Source: Eutypella sp. D-1 (Eukaryota; Ascomycota; Sordariomycetes; Xylariales; Diatrypaceae). Taken from it: a stretch of 64,000 nucleotides of DNA. The position numbers and the translations under genes were made by a program. The stretch lies in the NCBI GenBank assembly GCA_023313575.1, contig JAJTTP010000004.1:2108001-2172000 (forward strand), in the 5' to 3' direction. Numbering within the stretch: position 1 is the first letter of the stretch; each line of letters begins with the position of its first letter. Below, in pieces: positions 1 to 64,000 of this stretch. Below the pieces are notes generated by a model that saw only the letters and a list, made by a program, of their open reading frames with translations, was not told where the DNA came from and did not search any database.

Positions 1-3000
1 ATTATTTAATCTTTTTTTATAAACGTTTCGATAAACGTTTAAAGTAAATCCGAAATTAACGTTAATAAATATCGTTCGTATATTTTTATAATAAGCTGTA
101 TTATAAACTAATTATGCGATAAATAATTACTTAACCTAATTATTTTATTTATAATTAATATATTATCGAAAATAAGTTTTTAATATTTAATTAATTCGTT
201 TTATTTATCCGTTTATTTAAAGTTTAAAAACTGTTATAAACTTAGGGTTTAATCTTAATCTTATTATAAAACTTTATTAAAATTTCGATATAAATATCGT
301 TTTTTTATTGGAGATAATTTCGAATATAAAACCGTATATCGTTATAATATGTTATAAAAAAATGTATACTATTTATTCCGTATCGGTATTTTCGTTATAT
401 AGGATAAAATAAAAAAACTTTATAAATCGGTTAACGATTACGAATATATTATCATAACCGTTATATATTATTAGATTTTTTAATATTAATAATTTAGTAA
501 TAAAGTCGAATATAATAAATTCCTATGGTTATTTATTAATTAGTAATAATTATAATTTTCCGTAAAGTTTATATCGTTTTATTTTAATTTTTCCATATAT
601 GTTATATCGTTATCGTACTTATTATATTACTGATTTTATTTTATCGAATATATAAATCCGTTATAATCGTTTAAGGATTTTAAAATCTTTTAGGTATTTG
701 TATAAAAGATGTTCGTAAATTTCCTGTATTAATTATTTTTACAGTTTTTATAATATTTATAACTTTTTTATTTATTTTTTTATTAATAATTTGTTATTAT
801 ATTATTCGATTTACTTATATAAATTATTTTAAGTAATCTTAATAGCAGAAAGTTATCGTTATTCCAAATATCTTTTTGGCGTTTATCGGAATACCGCGTA
901 TTTAATTAATATGTACTTTTTTTCCATAATAAATTACCTATTAATAACATTTACTTATCCGTTTTTTAATCCTTTTTTATAAATAATAATATAATCGAAT
1001 TCCGTAAGATATTTAACGTATCGTAACTGTTTTCCGTTAAAGGTTTAAGTAGTAAAAAAGTATATAATATTTTTATAATCGGTATAAACCTTAATTTAGT
1101 ACATATTTTTTATAAAGTAATATCTAAATTTTTTAAATACGTTAACGATAATAAGAAATTCTTTATCGTAAATTAAATAATTAAGTTCGGTTTTAATAAG
1201 TTTATAAAAATAAAATATAATAAGGTATAATTTTTTTTTTTTTATTTTATTATTTAATTTATATTCCGAAAGCGTAATCCGAGGCGTCGGTTTTTAACTT
1301 AACGGGTTTTTTAAAATCGTATATAATAAATACTAATTCGTTAATAATAACGTTTTTTAATTTTTTAAAAGATTTGTTTACTTTATTAATCCATATAAAC
1401 CGTTTATCCTTTTTTATTAATTCCGTAAAAGGTGTTATAATATATTTAAATCGTCGTATAAATTTCCGATAATAATTTGCTAAGCCGAAAAAGGCCTATA
1501 TTTTTTTTATACTAATAAACACTTTTTAATTTTTAATAGTTACGATTTTTTTAAAGTCCATTTTAATATATTCGGGGGTAATAATATATCCGAGGAATTC
1601 CATTTTTTATATATAAAATATACTTTTTTCGGGTTTTATTAATAAATTAACGTTTTATAGTATTTATAATACCTTATATATATGTTTTTTATGTTATTCC
1701 TTTAATTCCGAATAAATAAAGATATTGTTAAAATAATAAACGATAAAAACATTAAAATATTTTCGTAAAACGTGGTTAATTATACGTTAAAACGATGCTA
1801 ATGCGTTAATTAATCCGAAAAGCATAACTAAATACTTAAATAAGCCGTATTTCGTTTTAAAAGCTGTTTTTTACTTATTTCCGGGTTTAATTCTGATATA
1901 ATAATACTTATCCTTAAGATTTAAAATGGTAAACTATTTAGCTCCGTATAAACGGTTCTTTATTTTAATAATAAATAATAACGATATTCGGTTTTTAACG
2001 GTAATCTTATTTAATTATCGATAATCGATTATTAATCGTAATTTACCGTTTTTTTTAAGTATAAACATAATAAGGTATTTTATTAATAATTTTAATTATC
2101 GAATATATTTTTTTATTAATTTATTTTCGAGGTATTTTTATAATTCCTTAAATTCGATTTTATTAAGGTTATAAATTTTATAAAATCGTAACGTCTTTTT
2201 TTTATAAGGATAATTTTATAATTTTATTTATTACGGTTTAATAATCCTTTTTTAAATTTTTTACGAAATATTTTATCGTATTAATAATATTATAATAGTA
2301 TGTTACGCATTTATGATATTATTATATTTTCTTTTTTTAAGATGTTATTAAAAAAACGGAATCGTTATCGGATAAATATAATAATTCGTTTAATCTTTTT
2401 TTCGTATCCTTTTTTTTTAATTCGTTATGTTCCTTTTAATAAGGTTTTTGTCGTATCTTTATGCCCGTATTTATTATCCGTTAAATATTAAGATTTTTTT
2501 TTTAAATTATCGTCGGTTTTTAAAAAATAAGGAAATATTATTTAGCCAGTTTTCCAATTAATCGATGGATTATATTAATATAACCATAATTACTTAAGGA
2601 TTATATTATATCCTTTTAAAAGCATAATATCGAAGATAACGTTTTATTTCTATCTTTCGATATATACGTCGAATTAATCGGTTTCCCGTAATATTTTTCC
2701 TTTATCGTATTAAAAAACATAACCTTCGGCTTTTATTATATTATAAAAGTATTATTTCTCCTTTTATAATAACTGTAATTTATTACATAATTTCGGGGTT
2801 ATATAATTATTTTCGGCTCCGTTATCCATTATAACGGTATATTAATTATTTTTAACCTTTATTTATATTATAATATATCCGTATCGTTTTTAAGCTTTTA
2901 AAATGGTTTATAAATATCGTATTACGTTTTTAAACCTTATAATACCGCTTTATAGCCTTAGTATAAACGGCTTTATTTTTTTAAATCCTTACCGTAAACT

Positions 3001-5238
3001 TATACGGCGTTATATAAGTTATCGTAAAATTTTTTTTTATTAAATTTTTCTTATACGTACGGTTATTCCTTTATTATTAAATTTTTATAAAAATGTTTAA
3101 AGTTAATTTTATTAAAGGTTATTTTTTTTAGTAAGTTTTTAAACGTATATAGGTTAACGTTTAATAACTTATTTTTTTAATATCGGATTTCGTGTTTTTA
3201 CTATTCGATCTTATTCCGGATCTTTATAACTTTTAACGTTTAATATATATATTCGTTATAATGGCATACCTAATATCCTCCGGGGCAGGATATCCTTTTT
3301 AACTATTTTTATTCGTACGGTACGTGGTTATAATAGCACCGAATTTCTTTATATTATCGTCGATCGGTTTCGTTTCTTTTTTATTATAAAAAATCGAATC
3401 TTTTTTTAGCCATTTATTTAATTCGGTTAGTAATACCGATTTTTCGTTCCTTATGTTAATAACATTCGTATTTTCGATAATTAATAAAATGCTTTAAAAA
3501 ATACGGCGTCCGAGTTTAGATTTTTTAATTAATAAATTCGTCTTAATTACGAAGCCATTATAAATAAATTTTAAACCGTTATTTTTTAAAACGTTATTAA
3601 AATCGTTTAACGTAAATGCCGTATATTTTTTTTAATTCATAATTTTATCGTTTTTTAAGCCAGTTAATTAATCGTTTTATCTTTTTTTTTTTTATAAAAT
3701 AAATTTTTACGAAAGTTTTTTTTTTATCGTTATCGAGGTACTTATTTTATTATTATTAACGTTATTATTTTACGGCGGTTTAAGTTAATTATTTAATTTT
3801 TTATAATCCTTATTAATAGATATTATTATCCGAATATACGCAGCGGATTATTCCGAGCATTTTTCCACCGGCAAAAGGTTACTTTCCTTTAAGTACAGGT
3901 TTTTAATTTATATTTTATTTAAGTCCTTTATATTTTTTTTTAAAATATCCCATTTTGCTATAATTATAACATTTAATTTATTACTTATTTTTTCGTATTA
4001 TATCGAATAATATTAATCCTAATGCCGTCCCGTAAAATATGTCGGTAAGTTTTTAATCCTAATTTTTATTATTTTAATATCTTTTAAATCCTTTAAGTAT
4101 ATAATATCCTTTTTTTTTTTAACGTCGTTTAAATTATTTATTATCGATTTTAATTATTAAAGTAACGAACTTATCGAAAGTATTTAGTCTGTTTTACGTA
4201 ATGATTTTATTTTTAACCAAGTTTTTAAATCTTTAATAAAACGTGTTAATAAAAAACTTATTATCGATTTAATCTATTTTAACGGCAAATTGCTTAAATT
4301 ATACGGCGTACATATAAACTGCCTTTTTTTATTTAAAGGTTAAAAGTTATTACGTAACGGCTTAAGCTTTATCCGGATTTCCGTAATTAGCTTTTACCTT
4401 TTTTTCGAAGTTCTTATATTTCTCGAAAAAGCGTTTAATTTCCGTAAATCTTTTTTTTTTTTTTACTTTTACGAAAGCATTTAAAATAAGTTTAAACCAT
4501 TAAGTTATCCCCTCGGTAAAACATAAAACGATATCGAAAATTTTATCCGTTTCCGTAATATGTATATAACGCTATTAATATAAATAAATTACGGCTGCAA
4601 TAAAAAAAGGTCGTACGGAAATAATGCCATTATAAGGTCCAGGTTTTTTAAGCTTAAATTTAACGGGTATAACCTTTTAATTTATAAATATAATTACCGT
4701 TTACTTAATTTATTCGATTCGTTTAAGCAATTATTAAATAACTTATTAAAAATTTTAGCCTAAAAAAAACATAATATCGGATATTATTTAAAGCTAATAA
4801 TATTACTAAATAAAAGCTTATAACGTATAACGGCTGGTTTATTCTTAATTATTAGTCCAGTTAAAGGGTTTATATTAATAAAAATATTAAAGGTTTTAAA
4901 TAATAAATAATCACGTTTAATAATAATAAAAAAAAATGCTTTAAGTAATTAAGTTATATTATAAGCTAATAAGCTTAAAAACTATTTAAAAAAAAGGTAA
5001 TAAACGTAGCTATATATTATTTATATCTTTTATTCCTAACATTAGAATATATAGTTATGTTAAATCTTTAGATCGTAACGGATTTAACTGATACCTTTGG
5101 ATCTATAGATTATAACGGATCTATGTGTGGCTTTTTTTGTGGCTTTATTAAATGTGGCTGGCTTATGCCTCTATTCTTCCGGTAGTACCGTTAACGAATA
5201 GGGTTGCCTGCCCCACTTGGCCTAGTCAGGCCATAACA
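1..5238 (-). mobile_element. Ty3/gypsy chromovirus copy A, RIP-destroyed, runs off left edge
   Basis: Minus-strand LTR retrotransposon. Its 5' LTR is at 4826-5238 and the internal region runs leftwards past base 1, so the 3' LTR is outside the window. The reading frame is destroyed by C-to-T and G-to-A changes, but conserved blocks can be read through the stops: a CCHC zinc knuckle of Gag near 3940-3990, and reverse transcriptase around 1200-2150, with the catalytic Y-x-D-D block near 1712-1745 and an EFLGYI-like block near 1576-1625. The same blocks occur in the same order on the plus strand in copy B at 17309-24573, so the two copies belong to one family in opposite orientation. No intact ORF survives. 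The small open frame at 2300-2491 is chance. Confidence 0.85.
4826..5238 (-). repeat. 5' LTR of gypsy copy A
   Basis: The 413-bp terminal repeat reads TGTTATGGCC... on the minus strand and ends ...CCGTTATA at 4826. The terminal TA probably replaces an original CA changed by RIP. The R/U5 half (4826 to about 5095) matches the other LTRs at 17309, 23454 and 24143. The outer U3 part (about 5095-5238) resembles only the solo LTR at 23454 and has near-normal base composition. The sequence just inside the LTR (4793-4825) matches the sequence just inside the copy B 5' LTR, which fixes the orientation. Confidence 0.8.
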
Positions 5239-5760
5239 TTTTGTAAATATCGAACTTATTAAGTTTTACATTTATAACAAAGATGCCTGGTAAGTAAAAT
5301 CCATCTTGCGCTATCCCTTTCACATTATATGGTTTATCTTAGGACATATAATAATAATGATAATGTACTTTACGTCCGGGTAAACCATGCTATCTAGGGC
5401 TATCTACATATAAGCCTACAGGCAGGGCTACACCTATCTAGCTTGGTGCCGACACTGTATAATGTATGGGACGGCTGGAGTAAGCCCTCCTCCCGGAAGG
5501 GGGGGCCAAACCAGCGTGTTGCGGTTGAGATAGGGAATCATCTTGGGACATATCCAAGCCTGAATTCCTCAGCTCACCTAGACCTAGCCCCAATATACCA
5601 GGCAATTGTTACACCGTCTCTTATGGCAGTAACCGCAGCGCTCCGACAGCGGTAAATCACGATCCCCGCAATTACAGCAGCGCCACTTTTGGACTGGAAG
5701 CTTCCTACGCTGGTTTTTATAAGTTAGGATATACCTTAAGTTAAACTGGGCACGATATTA
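5239..5760. other. Low-AT island inside the RIP block, no recognised gene
   Basis: About 500 bases of near-normal composition (rich in CpA and TpG) sit between the LTR of copy A and AT-rich DNA. Both edges are abrupt. A 70-codon open frame at 5443-5655 looks like no family I know and has no visible intron or start context. The simplest reading is single-copy DNA that escaped RIP. Confidence 0.6.
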
Positions 5761-7690
5761 AAATAGCTTACTTACAGATTTAAAAGTCCGTTCGGACTTT
5801 AAAAAATAAGCCATTATAAGATTTTTTAATAATTTAATAAAACAAATGTTAAAATATTAAAAGGGTGAGATATTATAAACCTTATAAACGTAAAAGGGCC
5901 TTTAAAAATAAAATATAAGGCGTTTTATTAAAATATTTAATAAAGTCTTATTATAATGTTTATTAAAAAGTTCTTAAACTAATATAATAAGGGTTAATAC
6001 CGTTAATAGCGGTTGGAAATGTAAAATAATATTTATATAAAAAGTAATAAATATAAACCTCTTTTTTATATATAAAATAAAATAGTATAAGACTTTATTT
6101 CATTACGTGGATAATAACCTTACTCCTTAAATATGACTTTTTTAACCTATATATATAAATACCGAGTATAACTTATTCATAAGCAAGCAAGGTTATGATT
6201 TAATAATTAATGGTTAAAATAATGACTAAACCTTTTAATATTAATTAATCGACCCTTTTAATTAAAACTAATTTAAAATGTTTAATTAATTATTAACATA
6301 ATTAAAATATTAAATATTTTAATTAAAGTATAAATTAAACAGATAATATATTATATATTACATATTATATTTATTATATAAATTATATAAAATAAAACCT
6401 TAACTTATTATTATTACGTAGTTAATATTATACAGATTATATTATTAAAAGGTAAATGTAATAAGTATATTTTATATTATTTATTTTAATATACACATTA
6501 ATAAATGAAAGTAAAGACGTATTAATTTATAATCCAGCTATTTATAATATCTTTATGTAAAGTTTAAATTTAGTATAAGATAGGTAGTTACATTTTATTA
6601 AAAAGCGCTTAAAACCTTTATATCTTTATTTTAATATATAATTTATAAAAGGCTAAATATAGATTTTATAAAACTATATAAGGTACTTTAATTTTTATAT
6701 ATTAATTAAGATTATAAGTTAACATAACAAAATAAAATAAAACTGTCGTAAATTGTATTACGTTGATTTTATTTTATTATGCTTAAGGTTGTGATTTAAT
6801 AACTAATAGTTAAACTAATAATTAAAATCTTTAGTTGGTTTTAATTAACCCCTTTGATTAAAACTAAATTAATTAGTCAGGCCGGTTAATTAAGACTAAT
6901 TAAGAAATTTTAATTACTTACTAAAATAATAAAAATATTAAAGATTTTAACCAAAAGTCTTAAATATATAAGATAACATTATAAATTAACTATTAAATAC
7001 TACCTATTTATATATTATTAAACATTATATATTTAAATAATAATAATTAAACACAATTATAATTAAATTATTAAGTTTTAATAAATTAAATAGTATTAAT
7101 AATATGTAAATATTTTATAATAAAAAAACGGTGTAAAAGATTTAATTATAAATCGCTTTAAGATAAATAGCGTTATTATAAAACGTATTATAATAAAACG
7201 ACTTTTATAAATTACATTGTAATAAGTTATAATATAATAAACCGCTTTACATTTAAACGTATTATAATAAAGCGATTTATATTAAAAGTCTTTATAATAA
7301 AATGCCGTATAATAAAACGCCCTATAATAAAACATTTACAGTAAAACGCCTTGTATTAAAACGCCTTGTAATAAATCGAGTTAAAAAAGGATTAAATTCG
7401 CTTAATATATATATTTTATTTTATTTTATTTTATATTATAATATTTTATATTATATTGTATTATATTATACTGTATTATATTATATTTTACTGTATTATG
7501 TTATATTAAATTCGTTTATAACATATTATATTAGTTTATATTATAATATCTTATTTCTTTAGTATTAAATTTACATTATATTCAGGTTCGTGATTTAGTA
7601 ACTAATAGTTAAACTGATGACTAAAACCTTTAATTTTAATTAATTAACCCCTTTAATTAAAACTAATTAGTTAGTCAACCCCTTTAATTA
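5761..7690. repeat. AT-rich repeat field with three copies of a roughly 100-200 bp repeat
   Basis: Three direct copies of one repeat start near 6190, 6786 and 7585. Each begins GGTT(G)TGATTTARTAAYTAA, continues with a GTTAAA...GACTAAAACC segment and a CCCCTTTAATTAAAACTAAT segment. Copies 1 and 2 stay similar for about 150-200 bp and copy 3 for about 110 bp. Between copies 2 and 3 lies the degenerate short-unit array at 7180-7380, followed by T/A-rich simple sequence (7400-7560). No coding signal is visible. The 86-codon frame at 7302-7562 is a product of the simple repeat. Confidence 0.6.
7180..7380. repeat. Degenerate tandem array, unit about 13-17 bp (TAATAAAACGCC-like)
   Basis: At least ten imperfect repeats of a core resembling TATAATAAAACG(CC) follow one another, with variants such as TATAATAAAGCG, TGTATTAAAACG and TGTAATAAATCG. 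Spacing is irregular, about 13-25 bases. The array lies immediately before A/T-only simple sequence. Confidence 0.6.
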
Positions 7691-10600
7691 AAACGTTTAC
7701 AGCCTTATTACTGTCGATATTTTTATGCCTTAGTACCTATTAAATAAAAAAGGTAAATAAGCATATGCAAAAAACCGTTTCGTAAAAAGGTAAAAAATCG
7801 GTTTATAAATTATCGGATAAATGGCCGAATAAGCTTTAAATAACCGCCGTATTATCGATATAAAAATGTAAGCCGGTTACCGGGAGATTAAAGTTATACC
7901 AGTTTTTTTTTACTTATTATGCTGTTTTACGCGCGGTTATTACTTTTTTATCGAAAATTTTTATTTAGGTTAAAAGTTTATAAACGGCGTAAAAAAGTTT
8001 ACGTTTATTATTTTAATAAAATATAAAACTTTAACTTATACGGTTAACCTTAAAATTATTAAAATAAATAACCAGGTCCGTCGGTAAAAAAAAAGATAAC
8101 CACTTTTTATACACTTTAATATTTTCGTTTTTATCGGGAAAAAAAGGTATAAATAATAATAATTAACGTTTTATAAAAAGAAGTAAACGGGGGTAAGTTA
8201 ACGCCGTATCGGTTAGTTATAAATATATCGGCCATTTTTTTTTTAAATAAAATAACCGGGTAATTACGAGGTAATCTTTATTTAACGTCCGGAAACGTAT
8301 TAAATGTTTTAATCTGATTTATGTAAAAAGTATTTTTATTAATAATATCCCCGATTCCTTATAAAAAATAATAATATAAATAATATGTTAAATAAATAAC
8401 GCGGCTTTAACGGTAAGTTTAAATAATTTATTTAATTTATTTATAAATAGGCTTACCTTAATATCGGCTAATTTAAACGCGTTTTTAACCGAAAGGCATT
8501 AAAAACCCGGTTATTAAGTTTTTATAGCGTATATTATAATCGGTATTATATAAACTTTAACGGTTTTAACGGTTTTATTTAAAAAGGAGCCGTATATAAC
8601 TTTATTAAGATACTATATATAATTAATTACTTATAACGTTTTATTATTTTATTTAATAACGTATTTTTTAAAATTAAATTATAAATTAAAAAAAACATTA
8701 AACTATCGGACCGTTTCCGTCGAAATTTCCACCTTAAACGTGTTATTAATAACCGCGTTAATTTTAAATATTTTACTTTTATAAAAATATTTAAGTTTAT
8801 ACTTTATTAAATCGAAAAACAAAATATTATCTTTTTTTTAATTAAATACGTTTTTTACGTCGGGAATTAAAATTATAACCGTATAAAAGGTTATTAAATT
8901 AATACGTAAAATTACGATATCGTTTATATATTTAAACTTAATATTAAATATCGGTTCTTTTCGTAATATTAACTCGATATATCGTATAAAAAAATTAAAA
9001 GATATAAAAGATTTTTATAACATGCCGTAAAATAAAAAGATCGGGTTAATAATAATATTTTTATATAAATAATAACCTGCCGATCCGTTATAAAGAAATC
9101 TACTTATTATATAAGTTTTATATTTTACTTTTATTATATTAACCGTAACATAAGGCAATTACGTAAAATAATATTAAAAGCTTTTAATATGTCTATAATT
9201 AATAATAATATAACGTTTCCGTAAGTAAACGCTTATTTAACGTTATAAATAATATATATAATTAAGTTAACTGTTAAGTTTTTTAAAAAAGCGCCGAATT
9301 ATTATAAATAAAATACTTTATAACGTAAAGCTTATACCGCTATATATTTAATTATTAACTTTTTTAACCTTTTACTTAAATATAAAAATAAGGATATAAA
9401 TTTTTAAAATTTAAATTTAATTAAATTAAATTTATTTATTTTCAGGAATATAATTACTTTTATTATTTTAAAGGTTTATAAATAGTAGTTATAACGTAAG
9501 CATGCTTTATATAATATGCGCACCCTTTCGCCGATTATTAACCAGGTTAATTATAATAATATAATTATTAACCTGTTTTTATTAAATACCGTAAACGGGG
9601 TACGGATATATACGTTTTTTACCTCCGTTATTAATACCCGGGGGTTTTATAAAAAGTTAAAATATGTTTATTAAACGCTTTCGTAATTAAGTTTATTTTA
9701 ATTTTATAATTATAATAATTGTTAAAAATTTATAACGTCCCCGTTAATCATTTAAAGGATTAGTATTTTATAACGTAACAAATTAATTTTTTTTTATATC
9801 GGTAATTATTTTATTTTTATTTTTTATTAATAGCGAGCGGAAATTATTTTTAAGCTTATATTAACCGATAATTTTAAAAATATTTTTATCGTTATTAGTT
9901 TCGGTAATAAGTTTATCTTAATATTATTTTTTAATTTTCCGCACTATTTTCCTTTATATTTTAATTAACGTTTATCTTTCTGTATCGCCTTTACGGTATG
10001 CCCGTTTTAAACATGTTATAACTTTTTTATAATTATCGTTTTATTAAATAGCATTCCGACCGCGGTTATGTTTTAATTTACCCGTAACTTTTATAACCCG
10101 TTTTAATATTTTTAATAAAACGTTAATAAATATTTCCGTTTTTACTTTTAATATCGGGTTCGTTAAAGAAAAAAGATTATTAAAGTTTTATTTTTAATAT
10201 AAATATATTAATTAAAAAAAACATAACCGGGTTTTTTCGGGAAAGTTTAATTTAATACGTAAAAGTTTTTTTAAAAGGTTTACCGGTATTTCGGTTATTA
10301 TAATATAATAATCGGAGCCGGTATATAAAATATTATTAACCGTTACCGTTACCCGTAAAACGTTTAATAAAACCAGGTTTAACGTATTATTTATTATATA
10401 AATAAAAGCTTTTAAGTGAAAAACGTTAAATAATTATACCTTTATTTATTCCGTTACTTTAATATTTAATTCTTTATAACGGCGATATCCTGGTTATCAT
10501 ATTTAATATACCCTATTAAAATCTTTTCCGATATACCGTTTATTAAATAATTTTTAATTTTCGAAAAATATAAAGAATAAATAAAGGTTTATTTAATCGA

Positions 10601-11176
10601 TATAAATATTAACCGATTTAATATTATTAACTTTTATTACGTATATATTTAAAAAAATAAAAAAGCGAAATTATATAGTTTATAAATTAAGGTTTTGCCG
10701 TATATATATAAATATTTACGGTATTTAAAAAACTTGATCTTTTATATAAAAAAAACGTTATATTTTAAATAGGTTTTAATTAATTATTTATTATTTATTA
10801 TTTTAATTTATGTTTATAATTTTTATATTAATATAATATCGGCTTTAACTTTAATTACCGTATTTAAAGCAATGTTATATATTACCGGTTTTTTACGGAC
10901 GTTTACTTAAATAATATATAAGCATTTTTTTTATCCGCGTATATTACGCCGTTAGTACCGATTTATAAAAAAGGGGGGTTTTAATTAATGCCGTTTTAAG
11001 CTATTTTTATTTCGTTTTCGGAAAGCCGGGAAGGGTAAGGGTAATAAGGGGTTTTGCCGGTGTTAATAGTTAATTTATTATATTCGTTTTTATCGGCTTT
11101 TAACCCTATCGGGTATTATCGGCTTTTAAGGTTTTTAAAAAAGATATTTTTTTATTTATTACGTACCTGTTATCCC

Positions 11177-11194
11177 GGGGGGGGGGGGGGGGGG
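11177..11194. repeat. Run of 18 G inside the AT-rich block
   Basis: An uninterrupted G homopolymer follows ATCCC in otherwise very AT-rich DNA. The length may be a sequencing or assembly artefact. Confidence 0.8.
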
Positions 11195-12709
11195 TTTAAC
11201 CCGGTATTAGAATTTTTAAGCTTTTTATTCCGTAAAGCGTTAAGAGTTTTTTAAATCGTTTAAATAAACCTGGTTAAAGTTTACCGGTTTTATCGGGGCG
11301 TTTGTAATAAAGCTTTTTTAATTTATCGGTTAGGTTACCGTTTTATTTACGCTTTTTATTTTTTTATCTTAAGATAAGTAAGGAAGGATTAACGTTTAGG
11401 TTTAGGGTTAAAACTAAAGTGCCCGAGGTCCTGGTGTTAAGGTGGTGATAATGATTTTTAAGGCCTAAAGTATTAACGTTATTGCTTTAAGGGTTAAGGT
11501 TATCGCTTTAAGGTTATTCCTTACGGTTTGCGTTATTTTTTAATATTATTTTTTTTTAAGCTGCTTAATAAAGATTAAATAAGCTCGGGTAAGTTTAATA
11601 ATTTGGTTATTTTTTTTTATTAAACGGATAAGGTATAAGAAATTATTATAAATATAAGGGCTTTTATAATTAAAGTATTTAAAATTTATTTAATATATTC
11701 CCGGGTTTCCGTAAGTTTTTTAGTTATATTATTTATATCGTTTTAATTTATTATAATTCCGGCCGTTATAAAAATTTAAATAACGGTTATATTATGTGAT
11801 TTTTAAGGCTTTTTTTTATAACTTAACCGGCTTAAAGTCGAAAACTTTAAAGCTTTTAACTTTATGTAAAAACGGTATTATTTATTTTTATTATAAGGAT
11901 TTTAAAATGTAACGGCTAATTTTATAAAAATTAATAAGCTTTAAGCTTATTTAAGCAATAATTTTATACCGGATAACCTTATTTATAAGCTTCGTACCGT
12001 TATTTATACGGAGTTTTTTTAATACCTTTTATAAAATATACGAAAATTATTATTTAACTTTTTTTAAACGTATATTAATTTTGTTTATAACGGTAAAACG
12101 GTTTTATATATATTAATAAGAAGCTTTATTTTTAATTAAAAATATTTAACCCGTTTTAATACGTTGGGCTTTAATAACTTTTAATAAGTTTAAATCCAGT
12201 AGCTTTATTAACGTTATTTTAACGTTTATAAGTTTAAATGTTACTTATTTATGGTTATTTTTTAGCTTAAGGAAAAAGCGGCAGTTTAAATATTAATTTA
12301 AGTTTTCCTTTATTTGGATTTTTTATTTAAAAAGGGGTAAGGTTATTTTTATTTTTGCCTGGGTTAATCAGAGGTGTTATTTTTACCGCGCTTTATGCGA
12401 TAAGATTTAGGTCCAGTTTTCCCTTATTAGTCCTGTTTTTACCGCTATATTTATATATGATATTCGCGGGGCTTATTAAAATGGTTAGGCAGGTTTTAGC
12501 TTACCGTTATTATTATTAATTAGGCCTTTTTTTAAATAATTTTTATTAAAAGGTGTTAATAAAAGGGGTAAAGGATAAAGCGTATTAAAATTAAGTAAAG
12601 CCGTTAAGTTTTTATATTTTTATCTTTTTAATATTAATATTAACGGTAAAAATAGTAATGGCCGTAATAACGATAATAACATGTTTTATACCGTCCGTAT
12701 TTTAATTAT

Positions 12710-13320
12710 TAATAATTTTAATTTTTACTTTTTTTATTAATTAACGGAAAACATTTATTTACGTTATATATGCATTTAATTTAAAATTTAAAAGGGCCGA
12801 ATCGAAATAGGCGGAAAATATAATTAAAACGTTAAACTTTATTTTCGTTACGGCCTTTATTTTTTCCCGTAATATTTATACGGAAAAAAGGATAAAATCG
12901 TTTAATATATTTTTCGGGGCTTTTAAAATAAAAAGGACCGGTTATATAAATTTTAAAATTTTACGCTTTTTAAATTAAGTTTTAAGGTTATAAATACCCG
13001 TATTTATTTTTTTAATTTTAACATTTTTTATATTATTAAAAATAAAAACGGGGTTTTATAAAAAGGGTATTATTGCCGTAACGATATCGTAAATACGGAT
13101 AATTATCGTAGGTATTTTAAAAGCAAGCCGTTTAATATTTTACCCCGGGGGGGTTTAAAGTTAAAAAGGTAACGGTTTTGTTATTTTTAATATTTACGGG
13201 TATGCCTGATTTAAAAACATAAAATGGGTAAAGCTTACGATATAAATGGGATATATATGTATTAAAGTTTTAATAATGGTTAAAGTAAAGAAAATAAAAA
13301 GAAAAAAGATGATAAAAGCC
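12710..13320. repeat. About 600-bp direct repeat, copy 1
   Basis: This segment and 15770-16350 can be aligned along their whole length in the same orientation. Shared landmarks are CTTTTTTTATTAATT at the start, the block AACGATATCGTAAATRCGGA with a following GTATTTTAAA, the block TTATTTTTAATATTTACGG, and an A/G-rich end (AAAAAGAAAAARGAT). Copy 1 is less AT-rich than copy 2. It may be the 5' part of the LINE fossil, but I cannot confirm that. Confidence 0.65.
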
Positions 13321-14450
13321 CGGTAATTAACCCGATTAATTATATTTACTGGGTAAAAGCCTTTTTTTAATTAATATTAACGCGATTTTAACGTTAATAT
13401 ATAACGTTTTTTATTATATGCTTTATTTATAATAAAGCTTTTACGGTCGTATAAACAGGGGGATACGTTTTTAATTTATCGGTTCGGTTTTAATATATAA
13501 TTAGCCGTTATTCGGGCACGGTGTTATTATTTTATTATCGTTATAATTAATTCGTTATCGAGGGCGGGATTATTTATTTAAAAACGGTTCGAAGTAATAA
13601 AAAGGTATTTTAACGAAACCGCGGTTAATATAAAGCGGTAACGTATCGCTTTATATAATTAAGTTTAAAAGTGATAAGATTTTAACGGAATAATGTGGCT
13701 TAATAAACAAGCCGTTTATTTTCCTTTTTTAATTAATAAATATATTAAGGTTTAGCTGGTTTTAAAAAAACCAGCCGTAATGGTTAAAAGACTCGAACCT
13801 TTGTTTTTAACCCTGTTTATAAGGACGAAAAGAAAACGTTAGGCTGTAAAATACTTAGCTAGACGACCTTATAATAATTTATTTCGAACCGTAAAAAGAA
13901 TTTAAAGGTAATACCGTTCGAGATACCGTTTAAAGCGGTATCAGCATATTTAATGGCGTTTTCTTTTTAAATATTAAATTATAACATTTTTATAATCGAT
14001 TTAACGGCTAATATAAATAATGTTAATATTTTTAGCCGTATCGTTCGTTATATTATTAAATTATGTAAATTAATATTTTATATTTAATTATTTAATTTTA
14101 ATAAATATTAATTAACATTACTTACTTTTTTTAATAGTTTAAACGTAAACAATTCCTTATTAAATATAGGTGCTTTAAGATATAATACCATTTTTATATT
14201 ACGATCTTTTAAAGCTATAATTTCGAATATAATAAACGTATAACCTTAAAAAATTTAAATAAGTATTAAATTATATTAATATAATATATTTTAAATATAA
14301 CTTACTTATTAATTATAAAGACTTTTTAAAATATAAGGCTATAAAAAGCCGGATTCGTGCGTATACGTATATTTTTAAAAATCATAATAATAATTATAAA
14401 GCTTCCGGGTGCTTATTACCGACTGGGCTTAAATAAAAAAAGTTAAAATG
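13321..14450. other. AT-rich DNA, mostly uninterpretable, with a tRNA-like stretch
   Basis: RIP-type DNA without readable domains. At 13755-13775 there is a perfect 9-bp inverted repeat (GCTGGTTTT, three A, AAAACCAGC). On the minus strand about 13770-13870 reads like a tRNA-derived sequence: GGTCGTC start, TAGCTAAGT A-box-like block, and GGTTCGAGTC B-box-like block at about 13790-13800. The 3' acceptor strand would pair with the 5' strand if RIP changes are allowed, with one mismatch. It is not a functional tRNA. Confidence 0.3.
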
Positions 14451-14834
14451 GGCCACCTGGTATAGTGGCTATGCACTTAAGCTACTCCTTTTATAAGAAA
14501 ACAAAAAGGGTTTAAATCCTTTAATAACTAAGGCGGTTTTGCCGCTAGTTTTACTTTTTCCCGCGGGTAATAAATCGGGCTTTATTTTTTAAGTTTACTT
14601 TTCCGGCCTTACCGAAATTACTTTTTTTTTCCGGCCTTACCGGGCCGGCGTAATTAATTTATTAGTTACCGACCCACTTTTCCGGCCCGGTAACGGCCTA
14701 ATTAACCGATATTTTTGTTATTACTTTATTTCCTTTTTACAGCATTAAAGCTTTAACCCTGTTATAATATCGGCTTTACCCGCCGGCTTATTACCGGTAT
14801 TAATTTTACGCGCCCGGCCCGCCGGGCCGATACT
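14451..14834 (+). mobile_element. tRNA-derived SINE-like element, copy 1
   Basis: The head is a damaged tRNA. It has 5' acceptor strand GGCCACC, A box TGGTATAGTGG and B box GGTTTAAATCC (consensus GGTTCRANNCC with one C-to-T change). The T arm closes as AAGGG/CCTTT. The 3' acceptor strand AATAACT equals the complement of GGCCACC once RIP-type changes are allowed. A non-tRNA body of about 300 bp follows, with conserved landmarks CCCGCGGG, TTTTCCGGCCTTACCG (twice), CCGGGCCGGCGTAATT and AATATCGGCTTTA. The same head and body recur inverted at 15277-15687 and, truncated, at 28755-28964. The architecture (pol III head plus unrelated body, several copies) is that of a SINE. I do not recognise the family. 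Confidence 0.65.
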
Positions 14835-15276
14835 TTATAATTTAATTATGCCCGTAATACGTATTATATTATATTATACCATTTAGCCGTAATTATTAAT
14901 ATTTATCCGTTAAAATTATACGGTTATAAATAAAATCTTCATATATATTAATACGTAATTTTAATTTATTAATTAATAACCCCGGTTAATTAACGTTTTA
15001 ATTAAATTACCTGTTTTATTACGATTTTCTTTTTTATATTATTTTAATTTAATAAATAATGCTGTTATAAATTATACGGTTTATTTAAATAACCTTTTTC
15101 TTTTATTAACCGTAATATATTAATACAGGCTTTAATAATTATTAATAACTGTTAAATTTTATTTTTATTATTTTATATATTATATAATAAGCTTATATTT
15201 ATACTTAAATAACTGGTTTATTTTAAGCGTAAAATAAATTATTATTATTATCATTATTATTATAAATAAGTTACGG

Positions 15277-15687
15277 GGTATCGGCCCGGTAAACTGGGTA
15301 TATTTAAATAATAAAGCCGATATTATAATAAAGTTAAAGCTTTAACGCCGTAAAAAAAACGTGGTAATAATAAAAGTATTAATTAATCGGGCCGTTATCG
15401 GACCGGAAAAATAAGTCGGTAATTAACGGATTAATTACGCCGGCCGGGAAGGCCGGAAAGTCGGATTTATTTAAAAAATAAGTTTATAAATTACGCCGGC
15501 CCGGTAAAGCCGGAAAAAAGGGGTGGTTTCGGTAAGGCCGGAAAAGTAAATTTCGAAAAATAAGCCCGATTTATTACCCGCGGGAAAAAACAGGGCTAAC
15601 AGTAAAACCGTTTTAATTATTAAAAAATTCGAACTTTTTTTTTATAAAAGGAGCAGCCTAAATGCGTAACCATTGCATTAAATGGCT
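15277..15687 (-). mobile_element. tRNA-derived SINE-like element, copy 2 (inverted)
   Basis: On the minus strand, starting at 15687, the tRNA-like head (CAATGGTTACGC A-box region; GTTCGAATTTT B-box region at about 15624-15635) is followed by the same body as copy 1: CCCGCGGGTAATAAATCGGGC, two CCGGCCTT blocks, CCGGCGTAATT and AATATCGGCTTTA. Together with copy 1 it makes an inverted repeat with arms of about 390-410 bp and a spacer of about 440 bp. Confidence 0.65.
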
Positions 15688-15769
15688 TTAAGGTTTTGAT
15701 AATACGGCCGAAACGCTTAAACGCTTATATATGCTTTATAATTTTAAGGTTTAAGCTGCCCGCGATTTT

Positions 15770-16350
15770 AATTATTACTTTTTTTATTAATTTACGGGAT
15801 ATTATTATATATATTACGTATATATTTATTTCTTAACTTTAAAAATTAACGTTTAAATACGTAAATAAAATAATTAATACGTTAAATTTTATTTTTATTA
15901 TTACTTTTTTTTCTCTTATAAAATACGGATTAAAAAAAGTATAAAATTATTTAACGTATTTTTTAAAACTTTTAAAATTAAAAAAAAAACGGTTATAAAA
16001 GCTTATTAATTTTATATTTTTTAAATAAAGGTTTTAATTCGTAAATGCCCGTGCTTGTTTTTTTTTAAGTTACAAATAAGCATAAGTTATAAAAATGGTA
16101 TTATTATAATAACGATATCGTAAATGCGGATAATTATTACAGGTATTTTAAATATAAAACGTTTAATATTCTATTTTAAAAAAGTTTAAAATTAAAAAGG
16201 CGGCGGTTTTATTATTTTTAATATTTACGGATATATTTAATTTAATTTAAAGGCATAAAATAAATAAAGCTTATAATATAAATAATTTATATACGTATAA
16301 AAGTTTTAATAATAATTAAAATAAAAAAGATAAAAAGAAAAAGGATAATT
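15770..16350. repeat. About 600-bp direct repeat, copy 2
   Basis: Same order of landmarks as 12710-13320, more heavily converted to A/T. For example, AACGATATCGTAAATGCGGATAA near 16115 matches AACGATATCGTAAATACGGATAA near 13080. No coding signal is readable. Confidence 0.65.
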
Positions 16351-17303
16351 AGCTTTATATTACGCGTTTTTACCGTAATTACCCGATTTTTAAAGTTTTT
16401 TTATATGTTAAGTTATTTTTATTAATTTATATAATTTATATTTTAATTAATATTATTAAAATTATTTTAATTAAAGTTTTATTTATTCTTATAATAAATA
16501 AGAAACGTTTTTTTATTTTTATTAAAGGTTAAACTATTTTTAATTTAATAATTTAATAAATTAATTATTATTTTTTAATAATTAAAAGATTTATTATTAA
16601 TTTATCACTTATAAAGTTTTCGGTAAATAATTATTTAATTTTTAATATACGGTTAAATTATTACCGTAAAGTTATAAAATTACGTTTTAAAATTAAAAAT
16701 ATTAAATATTTTTATTTATTAATTTTTAGCTATTTTTTTTATTATACCGTAATTTAATTTTTAAACTTTTTAATATTTTTTAAAAAGGTTTTTAAATAAG
16801 TTTAATATTTATTTTAAACGTTAATTATTTTTCGTTATTTAAAAACTTTATTATTTACTTTAAAAACGCGGTAATAAGTTTTTAAATTTTAACCGGGATT
16901 TAAAATTATATTTTAAATGGATTAATTAATATTATTATAAATTTATTAAATTAACGTAATACGGTATTTAATAACTTTATTATAATTATGTTTTATTTTA
17001 TTATATATATTAATCATTATTTAGAAGTTTTAATATTTTTAAGTGATTATTTTTATAATCGATATAAAGTTATTATTAAAGTTTTTAATATTTTATTAAA
17101 CCGTAAATAAATTATAAATATTAATTACGGTACGTATATCTTTTTTAAATAACTTTTTATATCGGGTATTATAAACTTAATAAGTTATAACTTATTTTAA
17201 TTAAGGTTTAAATAAAGTTAAAAATTATAAACTTTAATTTTATAAATAAATTAATTATTAAATAAAAGTTAATTTTTAAACGTATAATAAATTATTTTAA
17301 TAA
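16351..17303. other. Extremely AT-rich DNA, nothing recognisable
   Basis: Almost all remaining C is in CpG. I see no domain, tRNA-like or repeat signal apart from general similarity in composition to the transposon fossils. Confidence 0.6.
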
Positions 17304-17308
17304 TATAA

Positions 17309-17737
17309 TGTTATGACCTGGCTAGGTCATTGGGCCCTAATAGGATTAGCACAAACATAATCCCTGACCGTGGCACTGGATAGGACAGCCACGATAAGAT
17401 AAGCCATACTTAGGTTACGTGATAAAAAGGATAATTAAGATAACTAGCTATCCTAATAATCCAGGATAATTAGGATAACCAGCTATTTTAAACGATTTAA
17501 TAATAACTATATATTCTAATGTTAAGAATAAAAGGTATAAAATAATATATAGCTACGTTTATTACCTTTTTTTTAAATAGTTTTTAAGCTTATTAACTTA
17601 TAATATAACTTAATTATTTAAAGCATTTTTCTTTTGCTATTACTAAACGTAATTACTTATTATTTAAATACTTTAATATTTTTACTAATATAAACCTTTT
17701 AATTAAATTAATAATTAGGAATAAACCGGCCGTTATA
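17309..17737 (+). repeat. 5' LTR of gypsy copy B
   Basis: The 429-bp LTR begins TGTTATGACC and ends CCGTTATA. The first 180 bases (17309-17490) are almost free of RIP and contain a roughly 35-bp tandem duplication (GGATAATTARGATAACYAGCTAT...) at about 17429-17490. The rest is strongly AT-biased. It pairs with 24143-24573. Confidence 0.85.
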
Positions 17738-20700
17738 CGTTATAAGCTGTTATTTAATAATGTTATTAACTTTAAATAATATCCGATATTATATTTTTTT
17801 TAAGCTAAAACCTTTAATAAATTATTAACTTTTTATTTAAATAAATTGAACGAATCGAGTAAATAATAATTATAGCCGTAACTTAAGGAATTACCCCCGT
17901 TATATTTAAGCTTAAAAAACCTGGACCTTATAATAACATTACCTCCGTATAACCCTTTTTTATTATAGCCGTAACTTACTTATATTAATAACGTTATATA
18001 ATAACCACGGAAATTAATAAAATTCTCGATATTATTTTATATTTTACCGGAAAAATAACTTAATAATTTAAACTTATTTTAAATGCTTTTATAAAAATGG
18101 AAAAAAAAAAGAATTATAGAAATTAAACGTTTTTTCGAAAAGTATAAAAACTTTATAAAAAAGGTAAAAGTTAATTACGGAAACCCGGATAAAACCCGAG
18201 CCGTTACGTAATAATTTTTAAGTTTTAAATAAAAAAAAATAGCTTATATGTACGCCGCGTAATTTAAATAACTTACCGTTAAAATAAATTAAATCGATAA
18301 CAAAGTTTTTATCGACACGTTTTATTAAAGATTTAAAAATTCGGTTAAAAACGAAATTATTACATAAAATAAATTAAATACTTTTAATAAATTTATTACT
18401 TTAATAATTAAAATTAATAATAAATAATTTAAACGATAATAAGAAAAAAAAGGATATTATATACCTAAAAGATTTAAAAAATATTAAAATAATAAAAATT
18501 AAGATTAAAAACTTATTAATATATTTTACGGGACGGCATTAAAACCTATATTATTCGATATGATACGAAAAAATAAGCAATAAATTAAATATTATAATTA
18601 TAATAAAATAGGATATTTTAAAAAAGAATATAAAAGATTTAAGCAAAATAAAAATTAAAAATTTATACCCGAAAAAAAATAACCTTTTACCGGTAAAAAA
18701 ACGCTTAAAATAATTTGCCGCATATATTCCGATAATAATATTTATTAATAAAGGTTATAAAAAGCTAAACGATTAGTTTAAGCCGTAATAAAACGATAAT
18801 GTTAATAATAATAAAATAAATACTTTAATAGCGATAAAAAAAAGCTTTTACGGAAATTTATTTTGTGGAAAAAAAAATAAAATAATTAATTAACTGGTTT
18901 AAAAAACGATAAAACTATAAACTATAAAAAATATACGGCATTTACATTAAACGATTTTAATAACGTTTTAAAAAATAACGATTTAAAATTTACTTATAAT
19001 AACTTTATAACTAAAATAAATTTATTAATTAAAAAATCCAAACTTAAACGCCGTATTTTTTAAAATACCCCGTTAACTGTTAAAAATATAAGTATTATTA
19101 ATATAAGGAATAAAAAATCGGTATTATTAACCGAATTAAATAAATAGCTAAAATAAAATTCGATTTTTTATAATAAAAAAAAATAAAACCGATCGACGAT
19201 AATATAAAAAAATTACACGTTACGTTAACCGTATACCGTATAATTAAAAGTGGTTAAAAAAAATATTTTACCCCGGAGGATATTAAGTATATTATTATAA
19301 TAAATATATATATTAAATATTAAAAGCTATAAAGATCCGGAATAAAATCGAATAATAAAAATACGAAATCCGGTATTAAAAAAATAAATTATTAAACGCC
19401 GATTTATATACTTATAAAAACTTATTAAAAAAATTAACTTTTAATAAAATTAATTTTAAATATTTTTATAAAAATTAGCAGTAAAAGAATAACCGTACGT
19501 ATAAAAAAAATCTAATAAGGAAAAACGTTATAATAACTTATATAACGCCGTATAAATTTACGGCAAAGATTTAAAAAAATTAAACCGCCTGTATTAAGGT
19601 TATAAAACGGTATTATAAGGTTTAAAAATATAATACGATATTTATAAGCTATTTTAAAAGCTTAAAAACGATACGGACATATTATAATATAAATAAAGGT
19701 TAAAAATAATTAATATACCGTTATAATAAATAACGGAGCCGAAAATAATTATATAACTTTAAAATTATATAATAAATTATAACTATTATTAAAAAAATAA
19801 TATTTTTATAATATATTAAAAACCGAAAATTATATTTTCCGGTACGACGAAAAAAAAAGTATTACGGGAAACCGATTAACTCGATATATATATCGAAAAA
19901 TAAAAATAAAACGTTATTTTCGATATTATACCTTTAAAAAGATACGATATAATTTTTAAATAATTATAACTATATTAATATAATTTATCGATTAACTAAA
20001 AAATTAGCTAAATAATATTTCTTTATTTTTTAAAAACCGATAATAATTTAAAAAAAAGATTTTAATACTTAATAAATAATAAATACGGGTATAAAAATAT
20101 AATAAAAACCTTATTAAAAAGAATATAACGAATTAAAAAAAAAGGATATAAAAAAAAGATTAAATAAATTATCGCATTTATCCGATAATAATTCCGCTTT
20201 TTTAATAACATTTTAAAAAAGGAAACGATTATATTATTATAAATACGTAATATATTACCGTAATACCATTAATACGATAAAGTATTTCGCGAAAAATTTA
20301 AAAAAGGATTATTATAATATAACAAATAAAATCATAAAATTATCTTTATAAAAGGAAAAACGTTATAATTTTATAAAATCTATAACCTTAATAAAACTGA
20401 ATTTAAAAAATTACGGGAATATTTTAAAAATAAGTTAATAAAAAAATATATTCGATAATTAAAATTATCAGCCGGATATTTGATTATATTTATATTAAAA
20501 GAAAACGGCAAATTACGATTAATAATCGATTATTAATAATTAAACGAAATTATTATAAAAAACCGGATACTGTTATTATTTATTATTAAAATAAAGAATT
20601 ATTTATACGGAGCTAAATAATTTATTACTTTAAATTTTAAAAATAAATATTATTATATTAAGATTAAACCCGGAAACGAATAAAAAATAGCCTTTAAAAT

Positions 20701-23453
20701 AAAATACGGCTTATTTAAATATTTAATTATACCTTTTAAATTAATTAATGCATTAATATCGTTTTAACGTATAATTAATTACGTTTTATAAAAATATTTT
20801 AATATTTTCGTTATTTATTATTTTAATAATATCCTTATTTATTTAAATTTAAAAAAATAGCCCGAAAAATATATATATAAAGTATTATAAATATTATAAA
20901 ACGTTAACTTATTAATAAAACCTTAAAAAAGTGTATTTTATATATAAAAAATGGAATTCCTCGGATATATTATTACCCCAGAATATATTAAAATGGATTT
21001 TAAAAAAATCGTAATTATTAAGGATTAAAAAATGCTTATTAATATAAAAAAAGTATAAACCTTTTTTAACTTAATAAATTATTATTAAAAGTTTATACGA
21101 CGATTTAAATATATTATAACATTTTTTACAAAATTAATAAAAAAAATAAACGGTTTATATAAATTAATAAAATAAACACATTTTTTAAAAAATTAAAAAA
21201 CGTTATTATTAACAAATTAATATTTATTATATACGATTTTAAAAAACCTATTAAATTAAAAACCGATACCTCGGATTACGTTTTCGGAGTATAAATTAAA
21301 TAACGAAATAAAAAAAGAAAATTATACTTTATTACATTTTATTTTTATAAATTTATTAAAACCGAACTTAATTATTTAATTTATAATAAAAAAAGTTTTA
21401 TTATCGTTAACGTATTTAAAAAATTTAAATATTATTTTATAAAAAATATGTATTAAATTAAAATTTATATTAATTATAAAAACAGTATATATTTTTTTAT
21501 TACTTAAGCCTTTAACGGATAATAATTACAATACGTTAAATACTTTACGGAATTCGATTATATTATTATTTATAAAAAAGGATTAAAAAACGGATAAGTA
21601 AATATTATTAACAAATAACCTGTTATGGAAAAAAAATATATATTAATTAAATATGCTTTATTCCGATAAACGTTAAAAAAACACCTGGAATAACGATAAA
21701 TTATTACTATTAAAAATATTTAAAATAACTTATATAAATAAATCGAATAACATAATAACGAATTATTAATAAAGAAATAAATAAAAAAGTTATAAATATT
21801 ACGAAAATTATAAAAATAATTAATATAAGAAATTTATAAATATTTTTTATACGGATATTTAAAAAATTATAAAATCTTTAAACGGTTATAACGGATTTAC
21901 GTATTCGATAAAATAAAATTAATAATATAATAAGTACGATAATAATATAATATATACGGAAAAACTAAAATAAAACGATATAAACCTTACGGAAAATTAT
22001 AACGATTATTAATTAATAAATAACTATAAAAGTTTATTATATTTAATTTTATTATTAAATTACCGATATTAAAAGATTTAATAATACGTAATAGTTATAA
22101 TAATATATTCGTAATCGTTAACCGATTTATAAAATTTTTTTATTTTATTTTATATAACGAAAATACCGACGTAAAATAAATGGTATATATTTTTTTATAA
22201 CATATTATAATAATATACGGCTTTATATTCGAAATTATTTCCGATAAAAAAAATAACATTTATATCGAAATTTTAATAAAATTTTATAATAAAATTAAGA
22301 TTAAATCCTAAATTTACGACAGCTTTTAAACTTTAAATAAACGGATAAATAAAACGAATTAATTAAATATTAAAAACTTACTTTCGATAATATATTAATT
22401 ATAAATAAAATAACTAAATAAAATAGTTATTTATTATATAATTAACTCATAATATAGCTTATTATAAAAATATATAAATAATATTTATTAACGTTAATTT
22501 CGGATTTATTTTAAACGTTTATTAAAATATTTATAAAAAAGGACCGGATAATATTAAAGTTATATTAATATTAAAACGATTTAAATAATTATATAAAAAA
22601 ATAAAAGAAAAATTTAAACTTATACGTTAATAAATAAACAGATATTATAATTAAAAAAAGTTAAAAGGATTAACTTTTTTAAAAAGAGATATGGTTTATT
22701 TAGTTATAAAAAACATTACGATAAAATAACTTAATAAAAAACTCGATTATAAATATATCGGACCGTATTTAATTATTAAAAAAATATTAAAAAATAATTA
22801 TAAATTAAACTTATTACTAAAAATTAAAATTTATTTAATTTTTTATATCTCCTTATTTAAAAACGTAATAAATATAAACGTTATAAAAATAAGATAAAAT
22901 AATATTAAAATAAAAATAAATAAATATAAAGTAAAAAAAATTTTAAACGTATAAATAAAAAAAGGACGAATAAAATATAAAGTTAAATAAAAAAAATATA
23001 ATAACTTTAAAAATATATAAAAACCCGTTAATTATTTAATAAACGTTTAATACTTTTTAAAAATTTTTTATTAATGTTAATAAAAACGTTAATAAAAATA
23101 ATATCTTAATTAAAATTACCCGATATATTTATTTTAAATTAATTAAAATCCGAAATAACCTTAAAGTTTATAAACGTTTTAACGGACCCCGTAAAACACG
23201 TATTTTCCGCCCGACGCTTTTTTTCCTTTAACTTTTTTAAATTATCGATATTACGAGATACCGGTTTTATTATTCTTTTATATTATATACGTTTTTAATA
23301 ACGAAAACGGCGAAGTTTTATATTAACCGCGTTAATTTCTTTTTCCGTAACTTTAAGTTTTAATTTTAATTTTCGATATTAAGATATAACTTTTTATAAT
23401 TACTCCGGATTAAGCCTAAATACGTTATATTAACTCCGGTTATAACAAATACA

Positions 23454-23849
23454 TATGACGGCTGGTCTATTCCTAACTATTAGTCCAATCGAGGGGTTTA
23501 TATTAATAAAAGTGTTAAAGTTTTAAATAATAAATAATCACGTTTAATAATAATAAAAAAAAAGGTGCTTTAAATAATTAAGTTATATTATAAGCTAAAA
23601 AGCTTAAAAATTATTTAAGAAAGAGGTAATAAACGTAGCTATATATTATTTATGTCCTTTATTCCTGACACTGGAATGTATGGTTGCTGTTGGATCGTTG
23701 GGATCATTACCGATCTAACCGATCCTTCCTGGTCGTGTGGCGCATGTGGCTTACTCTAGTGTGGCTATCTCTTTCTCCAGAACTTGAGTCAGGGATCTTT
23801 TCTTGCTGTGTTAGCCCCACTAGGCCCAATGGCCCGACCGGTCATAACA
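23454..23849 (-). mobile_element. Nested solo LTR with target duplication
   Basis: A 396-bp LTR of the same family in minus orientation (TGTTATGACCGGTC... on the minus strand) sits inside the 3' untranslated part of copy B. It is flanked by direct repeats ATACA at 23449-23453 and 23850-23854, and no internal sequence adjoins it. It is therefore a solo LTR left by recombination after a later insertion. Both outer ends are nearly RIP-free and the middle is AT-biased. Its U3 part resembles copy A rather than the host copy B. Confidence 0.8.
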
Positions 23850-24142
23850 ATACACGATAAGTAATAAAAAAAGTCCGAGTTAAAAACTTTATATTTTAAT
23901 TAATAACGTTTATAATAAAAATATAATGTTATATTAACCGGATCGGATAATAAAATTGCTATAAAAAAGGAATTACATTAAAAAGTTTTACGCTAAAATA
24001 AAAAAGTTACGCGTTTAAAAATCGATTTATTAACATAATTAAATATAAAAAAAAAAAAAAATAAAAAAAGAAAAAATACTTATAATAAAAAAAATAAAAA
24101 TAATAAGTTTTAAAGATAAAAACTTTAAAAAGGGAAAAATCG

Positions 24143-24573
24143 TATTATAACCTAATTAAATTATTAGGCCTTAATAAGATTGGTATAAATATAATCCTTA
24201 ACCGTAATATTAAAAAAAACAGCTACGATAAAATAAGTTATATTTAAGTTACGTAATAAAAAGGATAATTAAAATAATTAACTATTTTAATAATTTAAAA
24301 TAATTAAGATAATTAATTATTTTAAATAATTTAATAATAACTATATATTTTAATATTAAAAATAAAAGATATAAAATAATATATAATTACGCTTATTACT
24401 TTTTTTTTTAAATAATTTTTAAATTTATTAACTTATAATATAACTTAATTACTTAAAACACTTTTCTTTTTATTATTATTAAACGTAACTATTTATTACT
24501 TAAATCCCCTAACACTTTTATTAACATAAACCCCTTGATTGGACTAATAGTTAGGAATAAACCGGCCGTCATA
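24143..24573 (+). repeat. 3' LTR of gypsy copy B
   Basis: 431 bp. It aligns with 17309-17737 along its length (TATTATAACC for TGTTATGACC at the start). Most of it is heavily AT-converted, but the last 75 bases (about 24500-24573) are nearly intact, the reverse of the pattern in the 5' LTR. Confidence 0.85.
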
Positions 24574-24578
24574 TATAA

Positions 24579-24880
24579 ACCTTAGAAATTATATATTTAT
24601 AATCGTAAATAATATTAATTTATATTTTAAAAAATATATAATATAAAAAATAATCGTTATTAATTTTTTATTAATTTTTATAACGATAAAAGTTTTAATT
24701 ATTAAATTATTATTTTATTAATTAATTATATTTACTTAAATATTATAAACGTTATTTATTAAATATAAACGATTATATTAATTGCGGTTTTTTTATTCCG
24801 GCGTATCCGAAAATCACGTAATTAACAGGCTATTATTTTTATTAATCGGTTAAAATAACCATTAAAATAGCCTTATTATT
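24579..24880. other. AT-rich border between transposon and first gene
   Basis: About 300 bases of AT-rich DNA with no repeat copy that I recognise. Composition changes to normal within a few tens of bases at about 24900, inside the 3' end of the membrane protein gene. Confidence 0.6.
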
Positions 24881-26095
24881 TTATAACATCTTTACTATTA
24901 TAAAGGTACGAGCAATTAAGTACAGCCTAAATACGGTCCCGCTAGCCCCGCACTCCCACGTCTCTGGGAAATCCTCGGGCGTCAGCTGCGGCTCCTCTGG
25001 TCGAGCGCTGCGTATCGCACATAGCTCGGGCAGCTTCTTGGGCGTGAAGAGCATGCAGTACCACAGCTCGGGCAGCTGGTCCCGTTTGCACACTGCTATT
25101 ATCTCTGCGAGCCAGCAGATGGCTGCCGTTACGAACATGGTCATCGTAGCGATGCGCCAGGCTAGCTGCTCGCCCCGGGTGGGAAACACATAGTTCCACC
25201 CAAACAGGTGAATACCGTCGGTGAAGAGCGTGATGGCTATGTGGATCATCTGCCGTATGCCACGCAGGTGTGGGAACCGGTCGTTGGGTAAGCGACGGAG
25301 CGGTCGCTCGATGGGGCCTGTGCGGATGTTGATAAACGCCATGACGTTAGCGGACCAGGACGGGCCCATGTTGTCGACAAAATCGAGGGGCGTCATGACG
25401 TACGGCTCTTGGGCGACATCGCCTGCCGCAACAAGGATCTGGGCCGTGGTGGCCTCGATGGGGATTGTGATCGAGGTCATTACGTCGGCGGGCTTGTGCA
25501 TCCAGACAAAGAGGATGGCGAGGCTACAGGTCGCGTTGGAAACGGCCCCAAGCTCCAAGGTGGTGACGGCCAGGTGTTGTATTTTACGCGCCGCCACGCT
25601 AAGTAGATACGCGATCTGGGTGAAGTTGAGTAACTTCACTAGCAAGTCCGCCTTGCTTCTGTCCCAAATATCACGCTCGTCAATCATGGGCATAGGCATG
25701 TAGCGATTCTCCACCAGCCAGATCAGGTGTTTGTTGTTGACGGGAAAGGGGGTGCTATCCCTCGGGTGCAGCATGATTCCGCCCATGTCGGCGAAATAGG
25801 CATGGCGCATCGTCCAGCATGGATGGCCGAGCCTCTTGAAGCCTTGAACTCCCTTATACGCACTTTCGTACTGGCCAGCCGCAGCGCCAAGAACAAATTC
25901 CGGGCCCAGGATGGCATGTATCCAGCGCAACTTCCGGAGGAAGATGGACATCTTGTTATCGGTCTTTGCAGGAATGTTCAGCCGCTTAAAGACATGGACC
26001 CCACCCAAGGTTCTGGCTCGAACCAATAGGCTGACGGGACCTGACCGGGGCTCTGTTCTATTCTCTTCGAAGCAAACAGTGCAGTCTCCTAACAA
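24881..26095 (-). CDS. Fungal multi-pass membrane protein, family of unknown function; 3' end damaged
   Basis: A 404-codon frame resembles a large fungal family of uncharacterised integral membrane proteins. Family-like landmarks are LRKLRW (54-58), ADMGGI (102-107), PFPVN (116-120), RSKAD (146-150) and KPADV (201-205). Hydrophobic segments lie at about 151-175, 180-200, 280-300 and 310-333. The first 35 or so residues do not resemble the family, so the true 5' end may be another exon upstream or Met49. From what I recall of the family, proteins of this type continue about 20 residues beyond the RLYLI block. Here the frame stops soon after residue 390, exactly where the DNA becomes AT-rich, so the tail seems lost to RIP spread or to the transposon. 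The first stop gives ...IIVKML. Function is unknown, and it may be a pseudogene. Confidence 0.65.
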   Translation of the reverse strand: MLGDCTVCFEENRTEPRSGPVSLLVRARTLGGVHVFKRLNIPAKTDNKMSIFLRKLRWIHAILGPEFVLGAAAGQYESAYKGVQGFKRLGHPCWTMRHAYFADMGGIMLHPRDSTPFPVNNKHLIWLVENRYMPMPMIDERDIWDRSKADLLVKLLNFTQIAYLLSVAARKIQHLAVTTLELGAVSNATCSLAILFVWMHKPADVMTSITIPIEATTAQILVAAGDVAQEPYVMTPLDFVDNMGPSWSANVMAFINIRTGPIERPLRRLPNDRFPHLRGIRQMIHIAITLFTDGIHLFGWNYVFPTRGEQLAWRIATMTMFVTAAICWLAEIIAVCKRDQLPELWYCMLFTPKKLPELCAIRSARPEEPQLTPEDFPETWECGASGTVFRLYLIARTFIIVKML

Positions 26096-26530
26096 TTATG
26101 TATTGCATGAACCACCATGAACTGTTAGCCTATGAAGACTTTGACTTGCGTACAGTAAGTACATTATCTTGCTGCAGGGCACCCCTACGCTCACGCCACC
26201 CTCCCCCCTGGGAAACCGGTGAGTTAAGAAAAAAGAGCACTTTTGCTGTTGGAAGAAAAAGACCCTTGTTAAGCCTTGTTTCTCTCTTCCCTCCTTTACA
26301 TACTACAAGAATCCCCCCCTCCTCCTGCCTCCCTACTTTCCCACACATTTCCCAGTAACCTGATTCTGCTGTTGCCGGAGACCTCATCATCTTTATTCCA
26401 TCAGCAGTGCAGAGGGGCAAAGAGAGTCCCTTCTGCAACTAATAGGGCCGGCCCACACATCACTGTACTGCACCGACTACTCATAACTACACACATACAT
26501 TCCCGAATCAGAGCACATTTTTCAGCCATT
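26096..26530. other. Divergent intergenic region and 5' leader of the AdipoR-like gene
   Basis: C/T-rich stretches (26270-26345) resemble a fungal promoter and leader for the plus-strand gene. Open frames here on both strands are not supported. The long frame that starts at 26276 only becomes family-like at the ATG at 26531. Confidence 0.5.
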
Positions 26531-27697
26531 ATGGGAGCTCAAACGAGACGAAGAGTGTCAGCGCCGGCTACTCAGGTTCATAGCATCATTGGGCAGCCCA
26601 ATCCCGATGTTTCAGATGATGCTACTCTGCTGCAAAAAGCCAAGCCGCGAGCGCTGCTTCGCTACGACGAGTTGCCAGCATGGGCACAGGATAACGAGCA
26701 TATCCTCTCCGGCTGGAGGCCCGAGACGAATTCGTACTGGGAATCGATTAAGGGCATGGTATACATCCACAACGAAACTGGCAATATATATACCCATCTC
26801 TTCGCAGCCGTCTGGATGATCATACTGGGCACATGGTGGGGTTTTAATATAAAGAAACAGTATCCAGCTACCAACTCCGATGATGAACTTGTTTTTTTCC
26901 TATTCTTTCTGGGTGGGACAATCTGCTATCTTCTTTCGACAACATACCATGTCTTATCCAATCATTCACATAGTACCCATCTCTTCTGCCTCAAGCTCGA
27001 CTTTGTAGGCATCCTCACTGTCACTGCTGGGTGTTTCCCACCAGGCCTCTGGTATACTTTTCCATGTGCTCCACGTGAAGTAAAGTTTACTTGGATCACT
27101 GTGAGTAGTTATTCTTTTCTCGTCTTGAGTTCTGCCTTGTTTCTTTCAAAGTACTTCAGTGGACGAGTAAGCTAGCGTAGGTAGCTAATCAACCTGTATC
27201 AGGTCGACCTTGTTGCCCAGTTTCTTGCCGCTATGCTCGCCCTGTTTAGCAAATCCTTCCAGGCCCCCAAGATGCGACTACTCCGTGGGACTATCTTTTC
27301 TATCATGGCATCTTCTGCATTTTACCCGATAATCATCAAGATTTTCCAAGTCGGCTGGGCACGTGGTAACGCTGAGTATGGAGCTTCATACTATGTCTTG
27401 ACCATTCTCATATATCTTTGCTCAGTGACTATCTATGCGGTAAGTATCCTTAAATCTCTCTTGCCGGATCAGAACCACACTAGTTTATAAAAGCCTAGAC
27501 CTTGCTGATATTCCTTGGTTATGATGACACAGGTGCGACTGACAGAGTCATGGAAACCTGGAGCCTTTGATATCTGGGGCCATTCGCATCAAATATTCCA
27601 CGTAGGAATGGCAATTGGGCTCACAGTTCACTTCTACGCTTTCGTTAAGGCCATAAACCACTTCTATAACATGAAGCAGGGCCAATGTCCGGATTAG
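26531..27697 (+). CDS. AdipoR/haemolysin-III family seven-TM protein (Izh-like), 3 exons
   Basis: Exons 26531-27100, 27203-27439 and 27533-27697 give 323 residues. The introns are GTGAGT...TCAG and GTAAGT...ACAG and both keep the frame. The protein has the PAQR signature: an ETGNIYTH block (about 82-89) before TM1, the S-x(3)-H...D block ([12 protein letters not shown] to LDFVGI) after TM2, and HSHQIFH near the C terminus, which supplies the last zinc-ligand histidines. Seven hydrophobic segments can be counted. Length fits yeast and filamentous Izh proteins (about 310-330). Family knowledge: these are zinc-dependent membrane receptors or ceramidase-like enzymes tied to sterol and zinc homeostasis. 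Which Izh paralogue this is cannot be told. The upstream in-frame Met at 26276 is rejected because the intervening residues look non-coding. Confidence 0.9.
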
Positions 27698-27994
27698 TAA
27701 GACACTTTGAAAGGCAACTAAGACGCACCAACAATGGCATAATTATCACCCATTTAGGCGGATAACTGTTAATAACAACTGTTTTGTGCAATGGAGCCAT
27801 TACGGACAGTACCATGCTGCTGCCGCACTCCCATTGTCTGCCGCCTCCACTTCCGCTTCTTAGAATTATTAATTCTTATGGGGAAGAGAAGCTGGGATTG
27901 CGACTGCACTACACGGTAGATCGCGTCTTTCCTAGTTCACATTAATAATAACGCGAGACTATGATAGAACGATTTTTCTTCGTGGAGCTATTAA
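27698..27994. other. 3' flank of the AdipoR-like gene
   Basis: Normal-composition sequence with no ORF. It ends at a sharp change to AT-rich DNA at about 27995. Confidence 0.5.
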
Positions 27995-29170
27995 AAGGGA
28001 AATTATTAAAATGATAATAATAGGTTATAATATCGGTTTTCGGTTAAAGGGACTTTTAAGTTTTAGTTTTAATAATTTAAACCTATTCCTTTTAAAAAAT
28101 ATTACGCCTTTTTAATTACTTTATTCCTTTTTATTAAAGGTTTTTTTTTATATAAATTTAATCTTATTTATTATTTCCTTTATGCGGTTTATAACTAAGC
28201 AGTAATTAATAATAGTTATATACTTTACCTCGATTTATAAAACTTATTTTATTATAAAGCTTTTTATTTATCCGTTTTTAACATGGTGTTTTAATTAATG
28301 CTACCCCGTTATAAAGTTATTATATAAAATATAAAAAGGTAATTTTTTACCTTATATTAAATTAACTTTTATTTTTATTAAACCGGTAATCGTTTAACAT
28401 TAATAAAAGCAACCCCTTTACTTTTTAAACCCGTTTATTTAAACGTTATTATAAGCTTTTTTATTTTTATAATATAAGGCTTACTTTTACTTATATTTTT
28501 TTATTTAACGCTTATATTTTTATAAAAAAATAACCTTTAAGCTTTTAAGTTTAAAAGCTACTAGTTAGCGCCCGGTTTTTAACCGGTAATTAGTTATCAC
28601 TGGTTATTATATAAAGCTTATCGGCTTTAACCGTATTTAAATTTATTAAATAAAAATATTTAATTATATTTATTTTTTAAAATTATTTATTATTATTAAA
28701 TTATTACGTTATAACGTTTATAACTATTTAACTTTTTATATATTTAAAAAGTAAGTTTTAATTAATTACGCCGGTTTAATAAAGCCGAAAAAAAGGATTT
28801 CAGTTAAAAAGGCCGGAAAGGTAAGCTTTAAAAAATAAAGCCTTTTAATTGCCCGCGGGAAAAAGCGGGGCTGGCGGTAAAACCGCTTTAATTACCGAGG
28901 GATTTAAACTTTTATTTTTAATAAAAAAAGCAGCATAAATATATAGCCATTATATTAAATAGCCTTTTAACTTATATAAAATAATAACAATGCTTTTTAA
29001 ATTTATATATATTGATAATGTTAAATCTTAACCGTTTAAAATAAACCATGCGTATAATAACTAACTACCGGTCCTTTAGTTATATAAAACGATTTATTTT
29101 AAAACTTATTAATTATAAAAATAGTTTTATAAAATTATAAAACGACTAAGAGTAAGTATATATTATATCT
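27995..29170. other. Second AT-rich RIP island
   Basis: About 1.2 kb with the same composition signature as the left block (C mostly in CpG, many TTATAA-type words). The only part I can identify is the truncated SINE-like copy at 28755-28964. The remainder is presumably an older transposon fragment. Confidence 0.6.
28755..28964 (-). mobile_element. tRNA-derived SINE-like element, copy 3, truncated
   Basis: Starting at 28964 on the minus strand, the tRNA-like head (GGCTATTTAATATAATGGCT; B box GTTTAAATCCC) is followed by AAAGCGGTTTTACCGCC, CCCGCGGG, GGCTTTATTTTTTAA and CCGGCC blocks, as in the two copies near 14.5-15.7 kb. It ends after about 210 bp near an ACCGGCGTAATT block. Confidence 0.6.
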
Positions 29171-30084
29171 TTTATATTTCGTACTCGGAAATAAATAAAA
29201 GGGACTGACTGGAAATGCCCAGGTTTTCCGAAGTGTATATAGGACGCGTGCCAGGGCGTATCTTTTACAGCCGGCCTTAGAAACACTGCCTATGACGGCA
29301 GGAAAGTCGCTTTTTAAGTCAGACCTCGAAGCAAGTTTCGTGTTCTTGGACAGCTTTATGATGACGCGACTGGCTGACACAGTATAAGCCACCACAATTT
29401 AAAAGTAAGGAGGGGGAGGGGGAGAGGGAGGAGGTTGTGGTTGTTAGGACGTTTTACAACGATGCCTATCAATGCTTTAAATTATGTTTGTTCATATGGT
29501 ACTTTTCCTTTATTTCTTAGACCTAATTAAATGTAAATCATATGGGCAACAGAAAGTGGCATCGCATATTGCCATATTGCGTAGCACCAACACGTTCTTA
29601 ATCACAGGGATGGCAAAATTTATGCTGTTCGCGTTATATCACTCCTTACTGGGATTATAGCCAATCCCCCGAGCGAGGATCAATTAAAGCCTACACCAGT
29701 AACATAAGCAGGCATGGTGGCCCTTACCACCGCAGGAGCTGATGAACTAACTACAGGCGCAAGGTGCAACACACCAGCTTACCTCCCTTGATTTTACATA
29801 TCAAGGGAGAAAGGGTGAGGTGGTGTGGCAAGTCTGCAGTTGGGGTTGTAAGCACTACTGATTTCCTTCCCCGCATTGCTACATTTTAGTCAAGGAGCCC
29901 GAGACAGCGTTAAAAGGCTCGATAAGATCCCTCACGCTCAAGCCTGAGCGAAGGCTTCCACAGCAAACGAGACTACTTACCAAACTGCTCACTCTCTAAC
30001 ACTTCCTATACTCTCTCCGCCGCAAGAGTTCCCGTTGAAACAGATACATATAGTCACATAGTAAACCCCCCTTAGTCTCACGTC
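29171..30084. other. Intergenic region upstream of nitroalkane oxidase, with a hairpin
   Basis: Normal composition and no convincing ORF. A perfect 10-bp stem, CTCCCTTGAT (29783-29792) with ATCAAGGGAG (29800-29809), encloses a 7-base loop, and ACACCA/TGGTGT (29771-29776 and 29821-29826) brackets it more loosely. It could be a small MITE remnant or an RNA or DNA hairpin. The 400 bases before 30085 are the likely promoter and leader. Confidence 0.5.
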
Positions 30085-31437
30085 ATGCCAATCGACTTCC
30101 ACCTCAGCACCACGGAGGCTGGCATCCGAGAAGCCGCTGCCTCTTTCGCTGAGGGAGTCCTCAGGACTGCACGCTCGGCTTACATGGCCCACACCGCCCA
30201 CCATGAGCGGTTCCAGGCGACCGAGCCCGCCTATGAGGCCGCCGTGGCGGGAGGACTGATCAAAGGACAAGTCCACCCTAGCCTAGGTGGCAAGGGCGGT
30301 TCGCTGGTCGAGAGCGCCATTCTCGTTGAGGAGTGCTATGCAGTTGAGCCATCGGCCGCGCTGACGGTGTTCGCGACGGGACTCGGCCTTACGGCCTTTA
30401 ACCTGCTCCGAAAGCCTGAGACGGCCGAGTTTCTGGCACCTTTTCTGTCCGGTGTAGGGTCGCCGCTCGCGTCCCTCGTCTTTAGTGAGCCGGGCGGCGT
30501 CGCGAACTGGCTTGAAAAGGGCGGGAAGGGCCTCAACACGACGGCGCGCAAGGAGGGTGACGAGTGGGTCCTGAATGGAGAGAAAATATGGGCTACGAAC
30601 AGCGCAGGCTGGGACTTCAAGGGCGCCGACTTAGCGTGCGTGGTCTGCCGGGACATTACCGACAAGTCAGGTCAAACCGGGGATGCCAACCCAGCTGACA
30701 GCGTGATGATTGTCATTGTAACTCGGGAGGACCTACAGCGCAACGGGCCCGGAGCCTTTCAGGTTATCCGCCAGGTGGAAACCATGGGACACACATCCGT
30801 CTCAGGTCCGCATATCAAGTACACCAACGTACGCGTGCCGGCTAAGAATGTTCTCTGCGCCCCGGGAGACGGCGCCGCCATTGTACAGGGATCATTTGAC
30901 GGGAGTGCCGCGCTTGTGGGTGCCATGGGAGTAGGCCTGATGCGTGCCGCTTTTGACGCCGCGCTGGCGTGGGCTAAAGGCAACGACGGCCGCGGCGCCG
31001 TGTCCTTGCTTGAACGGCAGGCCGTGGCCGACCTACTCTCGGGCATCAAGATGCAGACGGAGGCCTGTCGCGCTCTGACTTGGAAGGCCGCGCACGCGAT
31101 GGAGAATGGGCCTGGTGACTACAACGCCCGCCGAGAGCTTGCGCTCGCAGCCAAGATCTACTGCAGCGACGCCGCCGTGAAGGCCGTCACGGATGCCATT
31201 AATGTTGTTGGAATGTAAGCATCTACAGACCTGAGGTTTAATAGTGCGATTCACTGACCCAATCTACTCAGTACTGCCTATGATAAGAGCCAACCGTTTG
31301 CAGACTTGCTCAACAATGCCATGGTGCTACCAATCTTTGACGGGGGTAATGTGGGCATAAGAAGACGCGAGCTACAGAAGCTGTTGCTGGCTCCGACTTA
31401 TGATGCCTGGGCAGCTACGTATGGGCCGAAGAAGTAG
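30085..31437 (+). CDS. nao: Nitroalkane oxidase-like flavoprotein (acyl-CoA dehydrogenase superfamily), 2 exons
   Basis: Exons 30085-31214 and 31272-31437 (intron GTAAGC...TCAG, 57 nt) give 431 residues, against about 439 for the known fungal enzyme. Similarity to nitroalkane oxidase runs from end to end: RFQAT near residue 43, GLIKGQV (57-63), an LASLVFSEPGG block, NGEKIWATNSAGWDFKGADLAC and AALVGAM. The exon 2 block PIFDGGNVGIRRR contains Asp400, which matches the catalytic aspartate position of nitroalkane oxidase, where acyl-CoA dehydrogenases use Glu elsewhere. Family knowledge: it oxidises nitroalkanes to aldehydes or ketones and nitrite, using FAD and O2. Without exon 2 the protein would stop at GM and lose the catalytic residue. 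The substrate is not proven by sequence. Confidence 0.88.
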
Positions 31438-32554
31438 TAACTCCTTCATGTTGACAGAGGCCAACGGGCTAGGGTCACTGTGGTCTGGATGTTTAGTGTT
31501 TGTCTTGACTGAGTATAATCATGTATACATCTAATTAGATTCCATATCATCTGATCATATAACAACATGCCATAAGAACACTCAAACAAGAATGTCCATC
31601 GGACTTCATCAGATACCAGGTGAATACTGTTTAATTAATTGCATAGCCGGCAGGGGACAGTCTTAACGTATAATCATGACAAGGTAATGTAGACACACAA
31701 CCTAGGTATGGAGTGACCAGTTTTCCCGGTTCTCTTGATGATGACGGGGAGACTTAATTAAGCTGGTAAATTCGCAAACGGACACCAATCCCACTTCGTT
31801 GTAGGTTAGCGAAGGACAAGATTCTCGAAGGAAGCATTGCTGTTTGATCGTAAAATGAGAGACGCAAAACAATTATTGTTGTACTTGGGTAACTATAGTA
31901 AAGCTCAAACTACGACTCTTTTAACCCCTAACTCCTTTTACCCCCTAGAGTAACCCATTGCCCACCCACCCACTCAAGATCTCGTCTGCCCGTCAAGCTT
32001 TTTGCCATCGCTGAGGTTCTTGACAACTGCTGCCAGCTGGGTTACGGCAGTCAGATGTGGGTACCCCGGCAGCTGCCCAAGCAAGCTGGCAAGGCAGGTG
32101 GGTACCTCTACACCCCGCCATCCGCGGAGGCAAGTACCTACCCAAGTACCCAATTCTAAGTACCTAAGTAAAACACACTATTTGTAGCCTAAAGAGTCCA
32201 TTATGATGATGCCCGCATGCCTCCATCAACAACGCCACTTCTTCACTGTCACAACTTCACTACCATAACTTCACTACCATAACTTCACTACCACAACTTC
32301 ACTATCACGACCCGCGAAGTTACCCTCAAAAATACCTCTGGATTAGCACTCACCAAGGTGCATACAGTAACTCTACATACTCATATCTCGCAAAGTATCT
32401 TTTCTACTCGACAGATATACGACATACGACATACGACATACGACACACACGACATCCGAGGATAGCATCGCAACAAGTCACTCATCACTCACTCGCCAAG
32501 ACAGCCACAACCGAGCTGAGAGGCGATCGGCCAAGACAAAAGAACAGAACCACC
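31438..32554. other. Intergenic region with short tandem repeats; leader of vps60
   Basis: No supported gene. It contains a 14-bp unit (ACTTCACTACCATA) repeated four times at about 32254-32309 and a GACATAC unit repeated about four times at 32421-32448. Both are close to the vps60 start and probably in its promoter or 5' UTR. Confidence 0.5.
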
Positions 32555-33217
32555 ATGAACCGCCTCTTCGGCAGCGGGTCAAAGCAGCCCAAACCCACGC
32601 TCGACAGCGCATCAGCGAGCCTCGAGAAGCGTATCGGCGAGCTGGACGTGCAGATCCAGGCGAAGAACATCCGGCTGCAGGAGCACCACACCGCGCTGAA
32701 GCGGCTACGGGGGCCGGCGCTGGCCCGACGTCGCGAGGAGGCGCTACGGGTCCTAGCCTCGCGGAAGCGCCTCGAGGAGTCGCGGTCCCGTCTCGAGCAG
32801 CAGATGGAGGGCATGCAACAGGCCCAGATAATGCAGGATAACCTGCAGGGCAGCGCCGCGACGGTCGAGGCCATGAAGACTGCCAATAAGACGCTCGCGA
32901 AGACGTTAAAAAATTTCGACCTCGACCGCATCGAGCGCGTCCAGGATGAGATGCGCGAGCTCCAGGCCGTCAGCGACGAGATCCAGGAGACACTTAGCAT
33001 GGGCTACGAGATCCCCGGCGGTGAGCCCGACGAGGCCGAGCTCGACGAGGAGCTTGCTGCCCTCGGCGACGAGCTGTACAGTGCCGACCCCCTCGAAATG
33101 GAGGGCGCTTCCGGTGTCCCCGCCGACCCCGACAAGCTTCCCGACTTCCTGCAGGACGACCCCGCCCTCAACGAGCCCACCTCCGCCGCCACCAAGGTCC
33201 AGGAAGTGGCCCGATGA
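32555..33217 (+). CDS. vps60: ESCRT-III-associated protein Vps60/CHMP5 (Snf7 family)
   Basis: One exon, 220 residues, the usual length for the family. The start MNRLFG followed by PKPTLD is typical of Vps60/CHMP5 rather than Snf7, Vps20 or Vps24. An Snf7 coiled-coil core spans about 16-160 with the ALRVLASRKRLE block (about 63-74). A MIM-like acidic C-terminal part (about 165-205) includes a DPDKLPDFL block. Family knowledge: it is a late ESCRT-III subunit at endosomes that binds Vta1/LIP5 to stimulate the Vps4 ATPase during multivesicular body sorting. The start is fixed by the conserved MNRLFG and the CACCATGAAC context. Codon use is GC-rich, unlike the AT blocks. Confidence 0.92.
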   Translation: MNRLFGSGSKQPKPTLDSASASLEKRIGELDVQIQAKNIRLQEHHTALKRLRGPALARRREEALRVLASRKRLEESRSRLEQQMEGMQQAQIMQDNLQGSAATVEAMKTANKTLAKTLKNFDLDRIERVQDEMRELQAVSDEIQETLSMGYEIPGGEPDEAELDEELAALGDELYSADPLEMEGASGVPADPDKLPDFLQDDPALNEPTSAATKVQEVAR

Positions 33218-34932
33218 TACCGCTGCCGTCTTCGACTGGAATCTGGGGTAGCGGATTCCGTGTTTGTAGATCTGGAGTTTGTTGGAGTTTGGGGCAAGGG
33301 AGCGTTTTGTATTTGTATCATTGGGGCCAGGATTGGGGCGAGGATTGGGGCCAGGTCGGAGCGTACGGTTAACTTCGCAACACCTGCGGTCGAGCTCTGC
33401 AAGGTCGGTCCCGCCCCTTTTTATAACGGCCGCCCCCCTTTGTTTATTTACGAAGTTAATGGTCTATCCACGCTCAATCATGTAGAAATAATACGACCTA
33501 TCATACACCGGAGAGGAACTCTGACTACGGCATAGTGAATATATATCCATCTGATTCAGCGCTATCTATGCCGCTGAAAAATTGTCAAGTAACTCTAAGC
33601 CACCGGCCAGATGAATTCAACGCATCGCGTAACGACGGAGCTGGAGGAGGAATGTATTTGGTTCTGACGATTGGACCGCTCCTTATAAGAAGAAGAACGT
33701 CTGTACGACGAGTCACTTCCGATCGTCCCATCACTGCTTGACGAATGGAAATAACACCAATTAATAATCTGTATAACGCCCTCAAAGCACGGACCGAGGG
33801 GTTCAAGAATAAGCGCTGTACAGGGAACGAATATGAAGCTTGAGGAAAATATGACGAGACGAAATAAGATGAGATAGATGCGTAAGTTAGTAGTATCTAC
33901 AACGAAAGCAATTCCCAATGATTCTTATGCCGATACCACAGGATACCCCTGAACCGTCGTGAAATCCCCTCATTCCCAGCGTTTCCCATTGGGACCACAG
34001 ACCCGATCCAACCGATTCGATTCCAGCTGGCCTGCACACTTCCTAAGATCCCCCCATCCTTAATACCCGAGAGCCTAATAAGCCACGTGGAATGGATAGA
34101 GGCCACGTAGTAGTTTGCGCGCATCAATTAAAGAAGCGTGCCAATATCAAACCATGCGATATACTCTAGGCCACGGCCACCCCCTCCCCCTGTTTGTCTC
34201 GGATGAAAGGGGTTGGGGAGCGGGTGGATGGTGTAAGGTGGTAGCTTGCGCACATAACCACATATACAGACATACACGATATTCATACGTCCGTTCACCA
34301 GGATTCATAAAGGAAAAGTAGTAAGCGTATAAGCATGTTCCATATCTGTATCCGTAGCCCATATTCATACTTTCATTCATGACCCGGATCAAGGGCGCTT
34401 GGTAAGTGGCAGACAGCACCGCCTAACCGACCTACCTATGTACCTATCTACAGACCAACAAGAACCCAGCGGATCACAGTCCCATTCTCGTTATCCCCTT
34501 GTCGTGAGCCCTCTCGCCTACTTTACGATATCCCATGCCATCCATGCCATCCAGTCCCTTCCTATGATCAATTAGAATAGAACAAGACGGTGAGTGAACA
34601 ACCCGTAAACAGCCCGTAAACAACCGCAGAAAACCTCTATGCTCCATGCCGCGCGCGTATGCGATGCAATTGAAGGAAATGATAAGACAGAAAAAGAGAA
34701 CAAGTAGAAAGTATGCTCATGTGTGAAACGCTACAAAAAGCCAAGAACTTATCGGACAATTCTCTAGTATGTGCACGAGGACGGGGGTTGAAGCAGTTTG
34801 CCAGCTTCGCTCCAGCCGCCGTCTATCAGACAATACAGCCAACGCAACAAGTCAGTCCATCAGGATACTAGTTGTTTCACGAAAAGCCAGAGCGACCAGC
34901 AGCAACCGTCGACCGACCCACTCGAACCCAAA
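33218..34932. other. Convergent intergenic region between vps60 and the F-box gene
   Basis: About 1.7 kb holding the 3' ends of two convergent genes. Several small ORFs lie on both strands but none has homology I recognise or consistent splice signals. No RNA gene was seen. Confidence 0.5.
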
Positions 34933-37900
34933 CTACTCCACAGTGCCGAAGAAGCGGCTGGCCTCCTCGAGCTCAGGGTCGCCATTGCAGAAGTCCCAGC
35001 CAACGATGGTACTGGTCTGGGAGCAGCAGATGATGCGCCGGGCGTCGAACTGGAGCTTGAAGATGCGCGCCGGATTTGTCGCGTCCGCCTGCGGCGCGAT
35101 GTGCGGGTGGTGGTGGGGAGGCGGCTGCGTCGGCACCGTGCCTGTGCCCGTGGCTGCCGCCGTGGTGGCCAGTTGAGCTGTGCCGCCCAATGGGAGGTTG
35201 GCGGCGGCGGTGTTAGTTGGAGCTTGGGCTTGTGAGTGCAGTTGTGGCTGCTGAGTATATGACTGAGGCTGTGATGATTGCTGCTGCTGAAAGACGCTGT
35301 TCGATGGGCCGACGCTAGCAAGAGTGTTACCTGCACCACTGCTGCTTCCGGCAGCGGGGGCTACTTGGCGGGACGAGTTCGACCGTGAGCCGGACGCATG
35401 TGCGGCCGAGGAGTATGTGGAGGGCGCTGGCGGTGCGTGAGAGCTAGAGTGTCCGGCAAACGTGTGCGTGCTGGTCCTTCTGGGCGCAATGTCGTTGCCG
35501 CCGTGGGCCGGCGCGGGGAACGTGTTGTGGCGGGTTGAGGATGAGCTACCAGCTTCCGGTGGGTTCGCCGGCGGTTGGTGGGCCGAGCCCATCGCCCGGT
35601 TCTGCGCCATCTGCGTCCGTACCAGGGCGGTGCTGACGACCTGTCGCAGCTGTGACCGCGTAATGGCGTTCGGCTCCCGGTCGATAGCCGATTGTATGTG
35701 CGAGTGATACGTCAGTGTTGCGGGATAGGCCGTCAGCGCCTGTGAAAGGGCAGCCGGGCCCTGGGCTACGACAGTGTCGATCATCTGGATATATGTTGAG
35801 GTTGTTTGGGGTGTGATGGTGGTGTGAGTGGGTTGCTCGACGTGGTTGTAACTCGGAGAATGAGACAGAGCGGGTGGTGCGCTCGCAGGGGGCGCGGGCG
35901 GAGTAAGATTGGACACAGCCCGAGACGATTGAGACAGGGTAACATTATTCGGGTGGGTATTGAGAGGATCCGGTGGGCGGGCGCCTGACGAAGAAGCACT
36001 CCTGGTTGACCGGCGGAGGGCATTAGCAGCCCCCTCTTCCTGTCGAAGGGTGTGGACATTCTTCCAGACGCCATCCCTGTCCCGGCGCCAGATCATGATG
36101 GTTTGGTCGTATGAGCCAGAGACAATCCGTCCAAACGGTCCGCCGCCACCGCCCGGGGGAAGTTTTGCCCCGAAGGCTGTGATGTCCTCTGGCCGACGGC
36201 TCCCGGCATTACGGGGCCGGTCTCGTAGCCTCTCGAACTCCTCAAGGCGACCAGCCTCTTTCGCAGCGAAATAGGCGTCATCGACCTTCTTGGCCTCGAG
36301 GCGATCCTCCTCCTTGCTGTAGGGCAAATCGCCAAAACCGGCCTGGACTGTACGAACAAGGTTGGTGTGGGCCCGCAGGCTGGCAACCTCTAGGCCGGTC
36401 TCTCGATCGAACACCTTAACCTCGTTGTCGCTACTGCCGCTCACGATCCGTCGACCATCATATTGAACACAGGCGATGCCCTTGTTATGGCCCAGGAAAG
36501 TCCTCCTGCATATCTGGTTTGGCCAGTCCCAGACCTTGATGTGCTTATCGCCGCTGGCTGAAACAATCTCCTCGCCGCAAATTTGAACGGCGTTGACTGC
36601 AGCGCCATGTCCCTCGAGGCAGCCGATCATCGTGTAGGGCGGTTTGATAGGCAACTGATCTAATGGCGAACCGTAGCCGTAGTTGTTTAGGTTAATCGGG
36701 ACAGGGCCGACAGCGCTAACATCGCCATACCCGAGATCCCCAGGGCGAAGCGGCAGGCGGTTGAAAATCTTGATACTCTTATCCTTGGAGCAGGTGACGA
36801 GTATCCGCTTGTCAAACTTGACGTTCAAGACAGACTCCCTATGTGCTTTTTGTAGCCGTTGGATAACCTTACCCGTAGAGAACCGCCAGAGGATGACGTC
36901 CGAATCACTGCTTCCAGAAACGATTAAATCCTCCTGCGGGTCGGAATCGAATTGCAGGCAGAGGACGGAGCCGGTGTGCTCTTTGAGGGGTTGACGAACC
37001 AGACGCCGGGTGTGTAAGTTCCAGACCCGGATAGTCTTGTCCCGGCTGCCGCTGACGAGGTATTCGGAGTTGTATTGAAGGCTGTATATACACTCATTAT
37101 GACCCTCCTCTAGGTGGTTCGGATGGGGTAGTTGAAAATTAGTGAACCGGCCACGGTCCCAGTTCGACTCCAACCTCCGGCGCATGGTGTATAGATATTT
37201 CCAACTGATCTTATACCTCTCGTCTCTGGAGTCGTATATCCACAAGGCCGACTTGGGGATCCCCGAGGTGGTCTTAGCTCCATCCATGAAGTTGTTCAGA
37301 TTGGAATGATCGGCAGTGGCCCTACCCTTGCCTTTCACTAATCGAGAGGCTGTACTGCTTACGCGCTCGGGGACAGGAATTGGGCTCGGCGAGCTCATCA
37401 GGAGATCTCCCATAGGTTGGTTCATGCTGCCGTTACTTCTCGTAGATGAGCCGCTCCCTCCACCCTGAGGACCTCCGAATAGGCTCGGACCAGCTTGATC
37501 GTTGTTCGGGTGTTCCTGCTTCGGGAGTTGATCCACATCGACCATATCGAGATCATCATCATCATCATTACTATCGCGCAAGGCGAGATCGGAAACGGCG
37601 CGCTTCTTATGCACATGGCCATAACCGTCATCAACGGATTGCAAGCGTTGGTGATATAGCTCGTAGGAGGCGCCTTCGTTCATGCGCTGTTCGGCGGCGG
37701 AAATCTCGGCGTGTATGGCCTTCCAGCCCTCGAGATAGTATAACTTCTCCCAGAGCTTCCGGTCTATAGAGAGGTCGTACCAGCCGCGACAGCACATAGC
37801 GACGTGTATCAAGGAGACAGGCTCGAGGTAGCCGAATATTTTGAGACATATTTCGGGGGGTAAATACTCGACGAAATTGATGTAGAGACGAGGATTTAGG

Positions 37901-38241
37901 TTGTTCATGACGATGTCGGCGATGACGGTGGTAGGTAATTCGTTGAGAATAAGCATAGCCAGATCTGCGATTTGGGGGAGGAGAGGAGAAGATAGCGGGG
38001 GGAGGGTCAGTAAGCAAAATTCGGAGCAGGCTCGATGATAACTAGGATGGATTAACTCACGGGTCTTCTGTTGTACAGACAGACTTGGCAGCTGAGTGGA
38101 AAGCCAGGCTGGGAGATCACCAGGCGACTGGACGCCAGTCAGGGCTGTCGAGGAGGGGGCATTTCCGGCGGTTCCAGACGGGTAAAGTGGGTGCTCCGAA
38201 TAGCCCTCGTCGGGTTCCTGGATGGCTTTGAATGGCTCCAT
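34933..38241 (-). CDS. fwd-1: F-box/WD40-repeat protein, FWD-1-like SCF substrate receptor, 2 exons
   Basis: The frame is open for 1102 codons, but 37965-38060 is an intron (GTGAGT...CGCAG, 96 nt, divisible by three, no stop). The spliced protein (exons 38061-38241 and 34933-37964) has 1070 residues. An F-box lies at about 93-140 (YLPPEICLKIFGYLEP...RKLWEKL). WD repeats follow with cores SGSRDKTIRVW, SGSSDSDVILW, TCSKDKSIKIF, SASGDKHIKVW, SGSSDNEVKVF and SGSYDQTIMIW. About 300 residues of Ser/Pro/Gln-rich sequence follow, and then a last blade (IFKLQFDARRIICCS...VGWDF) at the C terminus. Family knowledge: Neurospora FWD-1, the Slimb/beta-TrCP counterpart that targets phosphorylated FRQ, has about this size and layout, whereas Met30/SconB and Cdc4 are shorter or arranged differently. 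The family is certain; the FWD-1 assignment is from memory and less so. Confidence 0.8.
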   Translation of the reverse strand: MEPFKAIQEPDEGYSEHPLYPSGTAGNAPSSTALTGVQSPGDLPAWLSTQLPSLSVQQKTRELIHPSYHRACSEFCLLTLPPLSSPLLPQIADLAMLILNELPTTVIADIVMNNLNPRLYINFVEYLPPEICLKIFGYLEPVSLIHVAMCCRGWYDLSIDRKLWEKLYYLEGWKAIHAEISAAEQRMNEGASYELYHQRLQSVDDGYGHVHKKRAVSDLALRDSNDDDDDLDMVDVDQLPKQEHPNNDQAGPSLFGGPQGGGSGSSTRSNGSMNQPMGDLLMSSPSPIPVPERVSSTASRLVKGKGRATADHSNLNNFMDGAKTTSGIPKSALWIYDSRDERYKISWKYLYTMRRRLESNWDRGRFTNFQLPHPNHLEEGHNECIYSLQYNSEYLVSGSRDKTIRVWNLHTRRLVRQPLKEHTGSVLCLQFDSDPQEDLIVSGSSDSDVILWRFSTGKVIQRLQKAHRESVLNVKFDKRILVTCSKDKSIKIFNRLPLRPGDLGYGDVSAVGPVPINLNNYGYGSPLDQLPIKPPYTMIGCLEGHGAAVNAVQICGEEIVSASGDKHIKVWDWPNQICRRTFLGHNKGIACVQYDGRRIVSGSSDNEVKVFDRETGLEVASLRAHTNLVRTVQAGFGDLPYSKEEDRLEAKKVDDAYFAAKEAGRLEEFERLRDRPRNAGSRRPEDITAFGAKLPPGGGGGPFGRIVSGSYDQTIMIWRRDRDGVWKNVHTLRQEEGAANALRRSTRSASSSGARPPDPLNTHPNNVTLSQSSRAVSNLTPPAPPASAPPALSHSPSYNHVEQPTHTTITPQTTSTYIQMIDTVVAQGPAALSQALTAYPATLTYHSHIQSAIDREPNAITRSQLRQVVSTALVRTQMAQNRAMGSAHQPPANPPEAGSSSSTRHNTFPAPAHGGNDIAPRRTSTHTFAGHSSSHAPPAPSTYSSAAHASGSRSNSSRQVAPAAGSSSGAGNTLASVGPSNSVFQQQQSSQPQSYTQQPQLHSQAQAPTNTAAANLPLGGTAQLATTAAATGTGTVPTQPPPHHHPHIAPQADATNPARIFKLQFDARRIICCSQTSTIVGWDFCNGDPELEEASRFFGTVE

Positions 38242-40392
38242 CGCGTCTGACCGACGGATTCGTCTAACGGATTTTTCAACCGATTCGTCGACCGATTCTC
38301 GGTCCGGCTGGCTGGTCTGGTCTGATCGGCTCTAGCCTCGTAGGTACGTTTATAAAAAGAACCAGAAGCAGGAACCAGAAGCGGGAACCAGAAGCGGGAA
38401 CCAGAAGCAGGCTGCCTGGGCAGGACAGAAGAAGAGCTGGACGCGCGAGAGCTGGACAGGCAAGCTAGATAGGCAGGGGAGGAAAAGCAGGCCAGGCGGG
38501 CGGCAAGGCGGCAAGGCGACAAGGCAACAGGGCGAACCAGATCAGATTTCGATCAGATTGGATCTGCGCGAAGCATGTACGGAGAATAAAAATAAAAATA
38601 TTTGTTTATGGTATGGTATGTTTATGATAAGTTCCTTAGGTGGTAAGGTGGTATTATTACTCCAGATGTCTTTTCTTTTTCCGGCCGAGCAATCACAACA
38701 GCGCATTGGCCGGTGAAGAGCGGATGAAGTGGAGATTTCAAGATCTTGGCACAGTCGGTCGCCAATTCAATTCGAGAGAAACCGAATAAAAAGATGGGAA
38801 AAAGAGAGATTTTCTCTAATGTTAGCAGCCTACAGTTACCACCACCACCATTAACCATCAAGTACCTAGGTAGATAGGCATCTAAGCTGCCGTTGCCGTT
38901 GCCGTTAAGGGTAAGTCTAGGTGATGAAAAGACGGGAAGAAGACTGGCTGACCACGGCGGTCGGTTCAGTCGGTCGGCCTCTGAAGAGCTGAAGAGCTGA
39001 CGGTCTGACGGTTGGCCTGGCCTGACTGTCTCTGGTCTGACCGGGCAAGGCAAGGATTCCCGTTTTGATAATAAACTCCGGTCAAATCATCAATCGAATT
39101 GATGCCGTACGTGCAACGACATCGATTAGGGTTTTTTTATGTTATTTTTATTTTTATTTTTTGGGAGAATGTTATTCTCGTATTCTTTTTGATATAGAAA
39201 AGAAACGAGGAGGTGAGATGGAAGAGCAATGGATGCCTAGAGATAACTACCTAGGTAGGTAGAGGAAAGTGTTGGAAAGAGTGCGAACCTTAGTAGTAGT
39301 AGAGATGTTGGTGCTGTCCATTCTGTGTTTTCCAAGGTGGTTCCTAACCACAGAAAAGTGGCGACACATAAGTACTCAGTACATACATCGATGGTTCCAC
39401 TTAGCTGGCTGTACACCTTATCCTCCTTGGAAATATTGTTAACCTTAGGTTACTTGTACAAACCATATTTTGTTATCCGATAGCCATGGTATTACTGGGG
39501 ACCGTTATACGTAACTATGTGTAACTGTACTTGTACGTACATACTTGGCTACCTACATACCTACCTACATACATATATACGTCGAGTATACATATTATGT
39601 AGTAAAAGCGGCGTCGTAGTAGATCGTCAAGACGTTAAAGACGTAAAGACGGGAGGAACGACCACGACGGACAGACGTACAAGACAGACAGACGTGGTGG
39701 TATGTAGTGGTGGTATGTAGTGGTGGTGGTGGTGGCGGCGGGGCCGGATAGGGACGTAGCGCTACATAGCAGCATAATAATTGGGGGCATAACGGGGACA
39801 TAACTGGGACTCATGTGGACGGAGTGGATCAATTGATGGAAGTAGTTGTTGATAAGCTTTTCTAGACGACTCGCAGAACTCGATTTAATCAAGTCAGGTG
39901 AAGTTCCATCGTAAGAGGGGGGCAAGGGGGGCTGAGGGGATACCAAGCAGTCTGACGTTATTATGCGTTACTTCTCTGGCCCCCTTCTCGGGCTTTACTT
40001 GGGTAAAGTGGTAAGTGGTAGTTCTCATTGTATGTAAATACCGGCATCGGCTGTTCCCGGACTCCTCTATGTATTTATTAGCTCCTTAACCTCCCTGCTC
40101 GGCAGAGGCCGCAGAGACGATTGCGTACCGAGCCGGCCGGAGATGCTTATTATTAGTTCCTTAGTCGGTCGACTACCAGCGCCCCAAACTAGGGACATCC
40201 CGTCCTCCAATTTGTTGTCGCTCTCTCCGACGGGCATATAGTTGACACCGGAGACTGAATTTCGCAGATAAGCACGAGTGCAAGCCAAACCATCTACGAT
40301 TTTGCGTAGCAGGTTGTCCTGCGGTGGTTTTCCGACTGAGCGAATCTCGACGAGATATTTAGTCGGAAAAAAAAAGGGACCTGCCCAATGAA
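38242..40392. other. Upstream region of the F-box gene, gene-poor
   Basis: A 13-bp unit (GAACCAGAAGCRG) is repeated four times at 38359-38410, followed by GGCAA-rich runs (38495-38530). Palindromic CTACCTAGGTAG-type sites occur near 38863 and 39247. At 40328-40370 there is a composite hairpin: TTTTCCGACT (40328-40337) pairs with AGTCGGAAAA (40361-40370), and ATCTCGACGAGAT (40346-40358) forms an inner stem. No supported gene. Confidence 0.5.
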
Positions 40393-40740
40393 GTGACGAT
40401 CGCCATTGCCCCGTACCGACGCCATTCTACCATAGGCCCGGGATCAAGCAGTCTGTCCGGTCCGTCCGTATCTATTGACTATGTTGTCCAGGTCTCCGCA
40501 CTCCGCACTGAAGGACCGAGGACTGAAGATCTCCTCGTGATAATCTGTCCGATATGTGGAACACCGATGCCACCCGGAGAATCCACTGAGAACACTGCTG
40601 TCCAGATCGTGATTCCCATTACAGGAGTCGCCTTAGTAACTTACCTATTGCATCGACTAGCGAAGTGGATATCCGTTGTTCACCGCCGCGGGAAAAAGAA
40701 GACCAAGAAGAGACCTGCCGGCACCTGCGAAGAATGTTAG
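40393..40740 (+). CDS. Doubtful small ORF, 115 codons, one TM segment
   Basis: I do not recognise it. The frame encodes a CPICGTPMPPGE block (a possible half zinc site), then a hydrophobic stretch of about 20 residues (VQIVIPITGVALVTYLLHRL) followed by a very basic tail and a final CEEC. The order soluble-TM-basic could be a tail-anchored protein, but there is no intron, no homologue I can name and no clear promoter, so it may well be chance. Confidence 0.2.
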   Translation: MTIAIAPYRRHSTIGPGSSSLSGPSVSIDYVVQVSALRTEGPRTEDLLVIICPICGTPMPPGESTENTAVQIVIPITGVALVTYLLHRLAKWISVVHRRGKKKTKKRPAGTCEEC

Positions 40741-43073
40741 GTGCCGACTTTTAAACCCAATTTTCAAATTTTAATCCATGCGCAAGAGCCGCTTGATTTG
40801 GTCGTTGTTCCCCGTCGTCTTTCCCTTATGACAATGGCCAGTAACTACGTAGTACGGACGACAGAATCTGGGGGCCGCAGCATATGTACAGCGCGATGCG
40901 GAGTCGTGGGACCGATGCAGGTCCACTTAAGGCGTAGCGCGGACGCATATGATGTGACTCTATGTCTTGTTGGCACCAACACCCGCCTGCGTTCGGTCCA
41001 GTCTTCTAGCTGCCCGCCAGTTAGTTGACGGAACGACGTCAGCTCCTCATCTACGTGGCCCGCCCACTCTATCTATTCCAGATCTTCCACATGGATCTCT
41101 GGGCCTTGCTGGCCGGCCGACTTTATCTCCGCTACGGTAATTAGCACAAGGACCGTACATCAGATACCACGGACGGATTGGACAGCGTCGTGCTTTTGAG
41201 GGGCCTCTTGATATCCTGATCGTCAACCCTCGCAACCCATACATACCAACCTCTTTAGATCCTACGCCAACGAAGTAGTGGGTAGAAGTGCCCCTCGTGG
41301 TTGCCTCGATAAGCAATAGCCGTCCCACCACCGGCCCCTTACGAGATGACGACTCGGCAGCGGCTCCCTTGCGCGTTCTGCTATCCGTGATAGGAGCGGT
41401 CCGTCTTGCACTCTTGAAATGAAGGATACGACTTGAGGCTCAGCTATCTACAAGATGGGAGGAAGACGTCTCTTACATATACATGATGATCTCGATGTCT
41501 CAGCCTTAACCTCACTTCAGCATGCACGAGGTCGCCAGGCACAAATTCGAACGAGATAAGTTCAGAGATCAAGCTCGCGACCCCCCTCATACCTGCTGGA
41601 GGAAGTCGAAAGTTCGGGACTGGAAATAATATCTATCTCGGGTAGACAAGTGACAGGCTGCGAATGGTTGGGGTAAAATTAAGGCGCGGTGCTCGTTAGT
41701 CTGGTCATAGTGACAAAGGATAACGGAGGCCTAGTGAATCAAGGTGCGTATGTAGCTCTATATGTCGCATGGGAATTTCATTTCGCAGTTAACCGGATAG
41801 CTAGAGTCGGCTGGCTAGACTGCTTCAACCGCCTCCAAAGGTAAGGAATCCGAGGATGACGGGGGCTGGATGACATGCATGAGTATATGCAGGTCGTGAG
41901 GTGGCTGTTGTTTCAAGTCCTCGAAAAATTAAGACGCGACCATTCCTATTTTCGATGCCTGCCTGCGATGCTATCCTACCTTGCCTCCTCCAAACGAACC
42001 TCGAGTAAGTCCGTATATATTCCACGGCATCTTGTACTGAAACAGGGACATGTTTACCCTTCATGTTAGCCTAACGGTCTATCTAATGCTCGAGACTCAG
42101 TGAGGCAGGAATGTAACCCTATCTATGGGGGATGGTGTGGCTTCCGGTCGCACTTCAGGCGCGCAGACAATAGAAGCCTACCTGACGACCTCCCCAAGCT
42201 AGTGTTCAACATCATCGCATCGGTAATCGCCTGGGGCGGGCCTATAGGGCTACCCGGGGTATGGTGGCTTCCTTAACATTATACATCCTATCCATCCTAT
42301 CCCGTATGCTGCCGGTATACTGAAGGTAGGTCGAAAGTAGACGGTCCATCCCTTGCCGCCGCCGCTAGCGGTGCCGTTTTCGTGATAGTTAGCAGAGAAC
42401 CGGAAGCCGAAAGATACGTGCACCCTCAACACAACTGTACCTGAAGCCTTTCAGGTTATTGACGGTTTGTTTTCTCTCTCTTTTCCTTATTCGGGTTACT
42501 TTGATTATTGAGGTTTCTATGTCGCCGTCTCTTTCTCTTCCCATTTACTTTTCATATCAGCATGGCCCTTGGTCCGTCCTAAAATCGTGGTTTTTAAAAT
42601 GCCTCGCCAGCCTAAGGACTTTATGCAATGCATTTCAAGATAAGGAATATTTCCCACTGATAACGATCAGGTGTAATAGATCGCGAGGACTCACTGTTGC
42701 GATCCACCCCCTTTTTCTTATGGCCCCTTTTTCTATCAAGAGGGTAATGGAATCACTCCCATCTTAAATAATATTTCCTTTAGCTAGCCAGTGATCAATC
42801 TATGTAGTGATCCCTTCTACATCTTCTGTTATATAAATTCAAGGCCAGTGGTGACGGCTTCGTTTCACCTTACTTTGGTAAGGCGGAGGACTCTTTCCGC
42901 CCCGACGAGGGCCTGCCATGGGCCCATGGCTGTGATGGCGGTCAAAACCTGCAAGCATATGCAGAATCGTTGGGGTTTCGCCTATCTTAAAGAAACACTC
43001 GGGCTTACTCCTTAGCAAGAAGCATCTGGTACACCTCCTGTATAGAAAGACGTTTACTAGCTCATGGAATGTT
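40741..43073. other. Gene-poor region, possible decayed coding sequence
   Basis: Normal composition but no gene I can assemble. A plus-strand stretch at about 42855-42990 reads as a protein-like sequence (FGKAEDSFRPDEG...CDGGQNLQAYAESLGF, then a stop) without a start or obvious exon partners. It could be a gene relic. Confidence 0.4.
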
Positions 43074-43515
43074 CTAGCGCTGCATGTACGAACTAGGGAT
43101 TCTCTTGTTGGCGTAATAACGAGAAGCTAGAAACGCATGCAAATATGCCTGAAAAGATTCATGAGGTGATTTGCTCACGAAAGAACGAGGAAAAGGTGCA
43201 GAGGTTGCAAAAGCAGAAGGCCTGTAATCCGTTAAATACTTGTCACTATCCCAGTCTTGTGTCATGAGCATCGTGGTGGCATCTTGGAAGATTTTCCTAA
43301 CGAGAGCCAACAAGTGCGGCTTACTTTCCCAGCGCCAGAAGATGAGACCGTGAACAAGCGGTGCCTAGGGTGTCGTAGGTGTAGATTAGAGCCTAATTGA
43401 ATATCCATCTAATGAAGCTAACTTCTACTAACCTGCAGGAATATCTGCGCGATGCCTTCACTTACTATGGCGCTCTGTGATCTCCCAAATCTACCAATTC
43501 TGCTGTGTAGCAGTT
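43074..43515 (-). CDS. Unrecognised C-terminal gene fragment, at least 2 exons
   Basis: I do not know this family. The last exon is 43074-43364 (96 codons plus stop). It joins in frame to an upstream exon ending at 43433 (CTGCAG), across a 68-nt intron with donor GTTAGT, a CTAAT branch site and acceptor CCTAG. The joined frame contains a SEGIAQIFLQ block followed by APLVHGLIFWRWESKPHLLAL. The upstream exon is open to about 43515 and has no ATG. A further small exon (ATGGCAGACAGAG near 43638) is possible but unproven. It lies about 160 bases beyond the 3' end of the HET-S-like gene, on the same strand. It may be a third member of the cluster or a remnant. Confidence 0.35.
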
Positions 43516-43680
43516 ACGCAGAACGTAGACACGCAGTACTTATCCATGTATAATAATAGATTCTGGAAGGAGAATGCTGCCGTAGAGTACTCTACTGTAG
43601 CGCCATGCTATATATCCGTCTCTGTTCTCTGTCTGCCATGAAATAGGTCAATGAGCGATGAAAAAAGGTTCCCTCGAAGC

Positions 43681-44559
43681 CTAACGATCAAAGATGCCAC
43701 CCCCTCCGTAACTGTTCCCAATGTGGACTGCGGATGTGCCCTTTGCCGCGACAGACTCTGCCTCGTTCCAAATCTGACTAGCTGGACCCGAGCCATGGCT
43801 TAGTGCTGCCTCAGTCCATTCATTCCCGACCCGTACTCGCGCGCTCTCCTCGCCTTGAATGCTCTTAGCATAATTCTTTTCCTTGTACAACATCTCCAAC
43901 CTTCCTGTAACAACCTGAGTCAAATCATTATCCGTGTCTGTAGCGGCATTTTGCAGTGCTACTAGGCTCGGCTCGTCGTTGACTTCTTCGATCTCCATCT
44001 CTACTAGTGTGCGACGAACATTTTCCACGTCATCCACAGGAGCTAGTTTTTCTAAATCATCTACAAACCCCGTAATCTGCCCTATCAACTTGTCGAAGTT
44101 CTTCCCATCGTACAATGCCCACGCTGCCTTCTTAGCAAAGCTAGTTCCCTTTTGCCTCTGGCTGACCACCTTATTAAGACGACTGTGCAATTTTTGGGCA
44201 ACTGGCTTCATGGCCCGGGGTTGGAGGTGCTGGAGGTCCTCTTGCCTCGCGCCGATCGTGTACCGTTTCGATGCTTTCTGTAGGGTCTGGAAGAGCTGCT
44301 CGATTTCTTCCAGGATTGCTTGGATCTTCTGGATAGATTCGTCTTCTGTCTGATAACTAGCAAATCGAGGGTCGTCGTTGATGGCAATAGCCTGACCCCA
44401 TCGGCTCAGGCGAATCTTGGCAACATCGACCTTAAGCTGACATCGTTCGTGAACGCGAGCGAAATGGCGGCCTAATTGGATATACTCGAAACAATTAACG
44501 CAATTATTGAAAAGGGCTGCCACGCTTAGAGCGCTGGCTACAGTACCGAAAGCCTCCAT
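43681..44559 (-). CDS. het-S: HET-S-like HeLo-domain protein with C-terminal amyloid (HRAM) repeats
   Basis: One exon, 292 residues, close to Podospora HET-S (289) and similar to it over its whole length. The HeLo domain spans about 1-225 (LFNNCVNCFEYIQLGR at 16-31, RLSRWGQA at 50-57, WALYDGK at 147-153). The tail has two amyloid pseudo-repeats: R1 about 238-257 (SARVRVGNEW) and R2 about 273-292 (SAVHIGNSYGG then IFD). Asn246 and Asn282 are 36 residues apart, the spacing of the asparagine ladder in the HET-s beta-solenoid. Residue 32 is His, matching position 33 where His marks HET-S (pore-forming) and Pro marks HET-s (prion). Family knowledge: the tail folds on an amyloid template, HeLo refolds, inserts into membrane and kills the cell. 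It is divergent from the NLR at 44844, whose N terminus carries the matching motif. Confidence 0.93.
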   Translation of the reverse strand: MEAFGTVASALSVAALFNNCVNCFEYIQLGRHFARVHERCQLKVDVAKIRLSRWGQAIAINDDPRFASYQTEDESIQKIQAILEEIEQLFQTLQKASKRYTIGARQEDLQHLQPRAMKPVAQKLHSRLNKVVSQRQKGTSFAKKAAWALYDGKNFDKLIGQITGFVDDLEKLAPVDDVENVRRTLVEMEIEEVNDEPSLVALQNAATDTDNDLTQVVTGRLEMLYKEKNYAKSIQGEESARVRVGNEWTEAALSHGSGPASQIWNEAESVAAKGTSAVHIGNSYGGGGIFDR

Positions 44560-44843
44560 GATGATTCTGAGGCATTACCTATCGAGATGCTGTTGCGTTT
44601 AGTTTGTCAGATTATACTGTGAATACCTACCTAGGTAGGTAAGGCCCTTGGAGATATCTATCTTAAAATGAGGGGCTGGTGTGGCCGAGAAAAGGAGACC
44701 TCTGAGTGGCAGGCTTATTGAGTGAGGCCGGGGAGGGGGTTAGGTTGCATTTACATAGTAATCCAAATTTGCTTCCTCTAAATGCCCGTAGCACTTTCTT
44801 GTTATCTACATTGACAAAATACCGACAGCCTAACGACTATACG
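44560..44843. promoter_or_regulatory. Shared divergent promoter of the HET-S-like and NLR genes
   Basis: Only 284 bases separate the two start codons, so the pair must share its control region. It contains a perfect 16-bp palindrome ACCTACCTAGGTAGGT at 44625-44640, a word that also occurs at several other promoters in the window. No TATA-type element can be assigned with confidence. Confidence 0.6.
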
Positions 44844-46803
44844 ATGGCGACAACGAATTCCGCCGGGACTGTGGAAGCTTCTGGATCCAGCAGGATTCAT
44901 TTTGGAAATCATTACAACTACAGTGCGATAATCACCAGCAGTCCATCTACCCATGCGCCCAGGATCCTTGTGTGACCTTGCTAATCTTGTGGTCACAGTT
45001 ACCGAACGACCAGCAACACCGGTAAAACCAATGAACACTATCCCTTTCTGCCGCGATGTTGATTTTATCGAACGCAAGACCCTTCTCGATCGGATCCGTC
45101 AAACATGCTCAGCACCAGCCTCGCGCGCAGCCCTCGTCGGGCTGGGAGGGCTAGGCAAATCACAACTTGCTATCGAACATGCGTATAGAGTGCAAGATGA
45201 GTGTATGCAACAAAATAAAGACGCCTGGACATTCTGGGTCCATGCCGGGACGCGAGCACGCGTTGAAAAAGACTTTCAAGCAATCGCAGACGCCGTCAGG
45301 ATCCCAGGCCGAAACCAGCCTCAGGCAGACATTCTGCAACTTGTCTACCAATGGCTACGAAATGAACGGAATGGCCAGTGGTTAATGATCTTGGATAGTG
45401 CCGACGACATCAACGTGTTCTACCGCACCGATGAAAAAGCAAAAAAGACGACTGACGAAGCAGAGAAGAGCCCCCTATGGACATATCTACCGCAGAGCCC
45501 GAACGGCAGAATTCTCGTGACGACCAGAGACAGGAATCTTGCCTCGCGACTCACAGGTAGCCATACAGACATTATTGAGGTCGGACCCATGAACCGAGAC
45601 CACGCTCTTGCACTTCTTATGAAGAAATTAGGAGGACCGCCGGACATGGACGCTGCAACCGAGCTTGTAGAGGCGCTCGAGTACATGCCTTTGGCTATCA
45701 GTCAAGCAGCAGCCTATATACAACGAGGACGACCTCGTCGCTCAATTTCGAAGTATCTGGAAGAATTTCGAATCGAACGAAAGAGATGGAGCCTTTTGAA
45801 CTACGATAATGGAGATCTCCGGCGAGATGGAAGCGCGTCGAATTCAGTGATGACGACATGGCAGATCTCGTTTGAATACATACGCCGAAAAAGACCATCG
45901 GCAACTGAGTTGCTATCACGTATGAGCTTCTTCGATCGGCAAGGGATTCCAGAGTCTTTAGTTCGGCATATCGATCAGAATGAGATTGGTACCCGCGAAG
46001 CAAATATGCACTATGAAAGCTTAAGCTCTTGCGAGGATGATGGTATATTTGAAGAGGACGTAATCACCCTTAGAGACTATTGCTTGATTCATATGAATGA
46101 AGAAGGTAATAGCTTTGACATGCATGGGCTAGTCCAATTCTGTACTAGGAAATGGTTGGATGATCACGAAGAAACCGAGAAGTTCAAGAAACAGTATATC
46201 AGTCGGATGGCTCGGGCATTTCCAAGAGGGGATTTCCTGGACTGGGAGGCTTGTCAGAAGCTCTTCCCACATGTTGAAAAAGCCATCAAGTATCGTCCAG
46301 TCGACGAGAAGTCACTGAAAGAATGGGCTCTGCTTTTGGACAATGGCGGTTGGTATTCCCTAGAACAAGGTAGATATGCCACGGCGGAAATAATGGCAAG
46401 GAAATCGTGGGAAACAAATATTACAATACTAGGAGCAGAAGATCCCTCGACGCTAAGAAGCATGTCTAACCTGGCTTCGACGTTTTGGAAACAGGGACGG
46501 TTGGAAGAGGCCAAGCAGCTGGGGGTGCAAGTGATGGAGACGCGCAAAATGAAACTTGGGGTGGATCATCCTGGCACATTGGATAGCATGGCTAATCTGG
46601 CATATTACTGGAAATCCCGAGGCCGTGTTCCTGATGGTATCAAGTTGATGGAACAATCTGTCCAGGGGCGTATCCGAGTTCTAGGAGCTGAACATCCGGA
46701 TACTACATCGTCACTCTCTGCATTGCATGATTGGCAGGCGGAAGAGCAGGACTGTCTGCAACGGCCTGGCGGCTCCGAGGATGCTCTTTCTCGCTCGCCG
46801 TGA
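44844..46803 (+). CDS. NB-ARC/TPR NLR with N-terminal HRAM amyloid motif, 2 exons
   Basis: Exons 44844-44922 and 44999-46803 give 627 residues. The intron (GTGCGA...GCTAATC...CACAG, 76 nt) is the frame-compatible choice with the better donor; a 58-nt variant starting at 44941 is also in frame. Residues 14-26 (GSSRIHFGNHYNY) match the R1 and R2 repeats of the neighbouring HET-S-like protein. NB-ARC follows: P-loop GLGGLGKS (74-81), Walker B LMILD (155-159), a GRILVTTRD block, YMPLAISQAA, and an MHG block in the MHD position. About two and a half TPR-type repeats end the protein (DPSTLRSMSNLAS, HPGTLDSMANLAY, HPDTTSSLSAL). Family knowledge: ligand-driven oligomerisation of such receptors exposes N-terminal motifs that seed the partner's amyloid fold. 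Ligand unknown. Confidence 0.88.
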
Positions 46804-47538
46804 GGATAGCTCGTTGACTCGGCGGTGGCTGGCTTGTGCTCATACTCATGGAAGCGCTCACATTTGCTCGTCTTGTTTTTGGGGAAATTTAGGTTGGGGA
46901 GGTCTATCAGGTGTGGACACTAGAATACGTCAGCGAGCCAATCCTCCGTTATCACTCCGATTGGAATGATCGGATTTATAGATGTTTAGTATATGAAACG
47001 AAACGGTGAATCGAAAACTGAAAATTGATTATACGGCTTTTCAAAGTACCATCTATATATCTACGGAAGTTGTTAAAAATCCACTTAAACAATAGGGCAA
47101 TATTAACAGCGACGGCGACGGTCACAGGTTCCTTGCTGTTCCCTTTTGACGACAGCTCCAACGCCTCCTCCGGCTTCCGCTCCGGCTCTAGCCCAACTGG
47201 ACAAGCCTGGCTATAACTCCTGCCTCGGCTATCGAAAACAGAGTGTTTGGCCCATCCCAGTATCTCCTTGATACAGGTTTCAAAGTAGTGTGGTTTTTTC
47301 TTTCATATTCAAATAATGACCTTGTTGCTCTATGGAACGACTATGACTTATGGTTATTATGCTTCGGGCAATGCTCCACCAATGCTCGTACGTAGGAACC
47401 TTGTTCACTGATTTTGTCTATCGCTTGCCTGTGAAGGAACGGTAGAGTCGGAGGGAGGAAAGGCCAAAATAGATGCCAATGCAACACAGAATAGAATTCA
47501 TAGGCTCTATGATATTCGATGAGGGAACCCGCGGACCC
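46804..47538. other. Convergent intergenic region
   Basis: 3' flanks of the NLR and bet4. Small frames on both strands have no support, and I see nothing else. Confidence 0.5.
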
Positions 47539-48737
47539 CTAGAGACCCAATTCCCTCGCAAGGTCATCCCATCTGCCCGAACGCAGAGGGTCCAGCGTGC
47601 GTAGCTCCGTCAACCAAGCCCGCAGGTCGTGAGCATCGCCGTCGTCATATCCTTCACGCTGATCTAGTTGCTTTAGCGCTGTCGTGTACTCCAGGAGGGA
47701 CAGGTAGATCCACTTCATGTCGGGGAAGTCCACTAGTAGGTCCTTGATCTCGCCGATCTCGTGCCGAAGGTAGGCTGCCCTCTGGTCTGCGGTCAGGGCT
47801 GGCGCGAGCCGTGGGGCTGGACCCGGGCTGCGCGAGTCGCCGCCATCATGGCCAACGATGAGCTGCGAGACCAAGAACCGGTGGTAGAACCAAAGGCCCT
47901 GGTCCCAGGGCCCTGTGTCCAGGCAGCCACGAATAAAGGCGAGCTCCTCGGCGAGCATGGTGGCGCGGGCCGCGTCGTCGGCATCCCGCTCATCGAGGAC
48001 TCTAGGGACGAGAACGCTACGGGCGTGCCAGGCAGAGAAATTGGAGAAGTTATTCATAATCATGCGCTTCGTGTATGCGAGCTCTTCCTCGGCCATGCTC
48101 CGCCCCCCCAGCGAGGGGCCCTCCAGCTCCGCCACCACGGCGCGCCGGTAGCCCCAGCCATGGAAATTTCGCTGGTCCTTGCTGAGCATCTTGGATGCCA
48201 GTCCGAGCTCCGCCTCCCACACCGCGCGGGCGGTCGGCACAGCCCGCCGGAGGAACGCCGCCAGCACCCAGCGTCGGTAGTTCCAGATCCAGTAGCACTT
48301 GGGGAATCTGGTCAGGAGGGGAACGGTGAAAGCTAGCTCTGCCTGCAGGATATCGTCGTCGGCTGACGACCGTCCTCCCTGGGCATCTGCAGTATCCGGA
48401 CTCCCGGATAGCATACCCGAGACCAGGCAGCGTCGGCGAACATTCCATATCGTGTAGTATTCGGGGTTGAGGCGGAGAAGCTGAGTGGTAAGCTGGAAGA
48501 GTGCGAGGTCGGGTGCGTTGCCCGATACCGTGTGCGCCCGTATCTGATTCTCGAGTTCGCGATATGCCCGGATCTTTTCGATATCTTGCCGTTTCTGCTC
48601 CCCGGTGCGCCCCCGGACGCCGGCACGGGCTACCCCATGCTACAATACTTTAGCTCAGTCGGCTGTTCTCACTACTGCGGGCTAGCTAGCTTGTTTAGCT
48701 GGTTGGAGCGGTGGTGGGAATTGCCTACACTTGCCAT
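47539..48737 (-). CDS. bet4: Rab geranylgeranyltransferase alpha subunit (Bet4), 2 exons with a 9-nt first exon
   Basis: Exon 2 (48639-47539) is open for 366 codons and begins HGVARAGVRGRTGEQKRQ without a Met. A 9-nt first exon (48737-48729, ATG GCA AGT) joined by an 89-nt intron (GTAGGC...TTGTAG) supplies M-A-S in phase, giving MASHGVAR, the start expected for this family. Total 369 residues. PPTA repeats are visible: NPEYYTIWNVRR, FPKCYWIWNYRRW, RNFHGWGYRR and NFSNFSAWHAR. The DMKWIYLSLLEY block lies near the C terminus. Family knowledge: with Bet2 it forms Rab GGTase II, which adds geranylgeranyl groups to Rab GTPases bound to Mrs6/REP. Confidence 0.9.
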
Positions 48738-51700
48738 GCTTGGCCTATCCACGTTGCAGACCTACTCTAGATCGTCGGTTTTCTTGTTTGTCCTTGGTTG
48801 TCTAGAGTAGATCCCGTCGGCGCCTAGGTCAGTCGTCCTTCCGTCGTCCAGACTTCTGACATACGAAGTCCGACTTTAGAACCTTCTAACTTGAGATTAT
48901 TGGGGACTTAGGCCGCCGCACTGCGCTAAGACCAACCCGACTACCGTTGCGGGTAACTGGACATCTTCCTGTCCAATCAACCGAGCGAATTCAGCCACCG
49001 AAGGTATAACTCGGATGTAAGGCATAACTGGCAAGTGTGTAATGAGCCAGATGCAGCAAGTTTAAGGCAGCTGGCCATTTTGGAAATAAGGGGTAGGTAG
49101 GTGAATACTGGATAGATAACTTCCATATCGACCGCTAACGGTCTACATAACCGGGAAATAAAATAGGGAAGCAAGGACGAAATAACCACGCTGTCTCACC
49201 AATTACGCGTTCTTATAAAGCGCTGTTAACGCAGGATGTAAACTTACGTTTGGACATAAACACCCTAAGCATTCTTCCTATCCAAGAAGACAGCAATGTA
49301 GCAAAAAAATGGGTTTGGCTGGTGCAACCGCAGTGGTGGTCATGCCCACAGCCGTGTCCTTCATAGCCTACACAAATGCGAACTTCCCAAGCACCGTGTT
49401 TCGAGGAACGTCTATATATTGTCCACCTCTTGCGGCATACAAACGCGAACAACTTGACTCTCAACACAGAACAGGATACGCATCGTAACAGTATGATACC
49501 GCCATTTCGATGCATCATGCAGGCCCGGTTGCAGCAGCATGCAGCCAGCCAGCCAGTCAGGCCCTCCTTGCCTCTCTCCCCTTCCCTAACACTGGAGCTA
49601 GACTACCTCTGTGGTAGAAACGATTCGCCTTGTTTGCTAGTTGATATTCTAGAACGACGAAATGATGAAAGCTTTCTTCTGTCGTCATGGAGCCCGGGGT
49701 CGAAACGGTCTGAGCGCAACTTCTCTCATCTGCCATCTCGCTACCCCGTGCTCTCTGCTTACAGTAGTTTATTTAAAGTTGATGGGGGCGGGGAAAGGGT
49801 AATATCAAGGGGATTGGCAATTTACGGCCTTTTCTTTCTGGCGAGGGCAAGCAGGACAGGCTGTGAGGGTCGGCGGACAGGGGAAATTATTTCCTCGACA
49901 TGGTAACTAGTAGGGGAATGGGAAATACATGGGGGGTTTTCCAAGCTGCAGTAGTGTGTGCAAGTCGTCATTTTTCGCCAGTCGCGGTGGTTTCAATTTC
50001 CCCGATCAAGCTTGCAACAAATCTATCATGTACACTAAATATCTCGGCGAACCCTGAGCGATTTCCCGAGATGAGATCCTTTTTTGAAAAACAGGGTAGG
50101 AAGAATGAAGATGGGATATGAAGAAAAGGTGGCCAGGCTTCACTCGCGTCTCATTCATCGATCGGTCTTCTATGTCGTCTATGCATACGAATATGATACA
50201 TAGACGGACACTCTATCAGTCCACCTAGCGGGTGAATGTGTGCAGTCGGTCGAACAGGGCTACCATGTTCCCCCCAACCCCAGTGGAGCGGGCGTCGGCA
50301 GCGAGGACCGCGCGCGGTGGGCTGGGAGGAAGGGATCGTCGCGCTGCGGCCCAGGACGGTGGTCAGCCGTTTGTTCGTTCAGCTTCTAGAAGATACAGTG
50401 CCGATGCCGAAGACACCGTTGGGGACTGGCTGACTGGCTGACTGGTAGCGTCATGCCCTGCATGTAACTCTGCCAGCCATGAAACCGTGTGGGCTAGCAA
50501 GCAAAGGTAGCGGAGGAGTACGTCAACTTTCAATATATAGGAATATCTATACGTGTATGTATATATGTTTGTCGTTATCTCGTCAAGTTTGATATTCATT
50601 TGGAATCCCACTGCACGAGCAGACAAACCTGTAAAAGAGCATGCTCTTTTTCATAGCACTGCGTAAGTAGTTGCCGAAGTTGGATTATCATAAAGAAACA
50701 AGAACAAACTTTTCGCACTGATTACTTAAACATGTGGTGTGGTCCGTTTATAGTAGATAGGGAAAAAAGAACATTATCACTAGTGCGAGAAGGCCCGTCC
50801 CGTCGGGTTGGGCCTGGCGTGTGATAGCTGCGACCTTTTGCTTTCTTTTCTCCTTGCGTTTCCAGCTGCATGCAAGTCGAGCTTTAAAATAGATCGGACG
50901 GTTTTTATTTTATTTCACAAGGTTGCCAGGTTGCTTGGTAGTGTAGGGAGGTGGTGAGGAAAGTGAGGTAAGTGGCAACAGGCATCTAGATGATCTATCT
51001 ACTTATGTCAGGAAAAAAAAAACCGAGCAAACTTTCCGTGCAGGTACGAAGTGCATGCAGACTGCAGAAGCATGTCAGCCTTCTCCAACCACAACCGGGC
51101 GCAACATATGTACACCAGGTGAGGCTCCGGACCCACGTAGCCGCGATAACAGAGAGGCATGAAGAAGTCTTCTCGATCCGTCTCCAGCTCACTGTGCTAA
51201 GTAAAGTGAGAGAACTGGGATCAAAGCAGGCAAGCAGGAAATGAGATGATGTCAAGGGAACCCGCCGCTGTGGATGGTTTGGGGGAGGGGCCTGGGGGGA
51301 AGGGCAGGGGAGGAGGGCCCTTGCTTGCATCTCAGCACGTGCCTCCTCGCCATGTGGTGTCTGACTGACGTCTTGGTTCGTCTCGAGTAAACGACATGCA
51401 CCTTGTTAGGCCTGCAGAGTGCGGCGTCCTATGCAAGCAGGGGCTTGACTTAAACAAAGGCGGCACCTTTTCTTTGTCCTGTCGCTAGTATTTCCTACTT
51501 CTGGACGGGAAGGCATGCGCAGCGGAGAAGGCCAAGCCCCTACTGCTGTTACTGCTGTGATGCATATTCTTCTCCGCGAGACTTTGGACGCATAGAGAAG
51601 ACAGACTTCCCAGCGTCTTAAGGAGACAGTGGACCTCACATATTCAGGATCACGATTGGGAATGTCTCCAGTCCGTCTTGGTTTAGTAGATATGCAGGTG

Positions 51701-54700
51701 GCATGCGCATGTATGTAAGAGAAAAGAGGGGGATGGGTAGTAAGCGTTTTAAAATAGAGATAATGAGCAATCTTTACACATCGATCTATGGAAAAGGCTA
51801 CCTAGGATGAGAACTGTCAGATATTAACATTTTGGGTACCTACTTAAGTTATGTAGGCAACCCCTATCTGACGGCTTGTGGTCGTGTGTGCTACACGACA
51901 TTCTCACGTGTATGATCAAGTCAAGCCACATATCAACTTGTTTCCATCAAGTGGTTTCCATCTGGTATAACCTAGATACGTAGCTGAGTAGGTTCCAAGT
52001 TTATCTGTCAATCGACCTTCCCTCAACCCGTACAGTATCAAGGGTATAATTATAGGCAAGCAACAGACAAACGACAAGGATGCCACATAGGACGCAGGTT
52101 TTACCCCCCCTCTGACCTTATGTGCGACCATACCCGTCGATCATATGCTGCTGAAGATAACTACTGGGGAAAAAAGACGAAGGAAGAAAAATAGAACACC
52201 TGCAGAAGCCAGAGCAAGTAGCCGATTTGGTACATCGTAACCGCCGGCAAATGGCACCACGGCCATCATTATTGGCTAGTCGAAGGCAGTCTAGGCGCGC
52301 GAGAGCGACTCCTACATGAAAACCCCAAACTTCTCCTTCTTCTGCAGGTTCTTGGTGTTTATCTTTTACCCTGTCCGCACGTGTTTCAAGTGTCCCCTGC
52401 AAAACTGGCATATCTATAAATGAACGATAGGTGTATACACCCGCATCAGCGCAAATCCACCCCACACCACCACCATCACTATTAAAAAATAACGCCGACG
52501 CCGAATGCTACTATTGTATACTTTTATAGTAGATCTCTCCATGGACGGACTTACTAGACGAGCTAACTACTTAGTAACCTTTGTCTGTCCGTCTGGTACC
52601 ACGTAGTAGCAAGAGCATGTAGCTAGTCGAGTTAGTATGTAGTTCGGTGTCGAATTCATGCGCTACAGGGTATATATCATAGAAACCACGCGACGACATT
52701 TGAGGGAGGAGTGGAGGGGGGGGGAGAACTGCTCTTCTAGAATGGTGGAATGGGACCACGCAGGTGCCCGCTGATAGTATCTTGACTACCTAGTACCTAG
52801 CTTTCTACGTGTATGGCGGCCTGGCAGAACTGCGGCCTACCCACGTTTTGTACTGTGGTGGTTTGAATTGACTGCTAAAATCAAACTGCATGTGCATGAA
52901 CTCCTAATTGGTAAGGGGGTGGAGATCAGCATCAATCTCGGCAGCGACTGGCTTAGGGAAGGGCTGGACTAATTACGTATGAAGTACTGTGTATGCAGTT
53001 TGTACCTTGATAGAACCAACGATCATAGAAGGGAGGAAGAAGCCAACTTGGAATCAACTGAAGAGCAGGGAGAGTTACGTCAAGTCAGCATTCATCGAGA
53101 TAATTGCAGTTAGGCCTCATGACGCAGGTTGACGGATACACACCTCCAGCTAGGTATGGAGTAGGGGGTAAAGCCGGGGAAGGGAACAAGTAAAGAAGGT
53201 TAAAAAGCCCTGGTATATGGATGCATACTTAGGTAGGTACCTAGGTAGGTATCTGGGCATGCATAAGAGGTTCTTGGGGAGGTACCTAAATAAAGACTTT
53301 TAAAGGGCAGCTCCAACTAAGAAGCAAGACAAGAAGGGGGTTAAATCGAGGACAAAAGAAGGACTCGCATATCCTCGAGAACAGGCTAAACCATGTCGAG
53401 GGTGGGCCCAGGGGGATAGGTGGTGGTGCAGTAGTACCGGTGCAAAGAACAAAAAGAAGGGGAAGAAACAATAGAGGGTTAAAAGGTAGGTACCTGGGTA
53501 CATAGTAAGTAACTTTGGAAAGGAAGAACATAGAGCATGCAATGCAATGCAAGAATGCGAATAACTGAGTATGATACACTTCATGATATAAGCCTGTCTG
53601 TCTATTCTGATCTCTATATTAGCTGATATAGAGATATAACGTAAAGGCAAATACATATCTATATGAATACAGTCCTGGAGGTAATCTATACAAATAAGAA
53701 ACTTTCAAGGTTACGTACATCTATATGTAGGTATGTACATAATGGCATGGGTACCTGAGCAGTGCTTTTAGTATCTGCAACACAGGAAGCAATTAGGTAC
53801 CATTTCATTCATTCATTCATTCACTCCCTCATTCATTGATTTACTACCACGTGCAAAAAATTCATGAAGAGAAATTTCCAACTCAACTTATCCGTTTATT
53901 TATTTCGTATTTTCTTTATATCAGGTTCAGTTTGCTTAAGACAGACAAACACGCCCCTTATAAGTTCCAAGGTTGTCAACTCCAAGTGGTTTGAACCCAC
54001 CTGGGCACCAGTGGGACCTGATTTTAACCCCAAAGTACCCTAAGTACAGGGCTAGGTACCTCCCTACTTAAGAGGTAAGTAATGGAACCAAGAGGGGGGC
54101 TCCTCCCCCATGAAAGTGTTCCACTGAAGCTCCCTCTCTACTCGACTACAAAGATACATCTAAATACATACCCAAGTACTTTAATCATGGCAACTCTCAC
54201 TCATTATCCCTACTATTGTTCAAGTAGCTATTGTACCTAGGTAGTACTCTAGACCTTTAACCATCCCCCGTCCCCCGTCCTCCCCCGTCTACACCTTCCA
54301 ACTTACTACTACCGCCATTGCAAGATGGATCCAAATTCCGTCCATTCAACTCATTCACATTCACATCCACCTTCACTCACTTTTTACTTTATCATTTCCC
54401 GGTTATCTTGATCATACATACTATACCTATCTGACCTATTCATCTTATACTTGTCTCCTACATATTACCTATCATCTTCGTCAGGTTAACTAACCAACTT
54501 AAGCTTTATAAACGACAACGATAACGATTCCAACTACCTAGGTAGGTAGTTTAATGGACTACTATAAATACAATTATTAATGACTACTTACAACAAGTAC
54601 ATACAAGAACTACAACTACAACCTGGAACTACAACCAGGACTATAACTGCCGCTAGGATCACTGCTAAGACCAAGTCCACCACCACTACTACTACCACCA

Positions 54701-55672
54701 CCACCACCTTGGATCCGCCCACCCGTCACCCGTCACCCGTCTTGCCCGTTAACTTCACCCGCCTCTCCCCGTCTTATCTATCGTCTTACCCACATCTACA
54801 ACTTTCCCACCAGACCCGACCAGACCTGACCACACTGACCACACTGTCCATACCGAGCGCTGGCACCACTCAGAAGCAGTGGAAGAGAGAGAGACAAAAG
54901 AATAAGAGCAGGAAAGGAAACGAAAGGAAAGGGAAAAAAAAAAGGATTCAGCATTTCCCGGAATTCTGAAATTCCGGCATTATTCTGGCATTCATCATTC
55001 ATTTGGATTTATCCCATTTATTCTTTCTTGATTCATTCATCCATCCATCATCTCCGCTCTTCCAGCTCTTCCAGTTCTTCCTGCTGGATCATCCTCCTGC
55101 TGGATTTCTGCTGGATCATCCTCCTGCTGGATTTCTGCTGGATCAAGACCACCAAGACATTTACAGATAGTACAGATAATACAAGCAGCAAAGCAGCACA
55201 GCAGCACAGCAGCACAGCGCCTTGACCTTGCTTGACCCAACCACCACTTTGTCGTCAACTCCACCTCTCCAGCCCAGCCCAGCAGCCCGGCAGCCCAGCA
55301 TCCCAGCCAGCCGTCCTCCACTCACTTTAACCATATCGCGACAACGGACCACATACTGTCACTTACTTGTTCACTATTGCCACGCCATTCGCATATAGGA
55401 CGGGGGGGCAAAGTGAACCTAAAGTCGCTGTTGGTCCATCCAACTTAGCTAAACCGATCAACCAACCACCCCCGACTTGGTTGTTCCTTTCCCTTTCTCC
55501 CTTCTTGCTCGCTCTCTCTCTCTCTCATTGACTTGGACCCTCCCCCCCCCCCAAAATCCTGGAAACTATTCAGTTAACCCCGACCGCCGCCGAACAAATC
55601 ACGCTAGTACTCAGCGGGATCACTTGATTAGATTATAGCGGACCGGAAAAGGGGACAGAAAGTAGGGGAGTA

Positions 55673-55716
<44 letters not shown>

Positions 55717-55938
55717 CCCAACGAGAAAGAAAGAAGGAAAGAAAGGAAGCATAGGAGAGACGTTAGAAAAAGAAATAAGAGGGGAAGGATAAGAGAAGGG
55801 AAATAAATACCCAAGAACGAATCGAAATCGAAAGGGAAAAGGAAGACGAAAAAGAAGAAACCAAAAAAAGAAAAAAAGACCCAACCAACGCATGGAGTAA
55901 TCGCTTGTCGGCGGTGGCATCGGCTTCATTAATTAATA
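48738..55938. other. About 7.2 kb without a recognisable gene; long leader of cdc24
   Basis: Normal composition, but only short frames (longest 176 codons at 49376-49906) that match nothing I know. Features seen: an 18-bp perfect palindrome AAAAGAGCATGCTCTTTT (50633-50650); CTAGGTAGGT-type words at about 53231-53250 and 54534-54545; a CATT repeat at about 53805-53832; CCA/CTA triplets at 54677-54712; a 27-bp unit (CTGCTGGATCATCCTCC...) repeated 2.4 times at 55081-55144; a GCAGCACA repeat at 55185-55215; and 36 A at 55680-55715. The last 1-1.5 kb is pyrimidine-rich and probably cdc24 promoter and 5' UTR. An ATG GAG TAA minimal upstream frame sits at 55892-55900. Confidence 0.5.
55680..55715. 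repeat. Poly(A) run, 36 bases
   Basis: Uninterrupted A homopolymer about 225 bases before the cdc24 start codon. In this position it may exclude nucleosomes (poly dA:dT promoter element), but that is inference. Confidence 0.9.
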
Positions 55939-56648
55939 ATGGCACATGCTCCGGCCCTCTTAAGGACCAATACGGCCCCTGTCTTTCCTGCCAACAACAA
56001 CAACAACAACAGCCCATTCGGCGGTATATCAAGTTCGGGCATTAGTGGACCGAGGAGTAGTCAGCTATCTGGCTCAACTGGCTCAACCGCCTTCAACTCA
56101 TCCAGAGTAGCCTCGACAGCACCATCCACAAATAGTACAGCTCCATCCATGTCGGCGCCCGGTAGCAGTAATCCCGTAGCCACAGCCAACATCATCAACC
56201 AACAGGCCGATGCCTCGAGGTCTCTTTACCAGATATGCGTAGCCCTACGCCAGCGCCTGGCCCAGCTGCCCGGCTTCGAGCCCTATCTCGAGAACCTCGA
56301 CGACCCCCAGACCGGCGCCGATGATGACGGGCCCGTCGAGTCTCTCTGGAACCTGTTGCGTGCCGGCCATCCTTTGCTCGCCATATACAATAATTCCCTG
56401 CGGCCCCAAGAACCTCTCGCTGTCGCCGCCTCCGCTAACGAAGCCAAGAGGACCAAGCTCGCCATCTTCAAGTTTGTCGAGGCTTGCATGAGGGATCTTC
56501 AAATTCCCGCCACCGAGCTCTTTGTCGTCGCCGACCTGACGGGGAATGATACCACGGGCTTAGTCAAGGTACGTAACCGTAGCCCTTTCTTAGTTATTGT
56601 TATCGGCATTTCAGCATTACGGGGGGTTTTGCTTTTTTCCCCTTCTTC

Positions 56649-56679
<31 letters not shown>

Positions 56680-59483
56680 TTTCTTTGAACATATCTCGTA
56701 GATTAACATGCTTGAATTGCCCTCGTAAAACTTGGGCGTATTCGTCAACGTAACGGAAAAGGGACACCTTGGTTAATCAATCTATTTCGAACATATAGGT
56801 CACCCAAGTCGTCAATCATGTATTGGATCTCGCGGCACAGAGCGGTGTCCTCCAAGAGGCGACGCCGAATCCGGACGATGCTAACCCCGTCGGGCCCGGG
56901 GCCAAGATGAGTACTCGAGATTACATCCTGCGCGAACTAGTCAACACCGAACGGAAATACGTCCAGGATCTCGAGAACTTGTATGATTTGAAGAAGACCC
57001 TGGAACAGAAGGGCGTGATACCGGGGGACGTCGTCCACCAAATATTCCTCAACATCAATGCAATCCTCGACTTCCAGAGACGCTTCCTTATCCGCATCGA
57101 AACGACCAATTCCCAACCACCAGAATCCCAACAATGGGGTAGTCCCTTCGTCACCTTCGAGGAGGCTTTCAACATCTACCAGCCCTTCATCGCCAACCAG
57201 AGCAAAGCTGCCGCATTGGCGAAAGACGTCTTCGATAAAATACAGCAAACTGCACATCCAGTGGCATGCGACTTCAACACTCTAGACGGTTTCTTATTGA
57301 AGCCGATGCAGAGATTGGTCAAATATCCCTTATTGCTCAAGGCTTGTAGCCCCTCCCGAATTGTGCTTCCATCATTTTTTTTGCTAACCGATAGCAGGAT
57401 CTTTTGAAGGACATCACGAAGAAGGGCGACGATGAGACCGCCAAGGCCGACCTGACATCTGGCATCGACGCTGCAGAGCGAATCCTTAAGAAGGCGAACG
57501 AGGCTGTCGAGCGCAACGTATTGGACGATGCGTTGGAGGAATTAATAAGTAGGGTGGATGACTGGAAGAACCATAGAGTCGAGCAGTTTGGCAGGCTGCT
57601 ACGTCACGGTATATACACGGTCATCACAGGCCGCAGCGACCAAGAGAAAGATGTGAGAGCCGACCCCATATACAGCCGTTTATCGACAGGAAAGCCGGCA
57701 TTAACAGTCTCTCAGTATGAGATTTACCTCTTCGAGCACATACTACTGTGTTGCAAAGAGATAAATCCGAACAAGGACAAGTCCCGGAAAGACAAGTCCA
57801 AGTCTAGCACCCCCAAGCCCCGCAACAAGAGCAACAAGCTCCAGCTCAAAGGCAGGATATTCATGACCAACGTGACCGAAGTCATCTCCTTCGCGAAGCC
57901 TGGTGAGTGGTTCTGAAGAAGTCCCTACTGAGTGTAAGTAAGGACACGACTAACGTGTTGGACTAACTTTTCTAGGCTCCTACACTGTTCAAATATGGTG
58001 GAAGGGTGATCCCGGCGTCGAGAATTTCGTGATCAAATTTACCAACGAGGAGATGATGAGGAAATGGGCGACGGGCCTCGACACGCAGCGAAAAGAGAAC
58101 ACGCCAACGGCGACCGCCAGCCCCGAGCAGGCCGCGCCGGACTTTACGTGGATGCGCAACGTCAACAATATCGAAAACCCGTATGCCCAACAGGACGATG
58201 AGGATGAGGAGGAAGACGAAATACAGCAGCAGCCACAGGCGATGGCATCGAACGTGAGCTTCGGCTCAACTACGAGCTCCTCCGGAGGTGTCATGAACCG
58301 CAACGCGTCAAGCACGAGTCTACGGGGACGCTCGGGAACGAACGAAAGCACGGCGTCACTGGCGGGCGTCGTCCGTGCGCCCCCTCCGAGGTTTCCTATA
58401 CCTCCTCCTTCCGGAGTGCTGAGCGTACAGACGCAAGGAGGAGGACAATCTCCCGGACAGAGGGCAGGAGACTCATACTTCTCCCCGACTATCGAATCAC
58501 CCGCGTCTTCACGGACCAGCACTGCTAGCACGTTATATCACCATCACCAAAGCGCACACCAAAGCGCACAGTATCCATTCCCCCGGACCGGGACCCCCCA
58601 AGCCGGATGGGAGGACAACAACCGCTATACCGCGCCGGCTATGCCGCGCGCACCTTCACGAGACGGCTCATCCCCAGTTAATGCGTACGGGGTCAACGGC
58701 AGGGCCCCGAGAGGACCCTCTATGCCAGTCATGGCCTCGCACTCAGCCTCGCATTCCCAGAACCTGGCTCAGCAGCACCGGAGCCGATCGTACAGTACAC
58801 CAGATATCAACGGGCCGGCCAACCCGCGCCGAAACACCAATACTGCAACCGCGGTACCTACAGTACCAAGTATCCCGCCGCACCTCCACCCAGCACACGA
58901 CTCGAACATCCCGCGGTCCCAGACGGGATCACCGCGACAAGACATCCCGATCCGCACCAATACCCAGAGCCCCGGTGTACAGCGCGAGCGCCTCCAGAAC
59001 GGGCAAGGCGGCGGGACCATGGCACAGTTCCCGTCCCAGCCGGTACATTCGCGGCAGCCGACGCCGAGCCAGATGAACGTGCCGCAGTCGCTAAACCTCA
59101 CTAACCAGCAGCAGCAGGCCGTGTCGCCGCCGCTGGGAACGGCGACGCAGGGGAACCAGCTGTCGAGCCCGGACCTGCCGATCCCGACGCAGCTCAAGGT
59201 TAAGGTGGTATGTGACGGTGGGAACTACGTGACACTGGTTGTGGCATTCAACATCACGTACCAGTCGCTCATCGACCGGATCGACGCAAAACTCGCGCGC
59301 TTCACTGGCAGCTCAATTGGTAAGGGCAATTTGCGCCTGCGGTACCGCGACGAAGACGGCGACCTCGTCACTATCGAGAGCGACGACGACATCCAGATCG
59401 CTTTCCTCGAATGGCGTGAGGGCGTCCGAAACATGTACTCCGGTGGCGTTGGGGAAATAGAACTTTTCTGCGTCGGGGGTTAG
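55939..59483 (+). CDS. cdc24: Cdc24, guanine nucleotide exchange factor for Cdc42, 4 exons
   Basis: Exons 55939-56568, 56799-57341, 57398-57902 and 57976-59483 give 1061 residues. Introns 1 and 3 are GTACGT and GTGAGT types. Intron 2 (57342-57397) starts with GC (AAG|GCTTGT) and ends CAG, the only junction I found that keeps the frame and restores YPLLLK-DLLKD. Domains in order: Ser/Asn-rich start; Cdc24 calponin-like domain (about 90-210); DH/RhoGEF (about 245-430, RELVNTERKYVQDLENL and MQRLVKYPLLLK); PH (about 450-605); long Ser/Pro/Gln-rich linker; PB1 (966-1061) with acidic OPCA motif DEDGDLVTIESDDD (1018-1031). Family knowledge: it activates Cdc42 at growth sites to set hyphal polarity, and PB1 binds the Bem1 scaffold (and Nox regulators). 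Confidence 0.93.
56650..56679. repeat. Poly(C) run, 30 bases, in cdc24 intron 1
   Basis: An uninterrupted C homopolymer in the first intron (56569-56798). Length may vary between reads or strains. Confidence 0.9.
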
Positions 59484-62469
59484 GCTGGCCCAGTCGAGTC
59501 GAGTCGAATCGGGTTTATGTGGCGTCGAGTGTCTCGAAAGTTGATTTTACTCTTCATGGCGGTGACCATCATCGGGGGTCAGGGGGCAGGGCAAGCAAGC
59601 AAAGGGAATTTTGGGTTTGTTTCCATCCGCCCCTCTCTATCAGCTGCTTTATACCATGTGGGCGGGCGAGCGGGCGAGCGGGGAATAAACAAAATTTTTC
59701 GTTCTGAAACGCACACATACACAACTCGGCGATGGGGGAATATATATATTACTTCTACCTACAAAGGCCCTTTTTTCTCGTTCTCCGCCTGTCTCTTGAA
59801 ATCTTGCGTTGGTGAAACCTCCCCCCCCCCCTTTTCTTTTCAATAGAGAAGCCCCTCACCATACGAGAAAACTTGCCGCCAACGTCGTCGGACCCCTTTT
59901 CTTCTTCTTACGACTTTGACGTGTATTAGGCTCCCTTGCGTGTCATTTTCATCACATTTGTCTTCCTGGGCTATTCTTTCCCACTACGTTTTTTGCTCTC
60001 CGTTTTTCATATTAGACCTTAACTACTTGGAGGTGTCGTCCGACCCTCTGTCCATCCGTCGACCTACCTATATATCTATCTATCTATCCGTCCATCCATC
60101 CATACCATCTCATTATCGTCGTCACACAGAGAAACAAAAAAATGCATCCGCATACCGTCATTTCACTAGATACCACACCGCACCTCATCGTATCTTCTTC
60201 ACTTTGTCTCTACTCTACTTCTACTACTATCTCTATCCCATCTATACATCACACACGTCCGTCTCTCGTATCATCTCATCTCGTCTCGAATCATAGTACC
60301 TCCTATAATCCAAACCATCCCAACGACTCCGTTCATTGCCTGTTTGCTTTTCTGTTTATTTGTTCGTTTTCGTCTTTCGTTTTTATCTTGATTCATGCAT
60401 GCCATGACCTCTTTTCCCTCTAGCGATTCTCGGACCGGAACCACACTAAACCGGTGTCCCATCATTCGGAAGCCAGGGAAATAGGAAGACAGGTAGCCTC
60501 TTTGCCTAACAGCTGGCCTTGCCTCCCCTCTGGTCCGAGCGCCACATCAATCGCCGGGGATTCAGATGCGGATCTGACCCAGTCTGCTCCGTGGCCGGTT
60601 GGCTTCTTCACGCTCTTTTTTTTTTCTGTAGTTAGGCCCGGAGCAGTGTGGTTGGCAGGCTAGAAAAAAGAAAAAAAAAAAGCAAGCACAAACTCCTATA
60701 ACTACCGCATCCCTCACCATACACCCTCTCTACCGTCCTCGGTCTTCCTCTCCTATTTCCTCTCCTTACCTACCTACCTGCTTAGGCACCACCATACTTC
60801 ACGCACGATCTCTCAGTTTCTCCCGTCACATAAGTCAAGTTCCACCTTGTGCAACACGAACCTACGTACGGACGCCGAGCTCCTATGTGCATGACGCCTG
60901 TCTTTTGTCATCGATGAGATGGGGTCGTAAGTCCATCGCCCTCCGTCACCTACTCTCATCCCGGTCGTCATTTCTCTGCCTAGTCTCTCCATATAACATC
61001 TCCCCCTTTGCTCTTTGCGGTAGCGTGCCAGCCCCGAGAACATGAGCAGTGGGCGACGGGACACATGAACTCGGCAGTCCTCTTACTAGGCGTCAGACGG
61101 GCTCGATGCGGGCGGGGCAGGTGATCCCGTCGTGGTACGATATGCGGCGCAGCGCGAGTCCCGCAGTATCTGTACCGCGCATACCGCCTACTCAACTCCC
61201 CCGCTATCCGAAGTCCCGGGTCGTCATCCGGACATCGCGTCATGATTATGGCCAGCCGACGGCATCGTTATCTGCTCTATTACAAACAATCGCACGAACG
61301 AACAGAGAAACGAGCGAACGAACGAACGAACGAGCCGGATGGTTGGGCGTGCGAAAGCCACTCCACTCACTTACCGGGGATGACCGGGCGAGAAGCGAGG
61401 GATGTACGTAATCAGGAATGGCCGGGCCAACACTGCAGGCTGGCTCCCTGTGTGCCGTGGAAATTTCTCTCTGATCTTTCCATACGATGGATCGGATTTG
61501 TCTACGCGTGTTGATAAGAAAGAAAGCAAGCGAGCGTGCGGGAGTCCTTCATCTCTTTTTTCCCCGTCGGTTAGTGCTGCAGATATATGTATATATCTCG
61601 GAGAGAGAGAGAGAGAGAGAGAGGGAAAGAAGAGATATATATGATCGTTCGGTTATCTGGAGTTTAAATTAGAAAATCGAGCGTTTTAGTTTAGAAGCGT
61701 TAGAGCGAATCGAATCGAGTTGAAAAATATATTTCATGACAACAATGGGAATGGGTGATGGTGGTGATGTCCGTTTCTCTACTATGTTCTTATTCTTCCA
61801 CTGTGCCTTTGCTTCTTTGGCCCGGCCGGTCGAGTTCGTGATGATGTGTTGTAAGTGTGGCAGCGCCATAGGGAGGTAGGTTGGTTAGTCGCGGCGCAAC
61901 TTGGTGATGATGTTCCAGTTCGGTATTGTCTCCTGTGATCTAGACTCCGACGAGCGATTGGGTTCGGATCGGAAAACAGATTATTAACTACACCCCCCCA
62001 GCTGTGCGCTGCGGCCCCCCTTTAACAATTCTCCCGCGTGAACTAGGGCTCCTCGAGAAGAAATGGCTAGAATTAGACCAAGAAATACGTATCTGAATCA
62101 AGGACGCACTGTCCACGGGGAAGAGATTGGGTTGTGGCTGAAGGAAAAGGGAACAGCGGACCTGCATCCTCCGCGTATTGCCTGTTCGAGACATCGGCGC
62201 GGACGGGGCACGGCGGGCGACAGTGGATAGCTAGGTAGTTAGCAATGCGCCAGTCTATTCGACGGGATTTATGTGAGTTCGAAGTGGTATATTCATAGAT
62301 ATATATATCTACTTGGCAGAGAAATTCTCGACGATCAACTAATTCTGGTTTATGCTTGTCTGATCGACTCCCTTTTCAGCTGCTGGTAATTAAGGACCGG
62401 GCTCCTCTTATCTCACCGTATCGTATTTTTGGGTTAATCTCAGGGACACAACATTAGCTGAACAGGAAC
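59484..62469. other. Intergenic region between cdc24 and the secreted-protein gene
   Basis: About 3 kb without a supported gene. The 5' half is pyrimidine-rich (cdc24 3' UTR and beyond). Simple repeats: CTAT/CCAT units at 60066-60105, CGAA units at about 61285-61335, and GA dinucleotides at about 61599-61625. Small frames on both strands are not supported. Confidence 0.5.
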
Positions 62470-63137
62470 ATGCGCTTGTCGACTCCGTCTCCGATCGCCT
62501 TGGTGGCGGCTGCCGTTGCGGTGGGCCTAGCGAGCGCAAAGCCGGAGCAGATCCGCGCAGTGCAGGACCCGATCTTTCACCTGTACTTACAGGCGTATCC
62601 AGAGGACCGTGGGTTTTCTTTTCTCCTGTCCAATCTCTCCCTTCCTTCGTTTCCCACCCCCCAACCCCATCTCATCCGTCCGAGATGTTGACCAGCTTCT
62701 GTACTCGACAGCCACGATCCCCGTGATGGGTCCCGAGGCCGGGAGCGAGTACTTCGACATCGGGGCGTCGATCCGCAGCACGAACACGAGCGCGTACCTA
62801 AATATCGCCGGGGGCGAGGACACGTCGTACAAGACGCTCGCGTTCGCGGAAGACGGGCCCGAGACTAGCGGTTGGGGGCTCGAAGGTACGTTACATGCGA
62901 GTGGCTACAAGTGAGCAGGACAATGCTGATGGGATGGGATGGGCCTATTCGGTCTTCGCACGCACAGGCGATACTATCATCACGACGACGGGCAGCGAGT
63001 GGGGTCGGCAACTCAACTTCCTCGCCTGCCAGCTCGAGGGCCAGTACTGGCAGGTGTACCTGCAGACGGGCAGCGAGACGCCGGCCGGGCGGACGTGCTC
63101 GAATTACCAGACGTTGCACTTGCCTTGTCTGTGTTGA
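62470..63137 (+). CDS. Small secreted protein of unknown function, 3 exons
   Basis: Exons 62470-62608, 62712-62885 and 62968-63137 give 160 residues (introns GTGGGT...ACAG and GTACGT...ACAG). A signal peptide is clear: about 23 residues, hydrophobic core IALVAAAVAVGLASA, probable cut before KPEQ. The mature part has a DPIFHLYLQ block, PVMGPEAGSEYF, GWGLEGDTI across the second junction, GRQLNFLAC, and a C-terminal CSNYQTLHLPCLC. There are four cysteines in all, two close to the end. It resembles a conserved family of small fungal secreted proteins with no assigned role. I have no evidence that it is an effector. An alternative acceptor for intron 1 (after CCGAG, about 62683) is also in frame and would add a VDQLLYSTA stretch. 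Confidence 0.75.
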
Positions 63138-63663
63138 GCGGGTTAGGTGGTCTATGGCTTTGGGTGGGGAACAGTTATGTATGAGAGGAAAACATGAGTT
63201 ACCGCGGCTCAAGTGGGGAGTGAATTGGCATCTCATTTGTTTTTGTGTGTATATATATACAGGTCGTTCGGCATGCTATATACCTCAACGACGTAATCGC
63301 AATCAGCGAAATATTGTTCTCTTCCCCGCCCGAACCGAACGCCTCTCCATGCATATTCTCCCGTGTCGTGTTGTGGTCTGTCTTCGATCGTACACATGTA
63401 CATGGCTGCTGTTCTTCTCAGCTTCATTCGCCCAGACGTACCAAGACATAATCAAGACGTGTAGTTCTCCCTGTCGTCTAAATTCCACTCGTATGTGATT
63501 CATCCATCGTTCTCATTTTTGGGGGCACCGAGTCGAAGAGGAATCGTAACGTATTGTTGCATCGCCGCTTGAGTTGGCCCCTCCGTCTCCGTAAAATCAA
63601 AACCCAGTCTCTGAACATCAGCGGCGCCCGCCTCTCTGTCAACCCACACTTCCCCACCTTCCA
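63138..63663. other. Convergent intergenic region
   Basis: 3' flanks of the secreted-protein gene and mrp10. Overlapping short frames on both strands lack support. Confidence 0.5.
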
Positions 63664-64000
63664 CTACCTCTTTTTCCTCGGCTGTGACGTGAGCTTGTCC
63701 TTGAAGCGGGCGAGATGGTAGTTGACCTCGCTGCCCTTCGGGGGCGAGGGCTGAGGCCCATCCATGCAGTTCCGCAGGGCCTGCTCGACATTGGCGCACC
63801 CGGCGGCGTTGTATCCGGCCGAGGCCCAGCACGCTATATTCGAACAACAATACCAGGTCAGCCTTCCCTGGCCTTTCTTTCCATATTGCATTCCCACATG
63901 TGGTTTGGTCAATACGTACCTAATACTGAGGACATGACGCTCATGCAGGGCCGCTCACGCTTGCCGTTGGGGTTGCGCACCCGCAGGATCTTGAGCGGGG
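63664..64000 (-). CDS. mrp10: Mitochondrial small-subunit ribosomal protein Mrp10/mS37, 5' end outside window
   Basis: Exon 2 is 63664-63833 and the visible part of the upstream exon is 63920-64000, joined across an 86-nt intron (GTACGT...ATATAG). The joined protein contains a twin CX9C motif, CMSVMSSVLAC and CANVEQALRNC, separated by WASAGYNAAG. It ends VNYHLARF...PRKKR, as in Mrp10. Family knowledge: it is imported through the Mia40 disulfide relay and is part of the mitoribosome small subunit. The first Cys pair straddles the splice junction, so both exons are needed. The start codon lies beyond base 64000. Confidence 0.9.

Follow-up and report, generated by a model that had tools for sequence, protein, structure and literature searches.

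Described two-gene amyloid systems

The literature on two-gene amyloid pairs goes back to 2012 (PMC3321046, PMC4518210, PMC4344463), so the pair reported here, which the initial annotation rightly assigned to a known class, is a further instance. By the accounts in PMC3321046, PMC4518210, PMC9815663, PMC12258605 and PMC7885112, the two-gene layout, the motif family with its five classes and NB-ARC-TPR receptors bearing amyloid motifs are already published. An NLR adjoins 98 of 155 such effectors according to PMC4518210, and fungal NLR architectures are described as arising through the combination of building blocks (PMC5485727, PMC3321046), which makes the motif exchange considered below less novel. 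No report of an exchange between PP and HET-s motifs in fungal NLRs was found in the open-licence literature, which is weak evidence of absence.

HET-S/NWD2 of Podospora anserina, as described in PMC3321046 and PMC4344463, joins a HeLo effector with two HET-s repeats and H at the main switch position to a divergent neighbour NLR bearing one r0 motif, and the pair in our window (the whole 64,000-nucleotide stretch of Eutypella sp. D-1 contig JAJTTP010000004.1 that was analysed) has the same features. Unlike NWD2, described with NACHT and WD40 repeats, the window receptor has DUF7779 and TPRs, so the HET-S/NWD2 layout originally proposed stands for the HET-S-type effector, the motif-bearing NLR and their divergent order, and falls for the receptor, which is TPR-type. 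Likened by its description in PMC7885112, PNT1 of the PNT1/HELLP pair (P. anserina, Chaetomium globosum) is an NB-ARC-TPR protein with a short motif exon followed by a phase-1 intron; the single intron of P. anserina PNT1 is placed there at ORF positions 95-148, which by our arithmetic gives a first exon of 94 nt ending in phase 1, compared with a predicted 79 nt here. PNT1 signals through a PP motif to HELLP, a HeLo-like protein, whereas the window motif is of HET-s type and its partner is HET-S. FNT1 of the FNT1/HELLF pair (P. anserina), again likened by description (PMC7885112), combines the NB-ARC-TPR architecture with a HET-s-related R0, so the pairing of this receptor type with this motif superfamily is not new. 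Its partner HELLF is HeLo-like, with a prion reported not to cross-seed with HET-s, whereas the window partner is a HET-S scoring above the PF11558 cut-off. The same source reports no cross-seeding among the three Podospora amyloid pathways, and exchange of a motif exon would therefore switch the pathway of a receptor.

A divergent HET-S-like effector and NLR

The effector gene occupies 43681-44559 on the minus strand (292 aa in one open frame, stop codon included) and the NLR starts at an ATG at 44844 on the plus strand; the genes are divergent, with 284 bp (44560-44843, by arithmetic from the two ATGs) separating their start codons, as the initial annotation had it. By sequence, the minus-strand gene is a clear HET-S homologue, comprising a HeLo domain and a two-repeat HET-s prion-forming region. 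The HeLo domain (residues about 1-222, 43894-44559) matches PF14479 with an E-value of 4.5e-53, and two C-terminal 21-residue repeats, r1 (residues 229-249, 43813-43875, minus strand) and r2 (residues 265-285, 43705-43767, minus strand), match PF11558 at 75 bits (E 4.5e-21, cut-off 32.2). Matches to PDB entries 2wvo and 2wvn have E-values of about 1e-72, the HeLo part being 52-54% identical to the 2wvo, 2wvn and 2wvq chains. Both repeats are covered by Pfam and PDB matches and are modelled by AlphaFold2 as strands (229-236 and 241-244 in r1, 265-272 and 277-280 in r2). PMC4518210 names three positions for salt bridges between the repeats, and two of them carry opposite charges here, with the numbering matched by us. 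Effector H32 and E85 align with HET-S H33 and E86, where H33P and E86K make HET-S HET-s-like according to PMC3531502; the second switch position, 22, has N (A in HET-S, D in HET-s). Among the best 120 of 268 homologues, full-length proteins are at most 75% identical to the effector, the top named ones being from Monosporascus and Xylaria; an unnamed fragment of 164 aa reaches 97% identity across 52% of the effector.

The NLR had been read as opening with the motif from 44844; the motif is indeed there, at residues 5-25, but the gene is not one frame and is predicted to contain an intron. Exon 1 (44844-44922, plus strand; 79 nt, 26 codons plus 1 nt, with a predicted end) holds the motif and little else, and is followed by an inferred 76-bp intron (44923-44998, GTGCGA...CAG, with a branch-like GCTAAT 19 nt from its end) and an 1805-nt exon 2 (44999-46803) encoding a nucleotide-binding domain, DUF7779 and about 3.5 TPRs. 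The predicted spliced product is 627 aa; the intron was picked on splice signals among 18 frame-compatible options, and with this choice the motif exon is predicted to close in phase 1.

Exon 2 matches TPR_10 (1e-26, three stretches), DUF7779 (1.6e-7), NACHT (6.2e-7) and NB-ARC (9.1e-7), and Pfam leaves the nucleotide-binding part undecided between the latter two; WD40 is absent among the 11 Pfam families reported for this exon. The NLR model shows helices, with Apaf-1 (3sfz, E 8.3e-11) as its top Foldseek match, and public relatives (best 120 of 1823) are mainly annotated NB-ARC and TPR. The relatives of effector and NLR alike point towards Xylariales. We rejected an NWD2-type receptor: the single N-terminal r0 is present, whilst TPRs stand in place of WD40 repeats. 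On these matches the receptor is one of the NB-ARC-TPR receptors, which mostly carry the PP motif, and is not NWD2-like. The pair is one more case of a described class; its receptor is the useful part, and because it sits among mostly PP-motif relatives the motif exon is the more interesting feature.

The shared amyloid motif

All three motif peptides named in the initial annotation are present where it placed them, with two corrections: the 21-residue unit begins earlier in each (r0 at NLR residues 5-25, 44856-44918, plus strand; r1 and r2 as above), and the peptide said to end the effector lies near its C terminus, where IFDR still follows. They are three copies of one motif, two in the effector and one in the NLR, with 10/21 identities between r0 and r2 and 6/21 both between r0 and r1 and between r1 and r2. 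The HRAM profile search proposed with that annotation did match the NLR N terminus, though below cut-off for both families: exon 1 scored 24.0 bits against PF11558 (E 3.9e-5, cut-off 32.2) and E 1.6e-4 against PF17108. These matches were made on the open frame 44844-44972, and the matched residues 2-25 fall inside the exon; PF17046, used here for PP, was absent from the exon 1 matches at E up to 1.

Across the whole 48.5-Mb genome, PF11558 gave two matches at E up to 10, both in this effector/NLR pair, and PF17108 gave four weak matches, two of them at the pair and none above cut-off. Because PF11558 misses many HET-s-related motifs (in PMC4518210 it picks up 38 of the 155 proteins with two repeats), the genome may contain further HRAM pairs that this model overlooks. 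At the DNA level, a motif pattern carried no information genome-wide (270 forward and 295 reverse matches, vs. 313 and 298 for the reversed pattern).

Profiles of r1 and r2 were built from 38 hand-picked effector homologues (from the best 120 of 268), with the window excluded, and searched against the 1850 six-frame ORFs of the window. NLR exon 1 scored 25.4 bits with the r2 profile, compared with 3.5 for the best unrelated ORF, and ranked second of the 1850 behind the effector itself, whilst the r1 profile gave it 12.3 bits compared with 4.6 for the best unrelated ORF. None of 100000 shuffled versions of r0 scored as high against r2 as r0 itself. Seven other NLRs carry the motif, also at residues 5-25, and a MAT(T/A)NS start is common to six of the seven other clear HET-s-type NLRs. 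These comparisons confirm, at the sequence level, that the motif shared by effector and NLR is beyond chance. Over six pairs, r0 scored higher on average with r2 (41.4) than with r1 (33.7), the same relation as published for HRAM1. The NWD2 r0 mutants H9P, R15P, V16P, V18P and G19A lose activity according to PMC4344463, and r0 carries E, R, I, F and G at the equivalent positions in our numbering.

Motif classes on the receptor tree

Regular expressions, with the PP pattern taken from PMC3321046, divided the best 120 of 1823 public NLRs into 66 of PP type, 6 of HET-s type and 48 with neither; by hand, ten of the 48 were moved to PP and two to a doubtful HET-s class, leaving 36 unreadable, many of them truncated models. 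Adding P0243, the window NLR and a paralogue on contig C6 of the same genome gave 123 rows, of which 77 are PP, 8 clear HET-s type, 2 doubtful and 36 unreadable. A Pfam scan of nine NLRs agreed with these classes: PF17046 (named Ses_B), which we take as the PP model from the positions of its matches, matched four of four PP-type proteins (P0085 below cut-off), and PF17108 and/or PF11558 weakly matched four of four clear HET-s-type proteins (E 7e-4 to 0.05, below cut-offs). No protein matched both models among the families shown, which were 25 of 27 for P0006, of 28 for P0082 and of 32 for P0013, and the doubtful P0029 matched neither PF17046 nor PF17108/PF11558.

In the 123-row tree a single 25-row group (support 94, not starred) takes in every HET-s-type receptor, 8 clear and 2 doubtful, together with 10 PP-type and 5 unreadable rows, whilst the 98 rows outside it include no HET-s type, 67 PP and 31 unreadable. 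The named members of this group belong to what we take to be Xylariales genera, except P0021 (Diaporthe), which drops out of the group in a careful 35-row tree. There, P0013 (HET-s type, Xylaria flabelliformis) has P0082 (PP, Xylaria cf. heliscus) as its sister with 100/100 support, and the position of P0067 among HET-s-type rows rests on support of 89/88. An AU test rejected a tree that keeps the 8 clear HET-s-type rows together, apart from 19 PP rows (p-AU 8.5e-13), and did so again when P0013 and P0082 were removed (p 0.0021) or when P0067 was (p 8.6e-5); these tests were picked after the first tree had been seen, and the trees rest on public gene models. Three motif-class changes are counted on the tree when the doubtful rows are taken as HET-s type, and two if either exception is dropped. 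The two doubtful receptors, P0029 and P0045 (Xylaria), are sisters with decayed-looking HET-s-type N-termini, and no HET-S homologue on a contig of the same size as theirs occurs among the best 120 of 268; a loss of wiring is possible in them.

Taken with the exon structure, these results lead us to propose, with confidence evenly divided, that the window receptor came from the PP-motif NB-ARC-TPR family and was re-wired to HET-S by trading its PP-motif exon for one with a HET-s motif. The broader claim, which we rate as an even call, is that PNT1-like NLRs carry their amyloid motif as an exchangeable exon cassette, swapped between PP and HET-s in either direction with the sensor kept, at least two times in this mostly Xylariales group, and that the motif predicts a HET-S gene on the contig. 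If true, the short first exon and its phase-1 boundary would allow a receptor to change executioner, shifting it between death pathways in one step and providing a testable route for the origin of parallel amyloid channels.

The alternative is that no exon was exchanged onto a PP-type receptor, the HET-s motif being ancestral in the group, or of FNT1-like origin, and the PP members having gained PP. Change counts on the tree cannot separate gain from loss, and the HET-s-related R0 on the NB-ARC-TPR receptor FNT1, by the description in PMC7885112, offers such an origin, but the distribution outside the 25-row group (HET-s type in none of 98 rows, PP in 67, with 31 unreadable) counts against it, and we regard it as unlikely. 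Motif exchanges would remain even then, because holding the clear HET-s-type rows together is rejected.

The C6 pair and its motif exon

The proposed exon replacement can be compared with a second pair in the same genome, at about 435.9-439.6 kb of G000:C6, where a HeLo-like gene (L032:1937-2842, minus strand) and an NB-ARC-TPR NLR (L032:3246-5641, plus strand) are also divergent and the NLR motif also has its own exon. Unlike the window pair, these genes share a PP-like motif, and the effector is HeLo-like: it matches PF17111 (E 9.4e-17), named PigL_N in the Pfam copy used and called HeLo-like in PMC9815663, and has a PP-like end. PF17046 scores 22.7 bits in the C6 NLR and 14.9 bits (E 0.026) in the C6 effector, against a cut-off of 23.2. 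The C6 receptor is 45% identical to the window NLR across query residues 3-529, so the genome offers a built-in comparison of two paralogous receptors, one HET-s-wired and the other PP-wired. Its PP motif lies on a separate first exon, predicted at 97 nt, and a phase-1 intron is the likeliest reading of the boundary, phase 1 occurring in four of ten listed splice options, those with donor GTTAGT. The C6 HeLo-like frame has one stop, which may lie in an unspliced intron. At the same junction, P0053 has 22 additional residues and P0243 has 23, apparently introns that were not spliced out.

A HeLo search of the genome listed 10 places. Two motif regular expressions were run on 15 loci (HeLo L012-L019, NLR L026-L031 and L032), those from searches spanning about 1.5 kb on either side of the match. 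Beyond the C6 pair they gave two matches that we judged to be chance, the first in L013 and the second within an NLR-like frame of L027. A HeLo stretch at G000:C1:3708204-3708744 (L019, L020) is in two pieces with one in-frame stop each, and either introns or a decayed gene would account for it.

Linkage and co-variation with HET-S

Linkage was scored against the best 120 of 268 HET-S homologues by a proxy, contigs of equal size from the same named species. Five of the seven clear HET-s-type public receptors share a contig with a HET-S homologue, compared with 0/2 doubtful, 0/76 PP-type (P0075, a PP row, having no contig) and 1/36 of unknown class, where the single linked row, P0099, was matched on contig size alone with no species named. 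Fisher's test gives p = 7e-7 for 5/7 vs. 0/76 PP and p = 0.0034 for 5/7 vs. the 0/10 PP rows of the 25-row group, the latter rising to 0.0048 without P0021 and 0.011 without P0243 too, which had been found by its motif; all these p-values treat related species as independent. In a set of six pairs, the one in the window and five public ones, receptor and effector identities co-vary (Mantel r 0.957, p 0.0028), and in the same set r0 shows no preference for the r2 of its own partner (p 0.26). In the gene model of one HET-S homologue, P0127 (Xylariaceae sp. AK1471), an N-terminal extension (residues 1-54) resembles the motif/NB-ARC junction of the NLR P0053, so part of an NLR may lie upstream of it in the same orientation.

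Proposed signalling and competing explanations

Homology, motif, gene order and predicted folds agree in supporting a two-gene amyloid layout, and effector and NLR very probably form a two-gene amyloid signalosome. We infer the triggering, oligomerisation, templating and killing steps from the Podospora literature. The NLR would be held off until its TPR domain senses a trigger, then oligomerise via the nucleotide-binding domain and so gather its N-terminal r0 motifs, which would stack as a HET-s-type beta-solenoid. With r0 as template, the HET-S-like effector would be converted in its r1-r2 region, and its HeLo domain would refold, enter the membrane and kill the cell.

A different role would be that of an allorecognition (heterokaryon incompatibility) factor, as for HET-S in Podospora, instead of a receptor-triggered immune executioner. 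Close homology to HET-S favours this. However, the effector has H at the main switch position, in the one genome available, and a receptor with a matching motif lies next door, and we consider the allorecognition role improbable. The pair might instead be a relic, with readable genes and a receptor that no longer signals. The F in the r0 core is unusual, other clear HET-s-type NLRs having V in six of seven and I in one, and three TPR_10 stretches are few beside the 4-10 repeats that PMC7885112 gives for natural pnt1 alleles. Yet both frames are open over their full length (the NLR as predicted spliced), the PP-type relatives P0085 (617 aa) and P0092 (626 aa) are just as short and nwd2 alleles go down to 2 repeats in the same source, making a relic very improbable. 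A chance match between effector and NLR motifs, to which a short motif and an NLR score below the Pfam cut-off might point, is scarcely credible given that both genome-wide PF11558 matches fall in these adjoining genes, that exon 1 stands so far above the next unrelated ORF and every r0 shuffle, and that seven other NLRs carry the motif at the same residues.

Beyond the NLR, the next ORF of at least 230 aa (47539-48639, minus strand) resembles a protein prenyltransferase alpha subunit (PF01239, E 9.9e-38). Elsewhere in the window, a 1132-aa open frame at 34933-38331 (minus strand) has F-box-like and WD40-repeat matches.
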